This document shows positions 1 through 64,000 of a DNA stretch of 64,000 bases, piece after piece; positions within the stretch are counted from its first letter, which is position 1; each line of letters begins with the position of its first letter. The notes under the pieces were generated by a model. The model did no database searches and had not been told where the DNA came from. It worked only from the letters and a program-made list of their open reading frames with translations. This stretch comes from Karstenula rhodostoma CBS 690.94 (taxonomy: Eukaryota > Ascomycota > Dothideomycetes > Pleosporales > Didymosphaeriaceae), in NCBI GenBank assembly GCA_010093485.1, contig MU001498.1:115697-179696 (forward strand), written 5' to 3'. The position numbers were made by a program, and so were the translations under genes.

Positions 1-1979
1 ATTATACTTTAGAATACTTATATATAAAGAATAAAATTTATAGTAGTAATAAATTTTTATTAATTAGATTTTTAAGGAAAATACTACTTTTTAGGGTTTA
101 GTAGATAATATAATACTACCTTAATAGTAGTATAATACTAAATAAAATACCTCTTTAATATAATTAAATAGTTCTAGCCTATTTAGCCCTATTAATTATA
201 CTTTTTTAAAATTTTTTTTTTTATACTATAATTCTTATATAGTTACTATATACTTCCTTTTTTATTTTTATAGGTAATAAGGGTTTATTATAAATATACT
301 AATTTAGTTTATATAGATTAGTAATATATTTTAGTCTAGCTATTTATAAATTAGTTTTAAAGCTATTTTTTTTTTTTTTTATAATTTCTAGTTTTAAAAC
401 TTTAATAGAGGTCTAATTTCTTTTTAATTTTACTAATATTAGTTAAATATTCTTTAGTACCTTTAAATAGCTAGATATCTAATTCTAGAAAGAAAAGTTT
501 AATTTAAAAAAATAGATTTTCTAGTTTATAAAAAGATTATATACTAAAGGTTTTATTTATTAGTATTTATTTTTATATTAGAATATAAAAATAACTTTAA
601 AATAGTATATATACTATTTTACTTATAGTTATACTATAATAGAATTTATTTATTTTTAAAATATTATTAAGATTTTTTTTACTAAACTTAAATACTATTA
701 TTACTTAAATAGTATAGTTTATAAAATAAATTCTAATATAATTTTAAAAAAAAATATTAAGTTTCTTTTAATAGTTTATTTAAATACTAGAGGTTTTATT
801 TTTATATATTTAGTTACTAGTAGTAGTTTAGAAGATATAAAGCTATTTAGAGGTAAAGTAAATAAAAAATTAAAACTATTTAAAATAGAAATATTATATA
901 AATTAATATTTACTAAAAAAATAAAAAATATATTTAGATAAGTAAAATATAAATAATAAGTAAGTAGTTAGTTATATTTTAAATCTATTTACTAAAAGTA
1001 TATATATTATTTTTAATATATCTATAATAAATATATATTTCTATTTAAAAGGGATTTAATTTTTATAGTAATTAATTCTACTAAAAGTGTCTAATATTAA
1101 TAGGTTTTTAAAAAAATTTAAAAAATTTAAAAGAATATTTTAATATTTTAATAACTAGTTTTTAATAAAGACTTTAGAAAATATTCTAGTATTTTAATAA
1201 CTAGTCTTTAATAAGGATTTTAGAGAATATTCTAGTACCTTAATAGCTAGTCTTTAATAAGAACTTTAGAGAATATTCTAATATTTTAATAGCTAATTTA
1301 AAAAGAATTTAGAATTTTTATAAACCTTTCTATATCTAAAGAGCTAAAGGTAGATATTATAGTTACTAATTTCTAATTAAAAAAAAGGGTCTTAAGTTTA
1401 ATATAAGGCTAAAATATAGCTAAATAAAATAAATACTCTTAAAATTAAATAGATAGAAGAAACTATATAAATTAAAACTAAATTTAAAATACTAAAATAG
1501 AGAGAATTCTAAAAAGGAACTTTCTATATAGTAAATATTTAGAATTTACTAACTAATCTATATATAGGCTACTAGATAAGGCCTAAGCTTAAAAATAAAT
1601 AAATATTCTATAAAGGGATTTAATTTTAAATTAAATTAATCCTTATACTAGCTTAGTTCTACTATAATTATAATAGTATTAAATAGATAAATTACTACTA
1701 AATTTCTATATTAATATTTATAACTATATACCCCTTATTTTTATATAACCTCTCTAGCTATATACTAGATACCTCTAGTTATAATAATTAGAGAGTTAGT
1801 AGTTTTTAAGATTAAAAAGTTAATAATTCTTAGAGTTATTTTAATTAGCTAGAATACTAGCCTAAATTTTAAGTTAATTAAATTACTAATCTATATACTC
1901 TTAGTTAAGCCTTTAATTTATTAAAACCTTTTAATTATTATAGCTATATAATAGCTATATTCTATATACCCTATATTAC
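1..1979. repeat. AT-rich block with saturated RIP signature
   Basis: Scanning every line by eye I found no CpG, no CpA and only one TpG (about 1088), although ApC, ApG, CpT, GpG and GpC all occur. RIP converts CpA to TpA on either strand, so this is the expected end product for a repeated element. No open frame of useful length survives and the original element cannot be named. The change to normal composition is abrupt at about 1980-1996, where the first CpA appears. A short tandem repeat lies inside at 1131-1305. Confidence 0.9.
1131..1305. repeat. Degenerate tandem repeat, unit 46-47 bp
   Basis: Three to four diverged copies share the core ctagt-ctttaataag followed by agaatattct. Matching core positions are about 1154, 1201 and 1247. 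Differences between copies are mostly C/T or G/A, as expected after RIP. Confidence 0.75.
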
Positions 1980-3497
1980 TTATAACTTTCTATACCAACC
2001 ACTTCCAGTTGCTTTATACTTTGCGTCTCCGACGTATCTCTTCGACCAAGCATCGTACCGAGTGGCTCCAGTCCCAGACGCATCCGGGAAATTGATGGTG
2101 CACCCTAAAGCTTTGTATCCAGGCGCGAGCAAGCCGCTCAATGAGTTAACGACAGATTGCAGTAGAACGACGGAGTTGAATAGCTCGGACGGGAAGTTGG
2201 CGTAGATAGCGTTGTACAAGAAACAGCTAAGAGCTTGAGGATTGTTCGGGATGTTAAGTGGACCGAGAACCCAAGACTGGTCGGCGCCGGAGCCGCCCAT
2301 CGCAGGCTTTGCGTAAAGGTAAACGTCGAGGATACCACCGACAGCTTCCACAACAGTCATGGGAGTCGCGCGACGATACCAGCCTTGCTCTGGGATGCGC
2401 TCCGGGACATGCGTATAGGTCAGCGCTGGATCATTCCACGCGCCCTTCTTGGTCGGCTTCGCACCATAGAAGCTTGTGATAGAAGCTTCATTCGCGACTC
2501 CGCCAGCGCCGATAGTGCCGTTGGAGAAAAAGCCCGGGATGAAGTAGTATGCGCCCATGACAACAGCAGAGGAAGGCAGGTTGAAGTAGAACTGCTTGTT
2601 AGCAGCCTTGGATGCAGCATAACGGTTCTTGAAGTGTTCCTTAATCGCATCAACACTGTAGGTGCCGTTGCCTTTCGCGATGGCCTGTTGGTGCAGCTGC
2701 TTGAAAAGCTCTGGCTTGAAGGAGATGTTGTCGCCGTTCAGATAGAAGTCCTCACGAGTAGCAGAAGCATCACCCTCGTTGAACTTTCCGTGACCAGAAA
2801 TACCCGATGGCGTACCAAGCAACTTATTCAGTCCACCATTGAGGACACCTACCCGAGAATCTGGTCCTCCGATGCTCATCTTCTGGGATATGATGTCACC
2901 ACCGTCAAGGGCACCGCCGGTAGAGAGTAGGCTGGACAGATCGGCGCCCATGTTGAAGACGGCTGCCGTAGCTGCATTGATCTGACCGATCGTTGCAATA
3001 CCGTTACGTGGGATATCTTGAGGAGTCAGTAAGGATTGCAACTATGCCGGTTGTTGATAGTACTCACAGCCATGGTTGGCCAGTGTATTCAAGCCGGGAC
3101 AAGGGCCACGCTGGTCGGTTGACCCTGGTGCTCGGAAAGGGTACTTTGCTGGTCACTGTTAGTGGTGTCGCTTCGTTGATGATGATGTTGGCATGCCTTC
3201 AGGGAACTTCTTGAGTCCTTTCACCGCATCGTTTGTAGGAATCAAGCCCAAGACATTGTCAAGTACCGCGCTCAGCGTTCCGTCCAGTAAGGTGACCAGT
3301 CCCCCAACCAGTCCGGTATTCAATTTCCGAGGCTCGGGCTGGCTGTTTTGTATCGCTTCGTGTTCGGCCAGCCTCGTTTTGATCTCTGCCTGAGCCTCTG
3401 GGTGACTGAGCAAGGCTTCTATACCCTCGGGCTTCAACCAAGGAAAAGCACATGCAGAAGCCGCCAGGAAGGCAATGTATACCGCAGATAAGTGCAT
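1980..3497 (-). CDS. Secreted heme-thiolate peroxidase, unspecific-peroxygenase type
   Basis: Three exons on the minus strand (3197-3497, 3068-3148, 1980-3016) give 472 residues. Residues 1-17 (MHLSAVYIAFLAASACA) are a signal peptide. Exon 2 carries RGPCPGLNTLANHG, the PCP motif whose Cys is the axial heme ligand, and joins exon 3 to read NHGYIPRNG. Exon 3 has HGKFNEGDASATR, the EGD-S form typical of long unspecific peroxygenases rather than the EHD-S form of chloroperoxidase-like enzymes. The family uses H2O2 to oxygenate or oxidise organic substrates outside the cell. Intron 2 (3017-3067) is GTGAGT...CTGAC...AG. Intron 1 (3149-3196) seems to be GC-AG (GCATGC...CTAAC...CAG), the only join that keeps the family sequence in frame. 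The stop codon sits at the edge of the RIP-mutated block, so the 3' UTR lies in AT-rich DNA. The gene looks intact; whether it is expressed is unknown. Confidence 0.85.
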
Positions 3498-4357
3498 CGC
3501 GGTTGATAGGCAACGAAGTGAAGATGTTCGTGCTGTGACTATGCTCGGGTGGATTTGTCCCTTTAATACCTGTCCCGCCTGGGAACCGAATCCGACTCAG
3601 ACATGGCTAGATGACAGTTGGCCATGCGAATGCTAGAGTACGAGGAACGTCATCGCAATTCTCGATCAAGACCTCGGCAAGTGCCCGTTTCCTGTAACTC
3701 ACCCGTCAGTGGCTGGATGGGTGGACTTGTAGCGATGTTGTGGTACCAATCAAGACTCGGCAATCGCAGCTTGTGGGGAAAGACTAATCGCCGTGCTACC
3801 AAGCATGATCAAATTCGGCATCCAAGATTCGCGGACGCTCTACTTTTGTGAAGGCGATCCTTGATTGCGGGCAAGGGGTCGTACCCAAAACAGGCCTCCG
3901 CGGACGCTAGACAAGGGCAAGCGAGCATAGCTCGAGGGCTCCTGACGATCCCACCCTAATATCCACTCGCACGCGGCCTGTTACCAAGTTTTATCTGGGT
4001 TGTGGATCTACAGTACTAGGATAAAAGTCTGAGAACATTTGGCCTACGTATTGCCTATCCAGACTTTTTTCCAGATACTGTACACCCTTCTGGGAGGTTC
4101 GGGTGCCTAGCGTGGTTAGGGCAATTAGACCGTGTTGTGATCTTTTACAAGGAGAAAATCCGTGCCGCACGACGTACGCCCCCGAACCTCCCAGGAATCT
4201 ACCTCTCGGGAGTGCGTACACCCGCACGCTCGGTTACATGATAGCTCCAATATTAAGTTCCGCATTCTTTCCTAAGAAATAGCGTGTTCGGCAGCCCCAC
4301 TCCCTTCACCACCATGGCTTCAACGATTCATCCCGGTTTTTTCTGTCGCCACCGCAT
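3498..4357. other. Intergenic, no gene seen
   Basis: Only short random frames are present, and none resembles a protein family. The stretch probably holds the promoter of the peroxygenase gene. The one structural feature is the inverted repeat at 4090-4194. Confidence 0.6.
4090..4194. repeat. Inverted repeat, 14-bp arms, 77-bp spacer
   Basis: CTGGGAGGTTCGGG at 4090-4103 is perfectly complementary to CCCGAACCTCCCAG at 4181-4194. It could be the ends of a small MITE-like element or a hairpin. I see no clear target-site duplication and no second copy in the window. Confidence 0.55.
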
Positions 4358-5635
4358 TTGTTGCTCTTCGAACTGCTTTGCGCGTCTGCCGCCGTAGGCT
4401 GTACGCCCGCTGGGTCGTTGTTACGCCCCGCAGTACTCCCAATACTATCAGCGTGCTCATACAACATCATCCGACATGGCGCACTTTATATGCGCCCACA
4501 ATGCGCGTCACTGCTAGGTGGATTCAGCGTCGCGATTATCTATCGGTATCTCGATATCGGCTTGATCTATCGCTGGAATTTCGGGGATAGAGGGCCCGCT
4601 TCGCCATTGTCGACACCGGACACGCCTGCGCGCTCTCGCGCGACCACGCACACTCTTTCGGATGGCACAGTCTTCGAGCAGCTTAAGTACGGATGGTACA
4701 CTCTATGGTCCTTTTGTCACGTCAATACCCCGTACGAAGTCAAGAACGTACCCAGGTTTTCTCGCTATGACCCCACCTACGTACCTTCCGGACACAGGTT
4801 TGTCCTGAAACAGATATCGACTGCGGCAGCTTGCTACGTCTTCCTGGATCTTCTTGGGCAGGAACGGCCACCATAGAACCCAACGGCTCTGTTCGACCCA
4901 GCTCTAGTTCCTATCTTTGGACGCTTACACCGTGTAACCGTATCTGCATTTAAATTTAGGGCCGTTACAATTGCTGGTTTTGGACTTACTTTCTTTCTTA
5001 TAATTCAAGGCTTCCAGTGCCTTGCAGCCGCACTAGCTGTAGGCACACGTCTGTCGCCCGCAGAGAATTGGGGCCCTGCATTTAGCTCCATTGGCGATGC
5101 TTTTACTTTAAAGAACCTTTGGGGGTACGCTTATGTCTTCCAATAACTCGTCCTAATGCTAAGATACTAATACATTTTCAGGAGGTTCTGGCATTACGTG
5201 CTCCGGTGCCCTCTTACCGTGCCGGCGGCCTTCTTTGTAAATGGTGTCCTTCGTTTACCTCGTCGTTCGATGCCAGCTGGCATTCTCACCATTTTCTGAA
5301 CATTTTTGCTTTCTGGTCTTTTGCACACTGCTGCTGGTATTTCAAGTGGCATGCCTCTGGATTAACTCGGCGTATTCCGCTTCTTCTGTACACAATCTGC
5401 GGGTCTTGTTATTGAGCACAACATTATTTCTTTGCTCGACAAAACCAACGATAATAGCAACGAAGGTATTGGCGCGCGGGCCTGGTATTCTAGAATTATA
5501 GGTTATGCTTGGGTAGGAGCTTTCATGGTATGGACTGGTTTTAGCTGGATATATCCGCAGGCAGTAACGGCATCCGGGTATGGTCAGACGGCGTTCCTAC
5601 CATTCTCTTTGGTCGGATGGCTGACGAAACAATAA
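4358..5635 (+). pseudogene. Wax-synthase-like membrane O-acyltransferase, broken
   Basis: The reading frame matches fungal wax-synthase-domain acyltransferases found in terpenoid and meroterpenoid clusters. Recognisable pieces in order are a hydrophobic N-terminus with GCTPAGSLLRPAVLP, then WYTLWSFCHVNTPYEVKNVP, RYDPTYVPSGHRF, RFWHYVLR, and SGLLHTAAG with the presumed catalytic His. One intron, 5125-5181 (GTACGC...TACTAATA...CAG), has a good branch site and restores the frame. Three in-frame stops interrupt it: TAG 4874-4876, TGA 5297-5299 and TAA 5363-5365; otherwise the frame stays open to TAA 5633-5635. Such enzymes acylate hydroxyl groups in membranes. The lesions fit C-to-T changes (CAG or TGG to TAG, CAA to TAA, CGA to TGA), as in mild RIP. 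The true 5' end is uncertain; 4358 is simply the first ATG in frame. Confidence 0.8.
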
Positions 5636-5963
5636 GAATGTGTGATTATGCGGCGCGGAGTGAGATCTATTAATAAATTATAGAATCCTAACCGAATATG
5701 GTAATCCAAAGGCCAGTATGTCAGCTTACAGTCATATACGATCCTAACCGAACATGTGTGATACCCGTTGCAAATGGAGGCACATAAGGATAGAGTGCAG
5801 AAACTCGATAGATTGGCGAGTAGTGTGAAGTATTGGCGCTAGCTCGGCAGTACTCACATTCCAATAAATGTATATAAGTGGCTTCTCTTCTTGTATCTGA
5901 GGACCAGAATACAGTGACTCCTTTCGTGAAGCCACACTATAGACTACTACAACCTCTGTCGCA
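5636..5963 (+). other. Intergenic, likely promoter of the hydrolase-like gene
   Basis: No open frame of note. A near-duplicate phrase, atcctaaccgaa followed by tatg or catg, occurs at about 5686 and 5741, spaced 55 bp apart. Nothing else was recognised. Confidence 0.4.
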
Positions 5964-6599
5964 ATGTCCAAGCCAACAATCGTCTGTGTTCCCGGTGCGT
6001 GGCACACTCCAGAGATATACGCCAAAGTTCTCGAAATATTGAGCAGCTATGGATACCCAACAGTCGGCCTTCCCTTGCCCTCTGCTGGTGCAATGCCCCC
6101 TCATGCGAACTTTGACGAAGACGTTAAAGGCATTCGGGACTGTCTTACCGAACTCGTTGAAAAGGGAAAGGATGTTGTGCTTGTCATGCACTCGTACACT
6201 GGAGCTGAGGCGCCAGCTGGACTGGGCAAAAAAGAGCGTCAAGCGGCGAATCTGAAGGGAGGTGTTATCAGACTTGTCTTCATCATGGCATTCGCAATGT
6301 CTGAAGGCTTCGCGCCCACTGCTGGAGGGGCACAATATCCAATGTGGAGGTATTGTGGTGGAGGTCTGGTGCTCGTAGAAAGACCAGAGATTCCTTCTTC
6401 AGGCTGTGTTTACCATCGAGAACTTCATAGCGCCCTTAACAAGCGGCGAAGCGTTTGCGTGCCAGTTGACTTCATAGTATCTGAGGAAAGCGGAGAATAT
6501 CTTTTCGCGACCAAGATGCCCATTCGAGGTCTGGAACTTTCGTCTGGCTTGTTCTCACATGACTCTAGCAACACCCCTGACAGCGCTGTGGAAGGGTAA
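5964..6599 (+). pseudogene. Alpha/beta hydrolase, C-terminal part lost
   Basis: The first 125 or so residues are a clear fungal alpha/beta hydrolase: MSKPTIVCVPGAWHTPEIY, then GYPTVGLPLPS and FDEDVKGIRDCLTEL, and a nucleophile elbow written VMHSYTG (Ser near residue 76), followed by GLGKKER and EGFAPTAGGAQYP. After about residue 135 the match ends; the remaining 75 residues resemble nothing in the family, and the catalytic acid and His regions are missing in all three frames. The frame closes at 6597-6599 after 211 residues, short of the usual 240-270. I infer a broken gene, with an early frameshift or rearrangement near 6350. A diverged active paralogue is less likely. It sits in the run of decayed oxidative enzymes and is transcribed in the same direction. 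Confidence 0.7.
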
Positions 6600-6997
6600 T
6601 TAATTTGACGGAGGTTGACCTTGGTGAGATGCTAGAGCCGTGCCATATTTGGAATTGTCTGCATGTTGAGCGATGATTCCACCATTGCGTGGGTGCACAC
6701 GCGCAGCTACACGTAGATATATTACTGTACCACTGTCAATCCTTGGCCAGTATGCGGTGGAATGCAGGTGTCGTAGTATGTGTTGCGGCACAGCAATATT
6801 GAAAACACCCCGGGCAGTTGGGTCGAGCTGAAAGTTTGCGCTAGATGCATTTACCCGACGTGGCTCGCATGGATGTAACCCCTCGGATGAGTCGCCAGAC
6901 CGGAGCCCAATGTGGATATGAGAATCCCCCTCTCATTTTCCTCCTTGCACGTGTTCGCAAGAATCAGTCCTGAAAGTACATCGTAACTTCGGCAGCC
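6600..6997 (+). other. Intergenic, upstream region of the P450
   Basis: No coding sequence recognised; probably held the P450 promoter. Confidence 0.4.
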
Positions 6998-8891
6998 ATG
7001 TTCGCTCTTACAACTTTCACCCTGGCGGCCGCATACCTCACATGGAGCCTTATCTGTCTTAATATTAATTATACTCGTGCCAAAACAATTGGCATTCCTC
7101 TGGTTCGCCTGCCTATCGACCCACTCAATGTTTTGTTCCAAGTCTTCGAGTCCCACGTCTGGGCTCTCCTTGATCGCTTACCACTAAAGGCCGTCCTACC
7201 GCGTTGGACGACGTACGCTCGCCGATGTTGGTTTTTGGAGGACAAGGCAGAGACTTCTTTACGCCTGGGGAAGATATGGGGTCTCGTCACACCCGTGGGG
7301 ATCTATGTCCAGCTCAACGATCCCGAAGCTATCAACGACGTGCTGTCCAGGCGATTAGATTTCCAGAGACCAACGGAGCCCTATAGTAAGTGCCATCATA
7401 ACAAGCCATTTTCCTTCGTGTTTCCAGTTCATCTGCGTGAGTGTTTTAAACAAGTCGCGACACCTGTTGGGCCTGCGGTACATCCAATACGCGATTTTAC
7501 AGTATATTCACATCACGCAGAGATTCTTGAAGTTTTTGGTCCATGCATCTCCAGCGCCACTGCGGGAGATTGGGCTCGGCATCGTAAAGTCATCGCTACC
7601 CCATTTAACGAAAGCATCATGAGCTTTGTCTGGTCTAAATCAATACAGCAAGCTCAGGATCTTGTCAGCTGTTGGCTGGAAGACGGATTACGCAGTTGCT
7701 CGAAAGACACCCGAACCCTCTCACTAAATGTACTTGCAGCGACAGGATTCAAGAAATCTTTCAAGTTTCGGCATTGGAAAGGGAACGAGATATACAGCGA
7801 CCTTAACCTTTCGTACCATGATGCACTTCAAATCATCTTAGATAATGCTCTCTTGCTACTGATATTACAACCCAAGTTTTTATCGTCTCGTTACCTTCCT
7901 ACTTCGTGGCAACGCGTTGGCAAGGCAGCTACGGCGTTCAAAGCCTACATGCGGCAAATGCTCGATGAAGAGATGCGCTCATTATAGCAAGGTGCGAAAG
8001 GGTCAGGCGGCTTAATGACATCTTTAGTAAGAGCTGGGGATGATTATTACACTGGTTCTGGAGATATCAACACGCGATCCAAAGGTCTCTCAGTCGACGA
8101 GATGTTCGGCAACATCTTTGTTATCAACTTTGCTGGGCACGACACAACAGCGAACACGCTCGCATTTGGTGTACTCCTCCTCGCTGCTCACCCCAAGATC
8201 CAAACTTGGGTAGCGGAAGAGGTCAGGCGTCTAGGCAAGAGCACGAATCCAGAATCTTGGCAATACAACAATATGTTCCCGAAATTAGTAAGATGCCAGG
8301 CAGTCATGGTGAGTAGATCGCTTCAGTACCCTCGAACACCAGTAAGGCTGATGCAGTTCGCATCTATGGGGTGGTATTTTATGTTGTGATACTAAGTGGC
8401 TGCAGCACGAGATCCTTCGTTTGTATCCTCCAGTCCTCGCATTGCAGAAAGGAACTCGGTCGGCCATCCAGGTCATCCACGCATCCAATTGCACCATTGC
8501 TATTCCTCCGAACGTACAAGTGTTCAGTTGCGTGCCTGCAACGCACTATCATCCTGATCATTACCCAAACCCTCTATGCTTCGAGCCGTCGCGATGGATC
8601 AAAGGAGATGTGGATACAGAAGAGCAAATAGTTCATCCACGAAAAGGCGCATATCTTGCCTGGGCTGACGGACCCCAGGTCTGCCCAGGAATGAAGTTCT
8701 CTCAGGTTGAGTTTGTCGCCGTTCTGGCATGTATATTTCAACGTTGCAGGATAGAAACATTCAGGTTGGGGGCAGAGGACGACGAAGCGATGAAAGTGCG
8801 AGTAATGAGGGTACTGAATGATTGCGACTTTCAGCTTTTGCTGCGGATGAACGACGCGGAAAAAGTACAGTTGAAATGTGTTAGGGTTTAG
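6998..8891 (+). pseudogene. Cytochrome P450 with one in-frame stop
   Basis: Exons 6998-7385, 7521-8308 and 8406-8891 assemble into a 553-codon frame. The N-terminus is a hydrophobic membrane anchor (MFALTTFTLAAAYLTW). Later motifs are the C-helix region WARHRKVIATPFNE, the I-helix INFAGHDTTANTLAFG with its oxygen-activating Thr, the ExxR motif in HEILRLYPP, and a heme loop written WADGPQVCPGMKF (Cys ligand present, Phe replaced by Trp as in some fungal families). Intron 1 (7386-7520) is unusually long at 135 nt and could hide a micro-exon; intron 2 is 8309-8405. One TAG at 7985-7987 (near codon 285) interrupts MRSL-QGAKGSGGLM. No other lesion is visible, so inactivation looks recent, or the base is an error. 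The TAG is a CAG or TGG derivative. P450s of this kind hydroxylate secondary metabolites at the ER. Confidence 0.85.
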
Positions 8892-11010
8892 ACATTACCA
8901 GGTAACTGTAGTACTATATAGACTACGTTGCCAGAGGGAATTTCGCAAAGCTATGATTAGTAGTCGAAGGGAATGCCATGCATGTAGGAAAGAAACAAAC
9001 TTGGTAAATAGCCGGTATAGTGGCCTGGACAGCTACCAGTGGCACGGAGCGATAGTCTAGATCGTTCGATGGGGACTACATTCTGCCTAGGTAACATAGA
9101 GGAGTAGCAGGTGACCTTGCCCAGTCCCTGTTTATGGACACGGTGAGAGATATTGTAGGCCTGTAGTTGGTAGACATTGCAAAAGGAAGGTTCGTATAGA
9201 AGAAAGGAAGCTTGGTAGGAGATCAGAGGAAGTGGAAGGAGGATGTACCATCTGATGTATAACCGAGTGTTGTTCCCTCGATGACCTTTCTTCCTCCACA
9301 AGAAAAGCGTGGGGGTCAGTGCTTTAGTAGTGTCAAGTATCGAACCTGTCGACCTTGAAACCTTTAAGAAACTTGCATCACATGAAATGAAGGATTGGTA
9401 CGCTACGAGTGCAAGCAAATATGTCCGAAAAGTCTGGTGAGGAATGGAACCCACATGACACTGAGCACACTTACCGGCACCTCATCGTTCTAGGTAATAT
9501 CGTTCTTTCAACACGTGGGGCGGGCTTCGCGAAGCTTATCATCCGCCCCTCCACCAAGTCGTTTCCCAAAAGGATCGTGAAAGACTTTAGGCTGTGGCTT
9601 GCAAGTGGATTTCGCTTCATGAAACTTTCCGGAAGAAATGGGCCTGCTAAACCAATATTCAGGCGCGTTTAGGTCGGCGCACGAACATAGTAGCTAAAGT
9701 TTTGGTGATATCAGCTTCTGAGATGCGTGAGTCGTTTCGGTCAGATATAGGTCCGGTATTCAATTTGATGAGTTAAGAGGAGTGCAGCAGCTTCGAGAGC
9801 GCCGTTTCCGCCTCGAACTGCGATAGTATCAATCTAGCGAGACTGCGTTCGGTATCTAGACTATTCCACGCAGTTTTGGGTTTACCTTGTGTCCTAAGTC
9901 ACGAATCGTATTTATGTTTCTAAGGTGCCCCTTCGCTAAAGAATTCTCCTCAAGGATAACAAGTGTCGAAACCAGACAGGAATCGTACAAATCTCCGAAA
10001 ACGACGCTGTTGCCCTTTACGAGGTCTAGTATGCTCTGGGATAACCTCTGTTTCGTTGTCCTTGGTAAATCTTAGAACATGCTTGCCATATTTCGTAGCA
10101 CATATGTTAGCGAGCAAGAACCAGTACCATCAGTGTTCTAGTGCTGGTACGATAAAGTAGCTTATCTCACTTCCAAATACACTGATAAAGTATATTACGG
10201 AGCATTCTCTAGACGAGGACAACGGCAGTCACCTTTGCACTATTCGAGATTTGAAACGCACACATGTATGCAGGCTAGACGAAGAGAGGGATGATGACGT
10301 TCAATGAGAGCCTTCGCGGGCGTCTTCACCTTGGTCAGCTCAACTCTGATTGCTTTGAACACCCGAACGGCACAACAACTGACTAGATAATATGAGGGAA
10401 CACAAATGCAGGTCATTAATGTGATAGAAATGGGACCGAAAATTTCCGTGCAATTGCAGCTTTACAGCACAGCTTGAAGTATCTTGTACTGTTAAACGGT
10501 TGCGCGAATCTTGAGCGAACATCGTAATTGGATTTGCCGAGTTGGACTCCCCACACGGTTGCTGACCCCAATCATATGATGGTTCTGGACTAGACCGCTA
10601 GATCGGGCCGAATCCCGGAAGCCGCTCCAGACACGCACGAAATAGCGGACAACACAACCTCCTACTGTCGCGTTCGTTCAAGATAGTTAAGAAAGATAGT
10701 GCACATCATGGTTTTTAACCATGGAGTGGGAATTTCTATTTTGAGGCGGAACTCGATGCGCGTTTGTGATTTGTGGAAAAGGATTTCTTAGCGAATGACT
10801 ACGATGCAACAGTGACGGACCCTCGAACTAGATGCGGCGTGTGCTGGGGTTATGATTGGCTGTAATTGCATTGACTTTGCAACTCAGTTTAGTGGGTTAT
10901 AGTCAGCCCCACGCTCTTGCCGTCAACAATTAGACATTTAAAAAATATACAAGCAGGGTCTGACTAAATAAGCTGGGGATATTACAACATTCACCCTCTA
11001 CTCTCTAACA
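8892..11010. other. Long intergenic stretch, no gene assigned
   Basis: Over 2 kb without a supportable gene. On the minus strand near 9760-9840 a short frame reads AVRGGNGALEAAALLLTHQIE, which has an ankyrin-repeat flavour, but stops surround it on both sides. No RNA gene or repeat was recognised. Confidence 0.5.
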
Positions 11011-12836
11011 ATGCCAGACAAGAGCATTAACACAGACACAGAGGGCTACGACTATATCCTGGTCGGGGTTGGTTCAGCCTCATGCTGGATCACATCACGT
11101 CTATCACAGCTGCTCCCGGACCACCAATCTCTTGTTCTAGAAGCTGGAGAGCATCGTCGAGATTACCCCAAAGTTCAGACGCCCGGCCTCTCATCGACGC
11201 TTCAGTCGAATCCTTTGTACGATTGGCAGTATGCCAGCGCGCCGGAGCCGGGCCTAAACAACAGGTGGTGAAGCATCCGAGGGGGAAGTTAGTGGGTGGC
11301 ACCAGTGCTATCAACAGTCACAGCGTGGTATATCCGAATTACGAATGATATGATCATCTCGCGGAAGAACTTCTACCAGCCTCGGGAAGAGTATAGTGGA
11401 GCTCACAAGGCATGCAAGACTGTTATAAGCGGTGGCAAGTTGAGAGTTCTGAGCCGGGAGTGAACGATGATGTGAGGTCTCTGGACCATGTGAAGACGTC
11501 ATACCCGCGTAACCTGGATTTTCTTAATCGAAATGGGTCCAGGCTTTTGAGGAGCTTGGTCACCCGACAGAGGCTACAGAATTCTCGGAGAGCTCTCCCG
11601 GAGCAGTCACCGTCACCAACGCAGTGGATTCCTCAAATGGCGAGCGCAGCCATGCAGCCATTTCCTTTCTCGAGTCCGCATTAAGACGAGGCAATGTAAC
11701 ATTAAAGACTGGCGTACTGGTCGATAAGATTGTATGCGATAGCGTTGGCCGCTGCTGGAGGGCTCAATTCTACTGGCGTTCGCTATACATACCACAGGGA
11801 GGAGCTAGTTGTCACTGCCGGAGAGATCATTCTCTGCGCGGCCGTGTTCGGGTCTCCCGCCATCTTAGAACGATCAGGTATTGGATCCAAGAAATTCCTT
11901 GCAGCAGCGAATGTCCCAATACTATACGAGCTTCCAAGAGTCGGCAAAAACTTACAGGATCATCTGAATTGCAGCTTGTCGTGCGAAACGCAAGACCACA
12001 TTCATACGTGTAACGAAGCAGTACGCAATCACGAAGAGTCAAAAGCTGCATTGATGGAGTACGAGCGAAGCCGCACTGGTCGAATGTCCGAAGGTGCAGC
12101 ATACAGTTTTGCATTCACACCACTGCAGATTCTGTAAGCGCCTTATGAGACGCAGGAGCTCACCGAATCTGTCAAACATTGGGTGGAAGATGAGACGAAC
12201 CCGAGTTTGCGAGCGCAGTATGCCGTCATCCAAAAGACTGTCGAAAGCCCCATTGAAGCAACCGCGACAACTTTCATACTTCTGTCACAGCGCAGTCAAG
12301 ATACTGAGTTCTTTCCGAAAGGCACACCGCCTTTTGTCGATGGCAATTATGTAACTGTCGTTGCCATGTTGGCTCACCCTTTTTCGCGTTGAACTTGTCA
12401 TATATCATCCGATCGTTCGCTTCAGCCTGAGATCAGGTTCAACTACCTTACGCACCCTCTCGACATGGAAATACTGGCTCGCCACTTAGGTCTTATCGAA
12501 AGGCTCTTCCAGAAGCCTACATTCACTGCCATAGCAAAGCCAAATGGAAGACGTTTGCCTCGGAGCTTTCCCTACCCGATATCATCGCTCGAAGATGTGA
12601 AGGCAATACTTCCAATAAATGCAGCAACCAACTATCATCCATCTAGTACTTGTTCGATGATGAGAAAGGATCTAGGAGGGGTGGTTGACGAACGGCTGAG
12701 AGTATAAGGAACAGAGAACGTTAGGGTTTGCGATGCCAGTGTGTTGCCAATCACACCACGAGGAAACATTCTCACGGCTGTCTACGCTTTAGCAGAAAAA
12801 GCAGCAGAGATGATTTACAGTGAAGCAAAGCCTTAG
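11011..12836 (+). pseudogene. GMC (FAD-dependent) oxidoreductase, heavily decayed
   Basis: Homology runs through several frames. The N-terminus YDYILVGVGSASCWITSRLSQ is a degraded FAD-binding GxGxxG segment, followed by SLVLEAGEH. Next comes HPRGKLVGGTSAINSHSVV, the GMC signature 1 region, after a frameshift near 11265, then a TGA at 11346. Further on are AAISFLESALRRGNVTL, TAGEIILCAAVFGSPAILERSGIG (signature 2), and GKNLQDHLN. The C-terminal part has NYHPSSTCSMM, where active enzymes carry His-Pro-Ala-Gly-Thr, and VRVCDASVLPITPRGNILTAVYALAEKAA, with a TAA at 12705-12707 just before it. At least two frameshifts and four stops are present. The family oxidises alcohols, sugars or aryl alcohols; this copy cannot make a product. 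Confidence 0.85.
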
Positions 12837-13299
12837 CAATACAATAGAACAAGACCACTCTTGGCAAGGCAGCCCCATTCGAGGAGATAGAAATGAAAAC
12901 GATGTTGTTTGTACAATCTCATCATATAGAGTCGATGGGTGACTGGGCGTTCGTTGCTAACGCCACTCAATGGCTGGTCCACGAAGACAACGATTTGACA
13001 ATCTAGGGGGATTATTCGCTTTCTGCTAATTTCGTCGTATTTATCCGCAATAAGAGGGGGAGGCACATACGTGGCGCAAGAGCGGCTGCCACGCCGCAGG
13101 TACGCATTCGCACCGTAAGAATCTTGTAAGCAACTACCCGAGCCCCCAACTTTCTTCCGCCAACAGTCATGCTCCGGCATCAACGTCACGACCGTCGTCT
13201 ATCAGCCCCTGACGCCTGCCTGACTGACATCATGGTCGAGATATCCGATATCCGCAGGAATAATGAAAACTACGCTGCACAAAACCACCGTGGACTTGT
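12837..13299. other. Intergenic, no gene seen
   Basis: No coding similarity recognised. The missing N-terminal half of the neighbouring short-chain dehydrogenase was looked for here and not found. Confidence 0.4.
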
Positions 13300-13329
13300 G
13301 TGTGTGTGTGTTCGCTAGAGAAACACTGG

Positions 13330-13767
13330 GGAATTCGTGCAGTTGTCAACCATACTACCTTATGGACCAGCTTGGCCTTCAACTATCTCGCCTCAAGCGA
13401 CATACAGAAGCACATCACCTTGCTCCATGTCACCCCGGGGTTCGTTTCCACAGACACTCCTCGCGCGGCGTATCCTTCGAATTCCGACGGGCTGTTGTGG
13501 TGGGCGTTAATTTCGTTGGTTCAAGTAGTATCAGGGTGGATAATAAAGTATCTTGGGATGGTTGCAAAGGAATCAGGTGAGAGACATACATACGAACTAA
13601 CGAGCGATAAGTTCCCCCCTGGTTCCTGGCGTGTCAACAGCCTCAACGAGATCGCACCCGACAATCAGGTGCTTGTTGAATACCGGGAAGGTGGATGGAG
13701 CGACAAGGTCTGGGACTTCACAGTCGGCATCTGGGATAAGGCTTTAGCGAAGGTTGTTGAGATGTAG
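13330..13767 (+). pseudogene. Short-chain dehydrogenase/reductase, C-terminal remnant
   Basis: The open frame reads AVVNHTTLWTSLAFNYLASS, QKHITLLHVTPGFVSTDTPR, GLLWWALISLVQVVSGWII and later LNEIAPDNQVLVEYREGG, ending at TAG 13765-13767. This matches the C-terminal half of fungal NAD(P)-dependent oxidoreductases that accompany secondary-metabolite genes (the post-catalytic HVTPGFV-T segment). The Rossmann glycine motif and the catalytic Tyr-x-x-x-Lys are absent, so it is a 5'-truncated relic. The remaining part carries no internal stop. Confidence 0.75.
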
Positions 13768-14265
13768 ATGGTGTCGAAACAGAGGATAATTTCTCAAAAG
13801 ACAACCGATGACTATCAGCATTCCAAAGCTCCTTAGGCCCTTCAAGTCAAGAGACTGTCTTATCACGCTCCGTTTTCAATACGAAAGGTCGCCGTGATGC
13901 TCTCATTGGATCTTAGTCTTACAAGTGTAATTTTTGCACATGCAGTTAAAAGGCTTTCGAATATACGCTTGTTTCTGGGGGAATGTTTAGGGAAGGCTAT
14001 GAAAGTAAGATTACTACTTCTCTCCAGGAATGATGCCTAATCTTAGCATCTCAAGACCCTCCTCAACGACATCCAACCCTCAAATCAGTCTTGCTACCCT
14101 CTTGGTCACTACTGCTCCCCGTTCCACCAGAAGTTTTAACTCAACTCCATATCTTCCAATATGTGTCCAACACAAACTGCTTTAACTCCAGTGTGCGCAA
14201 CAGCATTTGGAGGAACAGTTGGAATACTCGATCTTAGTACGAGTGGGGCAGAGTCAACTGGACTT
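13768..14265. other. Intergenic, no gene seen
   Basis: No coding similarity; the N-terminal half of the luciferase-like monooxygenase downstream is not found here. Confidence 0.4.
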
Positions 14266-14989
14266 CCGCGTGCGCCAATGAATTCTCAGCGAACACCTGC
14301 TCTCTTCCAAGCTGGAACCGGGAAGTCCCGAATAGCTTTCGCAGCTAAATATGCCGAAGCAACATTCCCACACTGCGCCAATACTATTCAAGCAGAGAAG
14401 ACCATTGCCGACGTGCGAACGGCAGCGGCTGCCGACCATGCCGATCATCGGCAGTACACATGAGGAGGCAAAAGAGAAATACGATCGAGCCATCGCTAAT
14501 GCAGATCCGGTACACTTCAGTGGTTACACATGCATCGGTTTAGCAACTCTCCCGCACGACGGACCTATGAAGCTGGACGTCATGTCGCGAGCCATGGCTA
14601 TCCAAGCAGTCTTCAAAGCGCTCGAGGCCAGAGAAGGGGGAAAGAATAAGCCATGGACACCTCGTCGGCTGGGCATGCGTGTGGCGCTTGGTGAGCTGCA
14701 CCCGTGCCCTGTAGACACTGCTTCGGAAGTAGCAAACGTAATGCAGGAGTGGGTCGAAGAGGCAGATACTGATAGATGTAATCTTGGGAGCGTGACGAAC
14801 CCTAGCAGCTGGGAGGACGTAGTACCGGGATTGCAGAGGCTAAGTCTATGTCAGGATGACTACGAGGTTCCTGGAGGAACGTTTAGGGAGCATTTACTAG
14901 GGAGTAAAGAGGTAAGGGGGGATCATTACAAGTCAAATTTCAAGTGGATGGTTTCTCATGTCGGACAACGTATCTCACATATCTTCTAG
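14266..14989 (+). pseudogene. Luciferase-like FMN monooxygenase (NtaA/DszA type), truncated
   Basis: The frame starting near 14266 reads NSQRTPALFQAGTGKSRIAFAAKYAEATFP and continues with IQAEKTIADVRTAAAADH. After a frameshift between about 14425 and 14450 the match goes on as MPIIGSTHEEAKEKYDRAIANADP, HFSGYTCIGL, AMAIQAVFKALEAREGGKNKPWTPRRL, VANVMQEWVEEADTD and CNLGSVTNPSSWEDVV, ending at TAG 14987-14989. This is the C-terminal two thirds of a flavin-dependent monooxygenase of the nitrilotriacetate/dibenzothiophene-sulfone family, known in bacteria and fungi. The N-terminal barrel strands are missing and the frameshift breaks the rest. Confidence 0.8.
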
Positions 14990-15268
14990 ACAATATAGTA
15001 GACTAACTAGCCATGAGTATCATCTGAGGTACGGAATTAATATGTTTCCGTTATGCCCGGTGCAAAATGGGGCCGAAAAACGAGGCCGGGGCTCGTGCCG
15101 GCAAATTCCGAAGCTAAATGTATATGGTTGGCACACTCACTTGGCGTTGGAATACGTTATAAGAGCTGCTAGGCGCGTGTCAATTATATTACTTCGCTTG
15201 CGCCATAGCTGTGCCCAACTCAAAGAAACTTCGCCAGTCCGACTTCAAGTGTCCAGCAAAGCCTTGCA

Positions 15269-15825
15269 ATGTCTTCGTCCCAACAGTCTCGTGAGTCGCT
15301 TCTCAAAGACTCCCCTAGGAATGCGAAACCGGCGCCGCCGCGTTCGTCAGCGACCTCACTTGCCATTAAAACCCTTTCGGTAATTCGTCTCGTTGTCGGT
15401 GCAGGTTGCCTCATCGCACCACGCTACGTACGTATGTCCGTAGCGCAAAGTCAGCCGCATCCGCCGAACTTGGCACAAAACGACGCATGAACTTAGTACT
15501 AACTCAGCACTTTCACTCACAGGGTTGCGGGCTACATTCTTACAACGTGCCATCTGAACATTCGTTCCTGGTGCGTATGATGTCTATACGAGAAGCTGTG
15601 GTTGGGGGTCTCTTGATTACTGCAGAGGATAAGGAGAGAGAAGATGGAGGACGCAGGGAGATTCGCAGGGCTCTCTGGGCAGGGATCGTTAACGATTTTG
15701 TCGACATTGCTAACCTGGTTTTCGGATTTAGCCAGGGGGATGTCAATCAACCTACTATCAGTGCGATAGGCGGAGGTGCTGTAGGAGCAATTGGTCTAGC
15801 TCTCTGGATCCTAAGAAACCTATAA
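15269..15825 (+). CDS. DUF4267-like small membrane protein
   Basis: Exons 15269-15427 and 15523-15825 give 153 residues. The 95-nt intron has GTACGT, a TACTAAC branch at about 15497 and CAG. After a Ser/Lys-rich N-terminus the first membrane segment is LAIKTLSVIRLVVGAGCLIAP. The second exon begins GCGLHSYNVPSEHSFLVRMMSIREAVVGGLLI, then RREIRRALWAGIVNDFVDI and a Gly-rich final segment ending AIGLALWILRNL. The pattern matches the fungal DUF4267 family of four-helix membrane proteins, whose biochemical role is unknown. No lesion is visible, which stands out among the surrounding broken genes. Confidence 0.75.
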
Positions 15826-16469
15826 GACTGATCTAATTGTATACTTCTTTCCTACCATGAATCTGGGGAACCTGGGGTGTGTTGAGCCGCTACCAGCGAC
15901 GATTACGATTCACATGTGCATGGCCTCAAACAATTCAATGTTAACATAACCGCGGTTCTAAGATTAAATTGATGAGCACATGATACGTAGGTCGTCTTGG
16001 AACTACAAACACTATTTGCGAAGTGTAATCTGGGATCTTTCTTGAAGACCCTAAAAAATCGGCCTAACCCTGCGCCGAACACGGCGAGATTTATGTTCCG
16101 TCCCCGATCGCGGCGAGATTCATGTTCCGTCCCTGGTCAGCTTTTGCTAACTCAATCCGACACTCTCGATCTATAAACAATTTTATCTCTCGCGCTGTTC
16201 TCAAAAGCAGGAAAAATCTTTTCGGGAAAGCGCACTACACATTTCCCCGCTGAAAACGAATACCATGGCATCTGTTTGTTATAGTAATCTCTTCGTCCGA
16301 TGAATTATCAGACTGCTAGTCGTGCATCTGTGAAACTCATACGACAACATGTGAGGCGAAATTGATAAATACCCAGGGTACTTGCATGGTGTCGATCATC
16401 TATCGTATAGAAGCATTTGCCCTGTTATACACTTCAATATTGAGCGTTGTTGCACATTCGCACTGCGAG
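15826..16469. other. Intergenic with a small direct repeat
   Basis: No coding similarity. It contains the two-copy 23-bp repeat at 16082-16133. Confidence 0.4.
16082..16133. repeat. Direct repeat, two 23-bp copies, period 29
   Basis: Copies at 16082-16104 and 16111-16133 differ at one base (C/T). The core is CGGCGAGATT followed by ATGTTCCGTCCC. It may be the terminus of a degenerate mobile element. Confidence 0.7.
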
Positions 16470-17882
16470 CCTTCAAGCTACAAGCTTAATGAAACTATTC
16501 CTAAGCCAACCATCCCGGGTCCGCATGACGTTATTATCAAAGTGCACGCTGCGAGCGTAAACCCACTGGACCTGAAGAAGGCTGCGGGTATGTTCAAGAT
16601 GGCGATCAAAGAGCAGTAGGTACATGGAGCATGAAACAACAACAGACATTGACGCCAGGCAGATTTCTATACTATTTCGGATACGACTGCGCAGGCGAAG
16701 TCACAGCTATAGGGAGCGAAGTAAACAGTTTAGAAGTTGGTGACCATGTCTTCACCTGCTTGCCGGAAGCACATCGAGGCATGCGACCGTAAAATTTCCA
16801 ATACGAGAACAAGAACCAATGAAGATACAGGGTCATGGGCGGGATACGCCAAATGTACGGATCAATATGTTGCCAAGATGCCGAGCGGGATGTCGTTTGC
16901 AGACGCTGCAGGTACTGCGGAAGTACAAGGGCCCTTTGGCCGGAAAGACGGTTTTTGTGCCTGCTGGACGTCAATCGAATCCAACGCAACCATGGGTGGT
17001 TGAAAAATTCGCTGACCCATCTTACAGTGAGCGGAACAGGATCGATAGCATTTCAACTGGCTAAAAACGTGTTTCACGCCGGTAAGGTCATCATGACTGT
17101 ATCCACCTCCAAAGTTAGCAAAATACCAGAGCTGCTCGGCGAAGGCGTGGTAGATCAAAGTACGTCTCTGTTTGTATTTCCTATCCAAGACTCGCACGTT
17201 TTAAGTTCTGCATATTAATTGATTACACCACCAAAAACCCGTTCAAAGCCATTGAGAACCTCGATCTGTGGATTTTTTGCTCGACACCGCTGGTGAAGCG
17301 ATGACATTCCTCCCCTTGATGGTAACATCCACGAGTCTCATCGTCTCCGTGGCAACGCAGCCGTCAGGCACCCAACTGCAGGAGTCCGACATCTTGCATC
17401 GGGCCGATAAACCTAAATCGCCCTGTTTCATCTGTTTAGGCCTGAATATGGTAGATTCAGGGCGTAGATTCTACGCTAAACAGTCTAACGTGGAGTACAG
17501 CTACTTGTTTATGGAATTTAGCGGGAAGGATCTTGACGAAGTGCGTGCACACGTTGAGGATGGGCATCTAAGACCAGTTGTAGGCAATCAAGTAGATATC
17601 AGGGACATTGACGGCACAAGAGGGACGTGCAAGATGGTCTTCAATGGAAAGGGAGGTGTCTTCAATGGAAAGGGAGGTGTCTTCAATGGAAAGGGAGGTG
17701 TCTTCAATGGAAAGGGAGGTGTCTTCAATGGAAAGGGAGGTGTGGGCAAAGTAGTCATTCTAGTGACTTGGATATTCAACAAGGCAGTTATTTTCGTCGG
17801 TTCGATAACGCATCATACGATTTTGGAAGAGGAACAATTCAGCCAGACGCTGCAATATATATGTATCCGGAGGAAAAAATGA
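16470..17882 (+). pseudogene. Zinc-type alcohol dehydrogenase / quinone oxidoreductase, broken
   Basis: Pieces of a medium-chain oxidoreductase lie in order through changing frames: YKLNETIPKPTIPG and HDVIIKVHAASVNPLDLKK; then YFGYDCAGEVTAIGSEVNSLEVGDHVF; SWAGYAKCTDQYVAKMPSGMSFADAA; QVLRKYKGPLAGKTVFVPAG; GTGSIAFQLAKNVFHAGKVI; and finally an open stretch from 17268 with WDFLLDTAGEAMTFLPLM. Stops and frameshifts occur around 16617, 16790, 16970 and 17215, so no full protein can be made. The C-terminal part contains a perfect five-copy 21-bp expansion. Enzymes of this type reduce enones or quinones with NADPH and are common trans-acting or tailoring reductases in fungal clusters. Confidence 0.8.
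17637..17741. repeat. Perfect minisatellite, five 21-bp units
   Basis: Five identical 21-bp units run end to end inside the quinone-oxidoreductase relic; in its frame each encodes the heptapeptide V-FNGKGG. An unexpanded gene would read FNGKGGVGK once. Complete identity of the copies points to a recent expansion. Confidence 0.95.
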
Positions 17883-18168
17883 CAAAAAGATCGAGTTATC
17901 GAGTGTGTAGACAAAAACGCAAAAATAAGCGTATTTGAAAAGTCACAAAAAAAGGTAATATATAGATGTATTACCGCGATAAGGCGTAGGCTTTGATGAC
18001 TTCTTATGGTTAGAATGGAGATGGTTGCCTGCTGGCGAGTTGGTTAGCCGTGCACTAATCCCAACCGGGTATAGTGGAACAGCGACATTCCCTTGATTGC
18101 GCGAGGTACTTAACCTATACGGCCTCTCTGGTAATTCCGAGCGACAACCCCAACAGCAACAATCAACC

Positions 18169-19935
18169 ATGGATGAACATAATGTCACCACAAAGTTCGC
18201 AGCTGACAGCGTACCCGCGGAGCAGAAAGAGCGGTTACATGAGGTAGCCAATGAGCTGCTCAACATCTACCAGACACTCGTCGACATGCGATATGTCGAT
18301 CCCGAAGGACTCATTCGCGGGCCCCACGAACTGAGCGAGAAATTGCTGACCTGTTACGCGCAATGCGAGCTTGACCCCGCAATTATCTACCTCTACAGCA
18401 TTATGCCGTACATCGACGGGGCAGAAACGGATGCGGAGGACTTTTTCCAGGGAGGCGCCTTCTTCAACCAACTTAGCATTAGAGATGTGGAAAGGGGAAG
18501 AGACCCACGCTATCTCTCACCCAAAGGAGGATTTGACGATGAGGAGGGCCAGTATATGTACCCGTGGTACACGCCGTTGTCGAACTGCGGCAACCATTCG
18601 CCCATTATCATCTACGATGCTAAGGAACATCGCATCTGGATCGTGGATCAGATTGATGGGTGCACCACGGATCCGGTGTATCGTAAAGGCTGGTATGGCG
18701 AATCGGAAAGCGAAAAAGACGAGGCGAGCAACTGGGGTGACAGTGGCTCCAGCGATTGGAGTGGCGATGGTGGTAGCGAAGAAGAAATGAATTTCAGCGA
18801 CGGTGCTTCAGAAGGGAGCAGCGAGTTCTGGAACGATGAGGACGATATCGGTGAGACGCGGGAGATCGATACCATGATTGAAGATCAGGCGGAGGTCATC
18901 GAGTACGACGAAGGCTTTGAGCATGTAGAAGAGCTGGAGGAGTGGGAGCGAGAAGAAGCTGCGGCGGTCAACAACCGGAACAGCTTAGAGCCTATACGAA
19001 GTCGACCTGCTGGTGACGTTCTGCGAGACATCAACTGCTTATATCGCGCACTGAAGGAACTGCCTGGCCAAGGCGAATATAGCGGCTGGATGGAGCCAGC
19101 TATTCTGAAGCCACTGTACCTGAAGAACGGCTGGCTGGATGAGTTCAATGGTGAGCAGTTCGAGATAGATGTGGCTCGTGCATACGCCACTGAAAGAGCG
19201 CGTTACTTTGCGGAGGAGCCTTTGAGGCAAGTAAAATGCTACGCAGGTTGGGCCGAGCGAGCAGGTACTGATATCGAGCGATACACGAAGAAAAATGCGG
19301 AAGCTCAAACGCCGGGCGACGAATGGACGACTCGCTTCGAGCTATGGAAAGCAGAAGAAAGGTCGGAAAGGAACGCCAGAGACCTTAAGATGGCGAAAGA
19401 GAAAGCAGAAAAGTTGTGTCCGAACGGCGTATGTCAGAAGGAAGAGGACCTGCCGCTTTGGCAAGTGGAACAACTAAGAGTGGAAACGCAAGGGAAACGG
19501 GAGAGCGCGCAACGTAACGATCATGTAACCTTTGCAGAGCAGTTCAAAGACAATCCGGAGCGGATACGGCACATGGAGGGCCGACATCGTCGTGCTCAGA
19601 AGCAATGGGCTGTGTACGAAGAAGCATTCGTGGCCTCGAAATTCGACGCAGAGCACCTGCGTCCTGGTGTAACATTCCAAGAGGCTACCGGCATCAAGTC
19701 GTTGGGTCGCGAAGATACACTTTCATCGATTGCGTCGCAAAAAAACGTCATCGAATACCTGGAACGCTACGTCCAAAGCGTTCGTGACTTTGCGAAGACG
19801 GTGCCCCAAAACGCACTCGCGGGCATTGCTGCAGTGGAGATAGAAATACAGAGAAATGAGAAATCTCTGACAGATTCCCGGAAGAGACTAAAAGGGAGTG
19901 AGAAATGGTTAGCAGAGCATGGAAACACGGACTAG
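18169..19935 (+). CDS. Acidic protein of unknown function, coiled-coil C-terminus
   Basis: A single exon of 588 codons starting at ATG 18169, which has a good context (caaccATGgat); the frame is open further upstream but without an ATG. Residues about 30-190 look globular, with LLTCYAQCELDPAIIYLY, FFQGGAFFNQLSIRDVERGRD and PWYTPLSNCGNHSPIIIYDA; the last phrase recalls, weakly, fungal SMI1/KNR4-like (SUKH) domains, but I would not assign it. Residues about 200-270 are a Ser/Asp/Glu-rich acidic linker. The C-terminal half is charged and helical, with long E/K/R runs (FELWKAEERSERNARDLKMA) likely to form coiled coils. No signal peptide or membrane segment. It borders the decayed region but shows no lesion. 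Confidence 0.8.
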   Translation: MDEHNVTTKFAADSVPAEQKERLHEVANELLNIYQTLVDMRYVDPEGLIRGPHELSEKLLTCYAQCELDPAIIYLYSIMPYIDGAETDAEDFFQGGAFFNQLSIRDVERGRDPRYLSPKGGFDDEEGQYMYPWYTPLSNCGNHSPIIIYDAKEHRIWIVDQIDGCTTDPVYRKGWYGESESEKDEASNWGDSGSSDWSGDGGSEEEMNFSDGASEGSSEFWNDEDDIGETREIDTMIEDQAEVIEYDEGFEHVEELEEWEREEAAAVNNRNSLEPIRSRPAGDVLRDINCLYRALKELPGQGEYSGWMEPAILKPLYLKNGWLDEFNGEQFEIDVARAYATERARYFAEEPLRQVKCYAGWAERAGTDIERYTKKNAEAQTPGDEWTTRFELWKAEERSERNARDLKMAKEKAEKLCPNGVCQKEEDLPLWQVEQLRVETQGKRESAQRNDHVTFAEQFKDNPERIRHMEGRHRRAQKQWAVYEEAFVASKFDAEHLRPGVTFQEATGIKSLGREDTLSSIASQKNVIEYLERYVQSVRDFAKTVPQNALAGIAAVEIEIQRNEKSLTDSRKRLKGSEKWLAEHGNTD

Positions 19936-20486
19936 CCAGACCCACGATACAGAAGTTGTTCCAAGTGCACCTCGTCCAAGCTTGACGAAGTGGAACGGAC
20001 ATCACCAGCTCATATGTATCGAATACACCATTTCATTATCAATATGTCGTAACTTCGTCGAAGATACATCTGAACCCCAGCCTTAAGTGGCGTCGGCGGT
20101 CGGGACATGTCAGTGCGACGACTTTGTGGGATATGATATCAGATACATGAGCGACCAAATTGATCTCCCGAGAACAAAGAAATTAACATAGTGCTCGTGC
20201 CATACTACCATCATTACAATAAAAATAATCGTGTTTCTGTATGTCGGCATCGACAACGGCTGCCGGATGGCCATGTCTTTGCATTAAACTTCCCCTATTT
20301 GGGTATACGATGCCTAAAGACCCGATAGCCTACTGTTCGATCCTCTCTGTCTCCAAGTAACTAGGTGTCCTTTCGTCGGTCTTTCTTCTTTGCCCTTTAG
20401 TGACCGCATCTGTTCTAGGAATCTGTCTCGTATGTGCAATTGCTACGGTGCGTGAGCGAACTCTCCTAGGTGTCACCGCTGGCGTT
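19936..20486. other. Intergenic, nothing recognised
   Basis: Separates two genes that converge here; no repeat or RNA gene seen. Confidence 0.4.
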
Positions 20487-20998
20487 TTAGTCGATTTCTT
20501 CTTCTATGGTTTTTTTGGTCGACGCCTCAAGACAGGCCTGAAGGAAATTGCTATAGAAAACTCCATCATCTGAGCAGCGTACAGAACATTCGATCACTTC
20601 CTCCTTAGAGTGCTCGTGGAAATTACAGAGGTCGTACAACGGTTTTCCAGCCTCATCGAAGTCACGTCGCAGAATTTGGCTCATCTCCAACGTCACATCA
20701 GCAACATCTGCTGGGGAAGTATCGATAGTAGTATCCCACAGGGGCCACGTTCAGACTCCATAACGATACGTTGTATCCAGTATTTGTAGAGGGTGGCAGT
20801 ATATGGCAAATGTTCGTGCATCAGTCGGATGTTCAGTTCCGACAAATTTGGCTGTCGCCCAGGTAGGCTACCCTCAAACATGACGGTAATAATGTCGTTG
20901 CGCAGCTCTTTAACGTCGTACTGATCTGCGAAAATGAACAATCGCACATAGAGTGTAATGAGGTGCGCAGTTTCCTTGTGCTTGGAGGCTAATAAAGT
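20487..20998 (-). pseudogene. BTB/POZ-domain protein fragment
   Basis: On the minus strand the frame starts inside a BTB fold: ASKHKETAHLITLYVRLFIFADQYDVKELRNDI, then LSELNIRLMHEHLPYTATLYKYWIQRIV. A one-base shift near 20720 is needed to continue into SPADVADVTLEMSQILRRDFDEAGKPLYDLCNFHEHS and FYSNFLQACLEAS, ending at 20487. The layout parallels the complete BTB gene at 22160-23419 (FFRFFVFASRYDVKLLRED; CCEFHEHE; FYAGFLRVCVDAS). The first half of the BTB fold is missing. It is therefore a broken tandem paralogue. Confidence 0.75.
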
Positions 20999-22159
20999 TA
21001 ATAATGGCTGGTAATGCCGGCATATTATGCCGCGGTCGTGAGAGCATCTTACTGAGGGACGCCCACGCTGGGCGAATAGTCATCGACCGTGCGCGCGTAT
21101 TAGCCTCTGCTGGAGAACGCGGTTCCATCGCTACCTATGACTCGTAACTCCTTATCCTATAAATTGGGTACCTGGCGACCCTTATTTAATCAAGGGTTGC
21201 CCAGATGTTCTTGATCTTTAGAAAGTTTTTCGGTGGAGGAGCAAAATCCTCAGATTTGGCCTACTGTTACTTCGAACTGGTATGCTAACAGTCACTGCTA
21301 CAAACAAGACGTTCTCCCCACAAAAGCAAAGGAAGGCTTTGAGTGGGGTTTACACTCACAGGAAAGACGTGCGTTTACGTTTACGGCTTGTCAGAGGTAT
21401 AGGAGCTGCCATGTCGCCCGACATCACATGTGTGGTAACGGTGACAGACGTAAACAACCAGGCGGGAGGAGTTGGAAACGTTGAATAAAGTCGGTGAACG
21501 GGGAAAGAAAAGGAAGAGTGGAAAAAGCAAACATGACCCACTTAGACGCGAAGCATGGTCACGCGACGTAACACAGCATTATTTATGTAATCAGCTACGC
21601 GAGCCGCACCTACCTTTGGATTGTATTTGCGCAGAAACCATCCAATATATATTCAGCCCGACTTGAACCATGTTAACACTGAAATCGAGTAATACGGCGG
21701 GCAAGAGACGCACTCCCCTAATTCGAATAGTTCACTGTGAAGAGGTGCAAGGAAAACGGTATCATTACGCACCTAGGCAATTGCTACAATATCCAGTGTT
21801 CATGATATCGCTGTAGCTGACCAAAAAGCCCATAAAGTACCAGCGAACTATGTTGTGCGCAAGGGACGTTCAAAAGTTGCTATGCGCAGACGCTGCTACA
21901 TCCCTTCGATGTGTGTAATGCGCTGATGGTTGACTGTGTTGTTCTCCAAAAATTGAAAAACAGAACCTCATACTTCGAAACGCCGGTGCTTCCACCCCGA
22001 TGTAGTACCAGAAGCAAAGTTATGTTGAGGTATTGTTCCTCCGGGTAACCTAGTGTACTTAAAACAACTGTACATAATATCGCGAAATGTACGAATTGAT
22101 TTTCGTCGTTCTATAGTGCTTGGAGGAATTTCAGCAAAGTTGTCTTGAGCATGCTATGT
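20999..22159. other. Intergenic, nothing recognised
   Basis: Short frames only. The lost N-terminal exon of the BTB fragment was looked for in 21000-21300 and not found. Confidence 0.4.
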
Positions 22160-23419
22160 TTAGTTCCTCGTCTGGTTTCTTGCCGACTGCCTTTGTCGCT
22201 TTCTTGGCGGTTCCGGTTCCTCCGGCTCCTGCTTTACCTGTTGCTCTGTCTGATGCTCTGGTTGCTGCTCTGGTTGCTCTGGTTGCTGCTCTGGCAACTG
22301 TTCTAGCTGCGGATTTTGTTCCAGCTCTTGTGGCGGCTCTTGTTGTTCAGTTTCCTGTTGCTCTTCCTCATGCTCTGTAAACTCCTCTCCTATGCAACCG
22401 TTTTTATGAGTTTCTTCGAATTTATTTGACGCATCCACACAGACTCGGAGAAAGCCAGCGTAGAAGGATACATCATACATGTGAGACGCAGGACAAGTGA
22501 AGGTGTCCTCCATTTCTTCGTGCTCATGGAACTCGCAACAGTCTTTCACAAAGTCTCGAACTTGTTCGTGATCGTTGTTTAGGGCTGCCGACATTAAGAA
22601 GGTAACATTTGCCAGCACTTCTATAGGCAGCCGCGCCAAGATCCTTCGATGTGAAGATGAAGACCAATTTACGAGAGCATAGCCATGTTCCCAATAATTT
22701 CTAAGGGCAGCGTTGCTCGGTAGATTAGTGGCCATCGTCCGAATTAGCGACAAGCTTAAGTTTGCACCTGGCAAGTCTTCTGAATGCATATCCAGTGCAA
22801 CTAAGACTGTCATGATGTCTTCGCGTAATAGTTTAACGTCGTAACGACTAGCGAATACGAAGAAACGGAAGAACAATAGATTGTGAGCGAAGGTAGTACC
22901 TTCTCCGGCATCGAAGTCTGGGTGGATTAGCTAGTGCGATCAACACCGACGTATACTGCTGGAATCGTTATGAGACTTACCGTCTTGAGGAAACCAGAGA
23001 GGAGGAATGTTTCGTCTTCCATATGCAAGGACTTCTGAGTAGGTAAGATGATTTACCTCCCCCTTCAGAACCGCCTCGTATCTATGATGTCGAGCCTGAT
23101 TCTGGGCGATATATTTGGCGTTTCTCGATCTTAAGATGGAGAACGCATCGTTCGCGTTGAGCTTCCCTGGGATCGGGGGGTCACTCGCAACAGACCGCGA
23201 CGGCTGAGCATATAACCACCATTGAAACAATCCCATAATATCCTCGGCCACATCTGGAAGGTGTATCGTGCTTTGCCCGACTTCTTGCAAGGTTTCAAAG
23301 TACTTGGAGTTGGAGCAAAGCAAGCCTTTGTGGATCGTGAAAGGCTTTCGGCGCTGGCCAACGGTTATGGTCACAAGCGTCTGGTCCGCTAGTCTGTTCG
23401 CGCGTCGTAGTGTTAGCAA
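22160..23419 (-). CDS. BTB/POZ-domain protein with Gln/Glu/Pro-rich tail
   Basis: Exons 22981-23419 and 22160-22917 join across a 63-nt intron (GTAAGT...GCTAAT...CAG), giving up to 398 residues. The BTB fold begins DQTLVTITVGQRRKPFTIHK and continues HLPDVAEDIMGLFQWWLYAQ. After the intron it reads FFRFFVFASRYDVKLLRED, with a helical region to about residue 300 (CCEFHEHE, FYAGFLRVCVDAS). The C-terminal 70 residues are a low-complexity EQQPEQ-like tract ending in a basic patch (PPRKRQRQSARNQ) that could be a nuclear signal. BTB domains mediate dimerisation or bind Cullin-3; the role here is unknown. No in-frame ATG precedes the BTB core: the frame begins with TTG at 23419. An upstream exon beginning at ATG 23609-23607 is possible, but I could not find a join in phase. 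Confidence 0.7.
22236..22375. repeat. Low-complexity Gln/Glu/Pro-coding tract
   Basis: Imperfect repeats of gctctg, gttgct and ttcc-type units on the plus strand encode the (E/Q)QPE-rich tail of the BTB protein on the minus strand. Tracts of this kind change length easily. Confidence 0.7.
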
Positions 23420-23989
23420 TGTGTGTTCGTCTAAAGCGGGTCAAAGGGAAACTTGGACGCTTTCAGGTACCATATGTGGTAAAGTTGTCTGAGTTTACCG
23501 TGCACCCATTGCGTTTGACGTCATCCCAGGGCATTACTGACAAGGACACTGAAGGCGCCTGCGTACGGGCTGGCGTAGGCCGAGGCACAATAGACCCCCC
23601 GTCGTTCATTGTGGATTTTAGTGTTCGCTAGATGACATGTACGGGGAAGCAAAGTGAGATTAGGGGGTGCGCGTGTCTCTGAGACAATGCGCTAATTTAG
23701 CGCGATGCGATGTCACGTGGGATTGCATGGCCCGCGAACCTTTGGGCCTGATCAAGTCACAAGAAGTATTGTTATACATCAAGTTGCTTCGGGACTAATT
23801 AATCGAAAATCACTTCAAGTCCGCTTTATGTTTCAAGTAGATCCCTTTGGGTCTTGGCACCCCACAAGGTTCCTGTATTGCGTTTTGCGCTCGCGAAGAG
23901 TCAACGATTGATTTCCAGTAGATCTAAGAGGCTACGAATACATTGTTTGCGATGGTCAATATGGACACCTATTAAAATTACCACTACGT
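23420..23989. other. Intergenic; possible 5' exon of the BTB gene
   Basis: An ATG in good context (cacaATGaac, minus 23609-23607) opens a short frame followed by a plausible donor and by an acceptor (CTTTAG) at about 23431, but the phases do not match. Nothing else was recognised. Confidence 0.35.
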
Positions 23990-25677
23990 CTAAGACTCCC
24001 GGACACGCTCTGAATGCGGCACACGTCTGAAAACATGCCTCTCCCACCCATCAATCTCATCCACAACGACTTCCCTCTCAAGCCTGTAATGGCCAATCTT
24101 CGGCAACAGCACCGCCCAGATGACCCAGTATACGCCTCCAGCGACAATGATGGCGATGCCAACAACGCAGTGCAGCCAGTAAGGCAGTGTTTCATACACG
24201 CTGTTGCCATCCGAAGGCGGCACGAAAGGCGCAACGGTCAGGTAGATGTTGCTAAGCAAGAAGAAGACGGCGACGGGGAGGGTCGCTTTGATTGGGGGGT
24301 TCCACTGCCAGGCTGCTTTGTGCAGGTAGAGGTGGATGAGGGCGCCGGCGACAAAGACGTTGACGATGGCGAGGGGGTAGGAGATGACGCTAATCACTGT
24401 TAGTAATGTTCGGCAAGCGCGGAGACAAGGCGAAGCACTTACTTGAGGATGAAGTTGTACGCATCACCTGGCGGGGGCGCGAGCATAATGATGACGGAGA
24501 CAAGCCAGTGCTCGAAAAGACCAGCTAGCGGGGCGTTGAAGGGCCTGTTGCTGGCCCAGAAGCGAGAGAAGGGGAGAATGCCCTCACGGCCAAGTTCCTG
24601 GACAAGGCGACCCTGGGAGAAGATCACGCTCAAGACGTTGCCGAAAGCAGAGAGGGCAACGAAGACGGAGAGCGCGCGCTCAGCCCTGGGTCCGAAGACG
24701 TTGCGGAAAAGAGATGCAGCAACAAGACGTTTCGAGGCAATGATCTCCTCAGCAGGGACAGCGGCAAAATAGGCGATGTTGACAAACATGTACAGGATGG
24801 CAACGGATCCCAGAGCCAACGGGGCGGCAATCTTTAGTGTCCGAACAGGATTCTTCGTCTCGCTCAGCGCATAGTTGGCGTTGCTGTAACCGATGTAGCT
24901 CCAGATGACGTTGTACAGGGCGGTCACGACGCCGTAAGCGCTTCCGGTTGTTCCCTTGAAAGCGTTGTCGAAGTTGTGCGGCTTGTCGATCTTGACAGCT
25001 CCACCTAGGGCAGCCCATCCCGCGACGACGATCAAGAGGACAATGCCAAGCTTGATTACGCCGAGAAGATTCTGAAGTCTCAGACCCCATTTCAAAGCCA
25101 GGCCGTGGATCAGGAATGCGGTTGTGATGCAGGCAAGTCCGATTCCACGCTGGTTCCACCGGGTGACCTCGACGTTGGCGGCATGAAGAATGTATTCTCC
25201 AAAGACGACTGAGTTGGATCCGGCCCAGCCCAGCAAGACCACATAGCCAGTGTAGAGTCCAGTAGCCAAGAAGCGGGGCTTGCGGTAGACGTATTCCAGG
25301 TAGTTCTTCTCGCCACCATTCCTTGGTATGGCAGTTCCAAATTCCAAGTACACGGCCATACCGGCGGCTGCGATCAACATACCAGCAACCCAGATGAAGA
25401 GGGACAGGCCCACACTGCCGGACAGCGAGAAGATGGCGCTGGGGGTCGCGAAGATACCAGTTCCGATCATACGGTTGAAGATGAGGAAGACGGCAGAGGT
25501 CACGCCGATCTGGCGCTTTGCCTGACGGACCTGGAAGAGGGAGCCGTCGTCGACATCGTGAGGAGCATCGGGGCCTTTGACATCGTCCGGAGTGGCCTCA
25601 GCCGAGCCACCGTGCTTGAAGAACTTGGACATGGGGGGCGAGGCGGAGCCAAGTAGAGGAGACGTTTCGCTGACCAT
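23990..25677 (-). CDS. High-affinity methionine permease, MUP1-like
   Basis: Exons 24443-25677 and 23990-24389 give 544 residues; the 53-nt intron uses GTAAGT, ACTAAC and TTAG and reads FILNVISYPLAIVNVF across the join. A cytosolic N-terminus with MVSETSPLLG precedes about 12 membrane segments. The APC-superfamily signature in TM1 is FLIFNRMIGTGIFATPSAIFSLSG, where Gly-x-Gly binds the amino-acid backbone. NGGEKNYLEYVYRKPRF and YNVIWSYIGYSNANYALSETKNP match fungal L-amino-acid/methionine permeases of the LAT branch. Length and topology are normal for the family. Substrate preference is inferred from similarity only. It stands alone, with about 2 kb of non-coding DNA upstream. Confidence 0.85.
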
Positions 25678-27662
25678 TGCAACCGTCCACAGAGGACCTT
25701 ATACACTCTTCCTTCACGTCTCGCCCAAGTTAGCGGAAATGGCACCCAAGAATGCTGAGACCTCGCGTGCGATGCTCTCGCACGGCCACGCCATGAAGGC
25801 GAAGTTTTCGGCGCCAACCGAGCCTCTGCCGTCCAAAGCCGATGACGTGCTCGTGGCCGACACCATACTGTTACCCAACAGTTTCCCTGTCGAGCGCTGA
25901 CGGGTTTTCCAGACGGTCTGAGCGCCAATGTCGTGATCGGGGAGGATGGTTTCCGGCCAGGCGGATGTGTCGCCGCTAGCTGCTTCGGGCTGGTGCTCCC
26001 GCTAGCGCCCTTGCGCGATCTCTTATGCAAAAGACGAATACGTCCCAAATGCCCAAAGCGGCGTCCTGCAGACTCGGCGTCGCGATGGCGCTGCTGGACC
26101 GCAGAGCCGCATTGGCTGGTGGGCTGCATGCTCTGGTGATCGTGGTGGGCTTAGTGCCATGTTCATACAGTAGCATTTCTCGGAACGGCCGACGAGGAAA
26201 ACGCCCTGCTGGGACACAAAGACGTTCTGGAGGCCATCTGGAAGCTCCAGATCCAGGTTGGCGGTTTCTCCATGGCAAGGCGGTGCCAATTCTCTTGGTA
26301 CTCCAACAACGCTATTTTGGCTCCATTGTTCTCATCGACGCCATGCAATGGAAGAACTTCTACCTTCCTGTGTGGACGTAGTGACATGTGAATATCCGAA
26401 ATACGGTGCTCGGGTCGATATGTTCGCCTGTTAGATTTTTCGTCTCATTCGAGTCCACTATTGCGTGGTACCACTGAAGTATTGACCTTCGAGCTGCTGT
26501 TCAACCTCGGGGTTTCACATGTCTGTTGTATTGTGGAACCATACTAGCACACGCGTGGGGGAGCACTTGTTCGACCCACGTGGAAGTGGGTGTGACAAGG
26601 GGGGTGATGCGCGTGGGCGTGCGTCTCACATATGCAAGTTCGGGGCCAAAGGCATGCAAGTTTTTCAAGTAATTTATGCATGAGTTGCATTTTGGGGGCA
26701 AACCCGACCAGAATTATTCTACGCTATTGTATTGGTTCATCGCACAGGTTGTCCATGTTGACTTGAGCGGCTTTGATTAGTCTGTCGGAGACGAGCAGTG
26801 TCATCTAGGACCCGGGATAAAAGCTGACGACTTATCGATTTAAACGCTCTGCATGTTCACTGCGAGAAATCCATCGCCAGAGTCGCGAGAGGATTGCAAA
26901 AGAAGACAGTGACTGTAATTGAAATATAGAGATGCAAGTTCAGGATCAGCGCTTGGGATCTCTCCTTGTAATTTGAAAGGCGCTTAGGAACGGGCCGGTC
27001 GAAGGGTGAACGGATACCCTCTGCGTCTTTGATCGCTACAGTCTTGACGCCTTGGTATCCGGCTTTCACCGCGTTGTCTAATTTTTTCTTGAGTTCTACC
27101 TCATATGTCGTTAACCTAGAGTACCTTTATGCCGTTTCCGCGTTGAAAAGGTTGTTAACCGTCCTAGCGCCTCAGCGTGTAGGTCCAGCTGCTGGAACAG
27201 CACGACGGTCTCACCTTTGACGTTCTTTAAGCCGTCCATCTGCCCCTAAGCTCAGACCAACTTGAGCCCCTTCAGCACCCAACTGGACCTCGCTACATCC
27301 TAACTTTTTAACATTCTCATCCCACAGTACACCGTTCCCGCATGGCATATACACGTCCCATTCTCTACGCAGCAGCCCGAACCATTCACGCCTGCCCACC
27401 TACTTCCCTGTCAAGCCGACCCCCTTACCACTCACACAGCCTTCATCCCCCCATCAGCAAAACACAACTTAGAGCGAACTACAAAGACATATTCTTTGAT
27501 AGACTATACTACACATTCTCGCAAACCCACCATTTGGTATACACATATCCCAAGTCTTTACCGGAACGCCTCAGCGCTAATGCAATGTGAACAAATTCCT
27601 TAAATCAGGCCAGACCTTGAAACCACAGGCAGCAGATAAGCGCACTCCAAACCGCCGCTACA
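25678..27662. other. Long intergenic stretch between permease and CTR9
   Basis: It contains the permease promoter. A minus-strand frame at 26857-27069 (KAGYQGVKTVAIKDAEG) reads like a protein fragment but has no family I can name and no extension. No RNA gene or repeat seen. Confidence 0.45.
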
Positions 27663-30600
27663 TTACTCGTCCTCATCATCATCCGCAGCCGCCGCACCAG
27701 CGCCATCACCGTTGGTATTCGGCGCCGCGACGTCGTCGTCCTCGTCCTCGTCCTCGTCGACGACACGCTTCCGCCCACCAGCCCGCGGTGCCGAGACGTC
27801 ATCATCACCGCTCGGCGCTGCGTCCGCATCTCCGTCCGCCAGCGCCGGCGCATCAGGGAGCTCATCATCGCTGTCGTCGTCGACGAACTCGGCAGACTTG
27901 TACTTGCCAACGGGCTCGTTCTTGCGGGCGAGCTTCCTCTTCTTGGCACGGGGCCGTTCCTCATCCGATAGACCATCTGTACCCGACGCACCCGCGCTCT
28001 TGTTCCTGCGCCTGCGCGGCTTCGCGCTGGCATCTGAGTCTGAGCCGCCGGCCTCGGTCTCGGAGTCGTCGGCATCGCCCTTCTTCTTCCGCTTACCGCC
28101 CTTGCCTTTCGAGCGCCGCTCGCTCTTGCGCATCTCGCTATCGTCAATGAGCTCCTGGCGTCGCCGGTCCTCCTCAATACGGCGCTCCATGTATTCCCTG
28201 TCGCGCTCCTCGAGTTTCTGGCGCTCCTCCATGATCTTGCGCGCGCGCTCGGCTTGCTCCTCGGCCACCCTGCGCTTTTCGTCTTCGCGTTTCTTGATCT
28301 CGTTTTCGCGGGCCTCGCGGGCCTGTTGGAGCTTGTCTGCGTTCTCCTTCTCGTACTCGGCTTGCTTGTCGTGGGTACGCTGGAGCTGCTTGGCCATCGT
28401 GTTACGACCCATGTTTGCACGCTGGATGATGTCGTCCTTGGGATAGGGCGGGTTCTCGGAGTTCGCGACGGCTTCGAACATTCTGATCGCTTCGTCCAAG
28501 CCCTGCTGTGCTTCTTCGACATCGACAAGCGTGCGTGCGGTCTCTTTCAGATTGTACACTAGCTGTGCGATCTGGAATTGTACGAATGCTACGTTGAACT
28601 GTAGGTGGTTCTGGTTGGGCGCGAGCTTGAGAGCTTGCTGCGAGTACTCTAATGCGGTCTTCATGTGCGATAGGCTCTGGTCGCTCTTTCCTCGCACGAA
28701 CCAGACACGACCGAGACATGCAATGATGTTTAAATCGTGAGGTTTCTTGTGCAAGGCTATTTCGTACTGTAATGCGTCAGTAGATGCCTCTGGGCCGCTC
28801 TGGTAAACTTACGTTCTCAATGGCACGAGCGTACTGTTTCAGCTCGCCGTATGTGTGACCTAGGTTCATGTAGACATTGAAGTCTTTGAGGGTGTCCTTG
28901 ACCTTCATGAATATTTGAAGGCTCGTCGAATGCTCCTTCCTGTCCTCCGCCATGGCGATAGCAATACCTTGCGCTGCATATGCGTTCCGTGGGTCCAACT
29001 CCAAGACTTTGTTGAAGAACTCGACAGCTCGCTCGTACATCTTGCGCCTCTTCTCCTTGTCTTGCTCGGTATCCCGGCGCATTTCACGAGCAATCGCGAG
29101 GTGGATGTTACCCATACCGGTGAGGGAGTAAGTGTCGTGCTTGTCGAATTTCTGCAGTGTGTGCTTGTAATGCCTTTGTTCCTGGTCTTCCGCAAAAGGC
29201 ACGCCTCGCTTCTTCGACTTGTTGGCGTACCAGCCATATAAAGCACGAACCTCAAGATTGTCCTCGTGACTCTTGACAAGATCTTTCACGGCCTTGGGGC
29301 CCTCCTCTGTGGGTTGCTGCCTAAGAGCGATGTATGCAAGACGGATCTGCGCATCGATGTAGTTAGGATGACGCTTCTGAAGACCCTCGAATACATCCTT
29401 GGCTTCGTTCAACATCCCTTCAGCCTCGTACGTCCGCCCCAAGTTGTAGCTGATTGAAGTAACTAGCGCATCGGTGTCGATGCTCTCGTCTCTGTCTGCA
29501 GCCTTGACGCATCCCTGGAGTGCCGCTTGAAACAGCTCTCGCGCACGCAGGTAGCGCTCAGCCTGGTAGTGGAAGCACGCCATGTTGTTGAGCAATTGGG
29601 GTGGCAACAGCTCGCGAAGCGCGTTCTTGAGATCTGCTTCATCTTCGATATCTGGGTAGTCCTCCTCGGGTATGCCATCCAGCTCAATTTGCTCGACTTC
29701 TTCAAGGCATTTCAAACTCTTCTCCGGGTGTTCGGTCTCGTAAAGTCTAGCGAGGTTGAGCAAGACGGAGGGGTCAGGCGTCAGCTTCCTCTTCGGGTCC
29801 TTCCATGCTTTTTGAACGTCTTCCAGATATTTCAATGCCTTTTTGAGCGCAGCTGACTTGTCATCTTTCCCTGTCTGTCCAGAGAAGACATCTTCGGCAT
29901 AGAGGGTGCCCAGAAGAGTCTGCGCTTCCACGGCAGGCGATTGTTGCTGCAGGATCTTCTCCAAGCGGAATTTGGCACCATCATAGTCATGTTTGAGTAC
30001 CCTCAATTGAGCTGATCCAAACTTGGCGGGCGTATATCCGGCGTTGTCACCCCCACGAGCAAGATCGGATCTTTGGTAGTAGTCCGTGGCCTTGTTGGTG
30101 TCCCCTAGCTGATGTTCTTTCCTTGCCAACTGGTACCATCCGTCACTTGCTATGGCATTGACATCGGTGAGTTCAATGGCTCGTCGAGAGAGCGTCTCAA
30201 CCTTGGCCATGTCCTTGGTGATGTTGTACCACTTGCTGAGAGTGGCGCATGTGAGAGGGTACTTGTTATCCAGTTTGACTGAAGGAACAATGTAGTCGGT
30301 GATGGACTTCTTGGTCAGGCTGGCAAATGACGGGTCGGTCGCAGGAAGCGTGGACGTCTTGTTCAGGGTGTGCAGACCGAGCAGGGTCAGAGCGATTTTA
30401 GACCGCGGGTTCAGATCGAGAGACCTTTGCCATGCGGTTGCGGCGTCGTCTTTGAAACCAAGCTGCCAGAAACAGCAGCCGATACCGATGCGCGGATCCG
30501 GATCGATCAGACCGGGCGAGCTTTCCAAGATGCTCTGGTATGCTTTCAAGGCTTCGGCGTATTTGCCCATGGAGTAGCTGACACGCGCCTTGCCCATCTT

Positions 30601-31316
30601 GGCCATGAGGTTCTTGCCGCCCGACGCGCGGATGGCATCTTCGAAGCATTTGACCGCCTGCTTCAGTGTGTCCATGCGCTCTGTGTTGACGGCATTCGGC
30701 CCGGCGGCGTTCGACACACCTTGTTTCGCCATGGAAGCGCGGAGGAGGTACAGGACGCCGCGAGCGAGGTAAAGCGGCGGGTACGAGGGGCTGATGCGCG
30801 ATGCTTCATTGATGACACCCGTGGCCTGCTGCAGGTAGTGGTCCTTTGTCTTGACGTCGGGGTCATTGTCTGCGATGGTCAGTCTCCTTTCTCCAGGAAT
30901 TGTACCCTGCGCAGCTACGCACCACTGTTGACACGCGGGGCTTCGCGGCACTTGAGGAGGTACAGCCAGCACGTCGCATTGAGGATGCTGAGCTTCTCGT
31001 CGCTGCGCGCATGGGCAAAGACACTGATGGCTTTTCCGAGCACCTCGATTGCCACATCCAGCTTCTTGTGCTTCGCGTAGGCTATGGCGACCATGACCCA
31101 TGTGGTTTTGGCGCTGCGCTCCGTTTCGAGCAGCGTGAGCAGCTCTGTCGGGTCATCTTCGATCTGTTCGCCCAACTCGAGATCGATGTCGACGATGCCG
31201 TCCTCGTCGGCCACGGGGACCGAGATGGACTCTGGGACTTTGGAGAAACGCGCTGGGGGGAACGATGCGCCGTTTGCGCCATTGGTGCCATTGGTGCCAT
31301 TATGGACAGCCGCCAT
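27663..31316 (-). CDS. CTR9: CTR9, TPR subunit of the Paf1 complex
   Basis: Three exons (30923-31316, 28813-30869, 27663-28766) code for 1184 residues, the usual size for fungal Ctr9. Introns are 53 nt (30870-30922) and 46 nt (28767-28812, GTAAGT...CTGAC...CAG). The start at 31316 (MAAVHNGTNGTNG) is the first ATG of the frame. Tetratricopeptide repeats run from about residue 100 to 850, e.g. AYQSILESSPGLIDPDPRIG and FFNKVLELDPRNAYAAQGIA. The tail is a long charged helix (REARENEIKKREDEKRR) followed by Lys/Arg-rich and Asp/Glu-rich tracts typical of Ctr9 C-termini. Ctr9 scaffolds the Paf1 complex on RNA polymerase II during elongation and supports H2B ubiquitination and H3K4 methylation. It shares a roughly 510-bp divergent promoter with SEC8. 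Confidence 0.95.
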
Positions 31317-31826
31317 GTTGAGCTGTCGCACTCCGTGGCGCGCGGGGGTTCGTTGGAGAGTCGTGGGTAAGTTTCTATCGGCGCATCTCCAAGGGCGCGA
31401 GGGTGAGAAAGAAAAGCAGAGGGGCTGCTGCGACGGAGTGATGGGCGCGACAAAGAGTGATGCATGCCAACATTAGCGGAAAAACGCGCGCGGAGGCATT
31501 CCTTGGCAGCGCGGAGGTGCTGGCGCCACAACGCGACAAGTGGTACGTCCGTTGAGTAGCAACCACCATTGAACAAATCACGATGCATTGAGTGAGGACC
31601 CTGTTATTACTTCCAGCACTTGATCTCTACATACATACATACAATTGCCCCCTTCCGTACGCTTGACCGCGCCTTCTGCACCCGCCCTGCGCCTGCCGTC
31701 CACGTACCCCAGCTCTTCCCCGCTAGTGAACCGCACCTGCCCTACCATGCTCCGATAGCACAGCAACCTGCGAAGGCGATGAACTGAAACACATCCGCGA
31801 ACCCTCATACGATCTAAAGAGACGTC
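31317..31826. promoter_or_regulatory. Divergent promoter region CTR9 / SEC8
   Basis: The 510 bp between the two start codons must hold both promoters. A short tacatacatacata run lies at about 31629. No TATA box or known operator was recognised with confidence. Confidence 0.6.
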
Positions 31827-34800
31827 ATGTCGCGTGAGCCGGGCGGCTTTCGCTCGAGGACGAACGGCACTGGAGGTTACACCAACGGCTACGGCTCCCG
31901 CGAGGGTGGATATGGCGGCCTCGGAGCTGCAGACGACGACTACAACAGGCGTCCCAGCGCAGACAGAGCCAGGCCTAGTGCAGAGAGGCCAAGCGGTGAG
32001 AGGCGCCGCCGCCCCGGTGGTTATGGAGGCTATGGAGGCTTCTCGCAGGAAGAGGAGGAAGCTCCCCAGGTGCAGCGACCGACCAGTCTCGAGCGCTCGC
32101 GGGCGAATAGAAGGAGTGGCGAGGGAAGGCCGAGGAGCGTCGGTGTTGCTGGCAGCAACTATGGGCCAGGAAGCCAGCAGATGGAGGAGGTGCTCAAGTA
32201 CATCAAACAAAACTGGGAGTTCATGACCTCGGAGAACTGTGTGCCCGTTGAGGTGGCGCTCAAGCTTATGGACTCCAGCTCGCTGGGACTCGCCGGCCAG
32301 TATCTCAGCTTCCAGAAGACTCACCAGGACATGCAGCGCGCTCTCAAAGCCATCGTCAACGAGCATCATCAAGGATTCAACAGTTCCATTGGTACTTTCC
32401 ACAAGATCCAGTCCAGCTTGCAGTCTTCCCAAGTCCGGGTCAGGACCCTCAAGGAGTCTCTGACGGAGGCGAAAGTCCATCTATCCACAACGAAGCCCGA
32501 GCTGAAGGAGTTTGCAACTTCATCGCAAAACTACGACGAGATGATTCAAGTGCTGAACATCATCGAGCAACTGCAGCTGGTCCCCGATAAGCTAGAAGCC
32601 CGCATCTCCGAAAAGCGCTTTCTGTCCGCTGTCGACATTCTGCAGGATGCACTGCGCATGATACGAAAATCCGAGATGGAAAAGATCGGCGCTCTCAGTG
32701 AGCTTCGCACATACCTGAGCAATCAAGAACACTCCTTGACCGATATTTTGCTGGAAGAACTGCATAATCACTTGTACCTGAAATCACCTTATTGTGAGGA
32801 TAGATGGAAGGTGTATGCGCAGAACCAACCCAAAGGTGACGGAGCGGAACGTAGCAAGGGACGTGCACGTGCGCGGAGACTCTACGACTTCTTGTCTGAC
32901 CTAGATACATCCGAACCCATGGTCGATGATTCGCAGCGTAACCCAGAAGCCGATACGTTTGAATACATCCGCCTGATCGTAGAAGCGCTTAACAAGATGA
33001 ACCGTCTCGACATTGCGGTAGACACAATCCATGAGCGCCTGCCTGTGGAGCTATACAGGGTTGTGGAGAAGTCCAACAACGAAGTTGCGCAGCGCCATCC
33101 CAGCATCATACGAGCCTATGCTGCCAGGAAGGAAGAGAAGCGCACGGTTGCCGCCGAAAGCGACGAGCTACGCGCAGGTGTCCTCAATGATCTTCTATGG
33201 ACCCTATATGCACGATTCGAAGCCATTGCCGAGAGCCACCGGGTGGTATACGACGTTGTGACCGGAGTTGTCCGCAGGGACGGTATCCGCGATTCTAATA
33301 GCACTCCACTCACGCGAGGTTTCAAGGAATTATGGAAGCTTTTCCAGAACGAGGTAGGTGATGATAAACATCAATATGCTCTGCACAGTCTCTGATCCTT
33401 TCATAGATTCGATCTTTGCTCCATGACTACCTCGCCACAGACGGTGACTTTGGCAGTGGTCGTGGTCAAGGCAAGGCATACAGTGGAAGCGCGTATTCGC
33501 GCGCACCACGCGACAGAACCAAGCGAATGTTCAAGCTCTCAGACATGGACACGAAATCAACTGAGCTTGCAGAGGAACGCGATAGTCTCGAGTTCATCTT
33601 GAAGTCTTCGGTGCCCGGGCTCGTTTCCGATTCGAAACAGCCGGAAGACGTATCCAACAGCACCAGCTCCAATCTTGATGGTAGTGCCACAGGCCACAAG
33701 CTGCTAGTCGAACCGAGTGTCTTCAACATGGGTATTTTGTTGCCGCCTTCTCTCGACTTCTTGAACCGCCTGAAAGAAGTCGTTCCCTCTGGCTCAGACA
33801 TCGTCATCAGTACCCTACATTCTTTTCTTGATGATTTCCTCGTTAACGTGTTCCTTCCTCAGCTGGATGATACGCTAAACGAATTGTCGGACAAAACTTT
33901 CGTCGAGCTGGACGCTTTCCAAGAGGACCCGCATTGGTCACATTACTCGAAGAAGCCCATCTTCCGAGGAACGGTCAAATTCTTCAACCTCATCACAGCT
34001 TTCTGTAAAATGCTTGATAATCTGCCCCACGATCAGGCTTTCTCTCAACTCATCATTACGCAGATGAGAACGTATGGTGAGAAGTGTGTCGGCAACTTCA
34101 AAGCTATGATGGCCCGGGGTCAGCCCAAAAGACCTACGAACGAGCTGCTCAAGGCGTGCGCAGTTTATGCTGAGTTCGAAGGCGAGATTGGCGAGGTCAT
34201 CGGCCAGCTCTTCGAATCAGATGCCGACAAAGTTGAACTCACCAATACCGAGACCAAGTTAATCATAGCCGCGACCGAAGAGGCTCCCATCGACCAGCAG
34301 GACATCATCCAGGACAGGAAGACGATCCAAATGCTCTGCCTTCTATATACTAGCATGAAGTGGCTTGCGACTAAGGTATCTCAATTACGACATATCAGCA
34401 ACCGTGCGACGGATTCGTCGAAACCGCAGATTAGCGGCCAACGCCACAACAGACGATGGACATTCATCGCGGAATCAAGGACAGAAGGCACCGCGGTATA
34501 CTTGCCACTAAATCATGAAACCGCAGGGTAAGTTGTTACCCTATTCCACGCACTATTCCAAGACTAACGATATCCCCATCAGCCAATTAGACATGGTCGT
34601 AGACACGTACCGCAAGCTGGCCACCCTTGTCCACCGCATGCTGCACGTCAACCTCCGCCTCACGACCATGCACTCCCTCGCCTCCACCATCCAGACATCC
34701 TACACCCTCGAATCGGCCCCCACAGACCCCGACCCCGCCATCCAATCCCTCATGACCGCCCTCACCGCTTACGAAGCCGAAATGTCCACATATCTTCCCA

Positions 34801-35213
34801 CAACTCAATACTCGCAGATCATCGCGGGCCTCGCCCCCTTCACCGACACATACCTCCTGTACCTCTGTATCCAACGCATCAAGGCCATGAACGCCGACGG
34901 CTGCGTCGCGATGCAGCTCAACATCCTCGTGCTGCAGCAGAACCTCAAGAACATCGAGAGCGACGCCAAGCTGACGCAATCCGCGCTGTACTTTGATCTT
35001 TTCACCGAGGGCCCCGACGCGATTGTCGCCCGCGCGAAGGAATATGGGAAGGGGTATGGGGTGCCGAGTGGGCTTATCACGGATGGTGTGGTGAAGGAAT
35101 TGCTGAGAGTGTGCTATGGGGAGCGGTTAAGGAATGAGCGGCGCGAGGTCGGTTTGCAGGCGCAGAGACAGCTTGAGGCGCAGGAATTGGAGGTTAGTGA
35201 GTACATGTACTAG
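31827..35213 (+). CDS. SEC8: SEC8, exocyst complex subunit (EXOC4)
   Basis: Exons 31827-33353, 33407-34527 and 34583-35213 give 1092 residues. Both introns (53 and 55 nt) have clean phases: NE/IRSLLHDYL and HETAG/QLDMVV. The first 110 residues are a Gly/Arg/Ser-rich disordered leader. The conserved Sec8 N-domain follows: MEEVLKYIKQNWEFMTSENC, KLMDSSSLGLAGQYLSFQKT and HHQGFNSSIGTFHKIQSSLQ, with the coiled-coil CorEx region after it. Later helical-bundle segments include LYDFLSDLDTSEPMVDDS and PSVFNMGILLPPSLDFLNRL. The exocyst tethers secretory vesicles to the plasma membrane at growing tips and septa; Sec8 is an essential subunit in most fungi. No lesion is seen. Confidence 0.95.
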
Positions 35214-35346
35214 AATCTAGGACATCCTGTTCTAGCTGCTGTTATTGATTAACAAGGGCTTTGAATTCTATGGCGCGCAGGCGTTGTGCGCATGCCGTGT
35301 TGAAGGCTGTGGGAAATGTAACGCCTATGTCTACGTCTACATCCGT

Positions 35347-36547
35347 CTATTGGGCCGCATCCCGCTCCACCATCTCCTTCACCCAGCCCCCTACCCTCTC
35401 CGCAACATGCACACTCTGCCGTATGCAGAAGCCGTGCTCCCACCCTTCAGACGTGTCAATTTCCATGACTGGCTTCCACGCCTCGTCCCCCTCGCCTGCT
35501 CTGGATCGGCCCCGCGCCGCGATTAGGTCGTCGCGCGTGTGGTCGGCGACCCAGTGGTCGTTTTGGGCGAAGAGGAAGCGCAGGGTGGGCGGGGGATAGG
35601 TTTGTGACGGGGACGAGGGGTTGGAAAGGCCCCAGATTTCGGTGGACCAGCTGGTCGCGTCAGCTCATCACCCTTCCAATCACTCTGTCTTCTCTCCATC
35701 GCGAGCGGGGTGGTACTTACGCATCTTCGGTGATCTCGCGCATCTCGTCGCGCGCCATGTGTAGCGCTTGGTGCACGCCGTGGGGCGACTTGACGAAGGA
35801 GGCGGTCGTGTGCGCGGCGGAGGGGGGAAAGGAGAGGAGTTTTTGGATTAGGATGGTGAGGATGGAGAGGGGCAGGAGGGAGGTTAGGACTTGCGCTAGG
35901 GTGGAGGCGATGAGGGGGGAGTGAGGGAGGGTGAGTAGGGGCTGGTGGATTGTCAGTATTGGGGTCTGAGCGATGGAGATTGGAGTGGACATGTGTACGT
36001 GTATGCGACAGGAATTGGATTCTATACGTACAGTAGCTCTCTTCCCGCTATCGCTCTTCGCAATGTGCGTTACTGTTGGAAACAAGCACACCCCTCCTGC
36101 GATGCGTACCGCCTCCCCATCAATTGTGGCTTTCTCCCTCACCCTGCGGATTACCTCGAGCAGGATAAACGACCCCACCGAGTGCCCTATGAGTATCACG
36201 CGTACATCCTGCACGCCGTCCTTTTCTCTTACGTCGCGGACTAACTTCTCAAGCGCAGCCTGGGATCTTGAGATTTGCTCTTGTAGGCTGAAAGGCAGAT
36301 TATCATCCTTTTTTTCCGTTGTTGATGTGGATGCTTCGAAGCCTGAAAGACTCCTGCCGAAGACATGGAATGATGTTGAGGGAGGAGAAGACTGAGTGAG
36401 CAAACCATAGAGGTGCGTGAGGAAGGTGCGGTAGTATTCGATGAGACCTGGATTGCCGGTGATGAAGTAGATGATGTAGGCGCGTTTGGTTTGTGTTGGG
36501 GATGGATCGTGGAGGTGAATCTGGGAGGCGGGGAGGGGTGGTGTCAT
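35347..36547 (-). CDS. Lipid-droplet-associated hydrolase-like protein (LDAH family)
   Basis: Exons 36032-36547, 35721-35941 and 35347-35650 give 346 residues. Introns are 90 nt (GTACGT...ACTGAC...CAG) and 70 nt (GTAAGT...CAG). The ATG at 36547 starts MTPPLPASQIHLHD. The oxyanion region is YFITGNPGLIEYYRTFL and the nucleophile elbow VILIGHSVGSFILLEV (Ser in GHSVG). The C-terminal part includes MARDEMREITEDAWSTEIWG, FAQNDHWVADHTRD (acid) and GWEHGFCIRQS (His), the order expected for an alpha/beta hydrolase triad. The length and the GNPG motif match the LDAH/C2orf43 family, associated with lipid droplets and ester metabolism; the true substrate is unsettled in the literature. It converges on SEC8, with 133 bp between the stop codons. 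Confidence 0.85.
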
Positions 36548-37459
36548 GGCGAGCTTCGGTGGGGCGGGAGCAAACAATAACTGTAAATCTCCACGCTGTA
36601 TTTTACAACAAGGTCTCTCTTCTTTTGCCGCAACTTGCAGGACTGCTGTTGTTGCACGAGCACAAGGTCGGAATTCCAAATTTGCGGGTACGCTAGTCCG
36701 TTCAGACACTGGCGTGTTTCTTGCAACAACATCCGCCTGCGTCTTCTCCTCCACCGTCTGCGAGATTCCGTGAGGCTACCCATCAGTCAACATAAATGGG
36801 CATTCTGCGTCCCAGACGTGTAACGGCTTGGGCTGTGGTCAAGCTGTCATCAGTCAATCCCGTGTTGTCGAGCCGCGCCTCAACACACCTACCCCGTCTT
36901 CGCTGCGATCTTCTCAATCTCGCTAGACTATCGAACCATTTCCAGCTCATTGTTTTTAGGTTCCCAGAGTATGATTCTACTGAACAACATTCAATTTCCT
37001 GTTTCTAGCCTCTGACGCTGCAGCGTTGCGACACGTAGTACCTATTTTACCGACGACGATGAGAAAACTCCGTAAGTGATCGATGTATGGATATTTCAAG
37101 TGGTCTAGCGATGGAGGAGTAGTTGGTTTGACTTGTTTTTTTATTTCGATGGTTGGAAATAACAGGGTGGGAGAGTTGCCATTGCCTTCTTTCAAACATA
37201 AATCCATGAATGAGTGTAGCCACTACATAGTACAACATTGACCTCCAGCCCTGCAGAATCACAAGGAGCTCGCACCGTCAACGCGCCTATCTCCGGCTTA
37301 TTTCCGCATTTGCCCCTGCTAACTATATCGGGAAACCATTGGATCGGATGTCGGCATAACGACATCGAACGAAAAAGCCTCACCGACTTCGGATTTTCCA
37401 AACGCTCTTCTGAAATCTTCGTTTTCTCATATTTTGCTAGTGGACTGGCGGAGGAAGAA
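36548..37459. promoter_or_regulatory. Divergent intergenic region, hydrolase / MFS transporter
   Basis: 912 bp between two start codons pointing away from each other. No coding similarity and no repeat recognised; it presumably holds both promoters and 5' UTRs. Confidence 0.45.
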
Positions 37460-39271
37460 ATGGCTACCCGGAACGATGAGCCAGCGGCTCAAGAAACGAC
37501 GCCGCTCTTGGCTCGCTCAGCGCAAGCGGAGCAGCTCGCCGCGGCGAAAAAGCGGGGTGTTTTCCCGGCGCTCCTCTGTGCTTTTGTGGTGAGCCAACAA
37601 AGTTCGACGCACGATTATAGTTTACGCTGACATGGCTCCATGGGTAGACTTCCTTGTCTTTTGGCGTTACTCAGGTTCCGTAAGTGTTTTAGTTGGAAGC
37701 TTGGTATTGACGCACGCAATCTAACCTCGACAAGCATCCTCTACATTTTCCGGGTCATGGCCTGCGATGCATATTACTTGGAGCACGATGTCTTGCATCC
37801 GCCCGAGGACCGTTGCTCGCTTCGGGAGATTGGGTCACGAACTGCAAGAGAAGTCGCCATCATTGGGATGTCAACAACGTTCTTCGGTGTCGCGAACTTA
37901 CTGTTCGCTGCGTGGTGTATTAAGAAGCTAGGCGTGAAGCAAGCACTGCTGATCCAAATCTTCTGGCCAGCCGTGAGGCTTGCGGTACAAAATTGGGGCG
38001 CGATGACCGGGGGGAGCAGAGGCATCCTAATCTTCCAGGCGAGTCAGATCATTACTATCGTTGGGGGTCCCAACGGCTATGTCCTGGCATTAAATTCGTT
38101 CGTTACGGAAATCGTCAATCCGGAGGAACGGACGGGATCATTGGGCCAGATCCAAGGTTGCATGATGATCGGCTCAGCGATTGGATTCCTCGTCGGAGGC
38201 GTCGTCGGTGATGCATTTGGCATCCTGGCACCCTTTCGCATCACGCTCTTGCTCTTTTTGCTGTGCTGCGTATACGTCGCACTCGCATTGCCAGTGCTAC
38301 CAACCGACCAAAACAACACAAATACAAGAGAGAAGTCTGTAGGACTGATGCGCTTCTTCGGGCCTCTCCGTATCTTTACCCCTCAGAAGTGGACACTACG
38401 AGATGGGCGGACCAGCAGGCAGTCTGGCGCGCTGATGCTGGGCATCGGTGTATTCCTGGCTATTCTCGCGACGGGATACCTCGTTACCCTGCTGCAGATG
38501 TATGCCACTACCGCATTTGGGTTTGGCACTTCGGCCAACGGTTACTTGATCTTCATGTACTCGTCGCTGCGAGGATTGTACCTAACCCTCGCTTTTCCGC
38601 ACATCATCAAAATCGGACGTAGGTGGCTACAGCCTCCTACTGGTGAAGCCACCAAGATCGAGACCGCGGCCTTGGAGCCTGCGGGGACATCGCCCAGCGG
38701 GATCGAGATTGCAGATTCCATGGACGCAGAGACCGAGCCGCTCAACCCGCCACAGCGAGAAAACGAAGAAGAAACCTTTGCATTCGATCTATTGTATGCG
38801 CGATGCAGCTTGGTCGTGGATGGTATTCTGACCGGACTCTGCGTCTTCGTGTCTGAAGGATGGCAGATGTATATAGTAGCACTGTTGTTGCCGCTCGCCG
38901 CAGGCACTGGATCTGCATCGAAGGGCAGCATCTTGCAGATGATTCCGAGCAAGGACCGGGTGGACGCATTGAGTGGCATTACGCTAGTGGAGAACGTGGC
39001 AAGGTTGTCGACTAGTAAGTACCCCTTCCCCGCGTTATATGACAGATGGCGAAGCAAGCTGACACAAATAGTTTCGGTGTTCGGATTCGTATTTGCGGCT
39101 CTGGCCGAGGTTGGAAAGACGCATCTTGTGTTCTTGTGCAATGCCGGAGTTGCACTTATTGGGTTCATCGCGTAAGCCTAAATTACTGGTCACTAAAGGT
39201 TTGTACTGACATGTAATAGGCTGTTGTTTTCTCATTTCCCACCAGAAGGAGCGAGAAGGATCGAAGGCTAG
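37460..39271 (+). CDS. Major facilitator superfamily transporter
   Basis: Five exons (37460-37588, 37648-37679, 37735-39014, 39072-39171, 39220-39271) give 530 residues. The second exon is only 32 nt and is required to read LLCAFVTSLSFGVTQVPILYIFRVM. The cytosolic N-terminus is MATRNDEPAAQETTPLLAR. About 12 membrane segments are visible, with a loop between TM6 and TM7 (LPTDQNNTNTREKS) and a second long, acidic loop at about residue 355-400 carrying NPPQRENEEET. NPEERTGSLGQIQGCMMIGSAIGFLVGG corresponds to the TM4-TM5 region of fungal multidrug-type MFS proteins. The C-terminus FSHFPPEGARRIEG comes from the last small exon. Substrate unknown. The next gene is convergent, with about 300 bp of plain spacer. 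Confidence 0.85.
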
Positions 39272-39570
39272 GGTTTCCGAACGCAAGAAAAGCATCCGTG
39301 TTACAAGAGATACCCAAGAAGATTCCCTGTTATCTTGGCCGAATGTACCAATTCACCCGCAATATTAGTTTCAAGTACATTTATAGTTATTTTCTTTCCA
39401 CTCCTATAGAGAACGGGTCAAGGTCAGCAAATACGAAGTCAGCAGTTCCCAAACTCGTGTTCTGGCTACGCGCCGTCTGAGTTATCAAGATACCTTGTCA
39501 ACTACAACTTAGGTTTCAAACACATCTACCCTATGAGTTCTACTTTTTACAAGAAGTAACCTTACACTCT

Positions 39571-42500
39571 TCATAGTTTCACTGCATCACCCGTACCACC
39601 AGGCATCGCAACATACTGCCCGATTTTCGCCAACAACTCCACCACTCTGAAAGGCTTCGGTAGAACCGAGTCCATCCCTGCCTCCTCCGCCCTAGCTATC
39701 TGTTCAGCACGTGCATTCGCCGTGACGCCGATAATGACGTTTCGCTCTTTTTCTCCCTCTGCCTCGATAGCTCGTATCTTCTTTGACGCCTTAAGTCCAT
39801 CGCAAACTGGCATCTCCCAGTCCATCAGAATGCAATCAAAACGTGTGATGCTGTCTTCTGGTGCCGGAGTATTGAATTCGGGCGGTCTTTTGTGCAAGTG
39901 CAAAATCGAATCGATTGCTTCACCGCCATGGTTGCAAACGCGCACCTCACAGCCAGCTTTACGGAGTTGCTTTGCGAGAACTTTCTGATTAAGCAGGTTA
40001 TCCTCGACGAGAAGGATTTTGTAACTTGCAGATGGCGAGTGGGAGGGTGGCTTGAGGCCGTTGCCCAGACCAGTTAATCCAAGAGACTTGAGGGCATGGT
40101 TTGTCTTGGCGACGGAGTACATGTGGACTGTTGAGTCGATCGGTGTGGCAGACTCGCTGGGCGATAAGCGTACCTTTGTGTAAAATGCAAAGGTACTGCC
40201 AACTCCGAATTCGGAATCGATGCCAATGCGGCCGCCTTGCATTTCGGTGAGTTCTTGTGAGATATACAAGCCTAGCCCGGAGCCGCCATACTCGGTATGG
40301 GTCCGTCTCTCGGCTTGGTTGAATTTCGTAAAGATATTGCTGACGAACTCCGGTTTGATACCTTTCCCGCTGTCGATTACTGCGTAATGCACATAAAACA
40401 CGTCTCCTCGCCCGTAATCTGGCTCTTGTGTCAAGTCTGGTCGCTGTGTACCAGTAGTATACCACTTGAAATTTGGCCCAAACGTATGTTCAGGTGGAGG
40501 ACTTGAACAGGAGCCATACCGGATTGTGATTTTCCGGGTCGGTCGTGATCTTGAGAACTTGATCGCGTTGGAAAGAAGATTGACCATTATTTGCATTAGT
40601 CTGGACGGATCGCCACACACTGTCGAGGATTGGGCCATAGCTGATGAATTGTCAACAGCTGTTCGAATCTCGATGTCGTTTGCATCGCATTCCGCTGAAA
40701 ACATCTGCAAAGCTTGATTGACAAGGTCCTGCGGGTGGAAGGACTTTGGTGATATAGTGAGTAGCTTCGAATCGAGTTTGCCTAGAAGTAATATGTCGTT
40801 GATTATGCGTCTTTGATGCGCTGCGCAGAACAAGATCGACTCTGCGGCTTCAGCATTGAGCTTTATAATCTCGAACAAAGACTGCGCGTCACTCTTGCTC
40901 TGTGCATCCTGTAGTGACATTATCACACTGTCTGCACATTGGGTAATGGCGGAAAGAGGATTACGCATCTCGTGTGACGTGATGTCGATAAATTCTTCCT
41001 GTCTCTGCCGCTCTTTGCGAGCCGCTTCAGCATTGCGTAGGTGTAGCTGTTCTGACCATTTCAGATGCGAGATATCCGTGAGGGAACCCATGAGTGAATG
41101 AACTGTACCGTCAGGTTTGAGATGTGGCGATGCAGCGTATATGAGCCAGAATGGTTCGTCAATTGATGGTAAATGATGGCCAAGTTGCGGCGGCTGATAG
41201 TATTTCTTCAACCGCAAGGTGTCGGATATGTCCACTGCTTGAATTAAGCATCTTCCCATCTCACCAAGAGCTCGAGAATGATCTTCCGGATGGATATACT
41301 CTTTCCAATCAAACGTTTTGGGGTCACGTTGACCATGAGGCAGCTCGAAGATTTCCCAGAACTGAGTGTTGGCCCAGAGCAGGGTTCCGTCAGTAGCAAG
41401 TTCGTAGATGCCTACTGGCACTACCTCAGCCAGTCGGCTAATACGTCTTTCCTTATCACTGAGTTCCTCCTTCAGATCAAGTTCTCGTTTCTGGGTATCC
41501 TTTTGAATTGTGATCCTCGCCAAGAGTTCTCTGAGTTGGCGTGTGAGTTCAGTAATGGTTTGTTCGTGATCCACGTCAAAAGGGCGTCGGGGATTGAGGC
41601 CTATCATGACATACCCACGGACGATCTTACCAACCTCGAGAGGTATGATCACAAGATTTCGGCTCGGTTCACCGTGTCCTTTCCAGTTGATGCTCTGGAA
41701 CATGGCCAGCTCAACATGCTCTTTCGATAGGTCCTACTTGTTTGACATATTAATCAGATACAGTTATGAGGGTGATTACGCAAAGAGATGCTTACAATCA
41801 AGAGGAAGTCTGTCGAAGATTCATGCGCGCGCATGAACAGAGAAACCAATGGACCATGCTCATCTTGCGAAAGGAGCTGAGACGAAATACGAGTTAGCAA
41901 TGTTTTAAAGAAGACCAATTAAGATAGTGAAGGTGTGACGAACATCGAGATTGCTGGGCACAGCAGCGTGAACTGGAGGTATGCCAATCGTGTGTTGCAG
42001 GCGAAGTTTACCTAGGTCATTCTCGTCTGTGCCGTACATGATTGCCATTGGAATATCACGTGGGTATTCTGCCAGCACATCGTGAACATGCTGCCATGCT
42101 GATTCGACAGTGGCAGAGGGCGATTGGCCGAGACCTTTGGCCAAAGCCGTTCTACGGTTCTGCAGAACGGTTTTGGTCACCTCGGTCCAGGATAAGTATA
42201 TACCGCCATGACTGCCTTCATCATCCTTAAGCGAGAACAGGCCCCCATTCCACCACGTCTCCTCCAGAAAACCATCTCGCTGAAGTGGTATTTCCATTGT
42301 ATTCTGGGCAAACACTTGCTGGCCGTTCTCTAACGTGTGGAATAAAGGGCCATAGAAACTCCAGGGGGTGGGCATGGTCTCCTTAAAGCCTTTTCCCATC
42401 AGTCTCGGATGTAGATCACCAAGGAGAGGAGCTGCGCTTCCATTGTATATGGCGATGCGCTGGGGACCCCAGTATATAGCAGCAGGACGGGTATCAGAAA

Positions 42501-42969
42501 ACAGTATCTGAGTGTAGAGGCGCAGGGCGTGGGGCCAGGTTGCACAGGGACCTAACGGAGTGGCCGACCAATCCAGGTTACGAAAGAAGTCGGTATGATC
42601 CGACGGAACAAGAATATCCAACCAAGTGGCTTTATCTGGTCGAATACAAGGCTGGTTCCGCAAGCCTGAGAGTGATCCAGAGTGATCCGCTCCATCATCG
42701 CTCCAATTCTTCCTTCGGCTTGTTTTACATGTGCTATTAGGCAGCGGGTCGCGGAGGATGTGATTTGAAAAGAGGTCGTCGTTTTTGTGCCCTTCTTCGC
42801 TCAGGGGTTCCAGTATCCATAACCTGGTCTCTTCGTCAAAATACGCCGAGCGTGGTCGAGAATCTGAGGCATTCAGAAGGATATTGAGGGTCCACTTGGC
42901 TGACCCGGCCTTGTTCTTGGATTGCTGGATCCCGAAGAGTGGCAGAGGGTCTGCGTTCAGCTTGTTCAT
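39571..42969 (-). CDS. Hybrid histidine kinase (PAS-HisKA-HATPase-REC)
   Basis: Exons 41944-42969, 41796-41876 and 39571-41733 code for 1089 residues from the first ATG. The N-terminal region includes LDWSATPLGPCATWPHALRLY and DTRPAAIYWGPQ, typical of fungal hybrid kinases. A PAS domain (VPVGIYELATDGTLLWANTQ) is near residue 470. HisKA has the phospho-accepting His in FIDITSHEMRNPLSAI; HATPase_c has the N box QIMVNLLSNAIKF and GGSGLGLYIS. The receiver at the C-terminus has VEDNLLNQKV, the phospho-Asp in CILMDWEMPVCDG and the conserved Lys in LPKPF. It would signal through a Ypd1-type phosphotransfer protein. The frame stays open upstream of ATG 42969 to about 43135 with family-like sequence (SDLWKVPTTAKPIRQPQVGD, EGRCHEGQSFHTWHV) but no ATG, so a further 5' exon is likely. 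The donor of the first intron (GTTCGT, 41943) is weak. Confidence 0.85.
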
Positions 42970-44006
42970 GACATGCCACGTGTGGAAGGACTGCCCTTCG
43001 TGACACCTTCCTTCGTCGCCGACTTGCGGCTGCCGGATGGGTTTCGCTGTCGTTGGGACTTTCCAAAGGTCACTGAGGATTATAAGGTCTTGGTTGCGGG
43101 GTCTAGAACGCGGGTCGGCTTCTCTGGAACCACTTTAGCGTCGATCTGATGTCGATCACCGATCGACGACGTCTTCTCAACCCAAGTACTCAACGATGGA
43201 TACGAAACACAAGCTGGGCCTACCGCTCTCCGTCCGATCTTCTACCGCCATACGAACAACGATTCCAAGCTGCCCGGCGAGGATCTGTAGGCGTACTCGC
43301 AATGCGTCGATGACGCGTGGTTGAATTGGGGATGCTAGAGAGGACACTAGTGATGCGAGTCGGCTAGTATGTATTGGATCGCTTTTGTTTCTCGATACAT
43401 TCCACGTGAACAAGCTAACGGGTGGTTCAGATGCGCTTAGAAGACAACATGATTAGTCGAAGGGCCAAGAAGCCGGTGGTCTTGACTTGGAGCAACTGGT
43501 CAAGATTTTGAAGTTAAAGCTACGTCAGATTACAAGATCGGAAACCTCCCTTGATATCAGTGATGATTCGTCTTTTTGGGGGTGCTATGTCAAACGTACT
43601 GGGAGCGGTCCGTAATAGTGAAACGAACCCAGGTCTTGTTCCACAAGCATATCCTGTAATCTCAGTCACTCGTGCGCTTAGCAGAGTTTCCTTCCGCGTT
43701 TATCCTTAGTAGGTAGTCTACCCGAACACCATCCCACTTCCGGTCGCGATTCGTCCCATTGCCTCTCAGACCATGCCCACTGCCGGGGTGACTATTTCTT
43801 TCGTTTTTCCTTCTACCTCTCCCCGTCTGTAGTCTGATCTATCTAATTAGCTCAGTGTAGAAGTGAACACAATGCAATGCCGTGCCTGATCTACCTAAAA
43901 TAGATCTCGAGATGCCGAAAAGAATTTATGGCGACTTTGGAACACATCACAAGATGAAAGCTGTATGTATTGAAGGCCTGGTGTATATGGGCTGAAGTCC
44001 GCAACC
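42970..44006. other. 5' part of the kinase gene and intergenic DNA
   Basis: Bases 42970-43135 probably still belong to the kinase coding region (minus strand). Its first exon should lie between 43136 and about 43500, but I could not place it. The rest shows nothing recognised. Confidence 0.45.
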
Positions 44007-44693
44007 TCAGCAGCTTTTCAAAGACCAGTCACACAAGGCCCTAAGACAGACAACCCTTCCATGAACAACAAGAGCAGGAGCAAAAGCCCACCCCCTATCC
44101 CACCTACTCCTCCATCTCCTTTCCTTCTTCCATCTCCCTTCCCTCTTCCCCTTGCACACCCCCCTCATCCCCCCCCATCCCACTCCCAGAAACCCAACCC
44201 CCCACACCCTATCTCTCGCACTCGCCTCGACCAGCTCCCTCTCCCCAGTCCCCAGCAAAACCCCTCTCAACCCCTCGTCCCCCGTGAACTTGTACCAATT
44301 CCCCACCTCTGCCACCCGGCTTTTCACTTCCGTCCACCGCTCCTCGTAGAAGCCACGGACCTGCTTTCCGAGTTTCTTTTGCGTTTTGGGGTCCGGCGTG
44401 GAGAGGATGCGTGTGCAGGTTTGGTCGTCGGCGAAGAAGAGGGCTTTGGCGAACATGAAGGCTTGTTCTGCGCAGGTGAAGGTTAGGGTGGGCGCGTGGG
44501 AGGCGAGGATGGCGGAGGCGGTGGGGGAGGTCGTGATTAGGAAGGCGAGGGAGGTGGTGGGGATAGTGACGGGGGTGGGGTGCCATTGGCTGAAGACGCC
44601 GTAGGGGTGCTCGTTGGGGAGGTAGAAGTAGATGGTGTTGGATTCGGGGGCGGGTGTTGGCGCGCGGCCGCGTTTGTGTTTATGTTTGGGCAT
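44007..44693 (-). CDS. NADAR-domain protein (YbiA/DUF1768 type)
   Basis: A single 228-residue frame starts MPKHKHKRGRAPTPAPES. The NADAR core is clear: TIYFYLPNEHPYGVFSQWHP at the start, FTCAEQAFMFAKALFFADD (with the family's conserved Glu), KKLGKQVRGFYEERWTEVK, GNWYKFTGDEGLRGVLLGTG and LVEASARDRVWGVGF. NADAR proteins remove ADP-ribose from nucleotides or nucleic acid, or cleave N-glycosidic bonds in riboflavin-pathway intermediates. The last part of the fold, normally a Trp-Gly-x-Asn-x-Leu-Gly segment after VWGVGF, is missing; instead about 55 residues are encoded by a long purine-only tract. The C-terminus is therefore either truncated and replaced or spliced in a way I cannot see. Confidence 0.75.
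   Translation of the reverse strand: MPKHKHKRGRAPTPAPESNTIYFYLPNEHPYGVFSQWHPTPVTIPTTSLAFLITTSPTASAILASHAPTLTFTCAEQAFMFAKALFFADDQTCTRILSTPDPKTQKKLGKQVRGFYEERWTEVKSRVAEVGNWYKFTGDEGLRGVLLGTGERELVEASARDRVWGVGFLGVGWGGMRGVCKGKREGRWKKERRWRSRWDRGWAFAPALVVHGRVVCLRALCDWSLKSC
44085..44200. repeat. Polypyrimidine/polypurine tract
   Basis: About 115 bp of almost pure C/T on the plus strand (G/A on the coding minus strand) within the 3' end of the NADAR gene, with several CCCCC runs. Such tracts can slip and can form triplexes. Confidence 0.8.
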
Positions 44694-45103
44694 TTTACGG
44701 CTGGTATTTTGCGGTGCGCTGTGGAGGTTTGGTTTGGGTGGTTGGGTGGTTGGGTGGCGAAAGTGGTGTTTGTGCTGGCCGTTTGAAGGCGTCTGGGCCG
44801 GGTAGATGTTGGGCGTCGTTCTGTGGTGACAAGTATGTCCAAGCGATGGACCATGCAGACAGAGTCAGGGTGAGAAAGGAGTATTAAACATAACGAGTCA
44901 CTGCGCCCTTGAGTCCATCACAAGGGCGCAGCGTGAACCTTCCATGGTACCGGAGAGCGTGCGAACCGTGCAGTAGCCAATCTCGAGAGGGGGAAATACA
45001 ACCCATACAACAGAAAACCCCACCTCCCAACGCCGTTGCAAAAAAGAAAAATCAATCAACCGCCCCAATCGTTCCATCAAACCAGAACCCCACACACTCG
45101 TCA
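44694..45103. other. Intergenic, upstream region of the NADAR gene
   Basis: Short frames only; no repeat or RNA gene recognised. It also holds the 3' UTR of the SGNH hydrolase gene. Confidence 0.4.
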
Positions 45104-46294
45104 TCACAACTCCACTCTCTCCTCCGCCCTTCCATCCCCATTCCTCAACAAGTCTTCCACCAGCAACCCTGCAACAACCTCATGCCCCTCAGGCCTCAGA
45201 TGAAACACCCTCTTCCAACTATCCGGCAACAGCCAGTGAATCGTATTCTCAACCGCTCCCTCACCCCCCACGTCCCCAGCCTTCGTCTTGTTCACAAACC
45301 CCTTCTCCGGATCAAACTCCCACTCAGGATGCTTCTTCAACGTCTTATTAATCCTTTCCGCGATATCACCCTCAAAGCTGCCCCTCGGCACATCCCCGCC
45401 CGTCCTATTCCGCATTGCCCTAGCATTCTCGCCATGATCCACAGTATCCCACTCGTAGAACGCGAGCGCAGCGCGATTCGGTGCCGGCTCCGCAACGCCA
45501 GCTTCGCAGTACCGGCCGCGCCGCGCCTGGATGTGGGCGTCGTAGTCGACGAAGCGCACGCCGGGGCCGCTGTCCGCGACGACTTCCCCCAGGACGCTGT
45601 TAACCGCGCGCACCAGCGTGTTGAGCGCGTGTCGCAGCTCGAGCTTGAGATACTGCTTCGACGACTCGACGGTGGACCACACGGCCCAGGTGACACCATC
45701 GCAGGTGTCGTCGTCGACGCCGAAGAAGCTCGCGTAGCCGGTTACGTAGATGATGCCGTGGGGGCTCATCCTGGGCTTTGCGGCGGCGATGAGCGCGGTG
45801 ATGTTCTTGTAGAGTTGGTCCTTTGAGGCGACGCGCTGGGCGGCTTGCTGGATGCTCGTTTTGCAGTCATCTTCCGAGGCCATGTAGAACTGGTACACGC
45901 AGTTGCTGAGGATGGGCGAGAGGCCGATGTCGTTGCCGCCGGCGGAGATGGTTAGGAGGTCTAGGTCGTCACTCAAGGCAGGCACTTGGGTCTCTAGGAT
46001 CTCGGTGCTCGTTTGGCCGGAGCAGGACAGGAACTGGTGTGTCCTGTTCTTGTTGTGGCCGAGGAGTGAGGCATGCAGGATGTTGGGGTAGGACTTCGCA
46101 TACCGGGAGCAGTAGAAGTCCAAGCGGTCGCCTGCACCCAAGCCAGCCGAGTACGAGTCGCCTATCGACGCAAGTCTTTGGATCCATGGGAAGTGTGTAG
46201 ACAGCGGCGCTTCCAGTGGGAACTGCCCTAGAGTGCCCGAGCTGGATGTGGCTAGCGCAGCCGTGAGCAGCAAGAGGAAGCTACGGGGCAACAT
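45104..46294 (-). CDS. Secreted SGNH/GDSL hydrolase
   Basis: A single exon of 396 residues starting MLPRSFLLLLTAALATSSSG, a signal peptide; this ATG is preferred because the frame upstream has only a TTG. Block I is IGDSYSAGLGAGD with the nucleophilic Ser, block III SAGGNDIG, and the C-terminal HLRPEGHEVVAG supplies the catalytic His. Several Asn-x-Ser/Thr sites are present (KNRT, RNRT, INKT). It resembles fungal SEST-like esterases/lipases, which cleave esters of fatty or plant-derived acids outside the cell. Exact substrate unknown. Both neighbours lie on the same strand, and no cluster logic is apparent. Confidence 0.85.
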   Translation of the reverse strand: MLPRSFLLLLTAALATSSSGTLGQFPLEAPLSTHFPWIQRLASIGDSYSAGLGAGDRLDFYCSRYAKSYPNILHASLLGHNKNRTHQFLSCSGQTSTEILETQVPALSDDLDLLTISAGGNDIGLSPILSNCVYQFYMASEDDCKTSIQQAAQRVASKDQLYKNITALIAAAKPRMSPHGIIYVTGYASFFGVDDDTCDGVTWAVWSTVESSKQYLKLELRHALNTLVRAVNSVLGEVVADSGPGVRFVDYDAHIQARRGRYCEAGVAEPAPNRAALAFYEWDTVDHGENARAMRNRTGGDVPRGSFEGDIAERINKTLKKHPEWEFDPEKGFVNKTKAGDVGGEGAVENTIHWLLPDSWKRVFHLRPEGHEVVAGLLVEDLLRNGDGRAEERVEL

Positions 46295-46661
46295 GATGAA
46301 AGGAAGCGACGCAACACCAGGTTGGTTCAAGGTATTAAGACTAAGTGAAAAAGCATAGGAGAGTACGCGGGATGTTCACTGTACTGGTAAGAGGAGGAAA
46401 CGGGGACTTGCTATCTTTGTTGCCTGCGGAGCGGGCGCTTGGCAACGCGGTGGGTGGTCAGCCGTCTCGCGCTGCGCGGAGCACGAGGGGACGACGCGCG
46501 AGGCGAGTGGCTCGTTCAAGAGGGCGCGCTTTGGGACAACACCGTGTGACAGCAACCAGGTCCGTATGTTGATACATGATCTTGTCAGAGTTGTCGATTA
46601 GTATAGCAATCCACATACTACTCCCTCATAAATCTTTGAGCGATGAAAATAACAAGCAAGC
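46295..46661. other. Intergenic, SGNH promoter / ureF 3' side
   Basis: A GC-rich patch at about 46430-46540; no gene recognised. Confidence 0.4.
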
Positions 46662-47597
46662 TCACGAATTGAAGATGCGACTATACAGCTTCTCGTGTCT
46701 GCCAACCCAAAGATCCATGACTGGCACGCTCTGCCCTGCATCCTCCACCTTTCTCTCCCAACCCTCTTCCACCAGCCCTCTTATCCGATCCTGCAGCTCC
46801 GTACTTGCCAGCTCAGCCTGCGCCTGATACGGCCCCATCACGCTTGCGCGAACTGCCGCGCTGACTACCGTGCGCGCATGCGAGAACAGGAACAGGTACG
46901 CAGCGTCGCGCAGCGGGACGTCAAGCACGCAGGTGACGAGCCCCCACAGTGGTGCTAGATGCGCGTTGATGAGGTCGGATTTGCGAAGGGCCGCGGAGAA
47001 TGATGTGAGCGCTTCGGCCGCAGCGCTGCCTCGAGTCGGCGAGCTGTCATCGTCTGCCACGTTGGTGGCCGTCGGACTGTACTGCGTCCTGTAGCTGCGC
47101 TCCCACACCGCAAGCAGCGCCCGTCCCTGCGCTATGCTCGCCCGTCGCGCTACCGTGCACGGCGTGCTGGCGTCGAAGTCATTGTCGAGCGTCTCGATAT
47201 CTGCGGGACTGCGGTAGCCTGCTAGGACATACGGCAGCGCAGTGCTGGCGAGCGTGGAGAGCGACAGGCGGAGGAAGACGTGGAACGACGGTAGCTGCGA
47301 TGCGGATGGTGGGCTGGGCTTGTGGTGCGCAAGATATGACTCTAGCCCGCTGCTGAATGCGAAAGACCCCAGCGGCAGCGCCGAGTCGGCCAGGAGTAGC
47401 AGTGCATGCAGCGCTGTGGTTGTGAGAATTGGGGAGGGCACGCTATCGTGGGGTAGCAACGCACCTGCATCGCTGGTAGATTGAGAGGAATCCGCGGGCT
47501 CGTCTTCGAGAATCAAGCGGGACTTGGCATCTTGGAGACGTCGCTCGAGGTCGGCGATCTCATCTTTCAGAGATTGCTGGCTGTCGGAGGTCGTCAT
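46662..47597 (-). CDS. ureF: Urease accessory protein UreF
   Basis: A single exon of 311 residues from ATG 47597 (MTTSDSQQSLKDEIADLERR, a short helical leader). The UreF core reads ALLLLADSALPLGSFAFSSGLESYLAHHKP; the LLADSALPLGSFAFSSGLE stretch is the family hallmark. Later segments are RRASIAQGRALLAVWERSY, HLAPLWGLVTCVLDVPLRDAAYLFLFSHARTVVSAAVR and the C-terminal VMDLWVGRHEKLYSRIFNS. UreF acts with UreD/H and UreG to load nickel into apo-urease in the cytosol, so the fungus should use urea. Length and motifs are normal. Confidence 0.92.
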   Translation of the reverse strand: MTTSDSQQSLKDEIADLERRLQDAKSRLILEDEPADSSQSTSDAGALLPHDSVPSPILTTTALHALLLLADSALPLGSFAFSSGLESYLAHHKPSPPSASQLPSFHVFLRLSLSTLASTALPYVLAGYRSPADIETLDNDFDASTPCTVARRASIAQGRALLAVWERSYRTQYSPTATNVADDDSSPTRGSAAAEALTSFSAALRKSDLINAHLAPLWGLVTCVLDVPLRDAAYLFLFSHARTVVSAAVRASVMGPYQAQAELASTELQDRIRGLVEEGWERKVEDAGQSVPVMDLWVGRHEKLYSRIFNS

Positions 47598-48052
47598 GGA
47601 ATAGGTGTTGAGGAAGCATGACCAAGAGCTGTGCGGGCCGGGGCTTGGCAGCATCTTCGACACAGCGAGACCACCGTCGCGACATGTCAACAGTTTTATG
47701 AAGAACCCATCGCATTTCGCTCTTCATCAAAGAGCATGTGCTCTGCTAGTATTACAATTGATCGTCAAAAGTCGTGTCCCAACCTTCCCTTAACTCCAAT
47801 GAACCAAAACAATTCGTGACCTTCCATCCAAACCGATTCCGCCTGATGCCAAAACCAAACATTGCGACCAACATGGGCCCGGGTATCAAGATTACGCCCA
47901 CGAGCGCGTTGCATGTCGCCGCCCACAGGTCAGCCCGAAATAGCGCCTATACAACTCGACAGACACCCACAGACCTCCGCCAAACCACTTGTTAGACATG
48001 CGCACACGGACGAGCAAGCCGCCCGTATAGACCGACGAGACGGAGGCGAGTA
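47598..48052. other. Intergenic, ureF promoter / SPO12 3' side
   Basis: No gene or repeat recognised. Confidence 0.4.
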
Positions 48053-48526
48053 CTAAGGCTTCGCGTTCACCTCGCCATCGTTCGCGCCCTGGTCCGTCTT
48101 GGGGATATCCGCGAACATGGCCGTACCCTTAGCCGACTCGATCTTCTTGGAGCTCGTGCTCTTGAAGAGCGTCTGCGGCTTGGACCTGCATACATTAGCA
48201 TCTACCCTGCAGATCAACATGCACTCTTGCGTGGACCTACTTCTTGGTGATTTGCTTGTTGCGGAAGGCGCTGAGCTTCTGTGTGGCCGGCGACTGGATC
48301 GAGTCGCTTGGAGAGACGTACTGCTGCGTCCTGCACGACATTAGCATGCGGTACCACGCAGATCAGCCAACGGAGACACTCACTTGTCGTTCTCCTTGAG
48401 ACGTGATGCCAACTCCTGGCGATGAGCATCGAGGCTCTTGGCCTCGGGCTTCTCTGCCTTCTTCTGCGGCGAGGCCGACTTCATCTGCGCGTTGGTGTCG
48501 CGGTTGCTGAGCACGTTGGCGGGCAT
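48053..48526 (-). CDS. Spo12-family mitotic-exit protein
   Basis: Three exons (48384-48526, 48241-48330, 48053-48185) give 121 residues; introns are 53 and 55 nt with GTGAGT/GCAG and GTAGGT/GCAG ends. No single reading frame reveals this gene. The protein begins MPANVLSNRDTNAQMKSASP; exon 2 holds the family core YVSPSDSIQSPATQKLSAFR, equivalent to the conserved SPSD...SP.T.KL segment of Spo12, and exon 3 continues SKPQTLFKSTSSKKIESAKG. Spo12 proteins are small nuclear/nucleolar cell-cycle regulators that promote Cdc14 release at mitotic exit and act in meiosis; the two Ser-Pro sites in the core are phosphorylated in yeast. Confidence 0.85.
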
Positions 48527-48784
48527 GGCTGCGGGTGATAGGGCTGGAGAGGAATTTGGAAGCTTTAACTATGTCGAGCGAAAGGCTGGTAAGATGTGCT
48601 GCACAGTGATTTGAATGCGCGATGGTTGTGGGGCGAGAGCGCAGAAATGTGTCAAGCTTTTGTTTACATGTTTGGTGTTGCGGGGCAACCACGGGCCGAC
48701 GTCATCGCCCAGGTGCTTCCCTGTCCTTATGTGGCGGCTCATTTGCAGCTGCCAGCATTGATCAATGCAACAGTGTGTTTCCTT

Positions 48785-50323
48785 TCAATGCGTTGCCTTT
48801 TTTCGACATGTGCCTCCAACAATCCCGGAGCCCGCAAAGTCCTGTAAGTCTCGGCAAGGCTTTTCTTTGAGCCATTCGAGGCCCGTCAGCATCTCCATCT
48901 CATCAGCATGGCTTTGCTCCACGCGACTTTGTATGTCTCCCTGCGCCTCGCACAGAGCTTGGAGATCGCTTTCGATTCTTTCCAGCTCGACTCTTTTCCG
49001 AGCAGTTTCTTTTCTCGCCCCATTCAGCTGCTGCTGCAGTGCTCTCTCCTGAACTTTCAAGTCTGCAATTTCTTCCTGCATCTTGTCTTTTTTCTCTTGC
49101 TCCGTCACCCTCTTTTTCCTTGTCGACACGAGCTCTTCTTCGTCAGCCTTCCTCTTCTTTAGTAACGACCGGACTGGTTCCAGAGCGTCCTGAAGAGCTT
49201 GGTTGACTGCTAGAGTGATCTGTCGGCTGTTAGCAGTTTGAGAACATGAAAAAGGCGGGTTACTGACCTTCTGTGGATACGGTTCGGGGCTCGGTGTAGC
49301 TGCAGTGTTGGTTGTCGGTTCGCTGTGCATCGGGACCAAGGGAGACTGCTGGGTCTGAGATGACCAACCCGCTTGAACATGTGTCGTAAATTGTGGCTCG
49401 CTTGGATTATCTGAAGGCTCAGAACAGCGATGACGCGATCTTGCATTCTGAGCTAACGCATCGATGCCTTGGACGTGTGCTACATCCAAGTCAACGTTGC
49501 GCATTCGTATCGAGGAGCCATTGCATGGCTGCCTCTGGGGGACCGACGACAAGACAGATCGCCGCCTCGCACCCGACGACGAGCCAGTTTTGCCGATGCC
49601 TATGCTGTATCGGTCCAAATTACAAATTGAGCGGGTTCTACTTTTCGACCCCATTGTACAATTGTCGAAGGGTGAGTTCCTCTTCGCCGGGCCCATCTGC
49701 GTCTCAGACAACCGGATGGAAGTATCCACATCCTCTTTCTGCCCAACGACACTTTCTTTCCTCAGCGCTCTCATCGCGTTCCTAAACGACTTCCTAAAGT
49801 CTCCGGGGAACTGCAACTCCTCCCGAAAAGGTACACACTGCAGAATGAAGCATACAATGACAAAGTTGACTAACGATCGATCATACATCGTCCCATCCAA
49901 ATGATCCAGATGGGTGTTCTTAATGACGTCTCTAAGCTTGATCCTTTCCGTGCGTCGGAGTCTCCTGCGTTCTTTGAAGAAGTGAACATGAGGCAGGGTT
50001 TCTTTTTGAGTAAAATTCAGGTAGGCCCAGACTGTTTGAGGGCTGTTCTGGCCATCCTCGTCCTTCCATGAGCCCAACCTCATCTTGTACCTGAGGATGG
50101 ACTCGTCGCTCTTCTTTCGGTCTCCCACTGGGATGTCATCGTTTCGCAGAGTCTCGATGACTACATCGTCGATAGGGATGTAGTCAAGATATTTGGAGTC
50201 GTCCCCAAGCGTGTTCTGCAAGTTGATGTAGCTTTGGGTCATCTGTGCTGTTCTCTTGGCAGGTCTGGGGATCATGCTGGGCGCTATTGAAGCCCTGTCT
50301 TCGCTGGGCTGTGCAACGGACAT
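48785..50323 (-). CDS. Coiled-coil protein of unknown function
   Basis: The frame of 512 codons starts MSVAQPSEDRASIAPSMIPR. A 48-nt segment at 49220-49267 has a donor GTCAGT, a CTGCTAACAG branch and ends CGACAG, so it is probably an intron; spliced length is 496 residues (joining YPQK to ITLAVNQALQD). Residues 40-200 look structured, with YLDYIPIDDVVIETLRNDD, RRLRRTERIKLRDVIKNTH and FREELQFPGDFRKSFRNAMRAL. The middle is Ser/Pro/Gln-rich; the end is a strong coiled coil (KKRKADEEELVSTRKKR, QEEIADLKVQERALQQQL). No membrane segment. I do not recognise the family. Confidence 0.75.
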   Translation of the reverse strand: MSVAQPSEDRASIAPSMIPRPAKRTAQMTQSYINLQNTLGDDSKYLDYIPIDDVVIETLRNDDIPVGDRKKSDESILRYKMRLGSWKDEDGQNSPQTVWAYLNFTQKETLPHVHFFKERRRLRRTERIKLRDVIKNTHLDHLDGTMYDRSLVNFVIVCFILQCVPFREELQFPGDFRKSFRNAMRALRKESVVGQKEDVDTSIRLSETQMGPAKRNSPFDNCTMGSKSRTRSICNLDRYSIGIGKTGSSSGARRRSVLSSVPQRQPCNGSSIRMRNVDLDVAHVQGIDALAQNARSRHRCSEPSDNPSEPQFTTHVQAGWSSQTQQSPLVPMHSEPTTNTAATPSPEPYPQKVSNPPFSCSQTANSRQITLAVNQALQDALEPVRSLLKKRKADEEELVSTRKKRVTEQEKKDKMQEEIADLKVQERALQQQLNGARKETARKRVELERIESDLQALCEAQGDIQSRVEQSHADEMEMLTGLEWLKEKPCRDLQDFAGSGIVGGTCRKKATH

Positions 50324-50599
50324 CTTCTCTTCTCTGTTGGGTGCTTGCTTTTTCCTGTTGAATGGTTTTCAAGACGTGCAATACGTAGGCCGATTGTCCT
50401 CAGACTTGGTCTTAGTGTTGTAGTACGAAGCAAGCGTAGAAGTATCAGTACAGTCCTACGATGGACGAAATGGCACCTATATAGATTCCCACTGCTTGCC
50501 ATATTGTCGCTCAAAAGTTTGTCTATTAGGTCACGGCGTGAAAAGATAACACCATTGTTGAGAAACGCGGTCCGCAACTCTAATGCCGTTTGCCTAACC

Positions 50600-52531
50600 T
50601 CAAAAACCCCCCGCGCCACGCACCCTCTGTACAGCCCCAATCACGCCCTTTGCCCACGCAAATCTCCCTGCATCCTTCCCGACAGCGCCCTCGGCTTCAT
50701 TACCCTGTTCATCCCGCCATATACCGTCAACTTGCGACCCCTTCCCATACTGGTGCGTGTCTTCATCGTCAGCGTGAACCGTCTCACAAAGAATGGGGGC
50801 AAACGTACTCTGGTTCCGCTCAATCGCATCCCTCCACTCGCCGCAGATCTGTTCCGAATCAATCATGACATTCACCTCCATCGAGTGAAACCACGACTGC
50901 GTATCCTGGTTCCCATTCCCCTGGATGCCGACGCGGCCATCCGCGATCAAAAGTTTAATATGGCAGCTCCGCGTCTTAAAGCTATTGTGTATGGGCGCCA
51001 TCTGGTCTTTAGCGACATAATAGTGCACGTGCAGACGTTGCTTGGACGCCTTGTCGAGGCTGTCGTAGAGACGGTCTGCGACCATTTCGTTGACGCCGCC
51101 CTGAAACGGCAGCAGCTCGCCGGCATCGTTGTAGCCCAGACAGACGTAGTATGTGACTTGGATGCCGCGCTCCAGAGCGTCTTTTAGCGTTGGTATCAGA
51201 GGGGTGGCGTTGAGGTTGGGCGACTGGATGAAGACGGAGGTTGTGGCGTTGCGGATTGCAGAGAGCCAGGCTTCGTTCTGCGGGACATTGACGCCGTGGT
51301 GGGTGGGTGCGCCGTATGGTCTGCGGTTGACAAGGGCGATGGGGAAGGGCTGGTGAGGTCGGTGTGGGATCATGGGTGTCATGCCTTCGTCGAGGGCGTT
51401 TTCGGGAACGCCGCCGGTTTGTGAAAGCTTCGTGGCGAGGTTGAGATGGCGCGTGATGGCATCCATGCGTGTTTCTCCCGGCAAGGGTGTCAGCGCGTCC
51501 TGCATCCTCCGCACTTCAGACGCTATATCTGGGTCGTAGTGAGGGTCACCTGGCGCGTGGAGAGGCAGAACCTGCCTCCGCTGGCCCAGAGTATTCTCTG
51601 AGCCATCGAACATGGCCTGGAAAGTTGGGTTCTCGAAGGAGCCGTCCCTCGCTGCCACTGCGGGTGAGTGCAGCTGGGGAAGCGGTGGTGTCATAGTCGT
51701 ATGCCAGGCCATCAACGCCGTGTCGTATAACGAGTCGACGATCGGGCCTTCCAGGTGCGTCATCATCTCTAGATTGTCATTATCCTGGATATTGTTACTT
51801 TGGACGATGGCAATCCTCCTATCCACAATCATAAATTTAGAATGAAACGTCCCCAACAGTGGCCTGTGGTAGTTTTGGACCTGCATGTCGAGATTGGGTA
51901 CTTCGGAAGGATGAGGCAGCTGGATTGCCGCGCCGGTGTACTCCTCGACCGAAACAGGCTGATGGTTTTCCTTGACTTGCTTGATGTTACCACGGTCATA
52001 CATGATCTTGACCACAATCTTTTGCCCTCTTACTCCAGCCCTGTTGGAAAGCTCCCGAAGCGAGTCGGTAATGAGTCGCGACGCGTCTGAAGTGATCCAG
52101 TAGTTTGTCGCCAGGAAAACTTCATGTTCGGCACGCGCGATGACATTCGACATGTGTCGACAAATATCCGGCAAGGGGGCGATTATCGTGAGTGGTATGA
52201 TGCCGTTGCTTCCCATCAAGCTTGGGCTCACCATGCCTGCCAGTGGATCATGTTCGAGCGAGCAAAGCGCATCATGGAAGCATTGCAGAAACAGCTCGCC
52301 AGGTTTAGAACTGCCCCAGTTGCCGCATTGCCGCGCACGTAGGATATCTTCCTTGGACGGTGGTGTCCTTAGGGCAGGTGGTTGCTGCTCAGTGACAGCA
52401 GTGGGCTCTTTTCCGTAGAGCTGATCCGCATAGTGACCTGGGGGTTTCGTCGGATCCTTTGCGTATTCACTGCTGACGCTGCTAGGTTCCCTGCAGAAGC
52501 GTAGTATTTTATCTGTGATATGTGTAGCCAT
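50600..52531 (-). CDS. Phospholipase-D-like protein with two HKD motifs
   Basis: A single exon of 643 residues beginning MATHITDKILRFCREP. Two PLD half-motifs are present: TFHSKFMIVDRRIAIVQSNN near residue 230 and RSCHIKLLIADGRVGIQGNG near residue 555, i.e. H-x-K-x4-D twice; the conserved Gly/Ser/Asn residues after each follow. NVIARAEHEVFLATNYWITSD and WLSAIRNATTSVFIQSPNL are the strands that precede each active-site half. The PLD superfamily hydrolyses or transfers phosphodiester head groups; this fungal branch is soluble-looking (no PX/PH or membrane segment) and its substrate is not established. The frame is intact. Confidence 0.85.
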   Translation of the reverse strand: MATHITDKILRFCREPSSVSSEYAKDPTKPPGHYADQLYGKEPTAVTEQQPPALRTPPSKEDILRARQCGNWGSSKPGELFLQCFHDALCSLEHDPLAGMVSPSLMGSNGIIPLTIIAPLPDICRHMSNVIARAEHEVFLATNYWITSDASRLITDSLRELSNRAGVRGQKIVVKIMYDRGNIKQVKENHQPVSVEEYTGAAIQLPHPSEVPNLDMQVQNYHRPLLGTFHSKFMIVDRRIAIVQSNNIQDNDNLEMMTHLEGPIVDSLYDTALMAWHTTMTPPLPQLHSPAVAARDGSFENPTFQAMFDGSENTLGQRRQVLPLHAPGDPHYDPDIASEVRRMQDALTPLPGETRMDAITRHLNLATKLSQTGGVPENALDEGMTPMIPHRPHQPFPIALVNRRPYGAPTHHGVNVPQNEAWLSAIRNATTSVFIQSPNLNATPLIPTLKDALERGIQVTYYVCLGYNDAGELLPFQGGVNEMVADRLYDSLDKASKQRLHVHYYVAKDQMAPIHNSFKTRSCHIKLLIADGRVGIQGNGNQDTQSWFHSMEVNVMIDSEQICGEWRDAIERNQSTFAPILCETVHADDEDTHQYGKGSQVDGIWRDEQGNEAEGAVGKDAGRFAWAKGVIGAVQRVRGAGGF

Positions 52532-53573
52532 TGCGAGTGAAAATGATCAGCAAACCAGAAAAACAAGTAGGGAAATCACGACAAGAACGATTAGGGGGCG
52601 CAAAGAGGGGTACCTCTGGATGAGCTGGATTATACATCATCTCGACCAGCGTGTCCCGCTCTGGAAGCCCGAGACAAGCCTGGATGACGAACGCAGAGAA
52701 GGTGCCACAGGTCTTCCGGACCGCATTCTTGGTACAGCGCGTGGCTAGTGACGTCGGCCGGCAGGGACCCCGGATCTTTCGGGCCATCTGTGGCTTGTGA
52801 TGGTTCGTCAATTGGTTCATCGAAGCTTGTTTCCCTGATTGCAAAGCTTGTTAAAGCTTGTACTTGACGCTATTACCAGCCCACCAATCGCATCCGTCAA
52901 TTGGCATCCCGTCTCAAGCAGGGAAATATCGGAACATCTAAATTCCGGGCACTTGCGGCTTGGAAGCGCTTCCACGCACAAGCGATAACGTTGGCGGGGG
53001 CTTCGTTTAAAACTTGCTCAAGCCCATGCCGCAATATCACGTGCTCCGTTTTCTTCAGAGCCTCGGATTGCTGACCCGTACCCCACTCATCTTGAGGGCC
53101 TTGTTCACGAACTCGCTAGGGATGAAATGCGCAAGCGAAATGCCTGGGAGATGTTTTGTTTTATTCGTGGGGGTTTTCGGGGCATCTGTGACGACAGTGA
53201 ATAGGCGAAGTTATCTTCACACCAACAAGCCATGTCATTTCTACGTTCAAGAAGCAACATTGGTAGTAGCATACATCCATCATACTAGCTCACGCCTGCA
53301 TCTGTACATTTTTGGGGTACTGCGGAGGAAAAGTAGTTTAGTTCAGTCATCAGTCAAAATCGTTACACAGGAAAACGTCAATGGGCCGCACTCATCCGGG
53401 ATCTTCGGATGAGCTAGACTTAGATAGTACTTGGTGGGCTTCCAGGATCGTTATCGTGTGGTACCTAAGCACGCCGTATCTCAATGCAGCTCCTTAGCTT
53501 TTCCCCATTTTCGCGGTCTATATACAAGAAATTGCAAATTGTCGACATCAATCACATGATCTACATCATGCGC
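52532..53573. other. Intergenic, PLD promoter and upstream flank of the tRNA
   Basis: No gene, repeat or further RNA gene recognised in about 1 kb. Confidence 0.45.
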
Positions 53574-53720
53574 GGTGAGATGGCCGAGTTGGTATGTGCT
53601 ACCTAGTTCCCTACATCATTCCTCGACTAACGACATCAGGTTATGGCGCCAGGTTAAGGTTTATCTTAACATTACTTCCTGGTCACGTATGTGGCGTGGG
53701 TTCGAGTCCCACTCTCATCA
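53574..53720 (+). tRNA. tRNA-Leu(AAG) with an anticodon-loop intron and a D-loop insertion
   Basis: The acceptor stem GGTGAGA (53574-53580) pairs with TCTCATC (53713-53719), one G-T wobble, with discriminator A53720. The D-stem GCC (53583-53585) pairs with GGC (53645-53647). The anticodon stem CCAGG (53649-53653) pairs with CCTGG (53678-53682); the loop holds TTAAGG, anticodon AAG at 53656-53658. A 17-nt intron at 53660-53676 sits in the canonical place after position 37 and contains CTTAA, complementary to the anticodon loop. The long variable arm (CACGTATGTG) marks class II. The T-arm is GTGGG-TTCGAGT-CCCAC. The A box starts at 53581, the B box near 53699. The D-loop is split between G18 and G19 by a 48-nt insertion at 53592-53639. 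Removing both inserts leaves 82 nt, normal for tRNA-Leu. Confidence 0.9.
53592..53639 (+). other. Spliceosomal-type intron inside the tRNA D-loop
   Basis: The 48-nt insert begins GTATGT, has a textbook branch site CGACTAACG ending 8 nt before the acceptor, and ends ATCAG. Its length matches the 46-60-nt introns of this genome's protein genes. Excision joins ...GAGTTG to GTTATGG..., restoring a normal D-loop with the G18-G19 pair. The triplet GGT flanks the insert on both sides (53591-53593 and 53639-53641), compatible with a target duplication or an AG-GT proto-splice site. Confidence 0.8.
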
Positions 53721-53727
53721 CTATCGT

Positions 53728-53765
53728 CCGCTCCAAGAGCGGCCCTTCGGGAAACTTTCTTTTTT
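53728..53765 (+). terminator. Two hairpins and a T-run behind the tRNA
   Basis: CCGCTC-CAA-GAGCGG (53728-53742) is a perfect 6-bp hairpin, followed directly by CCC-TTC-GGG (53743-53751) and then a six-T run at 53760-53765 preceded by ctttc. A run of T is the RNA polymerase III terminator; the hairpins would lie in the 3' trailer. Confidence 0.6.
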
Positions 53766-54332
53766 GCGTTCTTGTAGTCCTCGGGACATTTACTGCAGAA
53801 ATTTTGGCACCCTGCCGAATTTTTGCACTGCGTTTTGCCGCACGATGGGCAAAGTAGGATTGACTTTTGCATCACACAATGTATGTTTGGCAAGTCTTCT
53901 ATGACGGAGCCCGCTGTAACAGCTCTGGAGTGCACCATCAGCACTGTACATTGCTAATTCAGTGAAGGCTAATAATTTCGCCGCTCAGGTTTCTTCTACT
54001 TCAGATTACAAGGCACTACCGCACCATCAATACGTCACGTTCATCCTGAACTGAGTTAAGGCTTCGCTATGGATGCAGTGAGATAGCGTTGAGGTAGGTC
54101 AGTGTGCTGATATCGCATTAGGAGGGCCTAGAAGCAGCTTCGTTTCACGATGTTATGCCGCACCCGCCTCCAATACAGCGGCATCTCGCACATCATCATT
54201 TCGCAGCATCACGTAGACACTCCAAGGCGATAGTGCACTAGAGTATTGATAATACGTAGTGATTCATTCCTTGTCCATCGTTACAGGCTGCAACGTCCTA
54301 ACGTAGTGCAGTCCCGAACTGGCAGGACGGGG
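53766..54332. other. Intergenic, no gene accepted
   Basis: A minus-strand frame (53672-53944) has a Cys-rich patch but was not accepted. No repeat recognised. Confidence 0.4.
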
Positions 54333-55741
54333 TTAATCCACCCTTGCACGCTTGCCTGCGGCCTTACCGGCCTCATACATGAACTCAAGTTGTTCTTTAT
54401 GAGTCATGTCACTGAAAAGTTCGCGCTTCCTGATCCTGATCTCCTCACAGGCGGTGCCTAAGTTATCGTCCTCATTTTCCAGAACAATGAGCTCGCCCTA
54501 GAGCTTTTTTATGGCTTCCAATTTATCCGTCTTCTTCTTAAGCACTGCACGCTTCTCCTAGCTAAGCGCTAGCTCTCTCGTGTGAATCCAGTTGAAATGG
54601 ACTATATCCTGTTCGCGGGTACGTTGGACGACTGGAGTCGCTGCCATCGTGATCGAAGATGCGGTCACGGAGATCAGAGAGGGCGCGGGTGATGGTGATG
54701 TCGTGGACTGACGTTCAAGTTGCACGAGTGCCCCTGACCTTGTCATTTTCCGGCGTGACCCGCTGAGGACTCGTGGCAGTCGTACTACCGGTAATCTACA
54801 GTCTATCAGCACGCTATACTTTGAAGGCTCACAAGTATTGACCTTCGGACCGACTGCGTTCGGTATGTTGAGTTATGCTTCGCCAGTGTTGTCCAGAAGC
54901 CCGGCTGATGGCTCCCCGAGGGTTAGCAATGTCATCTTCCGTATTGGGCATGTGATTGGTAACTGCATTCGGTATATTGAGCTCTTCTTCACCAATGTTG
55001 TTCAGAAGCCCGGATGACGGCTCCCCAAGGGATGGCAATGGGTCATCTTGCGTGTTGGGCATGTGGTTGGCAACTCGCCCTGGTCCTTCTATTTTGTTAG
55101 TCTTGATGCTTGTTGATGGGTAGTGTCGCGTACCTGCGATCCGACCTTGCTGTGTTGCAGCTCCGCTCTGAGTCTGGACCCGCAACCGGAGGACCCTCTT
55201 GAATGTTCATGTATTCCTTTCGGAGTTTAATTGCCTTCGGCTGACGTGCGAAGTCCAAGCAAATAACTTTGAGATCCTCCACCAAAGTTTTGCAGATGTT
55301 GAAGGGAGCCTTCAGCTCTTTATCCTCGTAGCCCCGATGATGCATCATAGCAAGAAAGTAGTACTTAGCCAAGGCTTGGATCCTACGGTCTATGGCGACA
55401 TTACCGAAGGCGATTGACGGCCCAAGGTGCTCTTTTACGATGCGCCCCACATATTGACCGTAAAAAACACGGGAACTGTTGTTTACATCGTTGTTGGGGT
55501 AGACGACGAACTACAGCTCGTGAGGCCGGTTTGCGTATGGGACCAGATAGATCCAGACGTTGCCGAGCTCCAGTGGCATGGTGGATACTTTTCCCACGCC
55601 GTAAAGAATCCTGTAATGAAACGCATCCACATCCTCGTTCTGTGGCATCACCTCTAAGTTTTCAAGAGCGGGGAGATGAGCTATGTTCTGTGCGCCAACG
55701 GCAGCCGGCAAGTCCGCGAGATTCTTTGCGATAAAGCTCAT
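54333..55741 (-). pseudogene. Unrecognised fungal gene broken by TAG codons
   Basis: A minus-strand coding trace runs from MSFIAKNLADLPAAVGAQ at 55741 to AGKAAGKRARVD ending at TAA 54333-54335. Conserved-looking stretches are YRILYGVGKVSTMPLELGNV, YVGRIVKEHLGPSIAFGNVA, HRGYEDKELKAPFNICKTL and RIRKRELFSDMTHKEQLEF. Three stops lie in otherwise open frame and all are TAG (55511, 54558, 54498 as lowest coordinates). An intron with GTACGC, GACTAAC and ATAG ends is visible near 55090-55135, but the phases around it need a one-base shift. The middle contains a diverged tandem duplication. I do not know the family or function. The all-TAG pattern fits CAG or TGG mutated by a CpA/TpG process. Confidence 0.6.
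54851..55072. repeat. Tandem duplication of about 108-111 bp
   Basis: Two diverged copies start at about 54853 and 54961 with the shared phrase actgc(g/a)ttcggtat and end with gggcatgtg(a/g)ttgg. In the pseudogene's frame they give NHMPNT(Q/E)DD followed by LGEPSSGLLNNIGE in one copy and a shifted equivalent in the other. Confidence 0.8.
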
Positions 55742-57193
55742 CTTGGATGTTATCGAACACTCAAATCAGGTAGCGCTAAGGTAAGTAGTGCAATAGCCCG
55801 GTGAAAGGTACGTCTGGTGTTTGGCAAGCGGGCGTCCTCCAGTTTGCTCTCATTAGCGTTAGTCTAAAAACTTCTGAGGTGCGGTTACTATACTTACCCA
55901 AGACCTTCCTTATAAGTTCTCAACAAGAGGAGGAGGCGTTTTCGTCATGACTAACAGGTAATACGCGTGCGGAGGGTAACTTGCGGTCAACTATTTGTTT
56001 ACTTATCCCACGTGATCTCGTGTACGGCGCGGGTAAGTGCGTCAAGTATGTGGGGCAACTTTCCCCTCTCACCGGTTTCGCTGATCAACAAAGGTGGAAG
56101 GTTCCAGTTTCAGTTACTGAATCGGTGCACAGATTGGTTTGTCATGTTAAAGTTATATTTAAAGAGTGTCGAACCAGTTTATATATTTATTATGGTTTTC
56201 TGATTGTTGTCTCAAACTACAAAGTAGTGTCCCGATATATTTATTAAGGTTCAAAGGCTTCGGTCGAATGTTAGGCCACGGGTGAGTGTCCTCTGTCTGG
56301 GGAAAAGACCGGCCGAGTCAACATAAATCGGCAGAACTCTCCTGCTCAGACGGCATGTTCTCCGTGTGCTCAATATCTGAGCTATGACCAGCGTCGATGT
56401 CGAAGGCCACGGTAGAACTATGTGCACCACCGTGGTCCTCGTCTCGCTCTTGCTGCGAGCCTTGGCAAGTGCTGTCCAGAGCTCCTTCGGTCTCGCTTGT
56501 AGGTGGTTCTTCTTCCCATATCTCGCATTATGTTTCAAGATAGCTAACACGTCCTCAGCCTACGCATCGGGCTTGCGTGGACGCAGCTCATCAGACCGGG
56601 CAGATCGATATACGATAGCAAGGGCAGGCTTCATGTGACGTCGCCATCGGCGTTTCTGCCCAAAACAACCCTCTGCAGCGAGTCAGAAAGCCGATCGCGT
56701 CCTCCGAGTTGGATTTCGAAGTGGGAGATGTACTTAATTGAGATGTAGATATATTTCAGGACCCTAGATGCCACGACACCAAGCGTGAAGAGGCGGCTTC
56801 CTTACACACATGGCTATCAATATGTAGCAACCGTAACAGATAAGCGTAAGCCCTCACCGTCTACAAACTCTGCTTCTGAAACTTGCAAGTGCTATCGAAG
56901 CTGAATGCGCGCCACAAGATGTCACCGGAGGAAGCTACCGAGTATTTATATTCCATGCAGGAGGGACTATAGAACATAAGGTTACGCCCTACAGTTATAG
57001 GGTCCGGCTAATGGCTTGGATTTCTCTGCAATAAGGCATCTGGACTGGTCGACGTGTGCTGGTGACTTTAATTCTAGTCCTCTTCGAAGCCATGTGTTGT
57101 ACAGCACCAGGACAAGAGTCCGAGTCCAGCATGTTACCTCAGGGAATGCGATATATATTTCAACACTGCTAAACCATTTTCCCTACTGCTAAA
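55742..57193. other. Long intergenic stretch, gene fragments only
   Basis: On the minus strand near 56380-56640 a frame reads AEDVLAILKHNARYGKKNHL after a TAG, which looks like a coding relic but cannot be assigned. Nothing else recognised in 1.45 kb. Confidence 0.45.
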
Positions 57194-59114
57194 TCATGCA
57201 TCGCGATACGTCCGCGCCGGTAACGAGATCAAACGCACGGTATCGCTAGATCCGCGGATGCTACCCTCGTCTCCCACCCTGCCCGCCATCTCCGGCAGCA
57301 CAATCGCCTCCCTATCACCATCCCCCATCCTAACCAATCGAACCGTGATCTCGCCGATATCCCCCTTGCTCCTCCCGCTAGCTTTCACAGCCAACGCATC
57401 GCCCCCCTGCGACGCCGCCGCAATAACACCCCCCACGTCCCCGAGGTAAAGACTAGCCATACTTCTCCAAAAGCGAGTTCGCGTAGCTTCGACGAGAAAC
57501 ACCAATAACACGATACAATTAATCCCAAGCAGCACGTACACAAAAGCGGGTCTGCCGTAGGTGACGGCCGGTATCCCTACAAGCGCGGGGACTTCGACGG
57601 TTTGATTCGCCCCAACCAGCCGCGTCGCAGAGAGCATGCCTACGCCGTTGTCGAAGAGCGACTCGATGTAGTCTTTGAGTCCCTGGAAGAGCGTGCGGTC
57701 GCTTTTGTCGTCTTTGAATTCCGGCAGCATGCGCAGCTGGTTGATGTTGAGCACGATGGAGTGGCCTAGCTGCGAGCCGAAGACGATGCGGTCGTTTCCG
57801 GAGTAGCGGCTGAATGGGTCGTCGAGGTGTTGGAGGACGACGTTTGCCCAGGCTGGGGTGGGCACCCGGCCGTTGTCGGAGACTTTGACGGTTTTGCCCG
57901 TCACGTTGACTGTGACGGAGAAGTTGGTGGCAAGGAATGTGACTTCGCATTGGATGTTGTTGAATTGGTGGAAGTCCCAGACATCTTCTTTGGTAGTGGG
58001 GTCAGCGGCCAGCGACACTAAGGTTTTGTTTGCCGCGGGCATATGCGGCGCGGCATGTCCTACAGCCCATATGAATATGTCCTGTCGTTGCGGCGCGAGC
58101 ATAGGGTAGTGAGTTGGGACACGGACCCCGTTCGCAAATGTCCCATTGGACGTAAATTCGTGGCGAAAGTGTTTGTCATCGGACTGGGCGTACGCGATTG
58201 AGAAATCCGCAGATTCATTGCGCATGCATGTGGTGTTGGTCTTGAGTCCCACTTCGTAGTATTCATACCAGGCTGGGGCGGAGGTGTTGGGAATGCTGAT
58301 TAGGCCAGCAGAGGCTCCAGCACCATGGCTTCGACCATCGAATCGATATCCCGAGGAGTCGAATTTGGGGCGGAAGCCGTCTGTGTGGGAGGCATTCGAA
58401 GATGCGCTCGCCAGACCCTGGAAAGTACCACTGACGCTGGAAAGAGACAAGTCAAAAGTGAATAAGCCCTCACTTGTAATCCAAACGGGGCTCGTCCCAT
58501 AACCGTCGATCCTCTGAGAAGCAGTGTTGTTCCCGGCTTTGAACATGTCGACTTCGGAGTAGTTGCCAGACACGAAAGTCGGAATGTCGATCGTACGCCA
58601 GACCTGTTTTTCGGCAACAACAGGAGTCAGAGCACCAGACCACAACGCAGCAGGGATGAACGAGAAACCCAAGAACACAGCAGAAATCAGGCCAAGATGC
58701 CAGCGTCCATGCCATGCTATCGTCGGCCTTGAAACGGCGTCAACGAAACGCATCGTATCGAGGCTGTAAGCACGCAGCAGCTGTGAGACGCGAAAGGAGG
58801 ACGCGATTGTATAACCTGCACTTCGCTTAACGCAGTACACAACGACGTCGGACGAGACAGGGCTTACATAGAGCATGTATCTGCAGGAAACCTAGTATGG
58901 AGGAGAGAATCTGTACAGCCACAGCGATACTAGAGCGATTAGCGAGAACGAGGCTTGCGGTGTGCTCTGAGCTCCTCCAATTTCTGGCGTTCATGATAGT
59001 CAACGCGATACCCAAAGCCGAAGTCGCGATCAATCCTGACATGGGCCATAGCCAACCATTCTGCCGCTTCTCGGGTTTGGTAGGCCCGAGGGACATGTAT
59101 TTTCTGTCCGTCAT
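57194..59114 (-). CDS. Fungal membrane protein of unknown function
   Basis: Exons 58868-59114 and 57194-58815 join across a 52-nt intron (GTAAGC...GTGCAG) to give 622 residues. The chosen ATG (59114) starts MTDRKYMSLGPTKPEKRQNG; the frame is open a little further upstream without an ATG, so a 5' exon is possible. Membrane segments are visible at about residues 25-45 (SGLIATSALGIALTIMNARN), 60-85 (AVAVQILSSILGFLQ), 120-150 (LGLISAVFLGFSFIPAALW) and near residue 510 (PAFVYVLLGINCIVLLVFLV). Between the last two lies a region of about 350 residues, probably extracellular, with many N-glycosylation sites (GNYS, ANKT, NFSV). The C-terminus is cytosolic. The arrangement matches a Pezizomycotina-specific family of hypothetical membrane proteins; no function is known to me. 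Confidence 0.75.
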
Positions 59115-60033
59115 GTCTTCCGTCTGCGATGTGAGGTTTGAGGCAGAATCTCGGAGGTTGACGTATGTCTAGTGATGTTGCCATGGGCACTTGGGGCTGT
59201 GGCTGTCTCATGAAACCATCCTCCGAATCCAATGAAGAAGAAAGCTAACCCCAAGGGGCATCAGGTCGCCATGCCACCCCTGCACACGTCAGCAGTTCCG
59301 CATGCGCTGGCGCAGCGAGGCTGACGACCGCCACAGCGATGACTATAGTTAACGACCACTTCAGCATCTTTACCAACTACTACTGTAACACCCATAACCT
59401 CATCAACAACAGCATTCTACACAAAAGACAAGCGCAGCGCCATCACCGCACATCTAGCCAAAGTACCTAGCAGGCCCCGTGCAACAACCTCGCGAACCAC
59501 CTCCCCCCACACCTCCCACCAACCTATCCTCCTCCCCCTTCGCCTCCTACAAGACAGAACAGTCCAACTGCCATCCAAACAACCTCCACCCACCATCCCC
59601 CCCTATGCTCACCTCCTCATTACTCCACTCCATCACGCGCCGCCCACATGCCATAGCCCTCCCCATGGCGCCTTGTCCGAAGGGAAAGCACTCCCGGCCG
59701 GCCGCTGTTTTTCACCATACCATCCAGTGCGAGCCAGCGTGCTCTCACCGCCCGTCGGTCGGTCGTTCTCTCAATCCCATCCTCCACACGTCTAGCACCC
59801 GCAATCTGCGTGAATACGAGGGTCAGGAGGCTGTTGGGCTAGGTTTAAACCCGGGGAGCCGAGCCGGCTCTGTAGAGGAGCGGCGCGGCGCGGCGCGTTT
59901 GAGAGTGATACCGAATAGTGACTAGGTAGATGCTCGCGATCAAGTTGTTGGGCGTGACACAACAAGCGCAGGCTGATTTCAAAACGATGCAATTCTTGCT
60001 ATGTACAATCGAAACGGTCATTCTGCCCGCACC
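59115..60033. other. Intergenic, C/T-rich patches
   Basis: Bases 59500-59640 on the plus strand are strongly C/T-rich (likely promoter of the membrane protein). No gene recognised. Confidence 0.45.
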
Positions 60034-61570
60034 TCACGTCGCCTTCGCCTTGCTCTTGCGTACTATCTCCGTCCCCGGGGGCACCTTCAGCCCGCCAAAC
60101 ACCAGCGCGCACACGGCGATCATGCCCGCGGCACCCGCTGCGTAGGCCGTCTCGCGTCCAGCCCACCAGTACAGCGAGCAGAAGATGAGCGGCCCGAGGG
60201 AGCGGCCGATTTGTCCTGCGCGTGTTAGTCCGGATTGCAAGGTACGCAGTACGCGGGGAGGGTCAAGCGCATACCGAAACTCCTGTGGTTGCCCAGCTTT
60301 CCGCCTCTCTCGCCCGCGCTCGCTTCGAAGCTGCTCAGGCTGTTCAGACCGGTCACCACCGTCGCGCTGGTTACGGCGAGCAGCGCGGCGGCGGCGTACA
60401 GCATCTTTTGCGACTCGACGCGGCCGAGGATGAAGAAGGCGATGGTGCAGCTGACGACGCCCATCTGCACGACTTTGAGCGGGTGCGTGCGGCGCACGAC
60501 GGAGCCTTGCAGGAGCGACGCGATGAGCCCGATGAAGCCGAGGAGGCGGCCCGTGTCTTTGGCCTGGTACGCGAAGAGGTCGTAGGTCATGAAGGGAAGG
60601 GAGAACTCCATGCCCGAGAAGAAGAGGATGAAGGAAAAGTGCGTGGCGTTGAGGATGAAGTGCGAGTTTGTGCGCACGCGTGGCTTTTCAGGCTCCTCCT
60701 GCTTCGTCGCCTTGCCGTTTGCGTGGCTCTTGTCGGCTGCAGGCGCGGCGCTTGGAAGCGTCTCGGGCAGGCAGAAATACAGATAGGCGGTTTCGGTGAC
60801 GATGAGGAAAAGCGAGAAGCCTGCCGCTGTCGCAAACGGGTTCGCCTTGACGCTCTCGATGCCCGACAGCCACGCACCCAGTGTCGGCCCAAAGGTAAAG
60901 GCGATGCTGAAGCAGGCGCCCACCAGGGCCATGGTTGCGCCGCGCTGGCTCTCATCGCTGATGTCGGTGGCAATGGCCATGGCCAGCTGCACGTTGCCCT
61001 CGCTCAGGCCGCCGACGACTCTGCTTGCCAGGAAGGTGCGGAAGTCGGTCGCAGCGACCCACAGGGCGACGCTGAGCACGTTGCCCGTCATGGACCATAG
61101 CAAGGCGGTGCGGCGGCCGTAGCGATCGGACAGGGTGCCGATGATGGGCGAGGCGATGGCCTGGAGGAAGGAGAAGAGCGAGCCGAGGGCGCCGCCGAGG
61201 AGCACGATGTCGTAGCGGTCATTGATGGGTCTGGCGAACGAGTTCTTGTAGGCGTTCAGGCCGGCGAGGATGCGGGCGAGGAGCGTGGGCGTGGCATGGT
61301 TCTGGGCGGCTTCGTGGTCGCGGTAGAATTCGAGGAGCTTGGGGAACAGCGGGAGGATGAAGGTGAAGGAGATCTATGTGGTGGTGTGTGAGTCGAGTCT
61401 CGCAATGGTGGTGCAGGTGCGAGGGCAGGTGCGAGGGCAGGTGCGAGGGCAGGTGCGAGGGCAGGTGCGAGGGATGCGTTGCGATGACGTACCAGGTCGA
61501 GGAGCAGCGAGACGAAGAGCACGCGCAGCACCCTCTTGCGCAGCGCCGCGGGGACAGGCGCAGAAGACAT
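60034..61570 (-). CDS. Major facilitator transporter, MFSD10/TETRAN-like
   Basis: Exons 61493-61570, 60275-61373 and 60034-60215 give 452 residues. The start MSSAPVPAALRKRVLRVLFV leads into TM1, which is split by intron 1 (LLLDL / ISFTFILPLFPKLLEFY). The MFS loop 2-3 signature is GTLSDRYGRRTALLWSM (G-x3-D-R-x-G-R-R). Further membrane segments include SRVVGGLSEGNVQLAMAIAT and SIAFTFGPTLGAWLSGIE. A hydrophilic central loop (SHANGKATKQEEPEKPRVR) precedes the second half. Intron 2 (59 nt) has GTATGC, GACTAAC and CAG and reads RSFGQIGRSLGPLIF. The family exports organic anions or drugs; substrate here unknown. Intron 1 (61374-61492, 119 nt) contains a 12-bp minisatellite. Confidence 0.85.
61414..61473. 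repeat. Minisatellite, five perfect 12-bp units, in an intron
   Basis: The unit CAGGTGCGAGGG is repeated five times without a mismatch inside intron 1 of the MFS transporter. On the transcribed strand it supplies a CCTGCCCTCGCA-type pyrimidine-rich repeat. Confidence 0.95.
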
Positions 61571-61959
61571 GTCTACAATGCAATGCAGGTCGAGGCCAGA
61601 GACAGGGCCAGTGGAGCAGCCGGCGCAATACGTACGCGGCGGAGGCGGAAGCTCAGCTCGTCAAACGCAGAGGTAACACGTATACAAGACGATACGACAC
61701 GCAACCGGAAGCGCGTGCGGGTGTCTCGATGGAAGAGGAAACAACAGCTCGGGAACAGATAAATCTAAATACAAATACAACCTTCTAGTGCCAGCCTGGA
61801 TGCGACGCGATGAGCTAGAATATTATATAACCTTGGACGGCCATTCGACAATGCGACGATCAAACACGCGACGAATTGCACTTCGCGTCTGTCTCCTGAG
61901 CGGCCCCGCCCATTGTGGAACAACACCGAGGCGCCCACAAAGCCTGCCATGGTTTCGAA
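61571..61959. other. Intergenic upstream of the MFS transporter
   Basis: Probably the transporter promoter. No gene recognised. Confidence 0.35.
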
Positions 61960-62870
61960 ACGCCAGAATGTGCTGGTTTCGTCGGATGCGCGTGTGCTGG
62001 TCTCGTCGGACGCGCGCGTGCTTGGCTGCCGGCTTGTGTGGCCAAAAAGGAAGTGGCAAGTGGCCTTGGTGGGTGCATGGTTTGGCTGATGTCTGTCCTC
62101 ACTGCGTCCATGGCGGGACCGAGAATATCCGTGGTGAGTGGACCGTGTGGGCCCCCTTGGTCGGATGAGTGTCGTGATATCTCGCATAACCAGATTTGGA
62201 TTTTGATCTCAAGGCGGACGCTGGGGTAGACCGAAGAAGGTCCTACGGGCGGATGAAGCAGACCGAACAAAGGTCCTACGCGCCGATGAAGCAGACCGAA
62301 GGTTATACGCGCCCATGTCCTCGCTGCGTCCATCGCGGGACTGACCATATCCGACGGTGAGCCCCTTGGTCAGATGAGTGTCCTGCTATCTCGCATAACC
62401 CGAGCGGGATTCCAATGCTGCGGCGGATAGTGAAGCTGACCGGAGAAGGTTCCCTTCGTAAGCATCCTGGTACAGACTGCAACAATCCGGTGCTCTGGAA
62501 TCGAGTACGGCGGCGAAGCTGCGATCAAACTGCGGATGCCATAGCTGGCTACAGGTGGTGCGGCGGTCGCTTGATCCGGCGGCGTGAAGGCTGAGTGTGA
62601 GGAGAGCACACGGAGCGTGGATGCTGCTGATACGCCTCGAATGGGCCGCAGGGGCGTAGAGCCCTGAAGTCGAGTACGCCGGCGAAGCTGCGATCAAACT
62701 GCGGATGCCATAGCTGGCTACAGACGTAGTGCGGCGGTCGAGCGAGGTGCAGAGGCTGTGTGCACTTGATCCAGCGGCGTAAATAGTGAGTGTGAGGAGA
62801 GCGCACGGAGAGTGGATGCTGCTGATACGCCTCGAATAGGCCGTGGAGGCGTGGAGCCCTGAAATCGCGC
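61960..62870. repeat. Nested direct duplications
   Basis: Four layers can be seen. (1) A 24-bp unit twice at about 61969 and 61993. (2) A 33-bp unit twice at about 62240-62305 (cctacg...gatgaagcagaccgaa). (3) An 80-bp block at about 62105-62191 repeated at about 62325-62402 (cgtccat-gcggga... and tatctcgcataacc). (4) A block of about 170 bp at 62503-62672 repeated, with a small insertion, at 62675-62868 (cgaagctgcgatcaaactgc; gatgctgctgatacgcctcg). No convincing gene lies here. Confidence 0.8.
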
Positions 62871-63175
62871 TCCAGGCGAAAGAGAGGCTTGGCCTCCACC
62901 CGACACCAAAGCGCTTTCCCGAGGAGCCTGCCCGCCACTCTTGCACATACCCATCACCGCCCATACCCATTCCTCCTGAAGCCGTCCCACTCCGCCTGCA
63001 CATCCCCCGCCTGGCTCGATCCCGCCCTCCACCCACCATCAAACTCCACATTGCCACGCCCCGCCACCTTCCTCACCAACCCCGTAATCCCCCCAGGGAC
63101 ATCCTCGCTGAACCCGAACCTCACCTCCCTGTTGTCGTGGTTGCGCAGGCGCCAGCCGACCGTGAAGGCCGCGTA
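62871..63175. other. Spacer, possible coding relic on the minus strand
   Basis: A minus frame reads VRFGFSEDVPGGITGLVRKV and looks protein-like, but the frame is joined to minisatellite sequence and cannot be assigned. Confidence 0.3.
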
Positions 63176-63433
63176 GAGCGTCGTGGATGTGGGTGCCGGA
63201 TCCATCTTGATGGTGAAGAAGAGCGTCGTGGATGTGGGTCCCGGTTCCTTGATGGTGGAGGAGAGCGTCGTGGATGTGGGTTCCGGATTCAACTTGATGG
63301 TGAAGAAGAGCGTCGTGGATGTGGGTCCCGGATCTTTGATGTGAAGGAGAGCGTCGTGGATGTAGGTTCTGGACTCAACTTGATGATGAAGGAGAGCGTT
63401 GTGGATGTGGGTTCCGGACTCAACTTGATGGTG
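63176..63433. repeat. Minisatellite, six imperfect units of 40-45 bp
   Basis: Units begin gagcg(t)-gtggatgt at about 63176, 63221, 63263, 63308, 63348 and 63393. In the minus frame they encode repeats of (P)EPTSTTL-TIK type, but length differences of 40, 42 and 45 bp change the frame. Confidence 0.9.
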
Positions 63434-63848
63434 TTCCTTTTTCTCGGTGCTGTCGACTGCTGGTGGCAGATAGGGATGTAGGGTAACTGCGCAATCATCA
63501 GCAGGTTACAAGCAAAGGGATGCGGAGAGAAACGTACAAATAATCCCTCTTGGTGGAAAGCTCCGCCGCCACGGCAAGGCGAGGGATAAGGCGGAGATTT
63601 TTTTTTTTTTTTTTTTCGTAAGACCCGATTATGTGGAGCTTGGGTGGTGATGGCACCCCGGAGGATCAACGCGTTATGTCGGCCTCTTTCGTAGCGTCAG
63701 GAGGTCGTAAACGCTACGTTGACCCTCCGGGAGAGGGCGGGCCTCGACCCATTTGCGGACCTAGAGCGATGCGAATTAGCAAATCTTCTCCAAAAGGACC
63801 ATGGAGTACTGAGGTATTTAGTTGAGGACACATTGAGGATGTACTCAC
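63434..63848. other. Spacer with a 19-base T-run
   Basis: A homopolymer T19 lies at 63598-63616. An inverted repeat CGTAGCG...CGCTACG flanks a loop at about 63689-63718. No gene. Confidence 0.6.
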
Positions 63849-64000
63849 AATCTCAGCCCCAAACGACAACAGGTAAGCCAGGAAGAACTTCCCGATGTCG
63901 CTTGGGGTGAGGCCGCGAAATGAGGAGGCCCAGCACTCTTCCTTACCAGCCCCAAGGCATGCCATCCACACACCCAAGCTCCACAGGGCCGCGCCCAGGA
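63849..64000 (-). CDS. Partial exon of a membrane protein, cut by the window edge
   Basis: On the minus strand the frame enters the window at 64000 and reads LGAALWSLGVWMACLGAGKE, then CWASSFRGLTPSDIGKFFLA and YLLSFGAEI. It ends at a good donor (ATT followed by GTGAGT at 63848). The sequence is hydrophobic and helical, like a membrane-spanning part of a fungal integral membrane protein, but too short to name. The rest lies outside the window upstream, and the next exon downstream was not identified. Confidence 0.45.

Follow-up and report, generated by a model that had tools for sequence, protein, structure and literature searches.

Introns of nuclear tRNA genes are treated in a 2026 review (PMC13149111) as a separate class, for whose removal a protein endonuclease, rather than the spliceosome, is responsible, and Cyanidioschyzon merolae has been counted as an exception among tRNA introns (PMC4090602). 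In 2017, U3 and U6 were named as the sole small structured RNAs in which interruptions were known to be frequent (PMC5832005). Introns in fungal U6 genes have been described (PMC10484740, PMC5832005), and the U6 gene of S. pombe has an mRNA-type intron (PMC10484740), which therefore provides a precedent for the spliceosome acting on a Pol III transcript. Open-licence titles and abstracts (a scope outside which most subscription papers and preprints lie) yielded no description of nuclear tRNA genes with spliceosomal introns. The type of intron described below is known; judged from the sequence, tRNA genes would be new as its hosts.

The locus was found in Karstenula rhodostoma CBS 690.94, in a stretch of 64,000 nucleotides (hereafter the window; contig MU001498.1, positions 115,697 to 179,696), and the search was extended to the whole genome assembly (44.3 Mb, 29 contigs).

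A tRNA-Leu(AAG) gene with two introns

An earlier note on the window had claimed a tRNA-Leu(AAG) gene that carries a spliceosomal-type intron in its D-loop in addition to the canonical intron of the anticodon loop, and both the sequence and ARAGORN agree with this. The features of the gene are as follows (positions of the window; A- and B-box consensus sequences and terminator function according to general knowledge):

53519..53524, plus strand: TATA-like element about 50 nt 5' of the gene (sequence; common to most tRNA genes read here)
53574..53720, plus strand: tRNA-Leu(AAG) gene with two introns that differ in type (sequence and ARAGORN)
53574..53591, plus strand: exon 1, tRNA positions 1-18 (sequence)
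53581..53592, plus strand: A-box-like stretch TGGCCGAGTTGG, the final G of which is base 1 of the insert (sequence)
53592..53639, plus strand: spliceosomal-type intron of 48 nt, GTATGT...CTAAC...CAG, at the G18/G19 junction (sequence; empty site in the C1 paralog by 12-mer)
53627..53631, plus strand: branch-site-like CTAAC with the putative branch A at 53630 (sequence)
53640..53659, plus strand: exon 2, from G19 through the anticodon AAG up to the anticodon intron (sequence and ARAGORN)
53660..53676, plus strand: canonical anticodon-loop intron of 17 nt (ARAGORN on the sequence without the 48 nt)
53677..53720, plus strand: exon 3, with the 3' strand of the anticodon arm, the variable arm, the T arm and the acceptor (sequence and ARAGORN)
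53699..53709 (C7:169395-169405), plus strand: intact B box GGTTCGAGTCC (pattern match)
53728..53742, plus strand: trailer hairpin CCGCTC-CAA-GAGCGG (by eye; other Leu copies have similar trailers)
53760..53765, plus strand: T6, Pol III-type terminator (sequence)

Read directly, the 48-nt insert is GTATGT ... CTCGACTAACGACATCAG. ARAGORN found no tRNA in the raw window, nor in the unspliced gene when anticodon introns of up to 80 nt were permitted, and Rfam gave no match across the window at the gathering threshold. Once the 48 nt were removed, ARAGORN returned a tRNA-Leu(AAG) with a 17-nt intron, with a cloverleaf, the anticodon AAG and a long variable arm; in the comparison with and without the insert, an idea of the earlier note carried out here with ARAGORN, a tRNA is called only without it. 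RNA folding of the unspliced gene was no better than that of shuffled sequences (z -0.01), and the gene without both introns reached z -2.23 against shuffles, its minimum free energy structure containing the acceptor, variable and T arms, with the D and anticodon arms absent.

Elsewhere in the window, an open reading frame with a UreF domain (PF01730, urease accessory protein) lies at 46662-47723 on the minus strand. A protein of the PLD family, also encoded in the window, has its named best matches in Paraphaeosphaeria sporulosa (Didymosphaeriaceae, Pleosporales; 84%) and Kalmusia sp. (78%), and matches Paraconiothyrium brasiliense with 80% over 89% of the query, which suggests a host within the Pleosporales close to Paraphaeosphaeria.

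The Leu gene family

The window gene and its flanks were used as the query of a whole-genome DNA search (E<=10; a missing match in such a search is not proof of absence). Six loci matched, all of them Leu(AAG) (4/4 interrupted) or Leu(CAG) (2/2 interrupted) genes with a GT-AG insert each. The insert lies between positions 18 and 19 in four genes (the window gene and those on C10, C5 and C9), at 24/25 in the gene on C1 and at 10/11 in the gene on C17. No intact Leu(AAG) copy, which the earlier note had suggested looking for, was found in this search at E<=10, and an exact pattern for the uninterrupted 5' half of the Leu gene had 0 matches in the genome. The same query, as a search for copies of the insert elsewhere, which had also been advised, returned the paralogs only. 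Since the C1 gene is uninterrupted at 18/19, it represents an empty site for the window intron, and reciprocally the four genes with inserts at 18/19 are empty at 24/25 (12-mer test).

The Leu(AAG) gene on C10 is the first of a tandem on the minus strand (L010/L151, C10:1112089-1112431) and is followed after 49 nt by a Gly(GCC) gene, both with spliceosomal-type introns; with no T5 between them, the pair looks dicistronic.

Interrupted tRNA genes across the genome

At least 31 GT-AG inserts were identified in at least 28 of about 109 tRNA genes recognised. The figure of about 109 is our own count and a lower bound, being the sum of the 28 interrupted and 81 uninterrupted genes (52 from Rfam, 29 found by patterns), with some ten tRNA-like loci with long inserts excluded. 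The earlier view of a single unusual gene therefore holds for the insert in the window gene and fails as to its isolation, since at least 27 other tRNA genes are interrupted. Besides the six Leu genes, these comprise five Gly(GCC), four Phe (with seven introns), three His, three Pro and two Ala(CGC) genes, and one each for initiator Met, Arg(CCG), Glu(TTC), Thr(CGT) and Val(TAC).

In the Rfam tRNA search of the genome, the best 62 of 1177 first-look candidates were scored and 54 reported; this non-exhaustive listing took in only two of the 28 interrupted genes and lacked several isotypes, and therefore patterns combining a B box with a T-run (T5) were used. The two genes among the Rfam matches are the initiator tRNA-Met, interrupted 3' of position 38 by GTAAGT...ATACTAAC...CAG, and an Ala(CGC) gene that is split at 25/26. 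Among the matches listed for the B-box and T5 patterns were Phe, His, Arg(CCG), Glu(TTC), Thr(CGT), Val(TAC), Pro and other genes. A T-loop pattern added three Gly(GCC) genes; the pattern GGTTCRAN{0,3}GTRAGT gave 23 matches vs 23 in the reversed control, and five of its matches correspond to Gly(GCC) genes whose T-loop is interrupted by an intron. Genes for Val(AAC) and Leu(TAA) were not found in this incomplete inventory (best 62 Rfam candidates plus patterns). A scan of viral contigs for related DNA found none.

Assigned by hand on the cloverleaf, the inserts occupy 13 positions (3/4, 5/6, 10/11, 13/14, 15/16, 18/19, 20/21, 24/25, 25/26, 38/39, 47/48, 53/54 and 60/61), and none of the 31 lies at 37/38, the canonical location of Sen-type introns. 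Most of the interrupted genes also have an anticodon intron. The exons delimited in this way can be very small, a point against the spliceosomal reading: exon 1 of Arg(CCG) holds just 3 tRNA bases, and in three Phe genes an internal exon of 6 nt would be required between two inserts.

After removal of the inserts, ARAGORN recognised a tRNA in 28/28 genes and the assigned isotype in 27/28, the exception being Arg(CCG), labelled Gly(CCC). From the unspliced sequences only ten of the 28 were called, 18 were missed, and nine of the ten were misnamed (Arg, misnamed when spliced too, is one of the nine), so that only the initiator tRNA-Met received its assigned isotype. tRNA annotation tools thus miss or misname such genes.

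Among the matches listed, every gene found is interrupted not only for the two Leu isoacceptors but also for Phe (4/4), His (3/3), Ala(CGC) (2/2), Arg(CCG) (1/1) and Val(TAC) (1/1). The whole-genome homology search was made for Leu only, and unseen uninterrupted copies of the other isoacceptors are therefore possible.

Several other loci were seen in the course of the inventory. Behind two tRNA-Tyr genes (L089, C6:1020600-1021400; L104, C22:96690-97190) the 3' portion of the tRNA is repeated once or twice, each time with a T-run of its own. An element like ATCCTACGAAGTCGAGGAT with inverted ends occurs in L020, L059 and L082, with variants in L019 and L100; it sits between or near the tRNA 3' end and the T-run of several unrelated tRNA genes. 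TRNA-like loci with a T arm and long inserts are L113 (C9:1051400-1054400), L127, L075, L096 and L109, several of them clustered and some with a TATA 5'. Candidate loci dropped for want of a clear tRNA were L064, L066-L069, L071-L073, L075, L076, L096, L108-L110, L112 and L113, and further L124, L126-L135, L137, L139-L147, L150, L152, L153 and L155-L159.

Splice signals and comparison with mRNA introns

The 31 inserts are 48-67 nt long (median 51). Their donors are GTAAGT (15), GTGAGT (6), GTAGGT (3), GTATGT (2), GTAAGC (2), GTACGT (1), GTAAGG (1) and GTTAGT (1), their acceptors CAG (17) and TAG (14). A branch-like NTRAN has its A 10-13 nt before the insert end in 30/31 cases and 8 nt before it in one, and in all 31 exactly one of the 1-4 equivalent placements of the insert is GT-AG. 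The strict pattern of donor, CTRAN and acceptor is present in 29/31 inserts (those without CTRAN being Phe C6, with TTAAT, and Gly C13, with ATAAT) vs 5 of 200,000 shuffled inserts, which makes a chance origin very unlikely.

For comparison, mRNA introns were inferred where the removal of a GT-branch-AG segment connected two open frames, which gave nine in the window and one in the reversed control. All nine, 46-70 nt long, show the strict pattern; because they were picked by similar signals, the comparison is partly circular for the signals, though not for the reading-frame test. In signals and size, the inserts match the inferred mRNA introns of the window, and the earlier description of the window insert as resembling an mRNA intron in style and size is borne out by 29/31 inserts and 9/9 inferred mRNA introns sharing the pattern. 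The anticodon introns of the same genes gave 0/23 for the strict pattern, a weak control, only 6/23 being long enough for it (>=33 nt) and one of these six (Leu-CAG C17) having been cut out wrongly in the analysis.

Could the inserts instead be removed by the Sen endonuclease, through a bulge-helix-bulge (BHB) as in C. merolae, or in the manner of nucleomorph tRNA introns, the GT-AG look being incidental? Ectopic introns in the D and T arms are described for C. merolae and nucleomorphs (PMC3978253, PMC4090602), and most of the interrupted genes do have anticodon introns as well. Yet this would leave the GT-AG borders of all 31 inserts and a branch motif with mRNA-like sequence and spacing unexplained, and the inserts measure 48-67 nt against 3-24 nt in the Guillardia nucleomorph as given in PMC4090602. 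Strict BHB-like pairing was seen in 0/29 inserts (2/31 lay outside the test), a weak argument in that at least three of four central pairs were present in only 8/23 of the control anticodon introns. We regard removal of the inserts by this route as highly improbable, and spliceosomal removal as the preferred reading.

Paralogs, empty sites and conservation

Nine insertion sites have an uninterrupted paralog whose sequence equals the joined exons across the junction. For initiator Met, Thr(CGT), Gly(GCC), Glu(TTC), Pro(AGG) and Pro(TGG) the agreement extends over 15-20 nt; for Leu 18/19, Leu 24/25 and Phe 53/54 it is limited to 12-mers (a 20-mer fails), because the paralogs have an intron close by. 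No empty copy was seen for Phe 47/48 among the paralogs found.

In seven paralog groups the exons are 89-100% identical, with means of 0.98 for Leu 18/19, 1.00 for Phe, His, Gly and Ala, and 0.92 (0.89-1.00) for Pro AGG/TGG. The inserts have mean identities of 56-82% (single pairs up to 90%), and 0.43-0.74 for their bodies without the ends; the anticodon introns diverge similarly (0.46-0.84). Exons that are conserved while the inserts diverge follow the pattern expected of functional exons and removable introns.

These data bear on the idea that the interrupted genes are pseudogenes produced by insertion of introns or introners, with intact copies elsewhere supplying the tRNAs, which in the earlier note took the form of an introner that had landed in the Leu gene and disabled it. 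Uninterrupted copies do exist for the six tRNAs whose empty sites span 15-20 nt. For seven isoacceptors, however, no uninterrupted copy was found (only the Leu count coming from a whole-genome DNA search), and these (Leu AAG, Leu CAG, Phe, His, Val TAC, Arg CCG and Ala CGC) would, with codons assigned by common wobble rules, serve 724 (16.6%) of the 4349 codons counted in eight long ORF segments, putative genes, of the window. The exons show no decay. With six interrupted Leu loci and conserved exons, the reading of the window gene as a single pseudogene was rejected, and in the absence of any intact Leu(AAG) copy among the matches the disabled-gene version loses its footing. It is very unlikely that the interrupted genes as a set are pseudogenes; functional genes with removable introns remain our preferred reading.

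Transcription signals

A TATA-like element at -25 to -90 was found in 23/28 interrupted genes and in 69/82 other entries (figures behind which there is no background rate), and a T5 within 120 nt 3' in 27/28 and 82/82, respectively, the exception being Leu C10. The 82 other entries include one gene pair twice (L006/L008) and omit the Tyr gene of L089. That these signals are mostly retained speaks against pseudogenes, too. The introns at 60/61 split the B box in five Gly(GCC) genes (L085/L151, L086/L149, L138), and several D-arm introns (10/11, 13/14) split the A-box region, which could lower transcription. In three of these five a second T-arm-like copy (GTTCGATTC...) lies 3' of the T-run, and by its sequence it might serve as an external B box; in the remaining two Gly genes with a split B box, no second T-arm copy was seen by eye.

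The U6 gene of this genome is interrupted as well. At L160 (positions 1501-1660, C3:1527927 onward) it is split after CACGCTCAA by GTGAGT...TACTAAT...GCAG; the Rfam U6 match extended into the intron, and the interruption itself was read by eye. The U6 intron contains a B-box-like GTTCGAGTCC, and a further GTTCGATTCC follows downstream. A 5'-truncated U6 copy without the intron (L161) lies close by on the opposite strand. With U6 interrupted as well, this genome is no stranger to Pol III genes that carry spliceosomal introns.

The promoter data and the U6 gene also allow us to weigh whether it is Pol II that transcribes the interrupted genes, perhaps within longer non-coding RNAs, with splicing as in mRNA and no need for a link between Pol III and the spliceosome. 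Spliceosomes normally act on Pol II transcripts, and the A-box region or B box is split in Leu(CAG) C17 and the five Gly(GCC) genes. Against this stand the T5 close behind 27 of the 28 genes, the TATA-like elements, which are as frequent as in uninterrupted genes, the second T-arm copies behind three of the five Gly genes with a split B box, and the intron in U6, a Pol III gene in other fungi. Transcription by Pol II appears extremely unlikely, and we prefer Pol III.

Origin of the introns

Among 731 pairs of introns from different groups (mRNA and U6 introns included), six had z>4 and none z<-4. The outlier is the pair Leu(CAG) C17 and Pro(AGG) C5 (z 8.8, the next being 5.1), whose introns lie at different tRNA positions; their likeness hints, at the sequence level, at intron movement between tRNA genes. 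When the genome was searched with the Pro intron, only the two Pro(AGG) paralogs matched, and since the similar Leu intron was missed, diverged copies could be overlooked in such a search. A mass invasion by introners was rejected: no family of near-identical copies was seen, and the searches with the window gene and the Pro intron gave paralogs only.

Proposed maturation pathway and implications

Taken together, the data make it very probable that the window tRNA gene is functional and transcribed by Pol III, that its 48-nt insert is a genuine U2-type spliceosomal intron, and that its precursor is matured by the spliceosome and the tRNA endonuclease. Of the options raised earlier, the one strongly favoured is that two splicing systems act on one Pol III transcript, in view of conserved exons and the interruption of all Leu(AAG) and Leu(CAG) copies found. 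Pol III would transcribe the window gene from the TATA-like element and the A and B boxes to the T-run; the nuclear spliceosome would recognise GU-AG and CTAAC, excise the 48 nt as a lariat and join G18 to G19; the tRNA would then fold, RNase P and tRNase Z would process its ends, and the 17-nt anticodon intron would be removed by the Sen endonuclease together with tRNA ligase, the last two steps following the standard pathway. The two D-loop G residues hold the tRNA core together, and as the window intron splits them, spliceosomal removal probably precedes that by Sen.

Where every gene found of a whole isoacceptor family is interrupted, spliceosomal maturation would be obligatory for that family, and the cell probably needs its mRNA-splicing machinery for many tRNAs. 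We think it likely, with somewhat less assurance than for the window gene, that the spliceosome is an obligatory tRNA-maturation enzyme in this lineage, where families consist entirely of Pol III genes interrupted by spliceosomal introns, many of these genes depending on the spliceosome and Sen one after the other, and where Pol III genes are acquiring, losing and exchanging introns, possibly through reverse splicing. If so, three Phe genes would need two spliceosomal removals around a 6-nt exon in addition to removal of the anticodon intron, the all-interrupted families would read roughly a sixth of the codons in the sampled ORFs, and with about a quarter of the recognised tRNA genes carrying mRNA-type introns, translation would depend directly on the spliceosome. 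Such genes would offer natural systems in which to study how the spliceosome acts on Pol III transcripts, how minimal exons (3 and 6 nt of tRNA) are spliced, how tRNA folding and splicing compete, and how introns are gained, the last because interrupted and empty sites occur side by side in one genome in molecules whose structure is known for each base.

Comparison with known systems

Like the canonical Sen introns at 37/38, the inserts interrupt tRNA genes and have to be removed, and the window gene has both kinds; they differ from Sen introns in position, length, GU-AG borders and the presence of a branch site. rRNA is a Pol I transcript, unlike tRNA. Ascomycete rRNA introns are comparable as spliceosomal introns in a structural RNA (PMC11889510). 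The ectopic BHB introns of C. merolae and those of nucleomorphs share with the inserts the location in D and T arms and the occurrence of more than one intron per gene (PMC3978253, PMC4090602), but they have a BHB motif or are 3-24 nt long (Guillardia), and GU-AG borders with a branch site are not described for them in the sections of these sources used here. The introner-like elements of Dothideomycetes (PMC4457414) give rise to new spliceosomal introns in the same fungal class; the introns here, in contrast, are not near-identical, with one similar pair only.

Parallels are also found in small structured RNAs. Fungal U3 snoRNA genes have spliceosomal introns and intronless paralogs (PMC5832005), but tRNAs are not included in the U3/U6 set as presented there. 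As in fungal U6, an mRNA-type GU-AG intron interrupts a Pol III gene, and U6 is interrupted in this genome, too; the B-box-like stretch inside its intron recalls Schizosaccharomyces U6, as indicated by the title of a reference in PMC10484740. U6 is, however, a component of the spliceosome, and its intron in S. pombe has been ascribed to reverse splicing near the catalytic bases (PMC10484740), whereas tRNAs are not spliceosome components, and here many genes and positions are hit.
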